From NCBI RefSeq assembly GCF_036785885.1, contig NC_092329.1:3596001-3660000 (forward strand): a stretch of 64,000 bases of DNA, written 5' to 3'. Within the stretch, counting starts at the first letter, position 1. Every line of letters begins with the position of its first letter. Both the position numbers and the translations under genes were made by a program. Shown piece after piece: positions 1-64,000 of this stretch. The DNA comes from Coffea arabica. Taxonomy: Eukaryota; Streptophyta; Magnoliopsida; Gentianales; Rubiaceae. The notes beneath the pieces were generated by a model, which saw nothing but the letters and a program-made list of their open reading frames with translations, had not been told where the DNA came from and searched no databases.

Positions 1-48
1 GCTCCAGTCAAGAGAACCGAATTTCTAGCCAATAGCCTAGAAGATCAC

Positions 49-109
49 CACACACACACACACACACACACCCCCCCCCCCCCCCCAAAAAACAAAAAAC
101 AAAAAAAAT
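49..109. repeat. CA microsatellite, C-run and A-rich tract
   Basis: About eleven CA units (49-70) run directly into sixteen C (71-86) and then an A-rich tract to 109. It is a simple-sequence repeat, probably polymorphic in length. No gene function is visible. Confidence 0.95.
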
Positions 110-2450
110 ACAGCTTAATGAGGATTTGTCCACTCAAGATGCGATCACCTTCAGCTTCAAGGAGTAACTCTTCTACATCTCGATTTTGATCCATCAGTCT
201 TAAGAAATCTAGCATCTATTAAATCGGTCCAATTGGCCCAAACGTTTCCACTAGAACAGTCGCTTCAATCATCAGCAATCACAATAAACAGGACCTGCAA
301 TGTGCCAGTGTACCATTTATTATCTCCCTGGTCGGCAAGCATATATGAGGCACCTGAGCTTAACTAAATCAGGATACCAAATCCAATCTGCTCACTTTTC
401 TGATGCCCTTATATCTTTCTCAACAGAAGCCAAAGAATCTCAGGAAAGGATTAACATAACTTACCAAATTTACTACTACAAGTTGTGCAATGACCACCCG
501 CCATCTCCAGCACAAAGACGACGTGTATATGAGGTGATCTTGTTTATGGAATGTGGAAACACTTGCTTAACAGCAACGTAACAAAATTCTAATTGTCTTG
601 TTGAATTTAGTTATTGAAGTACTGTGTCAATTCATGCAGTTAGAACTGAGGTCGCATCTTAGATTTAATGCCCTATTTGCTCGTGATCAACTTAGCATAG
701 TACGGAATCATATTCCAGTTTAAGCAGAAATGTAGCTAGACAATGGAGATCACAGTAAAACGAATCTAAGGTGGATCCTGATCAGATTGAGGGGCAAAGG
801 CGAAGAACTGGTACTTAAAAGCAGGATAGCACCGTCAGGTACACTGGACCTCCTGTGCCCATATTAGATTTCAAGAATCACAAAAAGCAAGCAAATGTAA
901 GAGTAACAGTAGAGTGTCATTCATTGGTCCAGTCATGCTAATTGTTAATTCTTTCACAGTTCTGTCTGAGACCAACGTCCAACGGTCGAAGGTTGCTAAA
1001 ATAGCTCTACAACAGGACAAAGTATATGATATACAGGTAAAAATATCAGTAAGAAACTGAAATTTCGCTTCAAGTATTGAGGGTTTTGCTGAATTATAGG
1101 GGAGAAGCTAACATCCCATTTCTAGATATGATAAAAAAATAGGCAGATGACATCAACCTGCGGCTGTCCAACTTGTGTAAGGGCTGCAGACCTGTTACCT
1201 CAGCTGATCAGAGGAGAAAAACAAAAAACTCCATCAATGGAGCAAACTCTGGACTGAAGCTCTTGGAATGTTGCTCAAAACATGATAAAACACCATTTCC
1301 AAGTCCGAGTAACCAATACAAGCACCAATCACGGAGAAATTGAGGGAAAGATAAACCATATTTCAAAGAAGGAGCGGCTACGTGTAATATCCTTAATCTT
1401 TTCCTTCTTCTGCAACTGCAGGACAACAGCTCCTGCAAATACTAGCCAAACTTGAAAATTAAAATGCCAAGAAATTGTATTCTGGTTGAGTATTTAAGAA
1501 GATAACATATATGGATGGACAAGATAAGATAAGAGTTCCATTTATCTCGCCATCCCTTTGTGGATGCACTGTCTTTAGACATATGCTCACTGGTTAGAAG
1601 ATGTAGACAAATATAAGGTGAAGTATTCTATCATTGACCAAAAAGAAAAACAAGATTGCCCTCCAATTCCAATATACTGCCATTGGTATAGAGAAGTGCT
1701 ATCCAAGAAGTACCAAATTATGTCAGAACAAATAGAAGACGTTTACCATTTCTTTTTCCCGTACACGTTTTTTGTGACAATTTCATATGGTTTTACTATC
1801 AATATAAGTGATAGTTGTAAATAGATAAAATGTCCCATATCAATATGTCAAGGAATTCCAGCCAGCGTTCATTTGTCAATTGGTTTTTAGATGGAACAAT
1901 CTAAACTTGACCACGTATAAGTATCATGAGGTTTGGAGATACATGTTCCATATAATACAAAAGAGATGGTATACCATAAATAATGCTTTAATAATAATCT
2001 ATGTAATTTTACTTGCCGACCTGCAATCTCCCCTTTTTTTTTGGGGGGGTTTGGGGGAAGAAGAGGGAAAGGGCCCAAGTTTGATTCCCTTGTTGTCGAC
2101 AATTCTATCGTAATTAGTAGGTTAGGAATTTGGGGATCTAATCCCCACAGCTGGGAGTGAGCTCCTCAGATAATCCACTTGCTGATGATATTATAAAAGA
2201 CAAGAAAATGACTTTTCACGATTTGGAAAAAAAGCTTTGGCTTCCGATGCCCTTCATGTATTCTCCTCCACCTCTTTCGCCCTCTTGGCCCTGCGGCATG
2301 TTGTGGTTCCTAAGCACGCGAATCCCCATCTTGGTCTCTACCTCTCTCCATCTCCAATAGAAATTTGCCCAAAAAAAAAAAGAAAGAAAGAAAAGAAAAA
2401 CCATTTATTCTCCAACTTGCTGCAACCCACCACCTTTGAGCTTTGCCTCC
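110..2450. other. Left spacer, no gene resolved
   Basis: No confident gene was found here. On the minus strand a short stretch after a ttgcag acceptor (about 1433 down to 1328) reads as a lysine-rich, protein-like tail, and a second stretch near 135-205 also looks coding-like. Neither can be joined to a recognised family. They could be the last exon or 3' UTR of a gene, or decayed sequence. A mixed G/T-run tract sits at 2031-2070. Confidence 0.3.
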
Positions 2451-2601
2451 AGTTTATAAGGAGCTAGAATAGAACTTGCTTCTCCATAACATCCTCTCTT
2501 GACTTCCAAGTCTTTTTCCCTTGCCCCCTTTTTGGTTTCATCCCATAATAATCCCATTTCTTGCCTTTGTCTTTTGGAGTATTCCCTCGGAGAATTCCAT
2601 C

Positions 2602-2609
2602 TATATATA
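2602..2609 (+). promoter_or_regulatory. Candidate TATA box of RADIALIS-like gene 1
   Basis: A tatatata-type box lies only about 36 bases before the ATG at 2645. If used, it would give a leader of about ten bases. A second candidate, tataag near 2455-2460, would give a leader of about 160 bases. The sequence alone does not decide between them. Confidence 0.45.
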
Positions 2610-2644
2610 CTTGTAACCAAGTCTCCTACTCTCTTCAGTCTGCA

Positions 2645-4371
2645 ATGGCATCCAGTTCCATGACATCTTCGCGCAGCTCTTCTCAGTCCTGGACTGCAAA
2701 GCAGAACAAGCAATTTGAGGAGGCCTTGGCTACCTATGACAAGGACACTCCTGATCGCTGGTATAACATCGCCAGGGCCGTGGGTGGAAAATCAGAAGAG
2801 GAAGTCAGGAGGCACTATGAGGTCCTTGTAAAGGACATCATGCAAATAGAATCAGACCAAGTTCCCTTGCCTAACTACAGGTCCATGGCAAGCAATGGCA
2901 GAGGATATGCTAACGAGCAGAGGTAATTCCTGATCACTGATGTTCTTGCCCCCCCTTGCACATTTTCCAGGTATTCTCCATGCAATCTGCATCGTAATGC
3001 ATCTCAATTATGTGTTGTTGAATCTTTGAGCTCGCTCATTGCATTCACTTTCTTGAAAAAATCAAGCATGGTAATTAATTACAAGTTACAACTTCTCGCT
3101 GTGTGTGTTTTAAGCTTGAATTCTTTCCACATTAAGTTCAACCGCTTCTTTCATTTCATTGTTGAAGCATGACAAGTGCATTTAGATCAACATTAATTTT
3201 AAAAAAAAAAAACAGGATGATACGTTTCCATCATCTAAGCCAAATGGAATACTGTCAATACAAGCAATATGTCCCTAGATATCGACAATAAGACATGCAT
3301 TGTTAAAATCTTTGGAGAGCTTTCCATCTCTGGTTGCTTTTTTGGCCAAGTGTTCCATTTCTGGTAAAGTTAAGAATTGTCTCCAAAGACTTTTCTATAC
3401 TATCCGTTCAAATAAATAAATAAGCAAACAGATTACCCCTGCCAACCTGATTTCTTGATATTTTATTAACATCTACGTAATTGGTTCAGGTTTCCTACAA
3501 GAATCCACATGAAATTTAATCTTACTCGTTTTGGAGCACATGCACATGGTCCTACTCCACAAATTCGCCCACCTCACTATACGGAAAACATACATATAGT
3601 TTAATGCTAGTTTCTGGTCTCAGTAAGAATTCTCACGTGATTCCAAACAAAATTGAAGTTAAATCCTGACATCCCTTGATAAATTTTCAATAATCCCAAG
3701 ACTTGCTCGAGAGGTACAGCATTTCTTGGACCAAGCACATAAGGCAGTTTCGTTCATCTGCTAGAAGGATCATGATCAATTTCGTGCTGACGATAATAAG
3801 CATGTTTAATTTGGTTTGCCATACATCGTATTCTTCTGTAACCGAAGATAACGACTTTCTTTTAGTTGTACGACATTTTTGAGACATTAACCTTTCCCGA
3901 GGAAATTTTAAAATTTTATCTGAACAGTTAAATAATGTGGTGAATATGCTGTCTCTCCCTCCTAATAGTTTATTGGTGGTTTGACCTAGAGATAAGAAGA
4001 TATCGCAGGATAAAGTGACAGATGAGGTCAATCTATTAATCTTGTGGGCCGAAAGTTTATACGCAATTAGAACTAGTATATGTACCGGGAAAATTAATTT
4101 TAAGCAAGTGCCAGCATCCATTCTTACTCTTTTATTGTCTGACCTCATTCTATCTAACTTTCTTTCTTCTAGTACCTAACGTGATATTATTGAAAAGTTG
4201 GATGATAGCGTGAGGAGTAAGAATGAGTATTATTCAATAATAAGACATTTAAGAACGACTACGATACATGCAATACATACATACATATACATATAGGTGA
4301 CAGACATTTTTTATTTCACTAATTAAGCTGTTTTCTTGGACAGGCTTTTGAAGAATCTAAAGCTACAGTAG
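2645..4371 (+). CDS. RADIALIS-like single-MYB (SANT) protein, gene 1
   Basis: Two exons: 2645-2922 and 4344-4371, with a 1,421-base intron (gtaatt...ttggacag) in phase 2, giving 101 residues. The protein is little more than one MYB/SANT domain (about residues 15-65). It has the RAD signature [20 protein letters not shown], then TPDRW and the [20 protein letters not shown] helix. A VPLPNY motif follows, and the second exon supplies the short LLKNLKLQ tail typical of the family. RAD-like proteins are small nuclear proteins that compete with larger MYB partners (DRIF/DIV) rather than activating transcription themselves. Without the splice the frame stops directly after EQR, so the mini-exon is needed for the conserved tail. 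The start is the first ATG in frame. A paralogue lies at 46.6-47.1 kb on the other strand. Confidence 0.95.
2923..4343 (+). other. Long intron of RADIALIS-like gene 1
   Basis: AT-rich intron with phase-2 GT-AG borders, more than six times the length of the intron at the same position in the paralogue. It carries an unassigned 153-codon antisense reading frame with an ATG start (3687-4148, minus). That frame matches no family I know and is not called as a gene. Confidence 0.85.
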
Positions 4372-5053
4372 AGTTCAAAACTTAGAGCATATCAAGGCAC
4401 AGTGCAGTCAGAAATGTGGTGTAAGAAAAAGCAGATGCTTCATTCAGAAATCCTGAATTTGTGTTGTGGTGTTTTTTGTCTTCTGTTCAGCTGTACTTAC
4501 CAAGTGTTAACTATAAAATAGATAGGTCCCAGGTGTGCAAAACAGAACTGCCAATTGTGCAAAAGGCATCATGTGTATTACTATTATCCATCTACGTCTA
4601 CGTTAATGCAGTCTTGTTCTTCTTCTTCTGTGTTGTATAACTATAACAACCTTTCTTGTCCGGTATTTGAAATTCTAACAGAACAATGATCAAAAAGCAA
4701 AGAAGAAAAAAAAAAAACCCAATCAAAAGCAGAGTGCAGAATATACTGATCAAATGATAAGATGGGCTTCGACCGTCATCTTCACCAGAGGAAGAAGTCC
4801 TTTGGAGGATACGGTACAGTTGTAAACCATTAAAAGATGCGAAAAGGGCAGGAAAATTTAGGTTTACATAAAAAGAGAATCACGGAATTTGGTGCGCAAA
4901 TTAGGCAGCAAGTAGACCTACGCCTACACTACGTTGGAATTGACTGAAGAAGCTCTTGGCAGTTGGCTCTTGCGTTCGATAAGAAGATGCTGTTTTGGCG
5001 GCGTTATTTTTGGTATATAACAAAAGCTTCAAAGGGAAAATAGGTATCCCAAG

Positions 5054-5126
5054 TGGAGATGCGGGGTATCGATCCCCGTACCTCTCGCATGCTAAGCGAG
5101 CGCTCTACCATCTGAGCTACATCCCC
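5054..5126 (-). tRNA. tRNA-Ala (anticodon AGC)
   Basis: Read on the minus strand, this 73-base sequence folds as a full cloverleaf. The acceptor GGGGATG pairs with CATCTCC, the A box lies in TAGCTCAGATGGTAGAGCGC, the anticodon loop is CTTAGCA with a CTCGC/GCGAG stem, and the B box is within GGGGATCGATACCCC. The discriminator base is A and there is no intron. A TTTT run about 14 bases past the 3' end (5037-5040 on this strand) is a good RNA polymerase III terminator. It delivers alanine in cytosolic translation. Confidence 0.97.
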
Positions 5127-8100
5127 TTTGGTGTCGGTCCGTCATACTTGTACCTCAAACGCGATAATTAACATAGATTTGCTGATATTCTGGTACGATG
5201 CTGAGGGTATAGGAAGAGGACTTTTCCGGCTCGTCCTGCGAGCCGGCGCGTTAGCTGCCTTGGCCAACTAATACGTATTTGTATTTTTGTTTTTCCGGAA
5301 TATAATTATTGACTAATTGCCAATAGTTGGCCATGTGAAATTGTCAATTAATTTACTACCATACATAAATATAATTGGCCACGTGAAATTGTCAATATAC
5401 AGTTGTTTACTACTACAAGTCTACAACTAATGTTACAATGCCGCCCCATTTTCGGGCAAATGATAGTGGTCCAGACTTTCTTTTTTTTTTTTTTTTTTTA
5501 TCATCAACATCACAATTGTTGTCATCATCAATTTCAGCATTCATAATCAGACGACAATCCAATTGGGACAAGCAAAACCCTCTTCGGCCGCAGGCTGGCG
5601 CAAAAGCTCAAACCATCAAATTAAAGACTTCCCATGTTCATCACACAACATCATCATCCGAGGACAGCAAGCAAACCGCCATACATTCCTTCCTCCCCAT
5701 CTATCATAAACCGCAATTAAATCTATGGCTCCATTGGGCATCATTGACTCCTCAACCCTCGATCCTCTTCTTCACCACTTACGCCGTCCATCGTGACACT
5801 GAGGTGCAAAAGTAGGAATATTCGAGTTCTCTGCAGTTACAGCAGGTGCAATCGCAGAGGATATTTGACCGTTTGGATCGATCGAGTTCAGCTCGAGCTC
5901 GAGCTTGATCTAATCTGAACCCACAACATAAAAAATTCCAATGATGCACGGTGCACCGCCACCCTTGACCCCGGGCCAAAAGGAGCCAAAGCTCCAATTC
6001 ATGAATTGCAATGATGGCTGGTTGAAGTTCGTTGGTGGGGTCCCGGAAAATGCCATGCTATCCTATACAGGTTGTTTGTGGCCAATGCGGACTGAAGATC
6101 TAATTCAATGTGGGCCAGGTGGGTCATGCATGGTCACTCACGACTCACGAAGTCGAAAGATTAGATAAGTTCGAGGGTTTCCACTTGCATGGGGAACTCA
6201 GTGAGTGTCATTTAAAGGGGGCGATGAGCAAAAGACAACTTGGTTCATGGAAGAATAATGCCTGGTCTTTTCGAGGAAGAAGACGCACGATCAGATGATA
6301 AAAAGGCGGATGAGGAGATTGAGACTTTGAAAGGGTGGCGTACGTATGTGGCTGCTATATAGATATACATTGCTTGTCAGATGAAGCCATGGGTAGGTTT
6401 TGGTTTGGTTTGGTGGGGAAGGGGAGGACTGAGGAGTTAGTATGATTTATGAATGAGGCAGTACTGGTTTGGCTTGCGTTTCTCAGCAAACATATATCCT
6501 CGTACTTCTCGAGGCTGCGTACACCTTGGCGATGAAGGAAGTAAAGTGGGAAAGGAAACATTTCAGTTCCATGACAAAATGTGATTCTCAGGATAGTTAT
6601 TCTCTAGGAGACTTTTTTTAAATGATTGGAGCTTTTCTTTTTCCGTTTTTCCCCTTTATTAAGCTCTAAACGCAAAACTTTTCCAGCTCTTGCTATTTTT
6701 CGGACTCCCGTAAATTGGACTACCACTTTTTAGCAAACGTAATACTAAAATAAATGTATCCAGATAGGATCCTCTATGCCACTACTCGATGCCAAATTCA
6801 ATACCAATCTCACTTATCACGTGTTGGTTAGAGAAATTTAAATGAACAGCACATGACAAATTAAATGAATAAAACACTTGGCATAAATATAGAAGTGACA
6901 CTGAATTGTCACCGAAAAAGTGGCACTGAGGATCCCATATGGCATTGGTATGTATCAGTCACTTTTTGCTAACCTCTCGATCATTTGCCTTTTACTCAAA
7001 AACCATATTAGTATTTCGGAGATATTACATCCATTCTTTTGAAGACTTCCAAAATATAAATATATTTTTCCCGTTTGAGGGAGACTCCAACTGAGTAATA
7101 AATAAGGCGGGAGGAGACGGAGTTAAGTGAAACCCTCAGAATGAGACCGGGCCAAGAAATGAGTCCACAGTTGCCAATCACAACTCACTGACCCATTGTT
7201 GAGGCCGACTTCGAAATATTACAATAAGGAGTGGGCTTGTTTAGTTAAATGAAGTGCAGCCTTTCTCTAGGTTGTCCCCTCTTCGGCTCCATTTGACGTT
7301 ACGGTGCTTTTAAGCAAGCAGGCATTTGATAACTAATTTCCCGTAACTTAAGAAACTCAATTTTTGATGAATTAATAATAGCACTTTTGCTAGAAGTACT
7401 TGTATCAGAGACATTTCGCAATCCCAAACAAACGAAACGAACCTTAATCTTCTCTCGACAGATCCATGCAACTCAGTCAGCCAGCCGCAGCACTGATCTT
7501 CAATCATGGTGATGGTGCTTTCCGGGTCATGTTAGAGCTGGTTGGTAAAAAACAAGTCAGTCCTTTTCCCGAAATTGAACAATTTCTCTCATTCGAGGTT
7601 TTTGTTTTCATCTTTTCTCTCATTAAACTCTGAATTATCTCGGGACATCGGCAGTTATCACTAGCACACGCCTTGCCTTTTATCACTAGCACCAAGTTCA
7701 TACAATCCGTATTAGATATGCAGAATTGCAAATATTTGTCACCTAAGAATTAAATCCCTTTTTTTGCATGAATGATTAACTTCAATTATCATTGTATCAC
7801 GCCTCTGTTCTACGCCGGACGTACAAGCACCAATATTATGCAATGACACGGTAATGGTTGTATCAAGCTTAGAGGTCAAAGAAATCGACATGCAATGCCC
7901 ACAAAACATTTTCTTTTGTTGTTCACCTAAAATAGGTAAAGAACTGGCGTAAAAAGACTAGATCATATGGTTGCCGGCTTTTGCATCATATAATTATCAA
8001 CCAAGGGATGGAAGCTAAAGACAGTCAACTCAAGTGCAAAAAGCAAAAGCATGTCTCAATGAAGTAGTGGAAGTTCAGGCGTTAACAGATTTATACCTTG

Positions 8101-8634
8101 CCTGATAGGCCTCTTGGAAAATAAAATCTGAATCGAGAACTGACAAGTGGAAAAAGCAACCATAATAATTAATAAAGAAAGAAGAAAAAAGAAAAAAAAG
8201 GGGCACTAATGAAGAACATATATAGGACTTGGTGGGGAGCTGGTCTTCGCTCCCCAACCTCTAGTACGTACAAGAATTTAAGGACCATCGGACTGCAAAA
8301 GAAACACAAAAGATGCAAAGGAAATGGCACAAGAAATTAAGACCAAGTTCTTGGTAATAATATGCTAGCTAGAGAGAAACTTTAATAACTTGAACCCCCA
8401 AAAAAAAAATATTAAAAATAATAAAAATAAGTAAGAGAAAGGCACCTCGATCGATCCCCAGAAAAGCATACATGAATCTTAACTAATGAAAGAAGAGAAA
8501 CTCAGGAGCCCGTAATCCATCTCTCATCTCTACTACTCTCCCTATACAAAAACCCACACCCATTCTACATCACCTAATATACTCGAGATAAATCTAGGAA
8601 TCCCGCTACACTGCATTCCCCTTAAAACGTTTAT
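5127..8634. other. Spacer between tRNA and ZF-HD gene
   Basis: No recognisable gene. Open stretches at 5438-5815 and 5941-6298 show no known domain. A short ATG frame near 5725 gives a protein-like start (MAPLGIIDSSTLDPLL) but stops after about 23 codons, so it may be a decayed first exon. The 3' UTR of the minus-strand ZF-HD gene must lie just below 8635. Confidence 0.5.
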
Positions 8635-9495
8635 TTATGATTCTTGAGGGTTCTTTTTGGCAGAATTCTTGTTGTTGTGCATCCAAACCTTAAAAACTTG
8701 TCTTTTCACTCCAACCTCACTGCAAAACCTTTGCACTTCAGTATCATCTTCCCTTGGAATCCTCCATCCGAGCTTCTCGGCAAATGCCAGCATCTTATCC
8801 TTCTGCTCCTGAGAAAACTTAGTCCGAAACCTCTTCTTTGCAAGAACAAATTGCGGGGGTGGAGGAACTGATGTTGACTGGTAGGCGTTGAAATTCAGCT
8901 CCTCACTTGAAGAATCTGTGGCTGCACTTGCACTCCCACCTCCAAAAGCCATCTTCACTGGCTGAACCATAGTAGTCCAGTGGTTAGCGTGCACGTTCAT
9001 GGACTCCCCACGATGTTGGTTCATGGACGGAGAGGGCAGCGGCGGCGGAAGTGGGAGCTGGTGCACCACAATTGCACCGTCTCCACTGGATTCTTTGCGG
9101 TGGAAGTTGCGGTGGCAGTGACAAGCAGCGCACTTGAAGGCCTCGAGGGTTCCTTCTTCACCGCTGGGCATGAATTCTCCGCAACCATCTGTAACATTTC
9201 CGCCAATGCTAGCAGCGTGGTTCTTGAGGCATTCGCGGTATCTAGTACTACTAGTGCTATGACTTCTTCCAGCTGTGGGAGTTGGAGTTTTGGATTTAGA
9301 TCCACCTGAACTCAGTGCAGCTGCAGTTGCACCGGGGCCTCGGGAAGATTTCTCTTGGTGAATCAGCTGGTCTTCGGGATGCTGAATATGATGGTTATGA
9401 TGGGTGGCGGTGCTATGCTCTAGGTTTTCAAGTGGGTCATAACCTAAAGAACCTGATGGTATTCTCATTTCCTTATCCTCACCAGCTAGAGCCAT
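8635..9495 (-). CDS. Zinc finger-homeodomain (ZF-HD/ZHD) transcription factor
   Basis: Intronless coding region of 286 residues, as is usual for ZHD genes. Residues about 86-134 form the ZF-HD dimerisation finger: YRECLKNHA, then DGCGEFMPSGEEGTLEAF, then KCAACHCHRNFHRKE. It carries the expected Cys/His ligands (C89, H93, C105, C122, C125, H128, H132). Residues about 220-281 are the atypical homeodomain, starting KKRFRTKFSQEQKDKM and with the recognition helix RQVFKVWMHNNKNSAKK. Between them is a Pro/Ser-rich linker with PPPP runs. ZHD proteins act as nuclear homo- and heterodimers, and in Arabidopsis they act in floral and vascular development and light or hormone responses. The subclade cannot be fixed by eye. 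The ATG at 9495 is the first in frame and is followed by a complete domain set. Confidence 0.96.
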   Translation of the reverse strand: MALAGEDKEMRIPSGSLGYDPLENLEHSTATHHNHHIQHPEDQLIHQEKSSRGPGATAAALSSGGSKSKTPTPTAGRSHSTSSTRYRECLKNHAASIGGNVTDGCGEFMPSGEEGTLEAFKCAACHCHRNFHRKESSGDGAIVVHQLPLPPPLPSPSMNQHRGESMNVHANHWTTMVQPVKMAFGGGSASAATDSSSEELNFNAYQSTSVPPPPQFVLAKKRFRTKFSQEQKDKMLAFAEKLGWRIPREDDTEVQRFCSEVGVKRQVFKVWMHNNKNSAKKNPQES

Positions 9496-9941
9496 TTATG
9501 TCTGTCGGAGGATAATAATATCAAACCCAAAGTAGATTGATGTTTGCCCCTCAAATAAAATCCTCCAACGATTAATCTACTACTAGCATTTTATGGGGTC
9601 AATTATTGACTACTATAATTGATTTTCAAAAGGGTTAACTAGAGTAGCTTAACTAAATCGTCCTCGTACAAAATCTAAGTGGTCACCCTAATCTTAGAGA
9701 TTGTCAATAATATTCAGCTTTTTTGTCCTCATCTCAACTACCCATATCCCCAAATTTCAAACTGTTTGCTTGATCAGAATCAAGATCTAAAGTGACAAAG
9801 AAGGTAACAGAGGGAAGATGGGGGCCATCTGGATAGAAGAAACACCTAACTAGTTAAAAGAAAAACAAAAGAGAGAAGTCTCCAAGATATCTTGAAAAGG
9901 AGAGTGCAGAAACATGAATGGGGCCCTGACTACTCTACCTT

Positions 9942-10140
9942 AGAATAAGCCTGCCGCAGCTCCTCCACCACCACCACCTTAGGATTGTATCGAATGGGAT
10001 TTCTGTTGTCCCAAAAAAAACATGGAGAGAAGCAGGGTTTAGGTTTTTTCTTTTCTTGGTGAGATAAAGTGAAAGAGAGAAAAGAGAGGAAGAAAAGAGG
10101 AGGATGAGGGTTAATTGGGGTAGAGGGAGAAAAGAGGGCG
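9942..10140 (-). promoter_or_regulatory. Probable CT-rich leader and 5'-UTR exon of the ZF-HD gene
   Basis: On the minus strand this is a long pyrimidine-rich tract (tctctctttc, ctcctctttt) typical of plant core promoters and leaders. It ends at a possible donor, CTAAG|gtagag, at 9942/9941. A matching acceptor, ctccgacag, lies a few bases before the ATG at 9495. A 5'-UTR intron of roughly 0.4 kb is therefore plausible. This is inference from sequence signals only. Confidence 0.35.
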
Positions 10141-11783
10141 TGGGGGGAGTGTTTCAGTGGTTCCAACAGGCCAACTATGTATCCAACAAGAGACAGCTTG
10201 GTTGCTTGTGATGAAGCTAAGGGAGGAGATAAGTGGAAAACAACTGATGAGATTAACAACAACTGAGCATAAAAACAACCGACAGAGTCATGTTCGTCCT
10301 CTCCCACGCCCTGCCACTTGGTCCCATCCCTCCCCCGTCATTATTGCCCCTTTCTATATATTTCTTATCTTTGCCAGTTCTCTCACGTACTCGCCTCTCT
10401 TTTTTGTTTATGACACTCCCAATTGACGCTTACAGCCTTATGTAGCCTCATGATTCTTCATTAGATTTGATATGATGCTCTCCCTCACCATGTTTTCTCC
10501 CAATAATCCCAGGTTCTAGATTCCATTAGTCGTTAAAAATGGAGTCTTGATCCCGGTTTAACGAGTAACAAAACAGCATAGGCGAGTTGGCCCTGTTGGG
10601 TAAACGAATCAACTGTTAAAGTAAACGGTAAGGTGAAAAAGAAAGAGAAGGAGCTAGAAGGTAGGTCCACAGTGGCGCACTTGTCCTCTTGTGCCTTTTG
10701 AGTTGAAATTGAGTTGAGGCTTAGCCAAACTTAGCTGCTCAGTTCTCCCATCTATCTATCCATCCTATCTTCCGAAAGCCGAAAGGCAGAAGAGGCTAGC
10801 TATTGTATTGTATCCGTGTGTGTGTGTGACACTATGCTTCTCTGCAGCGTTCTGCCTGCGCACCTCTGCCAAGTCCATGCTTTCCCCAAGCAATGTCTTT
10901 ACCTTTCCGTGATACAATCGATGCTTTCCCCTTCTCTTTCTTTTTCTCTCTCTATCCATGCTTGGACTACAGTGATCTGTGATATGCTTTGGTACTTGGT
11001 TGGGTTACTGCATACCGGCCCCTAGTGGTACAGTGCAGCAAACTGACCAATGGAAACCATTTATCTGGATGCCATGGAATCAGATAAATATTCTTTCATC
11101 TTCTTAGTATTGATTACTCTTTACTAGACGGGTTATAGTTTTTGAGCTTTCGTTGTCGCTGTGTACAGTTAATATTCTTTCATTAAGCCAAAAACCCTTT
11201 TTCCCCTCCTACTTCTATTGTTGGTTTCTTGTTTTACTTTTCTTTTCTCAAGGAGGAAGTTCACTGGCACTGTACTATTTACAGCAGCTAGGCCTGTTGA
11301 TTTACTGCTGTAAAGAAGGAACAGGGACTGACTCCATTGCTAAATATCAAGCTAGCTAGTGAGTGCTTCAATAGCTGGAGATGGATGAGGAAAATAAGGT
11401 GAAAGCGAAAGGAAGTTCAGTAGCATTTTTTTTTCCCTAGTGTTTTGAGCGTCCTATGGCTGCCTAGATCTAGTAAACTCACGGGCAATATTAACCATTT
11501 ATAGGCAGTATGGGGTGCAACTTTTGGGGAATAGATTTTATTAAATAAACTGAATTTTTAGCTCAGAGAATATTTGTGATAAGAAATTAACTGATCTATT
11601 ACGGGTGGTGAGAGATGCGATATCAGTAGTAGTGTCACTCTCTGGATAACTTCCTTCATCACTAAAATGAAGATTACCAACTACCTACCTGTAGGCCAAA
11701 TGTATTTGGATAGACCTGTTTTACCATAAATTTTTCAAACATGTGGTATAATTAATAACTAATAAGACATGCATTTTATTATA
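10141..11783. other. Spacer upstream of the ZF-HD gene
   Basis: Divergent promoter side of the ZF-HD gene followed by spacer. A short GT repeat occurs near 10816-10828. No coding region is supported. Confidence 0.5.
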
Positions 11784-12546
11784 GGTATAATTTCATAGAC
11801 CTCTCCTAAGGTTTGTGTTTGGATTGCATTTTTCGTCATTTTTCATGGAAAAATTACTGTAACGATTTGATATATGTGAGGGAAAAAGGTGATAGGGAAA
11901 TATGATCACGGGAAACGATAATATTTTCCGACGGAAACAAGCAATCCAAACAAGGCTTATAATAGTTTTGAGGTTTGAAAAATTATACTTAACTCCTTTA
12001 ATGTCATGAAAAGACTATAATAGTCTTGACAACTTTACAAATTCTAAGTGAAAAGTGGGTGTAAAGAAAAAAAATCTGCATTTTTAAATTTTTTTGGTTC
12101 AAAAATTCTAAGCTCATCTTACCTAATACATTATTATATTCAATTCCTAGGTCATTTTAATGGACTTTTTACTTAGTTTTATAGATAGCCGACTAGTAGG
12201 GATGTATCTGTTGAAAATAGTTTCTTCACAACTTAGTTAGCAAAGAAAAAAAAATCTAAATATTAAAAAATGATGTTTTGAAACATGACCTAAATTTTGC
12301 TACAAAGAACTATCTCAGACCATCTTTTTACTTAGCAAGTAATATTGATATTTGATTTCTTTTGTCATTTAATTTGTTTTGTAAATCAAATAAAGGCAAT
12401 ATAAGATATTTATTAGACTTTTTGTACTGATATCACTATTTGTTACCAAAACATATTTTTTATGGGACGTTTTCATAATTTTTCAAACCTAAAGGGAGAT
12501 GTGTGCAATCATCACAAACTTCAGGAAACGTTTCTAAAATTATCCC
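11784..12546. mobile_element. Mutator-like foldback MITE with nested insertion
   Basis: Begins GGTATAATTT and ends AAATTATCCC, a terminal inverted repeat. The arms continue inward (AGGTTTGAAAAATTAT reappears inverted near the right end). It is flanked by the identical 9-base duplication TTTATTATA at 11775-11783 and 12547-12555, the length expected of the Mutator superfamily. There is no transposase, so it is non-autonomous. Its left arm is interrupted by a second element at about 11816-11951. Confidence 0.8.
11816..11951. mobile_element. Small GTTTGGATT-type MITE nested in the Mutator-like element
   Basis: Ends are inverted repeats, TGTTTGGATTGC at the left and GCAATCCAAAC at the right, enclosing about 110 bases. 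The flanks AAGGTTTG and AAGGCTTA could be a decayed 8-base duplication (hAT-like). Comparison with the right arm of the host element shows that this block is extra sequence. Confidence 0.6.
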
Positions 12547-13375
12547 TTTATTATATCACCATTTCTTATATATCAGCGAATTACTAAACTCACGCGAGCC
12601 ATTGAACTTAACATTTGGTCCATCAGTGGGTTACAGATCATGCATGCTTAACCATTTGCCTTGCATACAAATTTTCTCAGAATTTCACCAAAAAAAAAAA
12701 ACTGCGCATCAGGCCTTTTTTGTTTTTCCAGCCTTTTTTGTTTTTCCACATTGGTTGTTATATTATTATTATCTGTAGCAAGAAAACTTTAAGCTATACA
12801 ATAATAAACCGGAAAATGGAGTGCCCAAGAAAAATTTTGAAAATGGGACGCTTGATATCCAAGCATATTTATAAAATCCAACCCAAACCTCGGTCTAAAG
12901 AGGTGATTGGTTCAACAGATTTTCGGTTCAATCATGGATTGGGCAATTCAACTGTGGATTGGACAGTAGTTATCTTATATAATATAACAATATATTTTAA
13001 ATTACAAAAATACTAAAATTTTTAAGTTAATGGTTCGACAAACGATTTTTTTTGTTCATTAGTTGAACCATCGGATCATTAATTAGTAAATGAGTTATTA
13101 CTTATCCAATCTAATTAGTGACTTAATCCGATCTTATAGCCGGTTCACCAATTTGAAAAGTTCGACCGTCGAGCCGAGTAGAGTTTTATGACTATGCAAC
13201 CAAGCATTTCATGGAGTTGGGTTTACTCATTTAGGGAAGAAAAATTGGATGCAAGACATAAAATGGAAAAAAGGAAAAAGTGCTTGGTGTATTGATACAT
13301 GACATTGTTTATGGAATGAGTCCAAAAGCACTTGGATATTCAATTAATCCTGGCGGGAGCTGGGAAATTTTGAAA
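12547..13375. other. Spacer with old repeat debris
   Basis: AT-rich. A segment at about 12900-13175 has GGTTCAA / CCGGTTCACC-like ends and looks like another worn repeat, but no clean borders or duplication can be set. No gene was seen. Confidence 0.35.
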
Positions 13376-14795
13376 GGATAATCATGCAAATAGTCCCTTA
13401 TATATTGACTTGGTACTTTTTTTGTCTCTTACATATAAAATAAGGCTCCGTTTGGATTACCTGTTTTTGGGGTTGTTTTTCAAAAACAGCACTTTGTATA
13501 TTATGTATAAATATTTACACATTTATGTATACAATATTACATATTATGTATATTATATTATGTATATTATAATATATTATGTATAATATTAATGTATATA
13601 AATATTTATATAATATATAATATATATAATTTTCACTTTGTATATTTCAATTTATATTAATATAATATATATATATATATAATATACATAACTGAAATAT
13701 ACATATGTAGTTGTTTTTGATATAATGTTTGGATATGGTGTTTTTGGAGTTGTTTTAGAAATACACATTTACTGTAGCATTTGGGATGTGAAAAACAGTT
13801 TTTCAAAAACAGCTCCAAAAACAAGGATCCAAACACACCCTATGTTTTTTTTTGGTTGTGTATCACATATTACTTTTTTACCTTTTATGTCCCTTTTATA
13901 TGAAATGATGATTTTTAATCCCTCAAAAAATAAAAAACGCACGATTTTAGTTCCTCGACTCATTTCTACTTATCTTGCCAGAAAAAAAATCACATGCACC
14001 TCATGCCTCAGAAATTTCAATGCTAAAATAAAAAAATCATAAGGAAAAAGAGAAAAATCCCCTCACATATTTTGCTTTTTCGTTTTATTTTCCTAACTAA
14101 GAATATGATAACAGCCATGGTTGCCTTCGGCTACTATGTTAGTGGTGTTGTCGTCGGCCACCACAATTTTCGGTCACAAAATTTCACAAAAAAATCAACA
14201 TTCCATTCAAAAAAATTTTTTTGCATGGAATCTAATTTCGATATTAGTTTTCACAAAAAAAAGAACGTAGGTGAAAAGTTCAACTAGCCTCCACTATTTT
14301 TTCGATTTTTCATCCACTTTTGTTCTTTTTTTGTGTAAAAGCTAATATTAAAATCAGATTATACATGAAAAAGAAAATGAGTGAGAAGTTGAATTTTGGT
14401 GAAATTTTTGTAATCAGAAATGGTAGCAGCCAACGGCGACATTGTCAGCATAACGGCTGAAGTCAACCATGGTGGTTGCTACATTCTTGGCTAGGAAAAT
14501 ATGATGAAGAAGAAAGAAATTTGAAGGACAATTTTCCCTTTTTCTTTTCAATTTTTCATTTTTTTTCCTAAAATTTGTGAGGCATGAGTTACATGTGATT
14601 TTTTTTTATGAGTAGAAATAAGGCGAGGGACTAAAAATATGCATTTTTTATTTGTAAGAAACGAAAAATCAATCTTCTATACGTAAGGGACGTAAAAGGT
14701 ACCAAACTAATATATTAAGAATGAAAAATCATCATTTCAGAAATGAGGGATATAAAAGCTATGGAGCCAATACACACTATTTGTGTGATTTTTCC
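13376..14795. mobile_element. Large foldback element (Mutator-like), interrupted left arm
   Basis: A long imperfect inverted repeat of about 1.4 kb. The left end GGATAATCATGCAAATAGT pairs with the inverse of the right end, GGAAAAATCACACAAATAGT. Further in, AATGATGATTTTT, TAGT(T/C)CCTCG and AAAATCACATG are shared inverted. Flanks aattttgaaa (13366-13375) and aactttgaat (14796-14805) agree at 8 of 10 positions, suggesting a worn target duplication. There is no transposase. The left arm contains a second element at 13441-13842. Confidence 0.65.
13441..13842. mobile_element. GTTTGGAT-type MITE with AT-repeat core, nested
   Basis: The left end TAAGGCTCCGTTTGGATTAC and the inverse of the right end, TAGGGTGTGTTTGGATCC, match. 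The inverted sub-ends CTGTTTTTGGGGTTGTTTTT and AAAAACAGCTCCAAAAAC extend the pairing. The core is an ATATAT-rich low-complexity tract (about 13500-13690). It has no coding capacity. Confidence 0.6.
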
Positions 14796-15519
14796 AACTT
14801 TGAATTTGACACCTCCATCTAGCAATCTTTGAATGTGTAGGCAAAAGCTTGCCATGTCCCGACAAATATACCGGTCATCCTTTTTTGGGTACTTTGCATG
14901 TAAATTTACACTTTAAAATCTAATATTTGTCCATTAAACTCACTTATAACAACAGCAATAGGCAACTTAAATTCAAGAGCATGGAAGAGGGAGTATAAGT
15001 GAAAGATTTCGAGTTTGAGATCTTGCTTGACACTTAAAAAAAAATCTTAAAGTCATTAATTTGAAATAAAATGAAAAATCTTAAACCCTAGTTGATAATG
15101 ATCATGTCATTATCAGTAGCACGTTACATCTTAATTAAATATAAACTGCAAAATTCCTCACGAATGCTAGCCCATTAATGATTCTACAAGACAGAAGCAC
15201 AAGGATCCAAAACATCAGGCGAACTAACAGATGTACTTTGGCCTCTAAAGGTGCCTTTTTGACTTGTCAAATGTCCATTTACTGCTAGCCAATATTCTTC
15301 ACTTGTTTCGTATTGATCCAATGTTCAAACTAACAACTTAAAGGGCTAAGTGGGATAAGGTCCAAATATTAGGGGCCCAAGTGTAAATTTATTTTCTCTT
15401 AAAAGGATAGATGTCCGGCTTCCAAAAAAAGTTTTTTTAGGAAACATAAAAAATCTACTTCACTGATCCAATCATTAGTGTTTTCATCACCGCCTTTAAG
15501 GCTTTAACCGCCCTATACG
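14796..15519. other. Spacer upstream of F-box gene
   Basis: No gene. A short stretch near 14960-15030 has a tRNA-like B box (GAGTTTGAGATC) and could be a SINE remnant, but no tail or duplication was found. Confidence 0.4.
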
Positions 15520-15527
15520 TATATAAA
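15520..15527 (+). promoter_or_regulatory. TATA box of the F-box gene
   Basis: TATATAAA followed by a short leader to the ATG at 15565. The spacing (about 38 bases) predicts a leader of only about 10-15 bases. Confidence 0.55.
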
Positions 15528-15564
15528 CAACCGAAATTTGAACCCAAGGGGTTGACAAGCGAAA

Positions 15565-16785
15565 ATGAAAGAAGCCGATAGAATTGAGTTAGGAAATCTT
15601 TGTCCTGAAGTAGTAGACTCCATCTTCTCAAGAATCCCTCTCAAATCTCTGGCAAAATTGAAGTCAGTTTCCAAGACATGGTGCAATTTCATTGAACACT
15701 TCCGCCGTCGCAACCCTCCCACCACTGCCTCAGGCCTCACAATCGTCCTCAAAAACCTCAACCGAAACCTCCGCAATCCAGAGTTTCAAGAATCAACCTT
15801 CCTCAGAACCCAAGAAGGCCAACAGGGATTCTTTTCTACTCATGCGTGCATCAAAGGCAACTTTCCCGTCCGCTTGATCAATTCATGCAAAGGCTTACTC
15901 CTCTACGCCGCAAATGATGGTCTTTCTTGGGCTTACTACGTCTGTAGCCCTTTTCTTGATCAGTGTTTAGCCCTTCCTCGAGCCCACAGCATCACAAGAC
16001 TCGCTTGTGCAAGCCTTGCTTTAGATGGATCATCCAAAGAAAACTTCAGGGTTCTCTGTTTTTTCTTGAAAGAAATTGATTTTGTTCGAGGCACAATTGG
16101 CTGCAAGATTTTCTCGTCAGCAACGTGGGATTGGAGAGAATTTCAAGCAACAATTTTGAACACCGACCTTATGCTGAAAAGGGATTTCGATGTAGCACAT
16201 TTATTTGGCCCTAGCGTCTTCTGCAGGGGAAGATTGTATTGGATATGGAGTCTATGCATGCTGGTGTATGATAACGAGGCAGAGTTCTTCAAGCTCATCC
16301 CATTGCCATCAAAGGCCGAGGAGGGTAATTATGGGAGACCATTAGACATGCTTTCTCAACTCTTGTGGGAATCAGATGGAAGCATATATTTTTGTTATCA
16401 AATGAACGAGAGGCTTTGCATATACAAATTCATTGGCGACGATGAAGTTATGGACCAAGAACATGGTCGTTACAGCAGCATGGAGGGCTGTTGCATGTGG
16501 CAGTTCAGTCATTTTGTGACGTTGAAGGAATTTCTATGGCAAGAATTTTATGGGACGGTCAATGGCGAGGTAAAGAAATTGAGGGCTAAATGCGGAATTA
16601 AGCCTTGCGGTTTCAATCAAGACTTGCAATTGCTGTATCTGCACGTTCCTCCTGGAACAATTGTAGCATACAGCTTGGAGACTCGAGAATTGGAACAGGT
16701 TTGGGCTTGTGGTGAGTTTAAAGGGAACTATGCAATCGAGAAAATTCTGCCCTTTTTATTCAAATCTGTGAATTTGTTTGTGTGA
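15565..16785 (+). CDS. F-box protein
   Basis: Intronless reading frame of 406 residues. Residues about 9-49 are an F-box (LCPEVVDSIFSRIPLKSLAK, then KSVSKTWCNFI), the segment that binds SKP1/ASK in SCF ubiquitin ligases. The rest resembles the C-terminal part of plant F-box proteins that may form a beta-propeller-like substrate-binding region (LINSCKGLLLYA, then YVCSPFLDQCLALP, then GPSVFCRGRLYWIWS). No Kelch, LRR or WD motif is obvious. The target protein is unknown. Plant F-box genes of this type are numerous and fast-evolving, so orthology cannot be claimed. The first ATG is used and the domain begins almost at once. Confidence 0.9.
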   Translation: MKEADRIELGNLCPEVVDSIFSRIPLKSLAKLKSVSKTWCNFIEHFRRRNPPTTASGLTIVLKNLNRNLRNPEFQESTFLRTQEGQQGFFSTHACIKGNFPVRLINSCKGLLLYAANDGLSWAYYVCSPFLDQCLALPRAHSITRLACASLALDGSSKENFRVLCFFLKEIDFVRGTIGCKIFSSATWDWREFQATILNTDLMLKRDFDVAHLFGPSVFCRGRLYWIWSLCMLVYDNEAEFFKLIPLPSKAEEGNYGRPLDMLSQLLWESDGSIYFCYQMNERLCIYKFIGDDEVMDQEHGRYSSMEGCCMWQFSHFVTLKEFLWQEFYGTVNGEVKKLRAKCGIKPCGFNQDLQLLYLHVPPGTIVAYSLETRELEQVWACGEFKGNYAIEKILPFLFKSVNLFV

Positions 16786-17270
16786 GAGTGATCCTAGGTA
16801 ACTACATCAGAAAGCATACAAGTCTTTGGTAATTGGCATATTTTAGCATTCATGTCTTCAATTTGTAATTTTTAGATTTGTAGCAGTCACGTCTTGGGGG
16901 TTATTTGCTCAATTTGCCGAGGCTTTTAGGGTGCTAAAGGAACACTTTTTTTTAGTTTGTTACCTTGTGATCTTCAATATCTGTCTCCATTGTAAACCAA
17001 GAAACTTGTGTTCGAAATTTTTTTTTTTTTTTTTTTAAAAAGGAGCTGCTTATTTTTTGAGCTTTCACATGTGAGAAATGTATGCCTTTTTTTTTTTGCA
17101 CCTTTAATCTTCATGCTCATGCAAAATGGATCAAAATCACAAAAAAAATTAGTTAATTTAATTAAAATGTTTGTATATATGTTGAATAAGTAATGAAGTA
17201 TTTTGCTTCTTTTCGATTAAAGTTTGGTTTTCGTTGAAAATCAAGATAAAAGAATCTTAATGACAAAATA
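16786..17270. other. 3' flank of F-box gene
   Basis: Likely 3' UTR followed by T-rich and AT-rich spacer (poly-T at 17020-17034 and 17086-17097). No gene was seen. Confidence 0.5.
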
Positions 17271-17710
17271 ATTCCAATCAACTCTAATTCGGACGGATAA
17301 CCTATTTTGTACTATCTGATTGAGTTATGTGCACTGTGCAGTGCAATGATCATGTGAATTGACTGAATTATCTCTAGAAAATCACTAATTTACTTGGCTA
17401 GCAAAATAAATTAAATAAATTTACTTGCCCTTTTGGACCGGGAACTTAACTTGCCATTTTACATTAGCGTCTACCCATAGGTCTGCTTTCAGGATAGTAT
17501 TTAACGGTTACAGAACTCTTAAATAAATTTGCCCGTATCGTTGTCCCAAGGAAAAAAAAATGGTAAAGACAGATGAAATTGTTCATAAAGATTACGCTTC
17601 ATTATTGATTTTTTGGGGATAACTCAATCAATTCACATGATCACGGGAGCTGCATATGATTCAATTAGACACAAAGTGGGTTATCTGCTCCAATTGCAGT
17701 TGATTAGGAA
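17271..17710. mobile_element. Inverted-repeat (MITE-like) element
   Basis: The left arm at 17271-17373 and the right arm at about 17615-17710 are imperfect reverse complements of about 100 bases. Shared blocks include GATCATGTGAATTGA, GGATAACC and CCAATCAACT/CTAATCAACT. The middle is AT-rich with no coding potential. Exact termini and target duplication were not resolved, so the superfamily is left open. Confidence 0.6.
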
Positions 17711-18015
17711 TGTTGTAAAAAAATTAGGGGTGCATTGGTTCAATTGAACCTTCATGGGGAGGAAAGTGAGATATGAGGCAAGTTTGAGGAGATTTATTGG
17801 AATTAACCCTTCTTCTTCCTTTCTTTTTTTTTAAAAAAAAAAAAAAAAAGAAATGGAATTGTAAAGCAATTCTAAGGGTGGCTATGGCTCCATTTAGTCA
17901 ATTTTCACCAATGCGCTGCTTTGCTTATGATTACATATTTTTAGCCAACGACTTCAAGGCTCGTCCCTTGATTGTGCATATTTCTAAAAAAAAATTTTTA
18001 TCTATTGTGACAAAC

Positions 18016-18658
18016 GGTCTGTTTGATAACATAAAAAAGTGCTGAATCTGAATTTTTTCAAATATTAAGATGTTTTGAGTGTTTGATAAATGAAAATCCA
18101 TTTGCTGAACTTGTTAAGTAGTGCTGAACTTGTATGTACTTTTTTCAGTACAAAAATCTTAACTGAATATTTAATTCTGATAAGAATCAATAGAATTACT
18201 TCAATTACCTTATCTTATCTACCAAATCTACCCTTGTTTGTTAATTATGTTCAAAATTCTTATCTAATTAAACAATCTAATATTCTCTATCTAATGATTT
18301 TCTGTTTCTTTTTTCTCCCTTTTGAATGATTTTCACATATTCTCCATACTCCTCATATAATATATTTCATCTTTATATTAATTTGATTTAAAAATAAATA
18401 TTATCATTTTCATACCTAATATTTTTAACTAATTAAATCATAGGTTCTATTTCTTTTTTGGATGAAAAGATATAAGGGCAAATTTGTCAAATTTAACTTA
18501 TTAAGCATTCAGTTATAAATGTTTATCAAACAGTATAAATAGGTTTAACATTAAAATTCAGACATTCATATATTTCTTTTCAGTGCTTAAAATTCAGCAA
18601 ATTAATTATTTCAGTATTCAGATTTCAGAATTCAGATTCAGTTTTATCAAACGGAACC
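18016..18658. mobile_element. MITE with GG(T/A)TC-GTTTGATAA ends
   Basis: The left end GGTCTGTTTGATAAC and the inverse of the right end, GGTTCCGTTTGATAAAAC, match. The following CTGAATCTGAATT is shared by both arms in inverted orientation. There is no transposase and the core is AT-rich. A clear target duplication was not found. Confidence 0.6.
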
Positions 18659-18977
18659 AAAGTCGAGTTGACCATGAAATCGTCAAATATGTTGAAATTA
18701 AGAAAACAAACAATTTAATGTACATGACTAATTCCATTCAAGCTTGACTTGATCCCTCAATCTCCGAATGCTATTTAGTTTCAAATATGATTCTTGACAC
18801 TTCAAAAGACTGATAAAGAGTATAATTGTTGCATTTTTCTGATAAATTGTAAATGCTTGCATTTCCTTGTTATGTTCTTGTTATCCTTGCTTCCCCATTT
18901 CTTGGTCAAGAGAGACTCCAAGCTTTGCTCTTTAGTCAAAAGAAGAAGAAGTCCCTTCGGGGACATCCGATAAAATC

Positions 18978-19355
18978 ATGGTTCAAAGTCACGGTCGCGG
19001 TCCGGACCGTTCTACATCGGTTTTGGCAATGGTCCCGACATATAGATTGCGGTTTCGATGAGACGCAAATTTTTGAAATACTTAATATTCTAAAATTGTA
19101 AAAAATATGATAAACAAAAATAATTAAAAAATTAATAAAAATAATAAAAATTCGAGTTGACTCAGGATGACTCGGAGCGATTCGGTCGTTTCTATCTGTT
19201 TCAGAGACGTATCGGTCGAGTTTTCAGTCACTTGGTTGAATTTTCGGCGATTCATTATCTCGGAGTCATCTCGTCCCGATATTGGATCGAAAAACTCCAT
19301 TCCGATGACGACTCGGCCGAATCGTCTCGGTCTTGGCCGAGTTTTTAACCATGTC
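18978..19355. mobile_element. Non-autonomous DNA transposon with 8-base duplication
   Basis: Near-terminal inverted repeats (ATGGTTCAAAGTC at the left, TTTTTAACCATGTC at the right) are flanked by the same 8 bases, ATAAAATC, at 18970-18977 and 19356-19363. The right half is rich in GACTCGG/CTCGGTC motifs. It sits about 150 bases beyond the stop of the acyl-AMP-ligase-like gene. The 8-base duplication suggests hAT-like movement, but the termini are offset by three bases, so the family is uncertain. Confidence 0.6.
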
Positions 19356-19507
19356 ATAAAATCCGAACAATGCAGGGTTTAAAGATTACAGGCAAGGAAA
19401 GGTAAAAAACTGAGAGATTGACTGCATAAAGACAAGGATGACTTTTGAACCCAAAAAAAAAAAAAACAAGAAGAAGATTGTATAAAGACGGTGTAGCATT
19501 CACGTTC

Positions 19508-21523
19508 CTATAGAGAAGATAGCAAGGGTCCTTTAGTTGGAGCTTCTGATAGCGAAAGGATGATCCCTCCTAGCTTGTGCTCTGCTACAACCTCACCCTT
19601 CCCCTTAAGTTTGCATGTTTCTCCCTTCCCTTCTTCTCTTGAATGATTTATCTTCTTGCTAACTGCTAAATCACAATTTTCCTCTTTTAATTCCATCTGC
19701 ATTATTGTACGAATTTTGGCCCTTATCAGGTTCTCCTTAGCTAACCATCTCCGTATTTTGCCAGAAGTAGTCTTTGGAACACTTCCACTTTCAGCAAGAA
19801 CGATCAGTCCAACTGCTACGCTCTCTTCTTCCATGATAGATTTCCTTATCCCTTCACATATGTTCCTCATAGCTCTTCGTTCTCTTTCAAAATTTTGAAT
19901 CTCTGCAACAATAGCTAGAGTTCCTGAAACCATAAATGCTGCAATACAGCCTCCTCGGAGTATTTTCGGATGACTGTTGTAAGCTGCAGTTTCTATGTAA
20001 TGAGGATGCAATTCTTGACCATTTGGGAGTTTAATGATGTCTGAAATTCGACCTGTCACGAATAAATACCTATCATCTCCAATGACAACTCCTCTATCTC
20101 CAGTTCGGACATAGCACCGCCCCACTCTCTTGCTGAGCATCCCATTGAATACCTCTCTACTCAGAGAAGGATGGCCAAGGTAGCCAGAGGCATTGCTCGG
20201 AGATGATATCCATATCTCACCTTCTGTTCCATCCTCGACAGGCTCTTGCGTTTCTTCATTGACAACTAGAATTTCAATATCTTCTTCCTCATCTTTGTCA
20301 AAAGAAATGAGCCTCGCACTAGGTAAGAGCTTATTGTGAGTTGGCAAATTGTTATTTCTGCCGATTCTCCATGCCGTAGAAACGAACGTGCAATTCTCTG
20401 CTAAGCCATAAGATGGAGAGATGGCTGATGGATTCAGCCCAAATCTCCTAAATACTTGAATGAATTCTTCAACAGCATCTTTGTATATTGGCTCATTGAT
20501 GACAATTAAGTTCTTCATGCTTTCCAAGTTTATAGGAATTGTTCCCCGAGCAACCCCACCTCGCTTAAGAACAAGAGGTAATGTGAAAGAGGGAACGGGA
20601 GTGCAAGTTGCCCTGAAAAAGGTAATCAACTCGAGCCATATTCGGGGCCGTTTTAAGAATGTAGCTGGCGATGTTAAGACACTGGTTGCTCCTGACACTA
20701 CGGTAAGTAGCAAGAACATGAGGCCACAATCATGGTACTGAGGCAACCAAGAAACAATAACGCTATTGGGATGCAGATCATAAGCTTTCCTTGCTGCTCT
20801 AACATTGTGAGCAGCTGCACCCGCGGTTACAAGAACTGGTTTTGGAATTCCTGTGGCACCAGAAGTGTACTGAATCAGGTACACCTCTTCAGCTTTGCAA
20901 CCGCTGTACGGTACTGAATTCGAGTGCAGGTCCAGTTTCTTGTCTTTAATAGCCTCAATTGAAATCCAGCTAAGCTTCTGCAACCACTCAGAGAGTTGTT
21001 TATTGGTCGAAGGTGAAGATTTATACTGCTTAACGCGCTCGATATAACAATGATTTGCAATGGCAGCTTTAGGCTTTGTCTGGGATATAACTCTGACGAG
21101 GTGGTGATAATTATCTTCAGCAAAAGACGGGTCTGGAGGGACAACAGGAACAGACAAAAGGCCAGCTCTTTGACACCCAAAAATGATCTCTACGAGTTCC
21201 AGTCCTGGAGCACACATCAAAACCACAGTATCACCCCTTTGCAGCGGAAGTAACAGCTGGGAGGAAATGCAATCCGCTGAATTGTTCAGCTGCTGATAGG
21301 TGATGGCTGAGCAAGTGCTAGCCCCGGTGCCTGAAGAAGCTGAATCATCTTCGGCCCATATGAAAGCTGGTTTGGACTTGAAAGCTGGCAATTTTCCCCA
21401 TATTTGGAGGTAAAGATCAACCACTGGCTGATCAGGGAAACAAGGATCGTAGTTCTCGAAGTGCATTGTGCTAGTATATCTTAGTGGAGAATTTGATGAG
21501 GTGATGGTGAAATGAATTGCCAT
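19508..21523 (-). CDS. Fatty-acyl-AMP-ligase-like adenylating enzyme (AMP-binding family)
   Basis: Intronless frame of 671 residues from the first ATG. A second ATG at 21466 (MHFENYDPCFPDQPV) matches the family start better and gives 652 residues. It has a complete set of adenylation motifs: YTSGATGIPKP at 219-229 (P-loop), WLPQYHDCGL at 259-268, YGLAENC at 372-378, YVRTGDRG at 471-478, GRISDIIKL at 491-499, and PKTTSGKIRR at 583-592 with the catalytic-type Lys589. The YHDCGL block and overall layout resemble FAAL/FadD32-type ligases, which activate fatty acids as acyl-adenylates. In several plants, as I recall, such a domain starts a much longer protein with an acyl-carrier domain behind it. 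Here the protein ends about 80 residues after the A10 motif in a charged, non-domain tail. It could act in trans on a separate carrier, make acyl-CoA, or be a truncated copy. The substrate is unknown. Confidence 0.88.
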   Translation of the reverse strand: MAIHFTITSSNSPLRYTSTMHFENYDPCFPDQPVVDLYLQIWGKLPAFKSKPAFIWAEDDSASSGTGASTCSAITYQQLNNSADCISSQLLLPLQRGDTVVLMCAPGLELVEIIFGCQRAGLLSVPVVPPDPSFAEDNYHHLVRVISQTKPKAAIANHCYIERVKQYKSSPSTNKQLSEWLQKLSWISIEAIKDKKLDLHSNSVPYSGCKAEEVYLIQYTSGATGIPKPVLVTAGAAAHNVRAARKAYDLHPNSVIVSWLPQYHDCGLMFLLLTVVSGATSVLTSPATFLKRPRIWLELITFFRATCTPVPSFTLPLVLKRGGVARGTIPINLESMKNLIVINEPIYKDAVEEFIQVFRRFGLNPSAISPSYGLAENCTFVSTAWRIGRNNNLPTHNKLLPSARLISFDKDEEEDIEILVVNEETQEPVEDGTEGEIWISSPSNASGYLGHPSLSREVFNGMLSKRVGRCYVRTGDRGVVIGDDRYLFVTGRISDIIKLPNGQELHPHYIETAAYNSHPKILRGGCIAAFMVSGTLAIVAEIQNFERERRAMRNICEGIRKSIMEEESVAVGLIVLAESGSVPKTTSGKIRRWLAKENLIRAKIRTIMQMELKEENCDLAVSKKINHSREEGKGETCKLKGKGEVVAEHKLGGIILSLSEAPTKGPLLSSL

Positions 21524-21533
21524 GGCTAAGCTG

Positions 21534-21542
21534 TTATATATA
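21534..21542 (-). promoter_or_regulatory. TATA-like box close to the first ATG of the acyl-AMP-ligase-like gene
   Basis: TATATATAA on the minus strand lies only about 11-19 bases before the ATG at 21523. A TATA box normally sits about 30 bases before the transcription start, so transcripts would begin after that ATG. This favours the second ATG at 21466. It is a positional argument only. Confidence 0.45.
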
Positions 21543-23572
21543 CAGCGGTGATGGGGTGATGCAAAACAGAGATGAAAAAGGATTGAAAGCTCAGAAACTC
21601 GATCCCAAGCGAAGATTACAAATTACGAAGAAGAATTATCAGATATTCGGGAAGAATATCCACTTGGGGTGAATCAGCAGTGTCGTTTAACCTTTGTAAA
21701 TTTGTTTTTAGCGGAACAGAACTCTGTGATGCCGCATGCCACATCTCGTCTGATTTATTTAGACATATATACATTCTGAGATTCCCAAGTCATCTAGAAT
21801 TAGATGAGACGTAAATGGATCATTTGACATCTCAATTTCACTGTCCACATATTAGAAGATGGGTATCAGAACTATATATAAACCGTGAAATTTTGATTTG
21901 ATCGTCCAAAATTTTGCAGCTGAGGCTTCCTAACAAAAATATCAAACTACAAAAGTGGCATATGCCATACGTTAATCCATATTCTACCATTTGATGGCGC
22001 TATGTTTATTTATTTCCTAAATTTCTCACAAAGCTCAAAACATTTTTAATTTTTTTTCAAAATTATACGCATACATATGGGACGGGATTATACTTCCCCG
22101 CCCCATTTTATAAAGGGAAAAATGCCCCTCCCCCTCCACCTCTAGCCGCGTTTCACGAGCACCCGCCCCGATTGCCATTCCTATTCATGGGATGATATAT
22201 ATAATGAGAACGAGTCATGGGATCAACAAATTAGAGGCGGAATTGCACACTATATGAGAACGAGTTGTGGGATGATGACTGTCAGTGTTTGGTGAGGCTG
22301 CCGGATGCTTCACAATTTTGATTCTTAATTTGGTCTGTTAGTATTTGGTTTTATATACCACACTGTCATTCCTCCTTAGCAACCAGAGCCTGTTTAGGCA
22401 TATCATGTAACTTTCAAAATTATAATGACTACAACATTCCTATTTTCCTAAAACTAATAAGAAGAGAAAGCCCAAAATCCACAAGTAAACATGCTTTAAG
22501 GATTGGGTTGGGTTAGGCTTCAAGGATCCACACGTACTTAATCAGCTTAAAATCTGTTGCAGATTATTTCAAAATCCTGAGTCTTTGCTAGCCAGATCTT
22601 GTGTTTGAGTCCAAACACTCTCCCACCACAGCACAAAGGGCTATTACTAACATTTGCATACTTTTCACTCTTTCTAAAATTCAATACATTTATCATAACT
22701 TTCAATCAACCTATGATATCATATATCATATCATATGTGATATTTTATTTGACTGGTCTAGTGTTTTACACCGTGTAAGCTCTGTGTCTTTTTGTCACGT
22801 GTACATATTTCACAATTTATTTAATCAACTTTTAAAATTTTAATTTCTTTTTGAATAATGATCAGTTCCATCTTTTTTCCACCAACTTCCTTTGCTTTTA
22901 ATTTCTGTAATTACTGTGTTTTACCCCATTTATTCGAGTAAGCAAAATTGAATACATTGTTCATGAATATTTTTATCTGACATACATCACAACTCATCGT
23001 AAAGAAGCGCTATAATATTATTATTTCTTTTATTTCTATGTTCTTTTATTAAAAAAAAATACACTCGCGATGACTAGTTGGTTTTTGGTTTTGCTTCCTT
23101 CATTTCTTGGAGATGACTAGTTGCAGGATTCTTGTGTTAAATAATTTTTAGGCGTCTAAGGAAAAAATTGAAAGAAGCCCCCTAACCCCTGTTTGTATTA
23201 AAGGCCAATAAATCAAATCAAATCAAATCATGACTCATGATGCGTGAGATACAGACACGACGACGCATCACAACAAAAATAGCCACCCAGGCGCTCTCGA
23301 GTCTTGACTCACGGCCGGTATCTGAAATTACAAGTATATCCTTCATGTTTATCAGTTCAACCAAAAATTCCTTCACGCTTCTCCTCCTCCAACTCAACTG
23401 TACATGTATCTTTCAACTCTCCCCCACCCACCTGAAATTCAACTCCAGTGACAATTCCTCTACTCCTAATAATCCTACAGCTTTACAGCCACACACAAAT
23501 ATTTCTTGTTATTGCTTTCTAGGTTGACTTGTGTTGTTGAGTTCTTTGGTCGATAGTTGAAGAAGCACAAGA
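21543..23572. other. Spacer between ligase-like gene and sugar transporter
   Basis: No gene. A pyrimidine-rich region at 23370-23430 probably belongs to the promoter or leader of the sugar transporter. The sequence around 22590-22625 has a B-box-like GTTTGAGTCC and may be a tRNA-derived relic. Confidence 0.45.
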
Positions 23573-26500
23573 ATGAGTTTCAGAGAAGAGAGTGACGATG
23601 GAAGAGGGGATATTAGGAAGCCATTTTTGCATACTGGGAGTTGGTACAGAATGGGTTCTCGCCAGTCTAGCATGATGGGGTCATCTCAGGCTATTAGGGA
23701 CAGCTCAATTTCTGTTGTAGCTTGTGTCTTGATCGTTGCTTTGGGGCCTATCCAGTTCGGTTTCACTGTATTACTACTTTACTTACCATTTACCTTTCTC
23801 TACTTGTTTCAATCTGTCTTTCCTTTTATTGTTGTTGTACTTCTTTTTGCTGCCCAAGTGAAGAATCCTGTGGGTTGCCAACTGCGGATGTGGATTAGTA
23901 CGTAACAATCTGATGTTAAGGAAACATAGATTAGAAAACGAAATGAGGTTTGATGAAAAGTTCAAATCTTGCACAAGGCTGGGGTTAACTTTTCTTTTGA
24001 TTCGTTGGCATTGTTTTGTCCTATAATATTGTTTATCTGTCTGAATTACTTGCTTGACTAGTGAATGTTTATTACTATGATGAAGGCTGGTTATTCTTCG
24101 CCCACGCAAAATGCTATCACAAAGGATCTTGGCCTCACTGTGTCAGAGGTTAGAATGCGCAATACTTCTGCTGTGATACCATTTTGAGATTTTGAAAGAA
24201 ATGTTACTGACTCCAACAATTTTGGGGGACAGTTCTCTCTTTTTGGTTCTTTATCGAATGTCGGAGCGATGGTTGGGGCAATATGTAGCGGTCAGATTGC
24301 GGATTACATTGGGCGAAAAGGGGTATAACTGTTGCTTTTGTAGCACTGTGTTGTTGTTTGTCGTGGTTGCTTTTGTTTCTTCTCTCTTCTTAGGAAGCGG
24401 AGGGAGGCAAGCTGCGCTTCGTTTCAGGAATAATCCTTATTTTCCTGTTAAATTGCAGTCTTTGATGATCGCTGCCATACCCAATATCATTGGTTGGCTT
24501 GCCATTTCATTTGCAAGGGTAAATCTTTCTTGTTTTTCTGGGTTTGCAACGACATTTGATTTCTTTGCTGATCCTGGAAGTTAAGTTAATCCTTTTTTAT
24601 TTCTCTTACCATGTTTAGGATGCATCATTTTTGTATATGGGAAGGTTATTGGAAGGATTTGGCGTCGGAATAATCTCGTACACTGTAAAGACTGCACTTT
24701 TCAGCTTTAGCTCCTAATCTAAGCTGTCAGAAACTGAACCAGTCTTCACGCATATCTTGTTTCTTTTTTAGGTGCCTGTATACATCGCAGAGATAGCCCC
24801 TCAGAACATGAGAGGGGGATTGGGATCGGTGAACCAGGTTGGCTAAGTTTATCAAGGTCCTCTTAAACTATAGGTCTTGCGTGCACGGAGATGCTGTTGA
24901 GATAAATTAAGCCCTGTTGTTTTTGTCGATATAGCTTGCTGTCACAATTGGTATTATGCTGGCTTATCTGCTGGGACTTTTTTGCAGTTGGAGAGTGCTT
25001 GCTGTTCTGGGTAATCCTCTTGAGATCTTTTCATTGCTATATCAATTTATGCATATCCTTCCCGTGTGTTGCAGTTTTTACAGTTTACTGTTTTGGACAT
25101 GAAAGCGTGTAACACTTTATCTTTTTATTCACCAGGACAAAGATATGTTGATTTTGTTGTACATTTTTACCTAATAATGCTCATTTTAACTTATCTGTTA
25201 GGCACTAATAACAGAAGGTGGCTAGAAGAGAAAGAAAACATATTTTCCAGAGAAACACCAGTTCTAAAATCTTTGACAGACTGCTAGCATTTATTATTAA
25301 ATTGCAACACAGAAACTAAGGCAATTCCTGCATACCTCCTCCTTTGTGAGATGACTGGTTAGCCAGAATTGAATGCTGAGAAAAAGTGATTGTACTTATG
25401 GTTGTGAGAGACCTTATAACATTCTGGGCAGCAATAGTGATTATAATAAGGTGCTCAAAGCTGATTTGCTTTATAAGAATGCTCCTATATATTTGAAGTT
25501 AAATCTCACCATGCATAAATCAACCAACAGATAATCTAGCTGTTGTCAGAAAGAACATGTTGTAAATTTGTGTAGTTAGAAACAAGAATTGGCCAATGAC
25601 TACTGAAATCGGGGAATTCATTTCGGAAATTCGTTGTACTTCTATCGTGCTTTATTTAGTTTCTGATCTAGACAGATTATCTAGCTATCAAATGCAGTCA
25701 ATTTGTGTTGTGATCTCTCTTTGGTTTTCACTCTCTGTATGTATATAGTGTTCCTAAAAGGGCTAGGGTGGTTTGTGTGCAAGTATTGATCAAGGAAAAA
25801 AAATTTAACGGGATGCTTTAGAATTCATAGAATGCATTGACCTTTTGCATGAGATGCACTGACAAGTGGCCATTTTCATGCGAATTAGCAAAACTATTCT
25901 CCACCTTTAACATCCGTTGTTGCTGTTGTCACTTTGGCAGTCCCTCAGGCAACTTACTGTTATTGTCTTTCAACAGGAATATTGCCTTGTCTAATATTGA
26001 TACCTGGCCTATTTTTCATCCCGGAGTCCCCTCGATGGTTGGTGAGCATCATGGAATTACTTCTTCCCCCCTGATTTCTTGTTAAATGCACCACTAAAGC
26101 GATTAATGCAGAATTTGCACTACACAGGCAAAGATGGGAATGACTGATGATTTTGAAGTTTCTTTGCAAGTTCTTCGGGGTTTTGATGCAGATATTTCCC
26201 TTGAAGTAAATGAAATCAAGGTAAAATTTCGTGAATTATTCTTAAACTGGTGCTATGTTGCAATTTTTGTTTTAAGGGAGGGAAAAGGAGACAAACTGTT
26301 GTTAGGGGCAGCAGGGACCATGAGTATTTTTCATAAGTCCTATGTTGAAATCAGCATTAGTATTAGAATCTGTTGAAGGTAGTATTCTGAAGTTACTTTC
26401 TTTGTTATGCACATTATTAGTGTCTTTTGAGTAGTAGTTTTCCCCCTAATTTTTTTCAATTATTTGTAGCGATCTGTAGCATCAACAAGCAGAAGAACAA

Positions 26501-29500
26501 CTATTCGTTTTGGCGATTTCAAACAGAAGAGATACTGGTTCCCTCTAATGGTATTTTAATTTTTCTGCTGACTTTTTTTCAATTTTCTCTTGTTTAGGCT
26601 TTACTGTAGATTTGCTGAATGGGAACGTTGTGTATGATATAGTGAACTTGTCTTATCAATTTTCTCTTTCCTTTTATTCGTGGCAGGTGGGAATTGGATT
26701 ACTGATGCTGCAACAGCTAACTGGGGTTAATGGTGTTCTGTTTTATACCACTAGCATATTTGAATCAGCTGGTACTTGGTTATTTCTTTTCCCCAAACAC
26801 TTTATATCTTGTGATTGAGGAAAATGACAGCAACGTTGACCCTTAACTGGAACTGCTAATCCAACTTGAACACTGCACCACTAGTAACTGATGTAAAATT
26901 TTTGAAAACCTTGTTGATGAAAAAGATAAATGATGCAGCACTATTTATTAGCCAATTGAAACTCCTATACATTCATGGTGTTTGTCCCTTAGATATTGGT
27001 GCAAAACTTCCAGAAGAAGTGCTTTGCACAGGAATTGATTCTCATATTTCAGTTATTGGTTTAAATAAGTGACAATAATTTGCTTAATTATCAAATGAAT
27101 TGCTTTAATTTTATGACGCTATGTGAACAGGAATTTCATCGAGTAATATTGCAACATTCGCAGTGGGTGCTATCCAGGTAAGCTATAATAATCTGTATCA
27201 GAAATATAATGTCACTTATTAATTAGATCTCTGATTCGAACTCTCGCCGTTCTTCTTTGGAACTGTAAGAAAAATTAGTTGTCACTTGAGATGTTCCTTA
27301 TAAAGTCATCTTGGATTTTCTTTCCTTTTTTTTTTTTAAATCGCCTGACTCCTATATAAGCATTCAATAATGTGCTAAAAAGGAAATACGTACATTGGTT
27401 AGGTTGTTGCAACTGCTGTTGCTACATGGTTGGTGGACAAAACTGGGCGTCGGCTTCTACTGATCGTGAGTTGTGGAAAATAATTGTGTATATGCTCTCT
27501 AACTTGTTGCTTAACCTAACAAAAGGGAAATTTTTTTTGCAGATTTCCTCTTCTGGGATGACTATTAGTCTCCTACTGGTTGCTGTTTCATTCTTCATCA
27601 AGGTCGTTTTTCTTAGGAATTTTCTTGTGCCGTCATAAAGAAAACAAGAATATGTGCATGGTCTGATTCATGTAATCATGTATTCTTTACATAGTTTCAT
27701 TCTTTTCTCCCTATCTAACCACTATTTCAGGATCATGCATCAGACGATTCTTCCATCTACAGTATATTCAGTATCCTACCTGTAGTTGGTGTTGTGGTAT
27801 GCCTTCTAAATTTCAAACAAGTTTATAATGATTCTTCATCAATTTCTATCAAGATCAATCTTTGATTTGACCACCTTGCTCTTCCAGTTGATGATAATTT
27901 CTTTTTCTCTTGGACTCGGGCCCATACCGTGGCTCATAATGTCTGAGGTACTGCTGTTTTATTTTATTTCTCTCTCACTTTAGATGATGGTCATGGAAAT
28001 CTATCTTCTAGTTTGATTGTACGTGAGATATTGTAGTGTAAATAACAAAGTGGTAGCTCTAGTTGGACTAAGGTGTCGTGTAATTTGCCTTTTTTCCCCC
28101 CTAAATCTTCTTTTCTGTCAGAATACAGTATCTTTTTACTGCACTTGACCTTCAGATCTCCGTTTGATGTCTACTGTTCTGAGCTGTACAGAAGAGACAC
28201 CTTTGAGGGATTCCTTTGTTCTACCTTTCTTTCTGTCTTTTCTTCAGTTTTCTATTGGAGTGTGGAATAGATTTTCATTCCTGCATCTGAACTTCAGAGA
28301 CCTGTGGTTCTCTTCCCTTTCATATGCTGTTAAGTCTCTCCTTCAAAGAGTTGTTCCTATTTCAAAAACTGGCCAAGAGGCTGTGTTTTGCTACCTTGGG
28401 TAGCTTTGCCAGAGTCAGATGTCAGCTTCAGGGTTGCCTACTCATATCCTATTTTACTTCTTTTAGATGGATGCTCATCTACAGCTCTGAAACAAGAGAG
28501 TAACACTGAGCTGCGTATAGTTGGTGGCAGAAACATTATCCTGTGAAAAGCTTAGCCTGAAAAGAGCTCTTTGTATCAATTGGGTTTTGAGATGGGGCAT
28601 CTATTTTGTTTCCTTGAAAATCCAAAGAGCAAGTAGAGAACATAAATTGGAAATACTTCTTGTTTTAGTGATTGACTTTTCAAGCACGAACCAAATTCTT
28701 AAGCAGGGAATTTATTCCTGTCATTTGTTTCTAGTTCCAAACAGAAGAAAATAGCAGAGGGTAGAAGCCTACAATCCTCAATACGTTACGACTTCTATCA
28801 TTTTGAATCAGAGAGTTAACTTCAGAGAAATATATTATGCATGATCTATATGATTCTGCCACCAACACAATTCAGTCTCATAGTGCTCTCCTGGGGAAAG
28901 AATCCTAGGAAGGTGGAAAATTAGAACTTAGCGATTGAATGGGGGCCTCCTATTCAGTGTTTAGAATAGGTTGGCTGTCTTTTGAGAGTCTATGATGTAC
29001 TTCAGCAGATCTCCCGTGTAAACTTCAGTCCTCTATCTTAATACAAGCTATTCCTTTGCTCCAAAAAAAGAAAGAAAAAGAAAAAACATGCACGCGCACA
29101 ATTCAACCTCATGAAAACCGTCTGACTGATTTTCTTCTGAATAACATTGCAGATTCTTCCCGTCAAAATCAAAGGCCTTGCTGGAAGTGTAGCTACGCTA
29201 GGTAATTGGTTGGTTGGCTGGGCTATTACAATGACTACCCCTTTGCTGTTGTCTTGGAGTGATGGAGGTTAGTATTGTTCGCTCTATATGCGTGCATCTC
29301 TACGTATTCATATATGCTCATTCTCGGTACATGGTTGCATCCGAAAAAAAAAAAGCAGAAATTCGATCAGGGTTTATGAAAAACGCATTATATGTAATAA
29401 TTTACGGTGAGTCCACACATGGTAAAGGTTGCACACGGCCAATATGGTAAACTATGCAGATAGTGAACGACATATTGCACTATTACTGATGCAAGATTGC

Positions 29501-29756
29501 TTATGTGACCGCATTAGGACAGAAATTGGTAATCAAGTGTGTCGTCTATGGTTATTTGAGTGAAACCCTGTGGAGTTTTCGACATAGTATCGTGATGAAT
29601 CATTGTAACCTTCGTCCTTTAAATCTTTCTTGCTTATCCTCAGGAACTTTCACCTTTTTCACGATCATGTGCGCCTTCACGCTGGTGTTCGTGGCGCTCT
29701 GGGTTCCTGAGACAAAAGGAAAAACGCTAGAGGAGATACAGTTTTCATTCAGATGA
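23573..29756 (+). CDS. ERDL6: ERD6-like monosaccharide transporter (MFS), tonoplast type
   Basis: Eighteen exons: 23573-23767, 24086-24148, 24233-24322, 24459-24518, 24619-24684, 24772-24837, 24935-25010, 25977-26041, 26128-26220, 26470-26550, 26687-26771, 27131-27177, 27403-27465, 27543-27602, 27731-27796, 27888-27947, 29153-29267 and 29644-29756. All have GT-AG borders and the frame closes at 487 residues, the usual length. Family marks are IGRKG (112-116), PESPRWL (221-227), QQLTGVNG (from 294), DKTGRR (341-346) and PETKGKT (472-478), within a twelve-helix MFS sugar-porter fold. The N-terminus ([21 protein letters not shown]) closely matches Arabidopsis ERD6-like 6, a proton-coupled exporter of glucose from the vacuole. 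Orthology is from remembered sequence and has not been checked. The long introns are 25011-25976 and 27948-29152. No defect was seen. Confidence 0.96.
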
Positions 29757-30657
29757 CAGCATTTCTTCTACCACTTTTTCCTCCTCCTCCTCCTCCTTTT
29801 TTGCTAAAATTTTTCCCTCTTTCCTCATTTCTTTTTGTTGTTGTTGTTGTTGTTGTCTTCTTATCCATATGGGGCGGTTCTTATGTTGTGTAATATGCCC
29901 TCTTTATAGTGTCAAATTTAGATCTACAGCAGTCACAAATAATGCTTGGCAAATTGCTTCTTCAAATTCATTGCTACTGCGGTGAGTCCTTTTTGCACAT
30001 TGACTGGTTGCATTGTCATTTAGATGCTTGTACCTTCTCCAAAGGCATGCGTAGCCATTATTATCCTTTTGAGCCTCGAAACATCAGAACTTTCCGGCAG
30101 TGAGAATTTTCTTTTTAATATCTCTAAAACGTGGAAATAATTTGCCTTGGCTATCTCTCTGTGAAAGCTAAATTTGAAGAAATATATAGTTGTGTACATG
30201 GTCCATGTCTTTATTATAAGAAGCGATGTGCCATATTCATTTATAAGAAATATGATTATTGTAGCTGATTATAAATTATGATTTCGAAATAATTAGTTTT
30301 TTTTTTCCATATTTCTATTTGCCTTTGCATTAACATTATAGAATTTTTAATTGTCGAAAAAGTTGAAATTCGTGCTGTATTAAAAAGCGATTTTTGCTGA
30401 TTCTCATTATTCTCTATAATTACTTTCCATAATCAAGCTTATGTAAAATCTAAAACAAGCAGAAACAAGGCCATAAAGTGGAAATGAGAAAGAGGGGAGA
30501 AAAAAAAATTAATCATTTCTGTCAAATTATTTTGGCACGGCCATTTTAAGCAATTATACGAGTACGGAAATCTCTGGCTGGGTAAGGATTTGTTTATACG
30601 TCGCAAAAATTTGGTTTGTTGCAAGACCTTTTCTTTGTTGTTTTTTTTTTTTTTGGG
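29757..30657. other. 3' flank of the sugar transporter
   Basis: Likely 3' UTR containing a TCC-rich run (about 29778-29797) and a TTG trinucleotide repeat (29836-29856), then AT-rich spacer. No gene was seen. Confidence 0.55.
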
Positions 30658-30969
30658 TACTTAAGAGGGATTGGTTTCTCATAGCATATTTAGTTGAATT
30701 GTAGCCTCATCTCTCTTAATAATATTGTAAGATATTTAATGCTTGCAAGCTTCAATACTCCACCGGATACTTGCAAGCTATCATCCAAGAATAAAAAGTC
30801 TTCAACCCTCCACCAGATACTTAAGAGGGATTGGTTTTCCTTAGTATATTTACTTGAACTGTAGCCTCATCTCTTTTAATAATTTTGGAAAAAATAATAA
30901 TATGCTTGCAGGTGTCAACTCTCCACAGGATACTTGCAACCTATCAATATAATATCATCCAAGAATAAG
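30658..30969. repeat. Tandem duplication, period about 160 bases
   Basis: Two imperfect copies at 30658-30817 and 30818-30969. Both open with TACTTAAGAGGGATTGGTTT and share GTAGCCTCATCTCT, ATGCTTGCA, GATACTTGCAA and ATCATCCAAGAATAA in the same order. It is non-coding and the origin is unknown. Confidence 0.8.
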
Positions 30970-32164
30970 TTCTCTAAAAGAAAAATGCCATTGACTTGAA
31001 CTCGTATTTTGTCATTCTTTTATGTAATTAGAGAACAATAAAATGAAGAATAGGGTAATACCTACAGAAAGGAGAGAGAGACTAAAAGATGGAAAAATTA
31101 CAAGGATAATACTTCAAAGTCAACTACTCTGAGTTTTTTTTTTTTTTTTTTTATCGATACGATAAACCTACAATTATTCTATATTACGGAAAGGAGAGGG
31201 GAAGACCTGAAGAAGTCGAGGGAAAACCGGAGAGGACTCGCGTTCGTCTGGAACCACTTGAAGTAACTTGCCATATTTTGTGGCCAATGATACCCTGCCT
31301 CCCACCCCACCAACTTTGGTGGTGGCTTAGCTCAGTCGTTCACAACTCTGAGTTGTCATATCATCCAGAACTGAAGATTTGGACAGGCATTCAAGAGGAA
31401 TTGGAAAAAAAAAAAGGAAAGATATTTTTGGTTTCCTAATCTTTTTTTTTACCTTTTTGGTAAAAAGTTTCCTAATCTACTGGTAATTGCTCCAAAAAGG
31501 TTTACTTATAGTTGGTAATTAGAGTAGTTTCTAATTGACAAATTACAAGTCTCCTCAGGAAAAATAAATATCAAGACGAAATATTAACAAATCTGAACGA
31601 GTAGGTATCCCTCTTAGTACGGTGCTAATAATATGCTTCGATTGTGTTTGGATTTCATTTTCAAGCAAGGTCTTCGTTTTCGTCCTTGAATAAAATACAT
31701 TCTGCTACTATTAATTGCAATCCTTTCTCTTTTTTTCAGAAAAAAAAAAAAATCAATACTACTATTACAATCCTTTCTAGTTAACAGAAAAGTCTATTTT
31801 TTAATGCACAATAAAATTCAATGCTCATGTCATTGATTTGCGCTTGAGGGAGAAAGAGAGAGACGTTTTAAAAGCAGGATGAGCCTCATGCCAGTCAAAC
31901 ACAAACACCTGAATTGTTGTGAAGTCATACTTCATCATCACAACTCTGAATTGTCCTCTCTTCTTATGGAGCGGAGCATCGCAAGAACTTTACTTTTAGT
32001 TTCATGGTCAAGCAAGGTGACAAATGTTGTACGGCATCTCAATCTCAATCTCAATGGAAAGAATTTGGATTGAAACTAGTAAATTTAGATCCACACCTTT
32101 CAAATTTACTTATGTCTAAAACTAGACCAAAATCCTAATAGATTTGAAGGAAATTAGTCACTCC
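30970..32164. other. Spacer
   Basis: No gene. A poly-T tract followed by a GA-rich block (31137-31230) might be an old SINE end, but no paired duplication was found. Confidence 0.4.
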
Positions 32165-32191
32165 TCCTACCCGCGCAGCGGGCATACCTAA
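32165..32191 (+). mobile_element. Possible Helitron 3' terminus
   Basis: CCCGC-GCA-GCGGG forms a GC-rich hairpin inside AT-rich DNA, followed after five bases by CTAA and then T. This is the hairpin plus CTRR-T layout of plant Helitron 3' ends. The 5' TC end was not located, so the length is unknown and no Rep/helicase coding region is present. Confidence 0.45.
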
Positions 32192-32204
32192 TAAGTATTC
32201 AATA

Positions 32205-32400
32205 TACGGTCTGGGGTATTCGTTAAAATGTATTTCAAGTGTTAGAATTTTAGAAATATAAGATTAATTAGAAAAAATATATAAATATAGGGGGTAACTA
32301 GGAAAAGTGTATAGATGTAAAAGAAAGTAGTAATTGTTAGTACATGTATGTATACATGGTAAGTTCGGTGAGACGCAAGTTGTGTTAATAAGCGATCATA
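32205..32400. repeat. Dispersed AT-rich repeat, copy 1
   Basis: Shares a series of blocks with 35640-35850 in the same orientation: AAAATGTATTTCAAGTGTTA, AATATAAGATTAAT, AGAAAAAATATATAAAT, GTTAGTACATGTATGTATA and GTGTTAATAAG. Two diverged copies of one repeat therefore flank the KCS gene. The family is unknown. Confidence 0.55.
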
Positions 32401-32484
32401 ACACACCCGATAGAAAAACTCTTGAATATAGAAAAACTCTTGAATATATGCATGTTTAATTTGTAAACATCAAAATAAGGTGAT

Positions 32485-32692
32485 AGTAGATGGAATTCAA
32501 ATATAATAAAATGAGTTGCATCCAACCACAAATTACAAATAACAAATATTACATTCAAGAATTTTGCATGTGCATGGGACAGTAGATGGAATTCAAATAT
32601 AATAAAATAAATTGCATCCAACCACATTTAAATTACAAACAGTAACAAAAATTACATTCAAGAATTTTGCGCGTATACATGTGCATGTGCAG
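32485..32692. repeat. Tandem duplication, period 96 bases
   Basis: Copy 1 starts at 32485 and copy 2 at 32581. Both read AGTAGATGGAATTCAAATAT and carry TTGCATCCAACCACA and ATTACATTCAAGAATTTTGC. Copy 2 has small insertions. It is non-coding. Confidence 0.85.
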
Positions 32693-33331
32693 GCGGTAGG
32701 ACTCGTCAAACAGAACCATCGAACCCGATCGTCAAATTCAGCATTGTGGCTTAAAAAGACGGCTATTACCATCGGAGGTAGCAAAGTTGGAAACGACGCT
32801 GATCTTTCCAGCTTTGTCCACAGGCTGTTTCCAGAACATGCCTGATTCCTTTCCCTCAATCAATCAAAATTCATGTGGTCCACAAAAATTGGCATTTCCT
32901 ATTTGGAAAGTGCAAGGAACGTTAACGATAAAGCTCCTAGCATTTGAGCATTTCACCACCACTGGTGATCATCCAAAGGAATAGCAACCAACCATTAACG
33001 ACAGCATTCCACAATCTGGGATGTCCAATATTTTTGAAAAAGTCTGCGGCAAGTTGTTGCGCAAAATGAACTCATCTGGCTTAGCAGCAGCAATAATCTG
33101 CATCGACCGTGCAAATTTCTTTTGGCAATTATATAATGATGGAGTATTGCTGTATGAAGGCTACTTAGGCAATATTGCGTTGAAAATGAACCAAAAGTTT
33201 CTAATTTACTGCTTCATGGCGACTTTAAACTTGGCAAAGAAGCTGAATACCGAAGGTTGCATGACGCATCAAGAGCCCAAAATTATATTAATCACAAACA
33301 TGCATGGATGGAAGGGAAGAAGAAGGATTTA

Positions 33332-33364
<33 letters not shown>

Positions 33365-33611
33365 GAACCAGCAGTAAATTATAGTACAACCCGACTAGCA
33401 AAGCAATTCAGGCGTCAACGGTACTACTACTATTGATTGATTCAACCAAAAATAAAAGCGGACGCAGGCCAGAAACTGCCCTATCATATTCAGCGCTCAG
33501 ACCAAGAAATCACACGAGGAACAAAACGAACAAAAATTAAAGACCAACAACTGGCTCTGGTTGGCATGGCAGTACTCTGAATTTGCTAACATCTACTGAT
33601 TTCTTCCGCTG
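32693..33611. other. Spacer downstream of KCS gene
   Basis: Contains the 3' flank of the minus-strand KCS gene and an AAT trinucleotide run (33331-33356). An open frame of 103 codons at 33021-33332 has an ATG but shows no known domain and is not called. Confidence 0.45.
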
Positions 33612-35168
33612 CTATTGAACAACTTTGACGGGGTACCTGTCGATGCAATCCTCCCAGGGACCATTTGGAGCCGGCTTTACATGCCTGAGTGCCTGCCACA
33701 CCGCACTGTTACACTTGAACCCACTCCCAAATGCAATCTGCCAAATTCGTTGGCCCCTGCGTATTCTTCCCTTGGCCTCGGTGTATGCGAGCTCATACCA
33801 AATGGAGCTCGATGAAGTGTTCCCAAACCTGTGGAGAGTCATTCTGGATGCCTCCACGTGTTCTGGTAGCAACTGCAGATTCTTCTCCAGCTCATCAATC
33901 ACAGCCCTTCCCCCAGCATGTATGCAGAAATGATCAAATGCCAGCTTGAAATCAGGGATGTAAGGCTTGATATTCTTCTGGAACAACTTCTTAAGCACCA
34001 AAGTGGCGAAAAACAGAAGCTGCTCGCTGATTGGCAGCACGAGAGGACCCAAAGTGGTAATATTGGTCTTAAGAGCCCCGCCAGCAATAGCCATGAGATC
34101 TTTGGACAAAGTAACCCCCGTCTTCCCAGCATCATCCTGCTCCTGATAAACACAACGGAAGGCCTTATCATCCGAACCCCGATGAGTCCTCACAACATGG
34201 ACGAGCCTATACTTGGCCCTCCTCCTATCTACAGACTTGTTAGACAACAATACCGCGGCACCCCCAACCCGGAACAAACAGTTAGGTATCAACATAGCCT
34301 TCTTATTACCAAAATACCAATTCTGCGTAATATTCTCTGTACTTACTACCACAGCATACGTATTCCTATGCACTTGCAGCAAATCCTTAGCAAGGTCAAC
34401 CGCGATAACTCCAGCACTGCACCCCATCCCACCCAAATTAAAGCTCCTAATATTACCCCTCAACTTGTACTTATTCACAATCATAGCCGAAAGCGAAGGC
34501 GTGGGATTAAACAAGCTGCAGTTGACAACAAGAATTCCTATGTCCTTGGCCTTAACATTAGTATTGGCAAACAAATTATCCACTGCCCCAAACATCACTT
34601 GCTCAGCTTCCTCCCTGGCAGCCTGCATAGACGGGCGGGGAGGAACGAAATGCATAGCTTCAGGGACATAAGTCTCATCCCCCAGCCCAGAACGCTCCAA
34701 GATCTTCCTCTGAAACTGGAGGGATGATTCATCAAAATCCCCAGTAAGCCTGGAATGCTCCATAAAACTCTCAAATGGAGCTTTAAGCTCATCGGGAGCT
34801 CGATAACAAAAATAATCGACCAAGTAAACCGGCCTTGGCCGGGTCATTATATAAACCGTTGACCCGAAAACCAAAATGGCCGAACAAGTGATTACAAAAA
34901 CCAGATTATACTGCAAATGAAGCCATAATTGGCGAATATCATCTGGGTTCATTTGGGAAGCTTCAATTAATATGATAATCATCACGGGAACCAGACAAAG
35001 TGTCAACAAGTGAGAGATCAAGTAGTGGTAGCCCAATTTAACGTACTTCAGATTAACGCTTTGCAAGAAATCGGGTAGTCTCCTGCTTTGCTGGATCTGA
35101 ACTCCCACCCTGGCACTGGTTCTGGCGGTTGGGTTGGTGTCGGCCGGAGCATTGCCGCCTGCTTCCAT
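33612..35168 (-). CDS. KCS4: 3-ketoacyl-CoA synthase (very-long-chain fatty acid elongase)
   Basis: Intronless, 518 residues from the first ATG at 35168 ([12 protein letters not shown]). The frame stays open further up but lacks an earlier ATG. It catalyses condensation of malonyl-CoA with a long-chain acyl-CoA, the rate-limiting first step of the ER fatty-acid elongase that feeds wax, suberin and sphingolipid synthesis. Two membrane helices lie near residues 50-72 and 88-112. The FAE1/CUT1 region follows, with catalytic Cys250 in GGMGCSAGV, His417 in [11 protein letters not shown] and Asn450 in RFGNTSSSS. The N-terminal [20 protein letters not shown] and the ending [12 protein letters not shown] match the Arabidopsis KCS4/KCS9/KCS17 group best as I recall it, hence the symbol. 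All catalytic residues are present and no defect was seen. Confidence 0.95.
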
Positions 35169-35639
35169 TGGCGGTGGGATTTTGACGGCCACTCCAAAGC
35201 TGGGACTACAAGAAGAATCAGTTGACCGAAAAAAAAAAATTATGGAGTGGTGATTTTGATGATTCCCTTTGGGAAAGATAAAGATGGTTATGGGAGGGAG
35301 GGAGGGGAGGGCAGAATGGGCAGAGCAGATGAATCGAGGATATGAATTGCTACAGTAGTACGTCGGATATATCCAAATCCAACAAAGCTTTCTGAGACCA
35401 CGAGAAGAGCTTTGAAGGTGTTCGACTTATTGTAAATCTGAAGGAAAAAAAAAAAAGAGGGCTGCTGCTCTATCCTTCCTGCTTGGTGTAGCTGTGGGCC
35501 TGCCGCTGGATGCCGCTGACTCTGAGATTATACCGGTTCGGGTGTCCGAGTTGAGTTGGGTGGATACAGTAGTGGTCAAGCAAAATCGTTGAAAATATCT
35601 ATCACATTTTCCACAATTTTGATACGGTTTGTCTAATGT
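35169..35639. other. Promoter side of KCS gene
   Basis: Upstream region of the minus-strand KCS gene. It contains a pyrimidine-rich leader on the minus strand (35230-35320) and no other gene. Confidence 0.45.
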
Positions 35640-35850
35640 GTCCATAGGACACTCAATAAAATATATTTCAAATATTATACTTTTGAAAATATAAGATCAA
35701 TCAAGAAAAGTAAATAAATACAAAAGAAAATAAATAAGATTAAATAGAAAAAATATATAAATGAATGAAAGAATAAGTAATTATTAGTATACATATATAT
35801 ATATATAGTAGGTTAGGCGAACATTAGACGTGTTAACAAGTATTATTGTA
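35640..35850. repeat. Dispersed AT-rich repeat, copy 2
   Basis: Diverged partner of the copy at 32205-32400 in the same order and orientation. Its left edge abuts the short palindrome GTGTCC-ATA-GGACAC. Confidence 0.55.
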
Positions 35851-37379
35851 AGAATTCTTAGAAAATTTCATTTTAAAATATTAATTTTATGTCCCTTATA
35901 AATTTAAATTAATAAAATCTGATTTCTATTTAAGCTTCCGACCACTTTTTAGCCTAAATCATCATATGACTCATATGCACTTATTTTTATATACAAGAAA
36001 AATCATATTTCACTTTTTTAGTAGCAAAAATGAATATGGTTTTTGCTAGATTCCAATTTTTTAGGAGAAAAATAAATATGATTTAGATCAAATCCACTTT
36101 TTCAGGAGCAAAAGTGAATATTTGTTGAACTTCAAATATGAATCAGGTTATTTGTTGAACTTCAAATGGAATTTAATCTTTCTATTTTTTTTTTTAAAAA
36201 AAATATCATGTATAGGTTATGTGATGAATTCAAGGTAACAAATAATCAAAATTTAAGTTGGGTTAAAATTTTATCAATATGATGTTATAAGGGATGTAAA
36301 TTTGCTTTTTAAAAATAAAGGATGAAAAATTTTATTTGACAAAATATGAGTGACATTTTGAACAGTTTTTTCACTTGGATATACAAAGAGCCCAATTCTA
36401 GTATCCGGAACATAAAAAATAGTTCTAACTTTTGTCAAGTTTTAAATTGTTTTTTGCAGCCATTTAAGGCACTTATTCGGTTACGTCTGTTCCCGTTTGA
36501 TGTAGACGATAAGGAAAAATACTTATTACTTTTAAACGGGAAACGTGCAACGTGTGCTCCCTCCTATGGGCCGAAGGCAGTAAATGACCGAGTCAGAGAT
36601 TATTTAACTACCTCTATCAATTGTGTCGTTACAAATGGAATGCAACTAGTACTATTGTTGGGGTGGGTCTAATTACTTATTTTGTTTGTACTATACAATA
36701 GTCTAATGCTCATTATTCAATCTTTGAGCACGTGAGGGATGATGGAGTTGTGTGCATTGACTTTAGAGAATTGAAAAGATTGGTTTCTAATTGAGATTAA
36801 TTACCTTTTGATATAGGGTTAATTACATTTACCTCCTCTAAGGTCTGGCCAAACTACCAGTCAAACCTTGAGGTTTAATCAAATAACAGTCTAATCCCTT
36901 AACCAAGCAAACGTTTATCAAAAACCCCTTTGCTGCCCTAATATGTTAGTGAAGGTTTGTAATTGATGATGAGATGCATCATCAATGCAGTTGAAAATGT
37001 ACCTCATTTGATAACTCCAATAGTTCTCCTTTTTTTTTTTTAAAGCACTACCCAAAGAGTGTTTGGATATATGATTATTTGAAATAATTAATGTTTGTAC
37101 TTGTATTACAAACACATATTTTTTTAATAATCTTTCTATTTATTTGATCATATTTTTTATTTCACATATATTATATAAAAAGAAGTCAAGCTTATATGTA
37201 TGTATTGACAGTATATATACTCTATTACAATTGAATGCATGATATATGAGCAAAATTTAAATTCAAATGAGTTGTCATATCTTCAATGGTGATGGTGTTA
37301 TTTAGTTTGGGATAGGTTAATATTTTCTCCGCTACTATAGCAATAATAATAGCCGGCGAAATTGCAAGAGCAAGTAATT
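35851..37379. other. AT-rich spacer with repeat fragments
   Basis: Contains local duplications near 36030-36170 (repeated TTATTTGTTGAACTTCAAAT-like blocks). A one-sided fragment at about 36825-36945 (GTTAATTACATTTACCTCC...) resembles the end of a foldback element without its partner. A 108-codon open stretch at 36346-36672 has no recognisable domain. No gene is called. Confidence 0.45.
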
Positions 37380-37384
37380 ACTCG

Positions 37385-37581
37385 CTGTGCCAATAGCTTT
37401 TTGGTTTGTTGGTCACCATCAAGACTTTAAAGTCTTGGTTTTGGATATGAGGTTAAGGGTTCGAATTTTGACTCCCATCAATCACTATTTGTGACTTCTT
37501 TCTCCTCATTCCCTAGATTAGAATAGACTATAGAGTAGATTATACAAGTATTATTATTGTTGAAAAAAAATAAAATAAAAT
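37385..37581 (+). mobile_element. SINE-like remnant
   Basis: A tRNA-like head with an A-box-like TTGGTCACCATC and a B box GGGTTCGAATTTTGACTCCC is followed downstream by an A-rich tail (AAAAAAAATAAAATAAA). No clear target duplication, so it is probably old. Confidence 0.45.
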
Positions 37582-38974
37582 GACCACCTCATGCTTTCAA
37601 CCGTACAACCCGGTGGGCCGTAGGTTTGTCTCCACATTAATTTAGCAGAGGTGGAGGACGTTGTCCTTTTCGTTTTTGTCTCCAATCCTTTTGTTCTTAT
37701 TGCTGTCCACCACTTTCTAAATTTTATCTTCTTCTCCGTCAGTAGGTGTCCGTACATTAATGCAGATATCTGGAAAAATCTCATAAAATATTGCTGTATG
37801 CAAATGCAAATATTACCACGTCCATGCCATCATACGTTATCGTTTCCACGCACCAGTAGAATCAGTACTTGTACTTAATTCATTGACAAGATCCGCATTG
37901 CATTGCCTTGCCTTGCCACCATCAACATCCGAAGTTGCCAGCGAGGTGGAAATTGACCATTTGCCTGCGTTTGTGACGACGAAGTTTCGCATATCATGTC
38001 AGAATCTGATTCCAGATCACGACCCGGCCAAAAATGTCTCCGAGGTTTTTGATGTTAGAAAAGCTACTACGTATTTGCTGTATTTTCCAATCCCGTATAG
38101 AGATCCGAGAATTTAAAAAGTTTTAAATTCAATCTCATTAATGTGAATTTTTTTTTTTTCACAAAATGTAGTTTTGGAGGGTGAAATTTTTTTGGAAAAT
38201 GGAATTACCAATCAATCAAGCAAAGAAATAACTTGTCCACATAAATCACTGTTGTCTGGAACTATTGAACTGAATATCCAATTCTGCTCCACCTAATGCA
38301 AGCTAGTCAGCTAAGCTAATTGTTGTTTGATTCGTTCGTGGATCCAAATTTAAAAAGACTGTCGAGAGTAAAACCGATAAACGTCTTCAACGTTATTATA
38401 CTTCACAATTCACATTTGACTATGCTTTTGTTTTCTCCCAAAAGCAATAATTCACTGAAGAGGACAATCGTCTCAATTTTTGAGTTTAGAATTGCAATAT
38501 ATGCTCAATCGAAAAAAAAATGCGCACGTTTAACCTGCCATTAATATATATTTTTGTAACGCAAATCAGATCGTGTTGGACGATTTTCAGCAATTTTATT
38601 AACAAAATTCTCTTTGTATATATATAAAAAAAAATGCAATCCAACGTGATTGATTAAGAGCAATGATAATATTGTTAACAAAATTCCTTGTCCTCTGTAA
38701 TTTTTATAAAAATAAAAAAATGGAGAATGGAGTTGAAGGGAAATTTTTGCTTAAAGGGTCAGAACAATAATTGGGTCAGATTTTAAAAAGTAGAATGGGC
38801 CTCGTACAATTGGGCTAGCTAATCTCTTATATTTAGGTCTGTAATGTCCAAATTGGGCCATTCTCAACCGCGGTTATGGGTAGCAATTCGGGTTCCGTTA
38901 TTGGCCAACCCGAAACTGACCTTTTGATCTTTTGCACCATCCTTCCCTGCATTCTATTGCTGCTCTGCTAGTGA
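37582..38974. other. Spacer upstream of the Maf gene
   Basis: No gene. AT-rich with short poly-T and poly-A runs. The promoter of the Maf gene must lie in the last few hundred bases, but no clear TATA box was seen. Confidence 0.45.
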
Positions 38975-41900
38975 ATGAAGAAAGCTCGACTCCCCAAAGA
39001 TATGGAACCAAATCCCAACTCAAATTTCAAGGTAAATTACAAATACTGCTTTTAAATTCAAGGCAGTGGGATGTAATAGCATTGTTGTTTTGTTTTCTAT
39101 ATTGAAAGTGTTCTGTTTCATTATTGAAGTAGATTTGCTGAAATTTTTGAGATGTTCTTGTTACTTCTTGTCGCAGGTAATCTTGGGATCATCTTCTGTT
39201 GCCCGCAAAAAGATTTTGGCTGACATGGGATATCAATTTACTACAATGGTATGCCGTGCTGCTTAAGGGGTCCCTCCTTTTGTTAGAGTTCTTCAGCTTA
39301 TGTTTGTGTAGATATTTTCAGTTTGATGGACGTGGTGGTTGTTTTTCTAGTCTGCAGATATAGATGAGAAAGCCACACGGAAAGAAAAGCCAGAGGAGTT
39401 GGTCATGGCTCTTGCTGAGGCAAAGGTACATTTTTTGAACTTTTGTTAGAGTTGCAAAAATTTGCTGGGTAAATTCATATGTCAATTTGTTAAGCATTGC
39501 AGATGAGGCCTTTCGTTCTTGAAATGGTAAAACTACTTTGTTTCCTTTTTGAGTGCTTAGTTATGGTGTTTCTGACTCTTTATGAGTGCAAAGAACTTAA
39601 GGTGCACTAAAAACTGTACTTTTTCTGCTTATGGTACTTGACTTGTACATTTCTTTTCCTACCCAACACTAAAAGTCATAGGCTTTTTATTGCTGTCTAA
39701 TATAACTAGACTTTTTTTTTTTCGATTGAGGTGGTCTAAATTGCAATTGCATCTCAGGCAGATGCCATCATATCAAAATTTCAAAATATTCAAAATGAAG
39801 GGAAGGATGTCAAACCCACAATTCTAATTGCTGCAGACACAGTATGTGCGTTATTTTTGTCCGTTTTATTAGTGCTTCCCACTTCGATGATAGTAAGTGC
39901 AGCATGTCCCGTAACCTGTTACCACAATTTGTTCGAGGATACAACTGAGCCTATGTTTGTAGTTTTAGTCTCCGAAATTGCCTTGCTTTGTGAGATCTTT
40001 TTGAGTTAACATCTTTTTCTTTCCTGAATTTTCAACCAGAAGATAGATGCATGGGGCAGAGTCATATTTCTATTGCCGGTTTTTGGCCTGTCTCAATGCA
40101 GTAGGGATCTCATTTGGTTTTTCTATGCTTCATGAACTGCTTTGATAGGATCATATGGTTTAGGAACTTACTTTAGCTAATCAAACTTTTTATTAGGCAG
40201 AAGCCATCATACCAAAGCTCCAAATTGAAGAATACAACATGGATGCTGAGCCAGCGCTTCTAATTACATGTGACCAAGTATATCACATCTTCATGAACTT
40301 AACATTTTATGGTCATTATGTTTCTTGGATATTCTTGTTCTTTCTAATTTCTTTGATGTAAGATTTGTCTTTGTCTTCTTTTTATGCTTTAATTTCTAGT
40401 AAATTACTGTCAGTGTAACTTATCTACTTGCATATATGTGCCATTAATGTCAAAAATGGTTGACTGTGCTTCTTTCTGAGCTTCTTGACTCAAATTTGCT
40501 GATATATCATGGTGAGTTTTAGTTTTATTAATTGGTAATATGGTACACTTAAACTGAGAACTTCTTTTTTTGATGTATTATGGATTCCAAAAAACTTGTA
40601 CATTTGACAACCTGTTGACTTAAAGGTGAAGCTTTTCCTTTAAAGTCTTAGCAGATAGAGGTTGGAAGTTCATAAAGCCCATTAAATGAGCATGGAATGG
40701 CAGTTATGGGCTCTATTTCATAGCAACTAAAAAGCAGTTTGAAACTGGGAAAGTCTCCACTATCCACTGAAACATCACGTTTTCTTGGTCATCTGTAAAA
40801 CTTTACATGATTGAATGATGAGAGAGTTGCTTTCAAAGACTTAAGTAACGAGTTTGGTATCTAAATGGCATGTTCGATGTAGTCAGTCAACTTCTTTACG
40901 TTTCAAACAGGTTAGATTTTTTATCTAACTGAATTTCTATGTCTTATAAATGTTGCTGATACTCCGTATGGTTTGTATCTGAGATTCTAAACGGCAGTGC
41001 ACAGTTCTGTTTTACTGCTTCATCAATTAAAAATAGTAATTTGCTTTCAACTGCAAGTTTATTTTGTTGTGAGCAACATATTAGCGAGAAACAAAAGGCA
41101 GGAGACTTTGATCAGTTTATCAAGATTATCTGTTTGTCCTGTTTCACTACTTATCAAATGGCTTCATGTGTTCATTTTGCCTAGAAATTGTATAATTATT
41201 TTGAAATGTTATTTTTTCGATTATGAATATCTTGTAGAAGATAAATGTGCTGTTTCCGTCAAAGCATGCAAGTCAAAGGTGTCTGAATTTTGTTATTCTT
41301 GTGTGTTCTTTAATCACCTGTATCTTGGCAAATGTGCTAGCAGTAAAGTATGTGGTAACTAGATGTTTGTAGTCCTCATGTTCTTTGTATCCTCGAGCAA
41401 ATATGGATTTCAGGTGGTGGGACATGTTTTTTAGAACATTCAGGATTGTATGATTTCTTTGAGTAGTTTTTTGCTAAATGGAACTTTTGGGTTAGTCTTA
41501 CCACTATATTGAAATGATTTGAAGGTGGTGGTATATGAAGGTAATATCAGGGAAAAGCCATCCAGCAAAGATGAAGCACGCCACTACATTAAAGGTAAAC
41601 CTTCCTAATCTTGCAGATCCTTGCTGTAAATTCTTCAATTGTTTTGGCAGTCTTAAGTGGTAACATTGTAGGTTACTCTGGGGGATGTGCTGCTACTGTA
41701 AGTTCTGTTGTTATTACCAACCTCAAGTCAGGAATCAGAAAAGGAGAATGGGACAAAGTTGAGGTACTATTTTAATCAATTTTAGTTAATAATTCATTTT
41801 GAAGTCCAGTGGCAGATACTTTACATGACTTCAAGAAGATTTATACAGAAACATTTCAAATATACTTGATCTAATATGCATTGCCTTCTTGCAAAACTTA

Positions 41901-43329
41901 TAGAGTACATTACTCACATCAAATGAAGTACATGCATTGGCTTTTTTAGCTGAGCTTTGTCAACCAGATAGACTTGCTACTGCTAGAATGGATTCTTCGT
42001 CAGCTTGTTTCTCTAGAAGAACTAGAATTCCATCACCTGTTAGGCTGTTACTCTTTTGTTGGAGAACACTCAGGACTGAACTTTTAGCTCAATATATGCA
42101 TGTATTTCTATACAAAGCTTTTGGTTTGGAGCTTTTAGTGGTATGGAACTCTGTTATTTAGTGATTTTGAACTTAGTGAAACTGATGGATATTACATTCT
42201 CCTGAGGAGCCACTTTTGGTTGGTGTCAACTTTGATGAGCAGGGTGCCCTCTCTGATTTGTGGGGGTTGCTTACTTGTACTGTTGTTTTTCCAAATCCTT
42301 GTGATTTACCTTTATGAATGTCAACCATGTGATGAATGATGATCTCTTGCAGATACGTTTCCAGGACATACCAGATCAAGTGATAGACAGCTTGGTACAT
42401 GACCTTTATCCAACTTCCTGCATATTTATCTGTTATTTGATGAGGATAATGATGTGCTTTGTTTGTTTTTGAAGATCGAGGAGGGAAATGTGCTGAATGT
42501 TGCTGGGGCACTAATCATCGAACATCCCCTTATATTGCCATACGTAAAAGAAGTGGTTGGTTTCTATTTGTCTGCAAGCTTTCTATGATTTTCATGAATT
42601 TTTAATTAAGATGGCATCAGATTAATTTCTACGAGCTTTTGACAGAAAGATATGGGAGTCAAAGTTGAATACAACCTGAAGGGTTATCTACCCAAATAGT
42701 GTCTTTTTTATTGGAAATTTAAAAAAAAAGGAGAAATATTGTTGGTTTTAATTTTTTTTAGAAGTATAGAATTTGACTCGGTTATCTAAGAAACGTTTAT
42801 TTATTCTTCCTTTCAGCAAATTTCAAATTTCTCCGTCTCCCTTCTTCAACAAAACAACAACTTTTCCCTCTTTCTGCCTTTCTCGGTTTGCCCTATGTGC
42901 CCTTTTCCAACCGAGTTTGGTTCTTATTTTGCCGTTATATTGGCTGATTTGCCATCCAAAGGTGAAATTTTGGATACATTTCATAGGGTGATTATTTTTT
43001 CCCAAATTTTAAAATTGATTTGTCATTGTAGAAGGGGTACGTACAATAAGCAGTGTGTCTTGAGTTTGTGACTCTGACTAGCCATCATGTTCTGAGAAGA
43101 TTAATTTTTGGGTTTGTCATTTGTTGTTTTCTCATCTTTTCTTATGATAAGATTAGTATTATGGTCCTCTTTTTTGTTATCTTGGATCTCTTTTGTTTCT
43201 GACAAAGGAAGTCAATTTCTCTATTAAAAGCGAGTAACAGTTTTTTTTTTTTTTTTTTAAAAAAATTCTGACAAGACAAGCAATATTTGGATAAATAACC
43301 TCCTCAATTGCCAGCTACTGCAACCCTCC

Positions 43330-43377
<48 letters not shown>

Positions 43378-43877
43378 AATGGCAAAGAACTTCTTGTGGT
43401 TGACCAATGGTAATTTGTTAATGTAAACTAGCTCTCAACCTCTCACCATTGTAGCGTCATTGTAAAATTTCTCCCGTAATAGAATTCGTTGTGTTTGTCT
43501 GTAATGGGCCTGCATAGATGATACGGCTTTCTTTCATTGCTTGGAGCATTACCAGAAACCTTTCCAGCTGTGTTTCTAGATGGTATCCTCACTTGTTCAG
43601 ATTCTTCAGACTAGGATCATGTTGTCTTGCTGAGGAAATACCAAAAAAGATTAGGATCCCGTCTATTTAGGAGGTTCAAGTCCTTTGGTAAGGCAAACTC
43701 TGCTTTTGATGTCAATGCCTCCAAAGATCTGCATCTACATCACTTTTCTATCGTTTCTTGGGCACTTGTTTTTGGTTCTTTGCTAATCACCTCTGCTTTT
43801 GGCAGGTGGGGGCGACTGATAGCGTGATGGGACTCCCCAAAGCTCTTACAGAGAGATTGATAAAGGAGGTTCTGTAG
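38975..43877 (+). CDS. Maf-family nucleoside triphosphate pyrophosphatase with alternative exons
   Basis: Exons: 38975-39031, 39177-39248, 39351-39425, then either 39758-39841 or 40197-40277, then 41525-41594, 41672-41763, 42353-42394, 42475-42555 and 43806-43877. All are GT-AG and in frame, giving 214 or 213 residues. Maf proteins hydrolyse non-canonical or surplus nucleotides (dTTP, UTP, m7GTP and others) to monophosphates plus pyrophosphate and are thought to clean the nucleotide pool. Family marks are VILGSSSVARKKIL near the N-terminus (the substrate loop), SADIDEKATRKEKPEELV, the Asp motif AADT or TCDQ followed by VVVYEG, REKPSSKDEAR, YSGG, AGALIIEHPLI, and the C-terminal VMGLPKALTERL. 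The last intron holds a GA repeat and an alternative terminal exon. The start is the first ATG; a second in-frame ATG lies nine codons on. Confidence 0.92.
40197..40277 (+). other. Alternative exon 4b of the Maf gene
   Basis: Bounded by ttattag and gtatat. It is 81 bases, phase 0 at both ends, and codes for AEAIIPKLQ...PALLITCDQ. It is clearly homologous to exon 4a at 39758-39841 (ADAIISKFQ...PTILIAADT, 84 bases, also phase 0). Both fit the same place before VVVYEG. Including both would duplicate an active-site segment, so they are probably mutually exclusive. Confidence 0.8.
42646..42699 (+). other. Possible alternative last exon of the Maf gene
   Basis: After a tttgacag acceptor there are 17 codons (KDMGVKVEYNLKGYLPK) and a stop, in the phase required by the exon ending at 42555. 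Using it would replace the conserved VMGLP-containing C-terminus by an unrelated short tail. It could be a real 3' alternative or a chance frame. Confidence 0.4.
43337..43373 (+). repeat. AG dinucleotide microsatellite
   Basis: About eighteen AG units in the last intron of the Maf gene, about 80 bases after a poly-T/A run (43241-43264). Likely variable in length. Confidence 0.95.
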
Positions 43878-44617
43878 AAGCCTTTTGAGTTTGCTGGAGG
43901 TTGGATCCCGCGTGTGCATTTTTTTTGTCAATGCTCTCATGATTTTATGAAGCTGCATTCTCGCCACCATGTCTCTTGTACTAAGTTTTTAACATCTTGC
44001 GATAGAATGAGAAAGGTTGTCATTTGCCTTTGAATTCGAGCATCATCACCTACAATATTTTTAGGGTTCAGAATCCCTTCCAAAGCTGAATTTTGTTGCG
44101 AGAAGGAAAAGATAAATGGGAATGCCTTATATTTCAGTAAGATGTTTAGAAATGCAGGCTTCTCGTTTCTTTTTTCACTCTGAGACTAAGTACGCTTAAG
44201 AATTCGTAAGAATTATTGACATTGATATCGTGCGTGCCTTTCTCCGATGTTCTGTGATTTTAGGGAACTGAAGAATAGAATTTCCCTCCATTGCTTCCCT
44301 TGTAGTCGTTTTCAAAGGGCGGGGATTGAGTTCTGAAAGGCTGCATGGGTCGCATTTCATCATGTTGAATGTTGCTGATAACCGTAATTAGTCTCGAAAT
44401 AGGCAGCTATTGATGATATTTTAATCTAGTGGTTAAAATTGAGTTCAAATTGTCAGTAAAATAGGCTCTTGGCTGTCAACTCGCATGAGAAAGGTATTGA
44501 ACGCTGATACTATTGCCAACATCTAATCCACAAAAATAACAAGGAAAGAAAAAGTTTAGAATGGCAAAATTGGGTTCTAGATTTATACCTGAAGGGTTAT
44601 ACATTTGACACAGAGAT
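43878..44617. other. 3' flank of Maf gene
   Basis: Probable 3' UTR followed by spacer. No further gene was seen. Confidence 0.5.
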
Positions 44618-44634
44618 AAGCTATTACATTACTT

Positions 44635-44888
44635 CTTTTTTTTTTTTTTCTGACGGAGGGGGTATCCGAGCCATCGGGTAAACAGGATCCGACTAATCCC
44701 CACCGGTCCGAGAGGAGAGGTCCCATCCCACTGAACACGTTAATCATGCGACTCGAACCCTTACGGGAGACTGGACAACGATTCTTAAGGAAGATGCCGT
44801 GTGATCATGGGACTCGAACCCTTGCGAGAGACTGGACAACGATTCTTAAGGAAGATGCCGTGACCAAACGAGCTGCCCATGAGGGGCA
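44635..44888 (-). mobile_element. tRNA-derived SINE with a duplicated promoter segment
   Basis: Poly-T at the low-coordinate end (the A tail on the minus strand) and an identical 17-base target duplication (aagctattacattactt at 44618-44634 and 44889-44905). The inner region contains B-box-like sequence (GGGTTCGAGTC on the minus strand) twice, because a 61-base block is tandemly repeated (44743-44803 and 44804-44862). The body GGATTAGTCGGATCCTG on the minus strand resembles that of the SINE at 54.8 kb, so both probably belong to one family. Confidence 0.85.
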
Positions 44889-44905
44889 AAGCTATTACAT
44901 TACTT

Positions 44906-46572
44906 GCACCATCTCTTTTATTGTATAGGTATAGGTAGACATTGGTTGCAAGCCCCCTTCCTGTGTTTATCACATCGCTCAGGATCTTGGATCGGGAGTC
45001 CAGTGATTACAGAAGGCATGTAATTCTAATTAGCATGAACGTAAGGAAAACATGAAGATGACACCTTTATGATTCTCAGAATTTCAGAGTTCAGACCAAC
45101 CTCAACCATTATTTTTTCTTTTCTAAATCCATCATTATCATATCTCATTATCCCTATATTTTTAGGTATGTCTATAGTCGCTGATTTATATAAATACTTT
45201 GGCAATAAGTTATAATCTCAAGCGATATGGGTAACATTGGAGGGAATGATATATGTACATGTGTATATAACTTTTAGAATTTTAGCAAATAAAGTTTTGA
45301 CAAGAGCATATCTGGTCCTAAATGCATCCAATTTAAAGCAAAATTAAGACATTTGAATAGTATTTTCAACTACTTATAGAATTTTATCATGTCTAATCAT
45401 ATGTCCATTAAATTAAATTAAAAAAATAAAAACTAAAATAATAGCTAATTTAAACAACAAAAATTGAAGACTAATAACTTACGTGCTAACTAATAAAAAA
45501 AATTATTTTAAACTACAAAATTGAAGCTAATTGGAGCACCCAATTCGTGGATCTAAAACTCATTTTTATTCTCTATCCCCACTATTCCCAAGCAAAATAC
45601 TCTAATGCGTAACTTTTGTGTATAGTTTAACAAATTTTTTTTCTTTCTCTTTTTGGTTTTTCATTAATTAGTTACTAACGTGCCATGACGTAAATTATTC
45701 TTAATGTTCAAGGTTAATTGCTAATCTTCTTCTTTTTAGGAAGTTTAATTTAACAAACATATGATTGCACGTGACTGATTTCGTTAGTAACTCGCAAAAT
45801 CTATCAATTGTCCTAAATCTTATTCAAATTGATAACATTAAGGACCAGATTTATTTTTAAAACTAATTTAAGGACTAATATCATACTAGATACCAAACAT
45901 TAGAGCCTGTATTTATTTTTGCTGAAACTTTAAAGACTAAAATCACATAGGTGCAACCAAACTTGCTTTTTTTTTATTAGCATAATATATCCAAAATTGC
46001 ATTGAGAACCAAGATTATAGGTGATCAATTAGAGTAGGTGGTTAGCGTTTTGAAGATTGTAGGAAGGCATATATAGCTGCTGATCAATCATAATCACCAA
46101 TTCGTCATGCATGGAAGATTACGTGAATCGCAGCGCTGGTAATTTCAGAGCCGTAAATGGTTGCCGAGTCATTTACATCTTCCATTTTCTCCAGTTACAC
46201 ATCATACATGCAGCTTGATTATGTCAGTAATCTTCATATGATTAGGTCTTTAACTCATTTTCTCAGACATAAATACTTGATTATCAGGATTTGATCTTGT
46301 TTCTTATTTCATAGATGCGATGGAAGAAGAAAGATATAACACAGAAATTTGCAGCTAAACTTGAATTCTTTTGACATCAGCACAATAGGGGAAAGCTTTA
46401 AGTCACTTTTCAATGACTCTTCTATATGCAAAAGAACATAAAAATAAGGTACAATGATTTGATGGAAGACAAACTGATAAAGGACAAAGTCACAAGGTAT
46501 CCTAATTGTCATTTCATTATTGCATTTGTTCAAGAGACGAAAGTAACCGACTTTGGATCCTTTGTCCTTGCT
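44906..46572. other. AT-rich spacer
   Basis: No gene, RNA or clean repeat recognised. Low-complexity A/T tracts around 45410-45500. Confidence 0.5.
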
Positions 46573-47074
46573 TTATTGCAGCTTCAGATACTTCATCCTG
46601 GAAAAGGAAGACATATCATCAGTCACCTGTATATTTGAGAGATATGTAGCTTCGAGGCTAGAAATTAGCTCCGTAGCGAATATTAGAAGTTCAAAAGATG
46701 TAGCACTATCTATGCAATCAGATACTGCAGATCATGGAAGGGATGTCGAAATCAGCACCGTCTGATAAATATGCAACATGGAAACGACTAGTCGCTCATA
46801 AGATGATTAGTTACCTTTGTTCCTCGTGCATATATTGATATTCCTTATTGCTATTTCCATTGGAACTGTAATTGGGAAGAGGCACTTTCCCTGACTCGAT
46901 ATGATTTATGTCTTGCACAAGCATTTCATAGTGCCTCTTCACTTCTTCCACGGTCTTCCCACCCACAGCCTTGGCCAAATTGTGGAATCGGTCTGGAGTA
47001 TCCTTGTCATAGGTGGCCAATGCATTCTCAAACAGCTTGTTTTGCTTAGCGGTCCATGTCGAGTTTGAGGCCAT
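46573..47074 (-). CDS. RADIALIS-like single-MYB (SANT) protein, gene 2
   Basis: Two exons on the minus strand: 47074-46815 and 46597-46573, with a 217-base intron in phase 2, giving 94 residues. Exon 1 codes for [20 protein letters not shown], then [20 protein letters not shown] and [11 protein letters not shown], then VPLPNY and HEEQ. The mini-exon adds the MKYLKLQ tail. The intron splits the Arg codon exactly as in the copy at 2.6-4.4 kb, so the two genes are paralogues. RAD-like proteins are nuclear and are thought to antagonise larger MYB complexes. The domain is intact. The glycine/serine linker is longer ([12 protein letters not shown]) and the N-terminus shorter than in gene 1. Confidence 0.95.
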
Positions 47075-47170
47075 TGTTCAAGAAGAGTTAATTGGAGGTG
47101 ATGGAAATTGTGAACGAGGAGGAAACTACTATTGCTTATTCTTATGTGAATGAGCTTAGAATGGTCACTC

Positions 47171-47178
47171 TATTTATA
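47171..47178 (-). promoter_or_regulatory. TATA box of RADIALIS-like gene 2
   Basis: TATAAATA on the minus strand about 97 bases before the ATG, predicting a normal leader of about 65 bases. Confidence 0.65.
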
Positions 47179-50100
47179 GCAGTGGAGGATAGATACAGCC
47201 AGGGCCTGGTGGGCTCCGATGAGGTGCTTTTCGGGCTGCTATATGATGTCTTCTAGCAAATCAGGAGAATTTGTTATGATCCATGTGATTAACTGCACTT
47301 GCCAAACATTGGCTTTGCTTAGAACAATTAAAACCAAGAAAAACATGAGTCCAGACAGGCTTCTCTTTAATCAAGAAAAAGTTGCTCTTTTTCCTACTTT
47401 CACCTCATCATATCTGTTTAGTAGAGTAAAATGCATCTCGACAAGGTGGGTCCAAGTGAAAACAAGGGCCAATCCTGCGGCTGTTTGTACTAAAGCTCAC
47501 GGGCACAATGTGGCCCAGGTTTCATTTTCCATGTTTTTAGAGAGTGAGATCAAGCTGTGCATCTTCTTTGTTTGGCAACTAAAGTACCTTTCTATGCTGG
47601 ACGGTTTCCATTCTAGTAGATTTTGAAACGTATTATGGCTGTACTTCTTTACCATAATCCGAATGCTTGACAAGGATCCAAATTCCTAATGTACTTTAGC
47701 TGGCCGGATTAGTGCGTGGAACAGTTGTTGTTCATGCATTCAACCAGTTAAATGATTTTCCCTTTTTTAGCTCATCACTGAGCAGCCATATCACTTAAAT
47801 TCTGCATTTTAAATCTTTTGTGGTCAAAAACCTACGGTCGAATATATCTTTCCATAACAAAAATATGTCCAGTATAAAGGTTGAGATAGAAGTCTGAATC
47901 AATGCGTGCATAACGTTCAAAAGATTGTGTTGATTGTACAAAGAAACGATGATCTTTACCAAATAATTTTCTTTTAACGGTGCTTGCTAGAGTATTTTAT
48001 TATCCTCTGACTGTTATACATACAGATCCTGGTCCTTAAACCACCATTCAGCCATTCATGCGTGAGAGATCGTACACTTTATTTCTGTAATTTGTTATTA
48101 TTATTTTTCCCCCAAGATCAACTACATGGTGCAGGTCTTTTGGTTTGAAGAAGGAAAAAACTATAAAATTGTAGCCAAAGTCAGAACTGTCTTGCAAGAA
48201 ATGAACTTGTCACTGTGGTGAAAATCTGGCAGTAATCAAACATTAGAATAAGCTTATGTCCATGACTAATCTACAAGCATTCACTATCATCAAGTTCGTC
48301 TCCTTAAACCTACGACTGAAGATTAGACTCAGATATGAAGTTGTAACAAATTATTATTTTCAGTTTCTTTTTTCTCTATGAGATCGTCTTTCTCACCCCA
48401 ATTTGCAATAGGAGCAGAAACATTATCTAGCACTGACCATTTTCCTTGAGTTCAAGAATGACGACTTGAGAAACGTAAAGGATTTGTTCTGATGATTAAT
48501 TTTGCAGCAGCTAAGGCAACAGGAAAAGGAAACACTCGATGATTCTGCATGTGTTGCTGGATTTAATCCTAAGCACTTAAGCATACCATCCTGCCCTCTT
48601 TTGTTCACTGTAAGCCATTGAAAACACTGCTGAACGAGATTAGGAAGATTTATCCTGTCAAGTGCCAACTTGTTACTGAGCTCAAAAACAGTAATTTTTG
48701 GTCCACCAATCCCTGTAATTAACTAAAATTTTCAAATTCACCAGAAACTGGTCCATGGAGGTACATTGTAATCCTGCTTCTAGATGGAATCCTTATCATC
48801 CACGTGGATGTCCAGTAAAATTTCATCTTTGTGGATGTTAGACCTTTATCTCCCATAAGCTTTATGAACAATTTTCCGTTGCCATGGCCCTAGACTGCAA
48901 GTTGGTCTAGACCTTTGATTCCATATTGATTCTTTTGTGACTAAGACTCCATGGATTCAGCAATGTTACATGATGAGAATTGTTGACTTTTGAAAAAGAA
49001 ATTCTACAAAGAAGGCATGGCTTATTCATTTGATCCTGAGAACGTCGATAAACTCCATGAGGAGATAACTGGTTGTAGAAGGAAGTCGTGATGGAATATA
49101 AGTAATAACAACTGATACTCAATCAGGGAATGGCCTTTACATACATTGCTGGAGGCTAAAATAATTTGCGGTGCCATTATTTTCACACTATTTAGGAGTT
49201 CAGAGACTCAAAGTGCTACACATACCTACAGGCTTGAACGATCCCAAGCTAATGTTGTAATTGGTTGCTCTCCCATCAGAACTTTGACCTCTAATTTGGG
49301 ATCCAATTATGAATCTTTAGACTGTTAGTACTTGTATCAGATATCGGGTTTCAACATCAGTAGAAGTATTGTCCTGCCCAAGTTTTTTAAGCACTTGACC
49401 AAGATATGGTTTGTATTCTAGCAGCAATGCATATCTGATGAAAGTGAGTTCCAACAACATTAGTGGAACAATTCTTAAAGGTGATAGTCAAGAGATACAC
49501 CAGGGTACTGATATCTGATTCCTTATCATCCTTGATCATATGCAGCAGAAAGTCCTTTGCAGATACCAATCCTTTCACTTTCAAAATCTTTCAGAAAACT
49601 TTGCCTACTTTCTTCGTGGTTCCTGACTCTCCGCTTACAAGTTGAAGGATAGATGGATACCCTCAGTCCCAATGGTCCAAGATGTAAACTTTTGATTCCT
49701 TTGGAGATTCTTCAGACTGATTCGAAGATTAAGTGTGTTGCCTACCAATCTTGTCCTTACTCATTCATATAGGTTTTACAAGATCATGTTCAGAGTTGCA
49801 AAAGTGAAAATTCCTCATTAGTTCAGGGAAAGGACCTTGATCTTTTGGGGGGCCAAAGTTAAAAAATTATAGCTTTTGATGACCAACAAATCATATTCGA
49901 ACTTTTCTTGATATTAGATGTAATTAGCCAATTCTTTTCAGAGCAGTTCATGCTGAAATACCAGAGAATAGTTACAAAAGCATGTTGGCATATGAAAGGA
50001 TGTCAAAGCTGATCCCCACCTACTCATCCACTTAGGCTGCCTCGACCAAAACCAAACTTGCCCACAATTTTTGCAGTATTCAAACTTCGTACTTGATAGT

Positions 50101-51269
50101 TCGTTTAAGCAAAGAAGGGGTTAAATAACAAACGAATGAATATTCCTAGTTTTTCTCAAATTTAAGAGGATCATGCAAGTTGAACTACTTACACATCTCC
50201 GCTTTGCTTAGCACTGAATCTGTTGAGGATAATATCAGAAGGATTATCTGATGGAACTGTCAGATAGGAAGGTGATAAAAAGTGCAGAATTTTCCAGCCC
50301 GGAATGAATAGAGAGAACCTAACATCCCATGCAACAGGGATAGATCCGGGAATTGTCTAGAAGGGACCCAAAAAAAATGAAGGTTGATTTGACAAGCAGA
50401 TACTGTACGAAGATTCAGCAGGGCCTCCTTCAAGGGTAAGATAAGGATTCTTGCCTCTTTATGCTATCTGTGATACTGAGATTCATCACATAAAACAAGG
50501 AGGTAAATAGAAATTTTCTACCCACCTTTTATTTCTCAGCTGAAATACTTCGAATGCGGAAAGGCAGTTCTGAAATGTCCTTATACTATGACGTAGCCTA
50601 TGAACCATATCCAAGCAAAATATTTCTGCGATCAGGTGATTTTAAGGTTGCTTGCAGAGATAAATAATCTATAGCTCACAAAAAGAGTGAATAAGAGTGG
50701 CATTGCCATTTTTATCTTCCTGCAGCTATCACAGAAGAGTTTGGTTAATGCAGAAAGAAGACAATAAATTCATTATGTTCAGAAAAGCACGTGGATGGCT
50801 TTCTCTTTTCAGTGGAAGACCTGCGAATTTGTGGAAGTCTTTCATGTCAGTTCAGAGTTCAAAAGTTTGTCCCCTTGCCGAAGTAGAAGGTCAAATTGCT
50901 GCTTTGGCAATCTACTTTTGGAACCATTTGAAATCAGCTGATCGTCAGGATAAAAGCCTAACAGACTAGTGTTAAGGTCTTGTTAAACTGGCTACCAATG
51001 TAGTCACATATGAAGCTATTTACACATACTTTCCATCACTAGAACGAGACTTCAGCATTTAGGTCCCAAACTAAACCCTGCATGCAGCTCCTTATTTTCC
51101 TAGATTGCCTTGGACTGATCAACTGATCATAATGCTGAACAATATGAACAACCCTACTAGCATCGAGTCTAGGGGAGCAAATTAGGAGAGACAAAGCTAA
51201 TCTCATTAAAACTGCTCATTTTATTTTCAAAGTGGAAGTCAATTGTAGACGAATATTAAATAGTTTTAA
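47179..51269. other. Spacer without recognisable genes
   Basis: About 4 kb of moderately AT-rich DNA. Open stretches at 47219-47626 and 50697-50969 show no known domain. It could include the promoter of RADIALIS-like gene 2 and non-coding transcripts. Nothing firm can be said. Confidence 0.45.
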
Positions 51270-51742
51270 GGGCAAATTCCACTTTACCCCCCTGTGGTTT
51301 AGCGTTTTTTCACATAACCCCCCTATGGTTTCAAAAGCTATACATAACCCCCTTATGGTTTGGATTAAAGTGTCAAAGTAACGGAAATAGTCACTCGTAA
51401 CGGTGTCACCTAAAATGTCAAAAATACGCTTATGTAAGGTTGAAATTTATGTATTAACCAAGGGGGGTTATGTGTATGTTTTGAAAATCATAAGGGGGTT
51501 ATATGGTAAAATATTAAACCATAGGGGGGTTATATGGTAAAATATAAAAATCATAGGGGGTTAATGTGTCATGTATTTATAAGGGTAATTTCGACATTTT
51601 TAGAAGTTCCGTTACGAGTGACTATTTCCGTTACTTTGACACTTTAATCCAAACCATGAGGGGGTTATGTATAGCTTTTGAAACCATAGGGGGGTTATGT
51701 AAAAAAAGGGTAAACCACAGGGGGGTAAAATGTAATTTACCC
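51270..51742. mobile_element. Mutator-like foldback MITE
   Basis: Near-perfect inverted arms of about 130 bases. The left arm (from GGGCAAATTCCACTTTACCC to AGTCACTCGTAACGG) is matched inverted by the right arm (from CCGTTACGAGTGACTATTTC to ...AATTTACCC). The identical 9-base duplication TAGTTTTAA flanks it (51261-51269, 51743-51751). Repeated C6/G6-T-A motifs fill the arms. It is 473 bases with no coding capacity. High arm identity suggests it is rather young. Confidence 0.9.
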
Positions 51743-52156
51743 TAGTTTTAAAGAGAAAAAAAGATGGTAATTTCCTAAAAAGTGCTCATGTTGTTCTCGA
51801 ACTGGAACCATAACTGAGAATATTTATATATATATATATAATTAGCTTTATATAATATACATATAATGATCAAGCCCATTATTCTGTAACATTTGCTTTT
51901 TCATAAGAGAAAGGATGAAGTCTTGGAAATAACAGAACCTGCCTGATAAAAGGGAACCATGCTTCTTCGAAAACCCCGAGAACAATGGACAGAAGCCCAT
52001 GACAAGCGTAAGCCCAGCATCCTACTGAAAACATATTTTACTTTTTCTAAAAACGCTCTGTCCAAATCCATTTGGTTTTTTCAGTTTCTTTCTTGTACAC
52101 CATATAACAAAATACGTTTGGGCCCTCTTACCCGATCCCGAACGATTGGTTTCAAG

Positions 52157-53336
52157 TATACCTGACAATTGGGCGGGTTGGGCAGATTTTGGACGGGTTG
52201 ATGTTGGGTTTTCATTTAAATGGGTTACACCCAACCCGCCCAATTTTAGAGTGGGTTAATTTTGGGTTGGGTCATATTGGGTTATCTCAAACCCATAACC
52301 CAAATATGATCCAATATATTAATTAATAGATTTTGATACATAAACTCTCTCAAATACATTTTTACATACAAAAAAAAAAAAAATTTCACACACATAGATA
52401 CACATAATTTTACACACTAAAACACTGATAGACACAAAAATATACTCATTTCTTAAGCTCTTTTGAAATATATTATTTTTACACATATAAACACATTACA
52501 ATACACACTAATATATTTTTACAAATACACACACATACTAACTATTTAAACTACTTGGATGAACTCACTATTTTTTATACAAGTAAGGATTTTCAAACTG
52601 AGTATAGCTTTGGTCCAAACTAAGAGATATTTTAAAACTCAAATTCTTATTTATTATTGCATGAGACACATGTCAATCAACTAAATAATGTAACGAGTGT
52701 AACGGACAAAATTATAACAAAGAATCTCTTGCCAAATAATTAGCTTTCAAGAAACCATATCTTTATAATTTCAACATTTAGCATACAAATCTTTCGTGAA
52801 GGGATTAACAAAAATTTGGCTATTAGTTCAATATTTAATCGCTCCATAAACGAATTTTTACAACACTTGTCTCAGAAATGTTTATTGATATATATTTGCC
52901 ATAGGGACGACTCTCGGTCAACTAGTCATAGGCTGATGATTCTTGCTCTACAATAGCAGAGGTCAAATTACGTTTAAATGATAATTGCTAACCCCTTTAC
53001 TAAACCATCAAAAAGTCCAACCAAAATACAGGGAACTTACTCCAAAAATTAACACTTTTTTTTTTTTGCCCCGGGGGGTTTTTTTTGGGGGTGGTGGTAA
53101 CAGTTTTGTACACAAGAATGTCTTTTTCCATGTGGCAACAGGATGGGTTATACTTGCATAGAAAACATACAAAGAGAGAAAAATTGGATAATGGGTGCCC
53201 AATACAAATACCCAAACCGTCTAAAATATATATGGATTTTTATTACCCAACCCAAAATTTACCCAATACCCAACCTCTCAAATTAGTGGGTGGGTTGGAT
53301 GGGTTGTTGGGTTTTGGGTATAATTGCCAACTCTAA
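52157..53336. mobile_element. Non-autonomous element with GGGTTGGGTT sub-ends
   Basis: The left end has CTGACAATTGGGCGGGTTGG. The right end, inverted, has GTTGGCAATTATACCCAAAA. Both ends are filled with GGGTTGGGTT/AACCCAACCC blocks in opposite orientation. The flanks share TTTCAAG (52150-52156 and 53337-53343), perhaps part of a longer worn duplication. The core is AT-rich with ACACA runs and has no transposase. Confidence 0.55.
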
Positions 53337-54748
53337 TTTCAAGCGTAGCAAAGTGGGTATCAGTTTTTTAGCATGGTACGTGAGGACTCGGGGTACCTTT
53401 GAGCCCATTGAAGCATTAGGATTATGATACATCTACAACTGAATCAAACCCATGCATTCTTAGTCTAGCGATCAAGATTGAGACCGAAAAAGTTAAAAAA
53501 AATTCGGAGTTCAAATTACACTACTATGTGTATGTTTCTTTTCCCATAATTTGTAACTTATAGAAATTGTTGTAACAAGTAGCGGTACGTAGTCGCAACA
53601 AACTAATCAAATTAATAAGAACTCTGCAATGGAATTTCAGTTATGGATTCTGATTTCACTTTTGCAAATTAATTTATAGCCCAATAAAGAGTCAACATTA
53701 AATTGAGTCATATTACAAACCTTTAGCAAATTAATTTATTGAGCAATGAAGAGTCAACCTTAAATCGAGTCATGTTAGAGCGAGGGATCAAAGTTTCAAC
53801 GTACACGTCGGCAATAGGCACTTGGGGTTGACTCACGCGGAAGTATGCAACTGTTGTAGCCAATTTGGTAACAATAATCAATGTGGACGTTGAATTATAC
53901 CTTCGAATCGGACAACAGAAATTTCCCTGCCCAAGAGGGAAAACATCAATTTCAAGTGAAAAAGGAATTCAATTATTGAATAGTCTTTGGTAATAATTCT
54001 GCACGCTGATAATTGATTGGAGTAGTGCATGATTAGGAGAAGACCAAGTCAACTGACGCGAACCCTAGTCATCCCTGATGAAAACTATAATCCAATCTTT
54101 AATCAAGTGTATGATTGTCCATCCAATGACATTGAAATTTATTAGGTTCATTGTATTCGTTGATTTTAAGTCTATATGCATTTGTGCGTTTGTTTGATGT
54201 ATTTTTTCTGTCATTACTGTAGACTTATTAAATAAAATGATCTTTTCTGTCAAAAAAAGACGTAACCCCGAATTTTTTTTAGTGTTTTTAAGTCCATCAG
54301 CCGCCTCCTTGTTCTTAGTCCTTGGTTCTAACTGGAATAAATCAAACTGAATAGTACTTCTAAAACTGCGAATATGGAATTTATTACGTTACTTTTGCTT
54401 CTAATCTTTGCTAATATTGGTCCGCGCCTGTTTAGTTACCATGAAGACGTCACTTAATTCAACCAGATATTCTTTTCAGATTGTGATTCTGACCAATGAC
54501 TTTTGGTTAGTAATTGTAGTTTGACCTGTATTATTATCCCTACCAAGCTATTTATATTCACATATTTCATTGTTCCAAGATGTTTTAGACGGGCTTGCAG
54601 AATTAATTTAGTCATGTAATTACAAACTCATGGAAGAATCACGATTTGATTAGTCACAGAACAGATAGAAATGATGTAGTAGCGGGGTAATTAATAATAT
54701 GCACATCAAGCAAAATAAAAATTTGGTCAAATGATTATATAATTTTGG
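53337..54748. other. Spacer
   Basis: No gene. A stretch at about 53460-53530 has weak tRNA-like A and B boxes and may be a SINE relic. Confidence 0.4.
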
Positions 54749-54771
54749 TTGTAACATCCTATGCTGTTATT

Positions 54772-54971
54772 TTTTTTTTTTTTTGTCGACACAGGGGTGT
54801 CCGGGTCAATCTTTACGGGGCCCGACTAATCCTCTGCGGCCCGGACCCAGCGCCCCAACCCGGTCCGAACACGTTAAGTGCGCGGAGGAATCCAGCGGAG
54901 CGGAGACTCGAACTTGTGAGCTCAAGATTCACTGGTGAGAGGCGCTGCCGCTGGACCATTCACGCGGGGGC
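54772..54971 (-). mobile_element. tRNA-derived SINE with long target duplication
   Basis: GC-rich 200-base unit in AT-rich DNA, on the minus strand. The head has an A-box-like TGGTCCAGCGG and a B box AGTTCGAGTCTC. The body has GGATTAGTCGGGCCCCG, and an A tail follows (poly-T at about 54772-54784 here). A perfect 23-base duplication flanks it (54749-54771 and 54972-54994). The perfect duplication indicates a recent insertion. Confidence 0.9.
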
Positions 54972-54994
54972 TTGTAACATCCTATGCTGTTATT

Positions 54995-56242
54995 GCAAAT
55001 TTTATTTCCTCCTTGTTCACACCACAATAGATGTCTTGGACCAGTTGATGGGTCTACTTGCTCGAATGAAGAAAGTTCATGCTCTTCCATCTCTAATGAG
55101 TTAAAAGAGAAAAGAAAAATCAAACCTCATACGTCTCAACTCAGTCTTATCTTCATCTTTTGGCCTATTAAGTACCCTTTATGTTTCCCGGAAACTAATG
55201 GTGATGGTTGACTTAGCATTATTGAATCCAAAGTCTCTAGTTTAGATTCCAGAAAACAACAAAACTTCCACGCGAAATTACAAAACACCAAGAGAAGCGC
55301 GCGAACTGGGGGCTGGAGAGACACGGATACCGTTATTCCTCGAGTCTTCTTCCACTTCCCAATATAATCATAATCCCCGTTCCCCAGTTCCCACAACTCA
55401 GAATTCTTAAACCTCAACCTGTTCAACTCAGCAGTCATCCAGACTTCAGAGTGCACAGGATAGTATTGCAGCATTAATGGAGCTCTGGTCTGGATAGAGC
55501 TGAAAGGGACGTGTGTTGAAATTGAAATGAACGGTTGTGGCGGTTGTGGAATGCCCTCTTGCCATTAATAACACCTTACTACCATACCAGAACTACCACT
55601 ACTTATTAACTTCCTCCTGCCATTATTACCCTCAGAGTCAGAGACAGGGACACACAGCAGTCATACACGGTCCGATACTCGGACAGTTACGACCCCTCAT
55701 GGGCTCGTTCATTTGATTTATGGTCCAAAACAAAAGCCTTTCTGCTGTGTTGAAAGTTGAAACTGAAGAATCAAAGGCAAAGCTGGTGATCCGCCAAACT
55801 ACCAAGTTCCTACACTGGGTAAACAAATTTATCATACTAGTTTATTATGCTCCATTTTGCTGTCACTGTCGCAAGCTTATTCATTTAATGATCAGGGCAG
55901 ACCAACATTTGCTGTGGAAATAAGGTGGAAGCTCCATTCTATTGCTTTACCGGTCCCAAAGTGGAAACAGAGCTCAAGACTGCATTTTTTCTTCTTGAGG
56001 GAGCTCAAATTTATGGTAGAACTCACCGGCTGAATCGGGTTATGGACTTTGAATCAAGATTACGTGTTTATTCTTGAAGGTGCTGGATTACTATAACATA
56101 GACCTTAGCAAGTGCCTAATCAGCGTAAAAGGTTGTGCTTGTGCATGTTCAAATCAAAATTGCACTTTTCACCTTGAGGCAGCTGGATTGTATCATTGAC
56201 ATGCTACAGACCTTAGCAAGTTCATTTTTGGTTCCAAGGGTC
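54995..56242. other. Spacer upstream of the LRR gene
   Basis: No gene recognised. The sequence just before 56243 is open in the LRR frame for another 36 codons, but the signal peptide begins at the ATG at 56243, so this is probably the leader. Confidence 0.45.
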
Positions 56243-59200
56243 ATGGACGGTCAATTCAAGGTTGCATTGCTTTCCCTCTTGTTTTTCAACTTTATGCAGA
56301 CGGAGCAGGTTCTAGCAAGCTCCGGCTCGGAAAGATGGGCTTTGCTGGAGCTCAGGGCATCCCTTGGTATTAGAGCTCGATACTGGCCCAAAAAGGTCGA
56401 GCCTTGCTTAAACTGGACAGGGATTGAATGCCAAGATGGGAGAGTGACAGGAATAAGCTTATCTGGGATAAGGAGAACTCGGGTTGGAAAGCGAAATCCA
56501 CGGTTTGCTATTTATCCTTTAAGCAATTTGACCTCATTATCTTCCTTCAATGCTTCAGGGTTTCTACTTCCTGGGCCAATTCCAGAATGGTTAGGCCAAA
56601 GACTAGCTACATTACAGGTGCTTGATCTCAGGTCTTGTTCAATTTATGGATCAATTCCTGACTCATTGGGAAGTTTGTTTAGGCTTAATTCTTTGCATTT
56701 GTCTGAAAATACGATTACTGGGACAATTCCAGCGGCATTGGGGAAGCTGAATTCCTTGTCAGTTCTTGATCTTTCAAAAAATTTATTAACAGGGCCAATT
56801 CCTAGCGCTATTTCAGCTCTTAGGAACCTTAGTAGTCTTGATTTGTCGTCAAACTTCCTTTCTGGGGCGATTCCTACTGAGATTGGTTCACTTTCTAGTC
56901 TTAAGTTCTTGAGGTTACACGACAATAGTTTCAGCTCTTCTGTTCCTGCTCAGCTGGGTAATCTTTCTGCCTTGGTGGAGCTTGATCTTGGTTACAATTT
57001 TTTGTCGGGGCCATTGCCTGAGGATTTAGGACGCATAAGTAGTTTACAGAAGTTGTTAATTGGGAATAATGAGCTAGAAGGTGCTCTGCCAGCTAGAGTA
57101 CTTTTGGATCAAAAATTTGTGGAATTTGTAGTTCTCAGGAACAACAAATTTGATGGTAAATTTCCTGATGTCTTGCGGTCAGTGCCGCATTTACTGTTTC
57201 TAGATATCTCTGAGAATAACTTCACAGGTGAATTGCCAAACCTTACTGCTTTCTCTGATAATGCCGGCACCAAGTTCAATTTCTCAAACAATTTGTTCTA
57301 CGGAAATGTGCCCTTTGAAACTGGCGGAAATGTCTCACTTGATCTATCGAATAACTTCTTGAAAGGATTGGCTCCTACTACTACGAAAAGCAGTGTCAAT
57401 ATCAGCACCAATTGCTTTCAGAGCCTGCCAGATCAGAGGAGTATAATGGACTGCCAAAAATTTTATGCCAAGAGAGGCCTTCATTTTGATGGCAACAATG
57501 TTCCCGAGTCACCAGAACCTCCAATTTCGGAACATTCAAAGAAGAAAAACAAACTCACCTTTATATTGGTGGGAACTTTTGGTGGACTTGGCTGCATTTT
57601 GATTTTAGGGGTAGCATTAGCATATGTGCTAAAAGTATGTAACAAACGAAGTGGAAATGGAAGAGGAACAGCGGAAGTCAGGCATGTTTCAGTAAAGGAT
57701 AGTAGGCCACCTCCTCAGATTCCTTTGTGCTTCTCAGGTCTTGGAGAAGAATTTACATACGAGCAAGTGCTCCATGCCACAAATAACTTCAGCGAAACAA
57801 ACCTCATCAAGCATGGTCACTCTGGAGACATATTCCGTGGAACATTAGAGGGTGGAAACCTAGTAGCCATAAAGAGAGTTGATTTACAAGTTCTCAAGAA
57901 AGGGAGATGTACTTCGGAATTGGATCTTTTTGACAAGATAAATCACCCAAGGCTAGTCCAACTTATTGGTCATTGCTTAGAGCTTGAAAATGAAAAGATC
58001 TTGGTTTACAAATATATGCCAAATGGAGACTTGTCCAATTCCTTTTACAGGGTTAACCATTTGGATGATGATTGTTTACAATCTTTGGATTGGATCACAC
58101 GATTAAAAATTGCAATAGGAGCTGCTGAGGCTTTATCTTACTTGCACCATGAGTGTAATCCTCCACTTGTCCACAGGTACCACACATTTCTTTCTTTCTG
58201 GCTGTAATGTATCATTCCTACTTTCTACTATAGAGAGCTTTTATATATCTTAATGACATTCGGGACTGATTCAAAGTATGGCTAGATTTAAAGGCAACTG
58301 ATGCATATCCAAATGTTTCAGAAGAAATCCTGCTTGACTACCTCGTCATCTTATTCATACTATTATTTTGTGTTTGAAGAGATATTCAAGCAAGCAGCAT
58401 CCTTCTTGATGATCAATATGAAGTACGACTTGGAAGTTTAAGTGACGTTTGCGCTCAAGGAGTGGAGAACAGTCAGCAAAGGATTTCAAGAATGTTCTGG
58501 ATGGCACAGTAAGTACTTCTACCATTTACATTATCACAACTCGTGTCTGCATTTGACAATAGCTTTTCATATTTAATTTTATAAAACAAAATTTATGTCA
58601 GAGTGCATGCAAAGTGGACTTGTCATATTCCCAGTTAATTGGGTGATTAGGTTCGTTACTGGAAGGTTCCTGTGCTCTACTATCAGGGACTGAAACAGTT
58701 TTCTGGTTATCTGCATTGTGTTCTAAACTAAAACATGCTTGAGAATCACAAGCAAGCTTAAAGTAGCTAGAAAAGATAATTTACAACGATGTCATGTCAA
58801 GTTCTTTAGGTGTGTATTCATGCGAAATTTCAATAGCAAAGATGATAAGGTCCCATGCTTTTGTATAGTTTCCACTTCCTGATGTAAGCGATCTCTTAGT
58901 TTCATCTTTTTATGTTAGAAACATTAACCTTTTTAATTTTGTCAACGTGCAGGACTCCTGATAAAGGACCTTCAGGTACACTAAACTCCCGTACATACTC
59001 ATGAGTAGAAATAGCTGAGGATTAATCACTTGTTTTGCATCAGCAACTAGGCAATGTTTGAGGTCGGTCTCCTACTTGGTCAAGGACGAAAATCCTGCAC
59101 ATAGCTTGAATCCCCTTTGACTTATCCATTATTGGCCTATCACATTATATCATGTTGGGGAGACCTTATGATTAATTGAAATGGGTTTTTTCAAACCATG

Positions 59201-59991
59201 TTGTTGACTCATGCATGATTTTGGGTTCCATAGAATTGTTTCATTCTGGCAATAACCTGTAGAGTCCTGTTGGCTTCTACTTCTAGGGACTTCTAAATAT
59301 CTGAACCACAGAGTTTAATGGGTTTTCCAAACATATTATGTAATGCAATTGGCAATTGCTTAAATGCTATGCTCTTTGCAAATCAACAGGACCATCTGCA
59401 AGTTGTGCTTATGATGTATATTGCTTTGGAAAGCTCTTACTTGGGCTTGTCTCGGGTAAGCTGGACATCTGCAATTTTGAAGATGAGGGCTCTACAAATG
59501 AGTGGTTGGAAAACAATCTATCTTACATCAGTATACACGAAAAGGAACAGGTGGGTAAGATTATTGATCAGTCTCTTATCATAGATGATGATCTACTTGA
59601 AGAAGTGTGGGCTGTGGCGATAGTGGCCAAGTCATGCCTAAATCCCAAGCCTTCCAGACGTCCCCTGATGAGACACATCCTCAGAGCACTGGAAAATCCT
59701 TTCAAGGTTGTCAGGGAAGAAAATTTCAGCTCTGGAAGGCTAAGAACAACATCATCCAGAAGTTATTGGACCACTGCATTCTTCGGTAGTTGGCATCACA
59801 GCTCGTCTGAGAGTGCCAGTTTTCCAGGCCAAACAAGAAGAGAAGGTGCCAGTGATCTAAAACAGACAGGGAGAGCGGGGTCTCATGGAAGTGGCATGAA
59901 TGAATACTCATCTTCACACAAAAGGTCCTCGAGCGAGATTTTCCCTGAGCCAGTGGATATTCAAGATCTAGAGAAGCAGGATGAAAACTAG
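56243..59991 (+). CDS. LRR receptor-like protein with degenerate kinase domain
   Basis: Exons 56243-58176, 58380-58508, 58953-58975 and 59390-59991 close in frame at 895 residues. In order: signal peptide (residues 1-27), LRR N-cap with CLNWTGIEC, about ten LRRs (about 100-380), juxtamembrane linker, one membrane helix (about 438-462), and a kinase-like domain from about 504. It is close to the Arabidopsis At2g16250 type as I remember it. The kinase keeps the VAIK Lys (544) and HRD (644-646), but the usual HRDxKxxN reads HRDIQASS, the DFG position reads SLS, the first glycine of the P-loop is Lys, and no APE motif is seen. It is therefore probably a pseudokinase co-receptor or scaffold at the plasma membrane. 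The C-terminal tail is Ser-rich (TTSSRSY, HKRSSSEIFPEP). Its ligand is unknown. Confidence 0.93.
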
Positions 59992-62122
59992 GCAAGCTCT
60001 GAGTGATGTTGCCAGTAAATCTTTTCCCATCCTGGTATCGAGCAGTCCGTGTAACTTTGTGTGCGTCGAAAGGCTTTAGGCTTGAAAGTTGCCTCCTCCT
60101 GAAGGTCATTGATTTAGAGCCTTCTACAACTTTGATTCATTTGGGGATCCTCCAAGAAAATGACGATGAGCCTTTGGATCCAAATCAAAGAGGTTTGAAG
60201 CAAGCTATGATTCTTGCACTTGTCCTGCATGAAATGTAATGTAAATAGCCATTCAATGTAATTACGAGCATTAGTTTTTCACGATCTCATGCAAATTCAG
60301 AGGCATCCAGCTAAAGTATTTTGTTATTAGTACAATCGGATTGAGATATCCATCTCCACCAATAAAACCGTTTCCTGATGCTAGGAGACGAAATATCACA
60401 TATAGAAACGGCAAAAGATTCTTGAAGTTATGTACGTATATACATGGAGCATAACGTGAGAACTTGATAACGAATGGTGGGCAGAAAACAAAATAGGGAG
60501 TTGTGTGGCCTCGGGACTTCCCGTTTGTTCGAATTTCACAATGGCAATGGCAATGAGTATCAAAAGTTCCTCAATGGTAATAGGTTTTGCCTATTCCTCC
60601 TTTTCACTTGTTTGGAAGTTATGTTGCAAACGGGATCTATTAAATTTCTTTTTATTACTATAATGGATTTCCTTCTTGGCTTCTTCAATTGTTTTTCTTG
60701 CTTCATAATGGGATCGGCTGATCTCTGGAGCCAAACCACCAAATGCCAGCCAATGACCACAGCCCGTGACATCACGAAACATATATAGTCTCCAAAACTT
60801 CACTAGTTTAGCCAAATACTTCAAATCATCTCCACCAATTTTAGCAAAAGCAAAATTTCAATTGAAATTTAACAAACTATTTTTTTCAAGTTTGTACGAA
60901 TCTGAAAACCCACCACCAATTGCTACTCAGAAAAAAAAAAGAAATTCACCATGAATACCCAATACCAGCGAAATCAAGTAGAAAGGAGAAGAAACAAGAG
61001 GCAGAGCCGATGGTTGACTTGGGTCCCATCTCTAACTTGGATCATATGGTTGACCTATGTTGGAGAGAGAGAGTTTTGTGCAATGGAGGCTAAGAATATT
61101 TTTTTTTCTTTCATTTTTGTGTCTTGGTGGGTAATCAAGGCGAAAATGCCCAATTCACCCTGGAATGGCCACTGAAGACTTTTTGGCCTTCCATTACCAT
61201 AGATTCATTACCATTGTAGGGTTCCAAACATTATCAATGACAATCATTGATGGTCATACCCATTGCCTTCCCCCTAAACCCTCCAACCAAACGGGTGGTA
61301 AAATGGGCTGGCAAGTTGTCCGCCGTCCAGAGCATCCTTCTTTTCTCTCAACACGCAAAAAGCGCCTTCAGATCTCTCTTCTTGTCACCGTCCATCAAAT
61401 CCAGTATTGGGGCTCAGAAAGTCCGCCTTTCTTCTGTGTTCTTCTTCATCTCAGAGAAGCGCCTTCATTTGCCGGTTAGTTATCTTTAGATCGGTCTTAA
61501 TTCTCGTTGTATATTGGCTTAGCTGATAATTTCTTGGATGTTTCCTGTATGGTTCTTGTAGATCTTTGAACGTAGTGAATGGTATCTCTTGCAGAGGAAA
61601 CGCCAAACTTTCCTCTGGGTAGTATTTTTTTGCTTCAATTTTGTATAAAGATTACTTTCTTTCGAAGCCCAAAGAGCTTACGTCAATTTTTACAAACCTA
61701 AACCCCGATGAAACTCCAAAAGTCGGTATCCTTTGAGGTCCCACAGGAGACTTATAACTACCAACCCAAACCCTCCCAACCCCGATATGAGATACATCTC
61801 AGGGAATGACACCCCAAACCTCCACAACGGGGGAGCCTGCTTACTTAAGTCGGTGATTGTTGTCTTGTAAAACTATTCATAATCTTTTCGGATTTCTTCT
61901 TTCTTAGGCGAATTCAGAAGTAGTACTGAATTTTGGTGATTTTTGTCTTGTAAAGATTTATCTTGGAATCTTTTTTTTTTCCCCACGAGAATCCACTTGT
62001 GCTTTTGTTTTCAGGGATAGAGTACTCAATTTAGTGATTTGTGTATTGTAAAGGGCGAATGAAATGTTCCAAAGCATGGAGCAGAAACTGAATAACAAAT
62101 GCCAATTACTAGCTATTTAAAT
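59992..62122. other. 3' flank and spacer, possible leader exon near 61.3-61.5 kb
   Basis: 3' UTR of the LRR gene, then spacer. A CT-rich stretch at about 61320-61480 followed by a ccg|gttagt donor, and a later cttgcag acceptor at 61596, look like the start of a spliced transcript. No protein family can be named. Around 61852-62060 a phrase like GGTGATT(G/T)TTGTCTTGTAAA recurs three times, suggesting a decayed tandem repeat. Confidence 0.35.
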
Positions 62123-62616
62123 CTACTTCTGTACACAAGTGGCACGTGATGCGATATCAAGGCCACCACTATAGCGACTTTTTACTGTATCAACATCTTT
62201 GAGTAACCTATGAATCCTTCTTTTTGAGTGGGAATCTGGAGTTTCCCTAGAGCCTGCTTGAGCATCTCCCATGAGGTCCACAGCAGGCACACTCCTCATT
62301 GATGCTTCTCTATCGGACTCTCCAGTTTTGATGATTTAGAATTTACATATTTGTTTGGCATATAATTAAGTGACTGGCACCAATTTGAAAAAGAAACCTT
62401 TGAACTAAAATTCTATACTTCACTTTTCCTCAAGAACTTAGGGCTCGAGACTTCTGCACCAGGCAGCATGCAGCATGTATTTCCTGTAGCATCAGTGTAT
62501 GTAATCTATCCTGTTGATATTGCTAGATCACTACACATCGCATCAAGAGCTTTCTCTAGACCATTTACGCGTCTCTCCAGAGAATTCATCCCATTTTGTG
62601 AATGGTCAATAAAATT
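62123..62616 (-). pseudogene. TORTIFOLIA1/SPIRAL2-like gene fragment with in-frame stop
   Basis: Two linked exon-like segments on the minus strand: 62616-62419 (phase 0) and 62317-62123, joined by a 101-base intron (gtatag...gagag). Segment 1 reads NFIDHSQNGMNSLERRVNGL, then EKALDAMCSDLAIST, a TAG stop (62508-62506), and then TYTDATGNTCCMLPGAEVSS and PKFLRK. The coiled coil (SLE.RV.GLE.A) and the TGN.CC.LPGAE..SPKF block recall plant TORTIFOLIA1-like microtubule-binding HEAT proteins. Segment 2 reads SDREASMRSVPAVDLMGDAQ, then AGSRETPDS, and ends QK-stop. The upstream HEAT-repeat exons are not seen in the remaining 1.4 kb. It is most likely a decayed or truncated copy. Family assignment is from memory. 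Confidence 0.5.
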
Positions 62617-62635
62617 CTGAAATCCACAATAGTAT

Positions 62636-62852
62636 AAAACTAATTTCAACTAATGTTTCAGTTTTGTGTCGAGAATTCACAGCTACATATGCTAGAAGCA
62701 GAAAGACGCAATCCTATTTCACGACAGTGAGATAATGCATAAAACTGGTTTCAGCACTAATTTTTCAGTTTCATATTGAAAATCACTGCTACATATGCTA
62801 GAGGCAGAAAGATGCAAGCCTATTTCATCACTGTGAGACAACACATAAACAT
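62636..62852. repeat. Tandem duplication, period about 105-110 bases
   Basis: Copies at about 62636-62740 and 62741-62852 share AAAACT, TTTCAG, CTACATATGCTAGA(A/G)GCAG, AAAGA(C/T)GCAA and CCTATTTCA in order. It lies just upstream of the TORTIFOLIA1-like fragment. Confidence 0.75.
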
Positions 62853-64000
62853 CTTCTAGATGTACGGAAGAAAATCATAACAATTTTTTAATCTTTATCA
62901 GCATGAAGCATGACAAACCTTTGAAACCAACAAATGAAAAAGCAATTCGATTTCAACATACTTTTTCTTGGCAGAAATGCATCACGAATTTGAAAAATAC
63001 GTAAATGTAGCAAACAGTTAGTCCAGCTACAACACATCAAGAAAAACAGAGCAAAAACATAATAGAATGGAGAATTTTAAATTTGAAACTAAAGAAAAAT
63101 GTTAAAATCATTGAAACTCACATAATTACATCTCTAAAATTTTGCATAAACAAGGCAAAAAAAAACCTAGCATCAGTTTCACATCATCAGCACCAACCAA
63201 TCTCTAATCGCCACATGGGCGGACGATCATGCTGACTTGGCAGGGGGCCATTTACTGTTATACTATATGTTTAATAACTACTCAAAGCTTAACTAAGGGG
63301 GTGGGGGTTTTGGGGTGGGGGGAAGGGGGAAGGGGATTATGTTCTAAATTTGACAGATATTTCATTTGCAACTCTAGCTCTGTTTTGATGATTCACCAGT
63401 CTCAGCTTTTCTTTTCCCCTCAGCACGTGTTTTCTTCTCGTGAGAAGTGACATAACTGCTATAGGTTAGCGCAATCTCGCAAACGACATATCTTGGACGG
63501 CACCATGCGATTGCTGTAAAAATAAAGCTTATTAGACAATAATAATTCTGACAATTTCTTTCAAAGATTAAGTCAAAATATATTACCTCATCAAAGAGAA
63601 AAATATTGGACGATCGAAGAACTCGTAAATAGCAATAAATAGGTCGAGGAAGAGATAATACAATTTTGCTCCAATGACTTCATTCTTTCTTATCTGTTCC
63701 TAATAGTCGAAACTTTAGAGATGAAATTTAATCCTAAACTAAGATTAGAAGGTTTTTGGTAATTGATAGGGTGTTAATTGTTAGTAATTTTATTGTTACT
63801 TTTCCTTTGTCCTTGCCAAATATTGTTTTAATTGTTGATATATACTCATTTTTGGTATTTGGACCTATCTACAGGAAGTGGAACTGAGAAATGCTAAAAA
63901 GGGAATTTTATTGAGAAAAATCCTCCACACCTTAGAGCCTCCAGCAGATATACAAGTCGGGCCCATATGGTGCTACCAAAAACTCCATTTTCGGTTGCTG
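62853..64000. other. Right-edge spacer
   Basis: AT-rich with a G-run tract at 63297-63335 (GGGGGTGGGGG-like). On the minus strand the last 90 bases are open and protein-like (GSTIWARLVYLLEAL) but cannot be assigned. No gene is called. Confidence 0.4.

Follow-up and report, generated by a model that had tools for sequence, protein, structure and literature searches.

A tandemly duplicated active-site exon in a putative Maf pyrophosphatase gene of Coffea arabica

The Maf gene and its two fourth exons

The window analysed here, a stretch of 64,000 nucleotides from an assembly of 1.198 Gb, carries on its plus strand a Maf (PF02545) gene of ten exons, counting two versions of the fourth, with AG and GT at all intron borders (Table 1). 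To judge by its sequence, exon 4 of the gene has been tandemly duplicated, and the putative product is a nucleoside triphosphate pyrophosphatase of the Maf type. Translation is more likely to begin at 39002 than at an alternative longer start at 38975, because a second copy of the gene, on C19, has AGG in place of the ATG at 38975.

The sequence-only reading had placed two homologous phase-0 exons, of 84 and 81 nt, in tandem ahead of the exon that begins VVVYEG, and this is the arrangement we find; the splice sites of both are intact, AG standing before and GT after each, and from either one the catalytic Asp comes to lie upstream of VVVYEG. The two exons, 4a and 4b, are identical at 52 of 81 nucleotides and 12 of 27 amino acids. 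Being adjacent, homologous, alike in phase, similar in length and furnished with splice sites on both, they have the features by which tandem-duplicated mutually exclusive exons are recognized. The single-exon isoforms, of 205 (4a) and 204 (4b) residues, score 144.7 and 145.9 bits against PF02545 (curated cut-off 27), and both contain all six residues of the S-R-E-K-D-K signature. The Asp comes from exon 4, and therefore a transcript without 4a and 4b would specify a protein lacking its catalytic base.

Table 1. Coding exons of the Maf gene and arms of the inverted repeat around exon 4b (window coordinates)
Feature	Position	Strand	Remarks
Exon 1, coding part	39002..39031	+	MEPNPNSNFK; ATG 39002 kept in the C19 copy
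Exon 2	39177..39248	+	marker residue 1 (Ala); signature Ser and Arg
Exon 3	39351..39425	+	signature Glu and Lys
Exon 4a, alternative, T type	39758..39841	+	84 nt; ADAIISKFQNIQNEGKDVKPTILIAADT; phase 0; ends ILIAADT
Inverted repeat, arm 1	39901..39950	+	in the 4a-4b intron
Exon 4b, alternative, Q type	40197..40277	+	81 nt; AEAIIPKLQIEEYNMDAEPALLITCDQ; phase 0; ends LLITCDQ
Inverted repeat, arm 2	41380..41428	+	between 4b and exon 5, in the intron; complementary to arm 1, with 4b in the loop
Exon 5	41525..41594	+	begins VVVYEG; signature Lys
Exon 6	41672..41763	+	
Exon 7	42353..42394	+	
Exon 8	42475..42555	+	marker residue 3 (Glu, VAGALIIEHPL)
Exon 9	43806..43877	+	runs to the stop codon

A search of the genome with the Pfam profile at E 0.001 gave no match, because the exons are short. 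A protein search of the same genome (29 matches from 35 candidates, among them a weak one on C22 at E 8.3) gave matches to individual exons at four loci, and revealed a near-identical copy of the gene on C19 and a diverged paralogue pair on C13 and C14. In the C19 copy both 4a and 4b are present with AG and GT intact; 4a is identical at 84 of 84 positions, 4b at 80 of 81 with its single change silent, and exons 3, 8 and 9 each differ by one amino acid. The C13 and C14 genes have a single exon 4 each, of the T type and ending LLITADT. When 10 kb at every further Maf locus was searched with the exons one by one, no third copy of exon 4 appeared at C19. The Maf loci thus form two near-identical pairs with neighbouring contig numbers (C19/C20 and C13/C14), resembling what a recent allotetraploid would hold. 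A retrocopy that might have preserved a spliced form was sought as well, and the protein search found no intronless Maf copy in the genome. The acceptor before exon 5 is the rare GAG in the C13/C14 paralogue and in the C19 copy, and AAG in the window. The introns on either side of 4a (39426-39757 and 39842-40196) differ between the gene copies at 8 of 684 positions, compared with 87 of 3447 in the other introns (Fisher p 0.035, for a grouping picked after the numbers had been seen).

A bacterial promoter scan of 43200-43400 gave nothing and is irrelevant to the exon question. Elsewhere in the window an intact open reading frame of 526 codons occupies 33612-35192 of the minus strand; it resembles a 3-ketoacyl-CoA synthase and is a candidate gene for such an enzyme. 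Long inverted repeats with short loops, made of 165-nt arms that are 90% complementary and of four pairs of 46-82-nt arms, lie at 51269-51743 and 13867-14761 and are perhaps miniature transposon hairpins.

Splicing of the exon pair and an inverted repeat around 4b

Exons 4a and 4b are 355 nt apart, each is a multiple of three in length, and their sites are ordinary GT-AG, so that neither frame nor distance bars the inclusion of both. Judged by eye against the consensus, their donors do not look U12-type. The donors are weak, scoring 0.9 and 1.7 as against 4.4-9.3 for 13 other introns, and we reject this as a sign of regulation, since the single exon of the paralogue has the same A at position -1. 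Intron similarity left over from the exon duplication amounts only to matches of 10-14 nt.

An inverted repeat of about 50 nt encloses 4b (Table 1), with a calculated duplex energy of -59.3 kcal/mol and a loop of 1.4 kb. Its ungapped complementarity of 62, set against 30.8 +/- 3.5 in dinucleotide shuffles, was reached by none of 300, and the minimum-energy fold of 39351-41594 holds 42 arm-arm pairs. In a cruder duplex test, pairing between the 4a-4b intron and the final 400 nt of the intron after it was equalled by 1 of 60 shuffles, and the other four pairs by 6, 28, 37 and 20 of 60. The corresponding duplex in the C19 copy has -60.1 kcal/mol despite four substitutions, a retention of stability that is only mildly unusual (103 of 2000 and 192 of 2000); with 4 changes in 122 nt between the gene copies, the arms are no better conserved than introns. 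The stretches that hold the arms match solely the two gene copies in a DNA search that skips simple repeats and very common words and does not prove single-copy status. Among control placements, the score of the repeat was reached by 4 of 186 elsewhere in the window and by 0 of 28 and 2 of 28 in the two paralogues (L024 and L025). The repeats listed in the four matching window regions have loops below 800 nt, as against 1.4 kb with an exon inside at 4b, and the last intron of the gene itself reaches a complementarity of 61, from A and T tracts. For the other two intron pairs, those of intron 3, pairing is no better than in shuffles (196 of 300 and 85 of 300). In the C13 paralogue the introns that flank exon 4 give no pairing signal either (91 of 100 shuffles). 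A competing stem that would hide 4a was not found, either in the intron pairing against shuffles or in the minimum-energy fold.

We suggest that this inverted repeat probably steers splicing: when paired, it would loop out 4b and leave no more than about 155 nt between the donor of 4a and the acceptor of exon 5; with the stem open, 4b would become usable. One copy of exon 4 would usually be included at a time, giving two full-length enzymes. The stem would explain the skipping of 4b and hence transcripts with 4a alone; by itself it does not explain the use of 4b without 4a.

The main rival has 4a included constitutively, with 4b added to it as an optional cassette. The products would then be 4a alone and a 4a-4b protein with an insertion of 27 residues, in which the Asp-Gln of 4b, next to VVVYEG, makes the active site and 4a is left as a surplus loop and strand. 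The uninterrupted frame, the 355-nt intron between the exons and their ordinary splice sites all permit this, and the sole strong stem loops out 4b alone. Scores against a plant-free profile (130 non-plant Maf sequences, 127 of them prokaryotic and three from solved structures) do little to separate the products, being 167.4 for the 4a isoform, 167.1 for the 4b isoform and 165.2 for the double form; the near equality of the last is a counterpoint to exclusive use. Omitting both copies, and with them the Asp, brings the score from 167 down to 134.8. With 12 of 14 NCBIfam Maf models the double product gives two matched stretches and the single isoforms one each, which recalls the rice protein NAL22, described in the excerpted text of PMC9962836 as having 322 amino acids, "two maf domains" and a predicted structure without an enzyme pocket. 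The hint is a loose one, given that Pfam matches each of the three forms in one stretch, the double product at 144.1. It nevertheless suggests that a gene model joining 4a to 4b could be misread as "two Maf domains".

Structure speaks for a single copy. The model of a bacterial relative, L027, has a pLDDT of 95.6 and as its best solved match by E-value the T. brucei protein 2amh (TM 0.90); in secondary structure transferred to the plant protein from this model by alignment, exon 4 maps to a helix end, a loop and, of a twelve-residue strand (65-76 in the L027 model), the initial eight residues, the remainder being supplied by exon 5. Because exon 4 ends inside a strand that exon 5 continues, inclusion of one copy is, on this model, structurally simple, and inclusion of both amounts to the insertion of a spare strand and helix. 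The double product would have to place a hydrophobic strand outside the sheet, as only the last copy can run into VVVYEG, and the cassette reading leaves the preserved Asp-Thr strand of 4a without a reason. We consider the cassette possible and rather unlikely.

Retention of both exons

The sequence-only reading took the intactness of both exons as a sign of selection on each. Selection finds support, although by another route, for intactness is weak evidence: 28% of neutral copies keep their reading frame and splice sites at 0.2 substitutions per site, and 7% do so at 0.5, and we accordingly rejected it as proof. The profile is more telling. Simulated copies of 4a matched the profile score of 4b in 0 of 3000 cases at the observed 29 differences and in 42 of 3000 at 15; starting from the paralogue exon, the 4b score was reached by 0 of 3000 at 41 substitutions and 4 of 3000 at 20, and the 4a score by none at 35 substitutions and one at 17, again of 3000 each. 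In these simulations differences were placed at random with no stop allowed, and the starting points were living exons, not the true ancestor. We conclude that 4a and 4b have both been retained as working active-site exons, as far as sequence can predict.

The exons have nonetheless changed quickly. Between 4a and 4b, dN is 0.43 and dS 0.72, a dN/dS of about 0.6 on 27 codons, and the shared exons of the two paralogues have a value well below this, 0.13. Exon 4 evolves fast, 4b most of all: measured against the paralogue, 4b has a dN of 0.61, 4a one of 0.37 and the shared exons one of 0.22. This rate is consistent with 4b as a duplicate in decay or out of use, the functional enzyme being made with 4a only, as in the paralogue. 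The modest proportion of neutral copies that stay intact, and the 42 simulated copies that attain the 4b score at 15 substitutions, would fit such a duplicate as well. Three observations stand against it: the profile tests at full divergence and from the paralogue exon; the silence of the sole change in 4b between the gene copies; and the presence in 4b alone, at three places where 4a and the paralogue have another, of the residue commonest in the clade to which these proteins belong (Gln in 14, Ala in 11 and Pro in 7 of its 17 non-plant rows). We regard a decaying 4b as improbable.

How old the duplication is can be read in two ways. By silent sites 4a and 4b are the younger pair, with a dS of 0.72 against 1.66 for the divergence between the plant's two Maf genes; the Ser, the Thr and the length common to 4a and the paralogue suggest the opposite order. 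A tree test on the exon alone did not separate the three possible orders (AU 0.79, 0.29 and 0.23).

Marker residues, relatives and possible function

Maf subfamilies are told apart by triplets of marker residues, R-T-Q in YhdE and W-Q-E in YceF; the middle one, Thr71 in YhdE and Gln70 in YceF, sits at the floor of the base pocket (PMC3899018, as excerpted). Exon choice in the plant gene alters this middle marker only, giving A-T-E with 4a and A-Q-E with 4b, and the outer two, the Ala of exon 2 and the Glu of exon 8, are fixed in shared exons and hence the same in every product. The R-T-Q of YhdE occurs in neither isoform, nor does the W (aromatic)-Q-E of YceF: 4b has the Q and the E but Ala at marker 1, and 4a is without the Q too. 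The motifs that the sequence-only reading gave for the E. coli proteins agree with our own alignment, in which YceF reads GSDQ and the YhdE-type protein aligned, B. subtilis Maf, reads GADT.

Among 119 prokaryotic Mafs with the full signature, markers 2 and 3 are paired as Thr-Gln in 68, Gln-Glu in 29, Thr-Glu in 2, Gln-Gln in none and otherwise in 20, so that the two common pairs together take up 97 of the 119; the rows are related by descent, and the counts describe pairing and not natural frequency. They come from 141 loci, 140 with a Maf, of which 127 were distinct once identical or contained rows had been removed; eight more were dropped from the count, six with one signature residue changed and two incomplete. 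The loci had been drawn from motif-pattern matches resembling the plant protein, the best-scoring of each family search (up to 30) and 20 low-scoring ones picked by hand. Judged by these counts, 4b makes the usual Gln-Glu pair and 4a the rare mixed pair Thr-Glu, which the C13/C14 paralogue has also.

The closest prokaryotic relatives of the plant proteins that we found are ten loci (L026-L035), 38-46% identical over almost the full length, nine of which bear Patescibacterial candidate names. These ten were found with two motif patterns built from the plant and trypanosome proteins, a scan that favours such sequences; the clade members L073, L075, L078, L079 and L114 came from general family-model searches. 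In a tree of 133 rows, drawn with a midpoint root, these bacterial proteins group with those of the plant and with trypanosome Maf1 in a clade of 20 rows with support of 100/100, which also includes L036 and L114 from a proteobacterial search group. This third, mostly Patescibacterial clade is separate from the YceF and YhdE types, and the plant protein does not branch with E. coli YceF. Its residues at marker 1 are varied (L026-L036, L073, L075, L078, L079, L114). At the exon 4 position its 17 non-plant rows have Gln in 14 and Thr, Leu and Gly in one each, so Gln is probably ancestral there, and 4b probably keeps it or has regained it. Two scans of viral contigs yielded no viral Maf relatives. 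A rice Maf protein, too, fits neither bacterial subfamily in the excerpted account of PMC9962836.

That exon choice might convert a YhdE-like enzyme acting on dTTP and UTP into a YceF-like one acting on m7GTP was proposed in the sequence-only reading. The part of it that holds is that interchangeable exons carry the catalytic Asp together with the T or Q marker, one of the three subfamily markers and the one at the pocket floor; and with dTTP the R12A mutant of YhdE retains roughly half of the wild-type kcat/KM (1.3e5 against 2.9e5), which makes an Arg at marker 1 non-essential (PMC3899018, as excerpted). Against this, one marker of three changes, the Glu of marker 3 is fixed in exon 8, the resulting Thr-Glu pair is rare (2 of 119), and both isoforms stand outside both subfamily clades; a complete switch by exon choice is unlikely, in our estimate highly so. 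Nor need the middle residue alone decide the substrate, as YceF Q70A has a raised KM and a nearly unchanged kcat/KM (3.7e4 to 2.9e4; PMC3899018, Table 1).

The scheme that we consider on balance probable is that exon 4 was duplicated in tandem, that splicing usually takes in one copy under the guidance of the stem, and that the two resulting enzymes differ at the floor of the pocket. They would differ in the loop and strand that bear the catalytic Asp and the pocket-floor residue, Thr with 4a and Gln with 4b. The 4b form would have the Gln-Glu pair of the m7GTP-type enzymes (YceF, trypanosome Maf1); in the 4a form, because its Thr-Glu pair is mixed as in the second Maf gene, the base preference has probably been shifted and not made that of YhdE. 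What the DNA itself displays is the anatomy of the exons, their conservation in the second gene copy, their profile fit, the pairing of residues and the inverted repeat as a sequence. From these the alternative use of two selected active-site exons appears likely, and both strict exclusivity and a change of substrate between the isoforms plausible.

A more sweeping version holds that one gene provides two nucleotide house-cleaning enzymes, one with the Gln-Glu pair, which would clear m7GTP, and one with Thr-Glu and a new range of bases, the choice being set by a meltable stem that loops out the Gln exon. We think this distinctly doubtful; if it were true, the filtering of nucleotides could vary with conditions, temperature for example. 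In any event, a pair of exons that changes the pocket-floor residue and leaves the rest constant is a natural experiment on the role of that residue. To our knowledge, it is unusual in plants for alternative splicing to be aimed at a catalytic site.

The narrow leaves of rice nal22 Maf mutants indicate that Maf proteins are important for growth in plants (PMC9962836, as excerpted). Our searches of the open-access literature found no report of the substrates of any plant Maf, and this exon pair is not described in the excerpts of the matches listed there. Among 79 genes found to be differentially spliced in rapeseed is the orthologue of AT5G66550, which is a Maf-like protein; the table, in the excerpt, gives no type of event (PMC7397149).

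Several known systems invite comparison. E. coli YceF (m7GTP) and B. subtilis Maf (YhdE type, dTTP/UTP) belong to the same family and have the same six signature residues, but their W-Q-E and R-T-Q differ from the A-Q-E and A-T-E of the plant protein, which branches apart from both. T. brucei Maf1 (PDB 2amh), which is YceF-like, is the best match of isoform 4b among solved structures (1.4e-24), lies on the plant branch (98/100) and agrees with 4b at marker 2 (Gln) and marker 3 (Glu); its marker 1 is Phe, as against Ala in the plant, and its branch is the longest in the tree, which leaves its exact place unsure. Most of the Patescibacterial Mafs (L026-L035) have a motif like ITxDQ, as in 4b, although each is a single uninterrupted gene and the loop is about 8-9 residues shorter than in the plant.

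For the exon arrangement, the parallels come from other families. In genes of the Dscam/srp type tandem exon duplication is combined with base pairing within introns, so that a single exon is exposed at any one time (PMC6071210, as excerpted); the plant Maf gene, unlike these, has a single stem around 4b and no competing partner in intron 3. Arabidopsis FLM/MAF1 (MADS AFFECTING FLOWERING 1) is, despite its name, an unrelated transcription factor without a catalytic site, and its second exon, of which remnants occur in MAF2 and MAF3 alone, has been judged recent; yet there too an in-frame pair of alternative exons swaps one segment of the protein, as it would here (PMC3266260, as excerpted).
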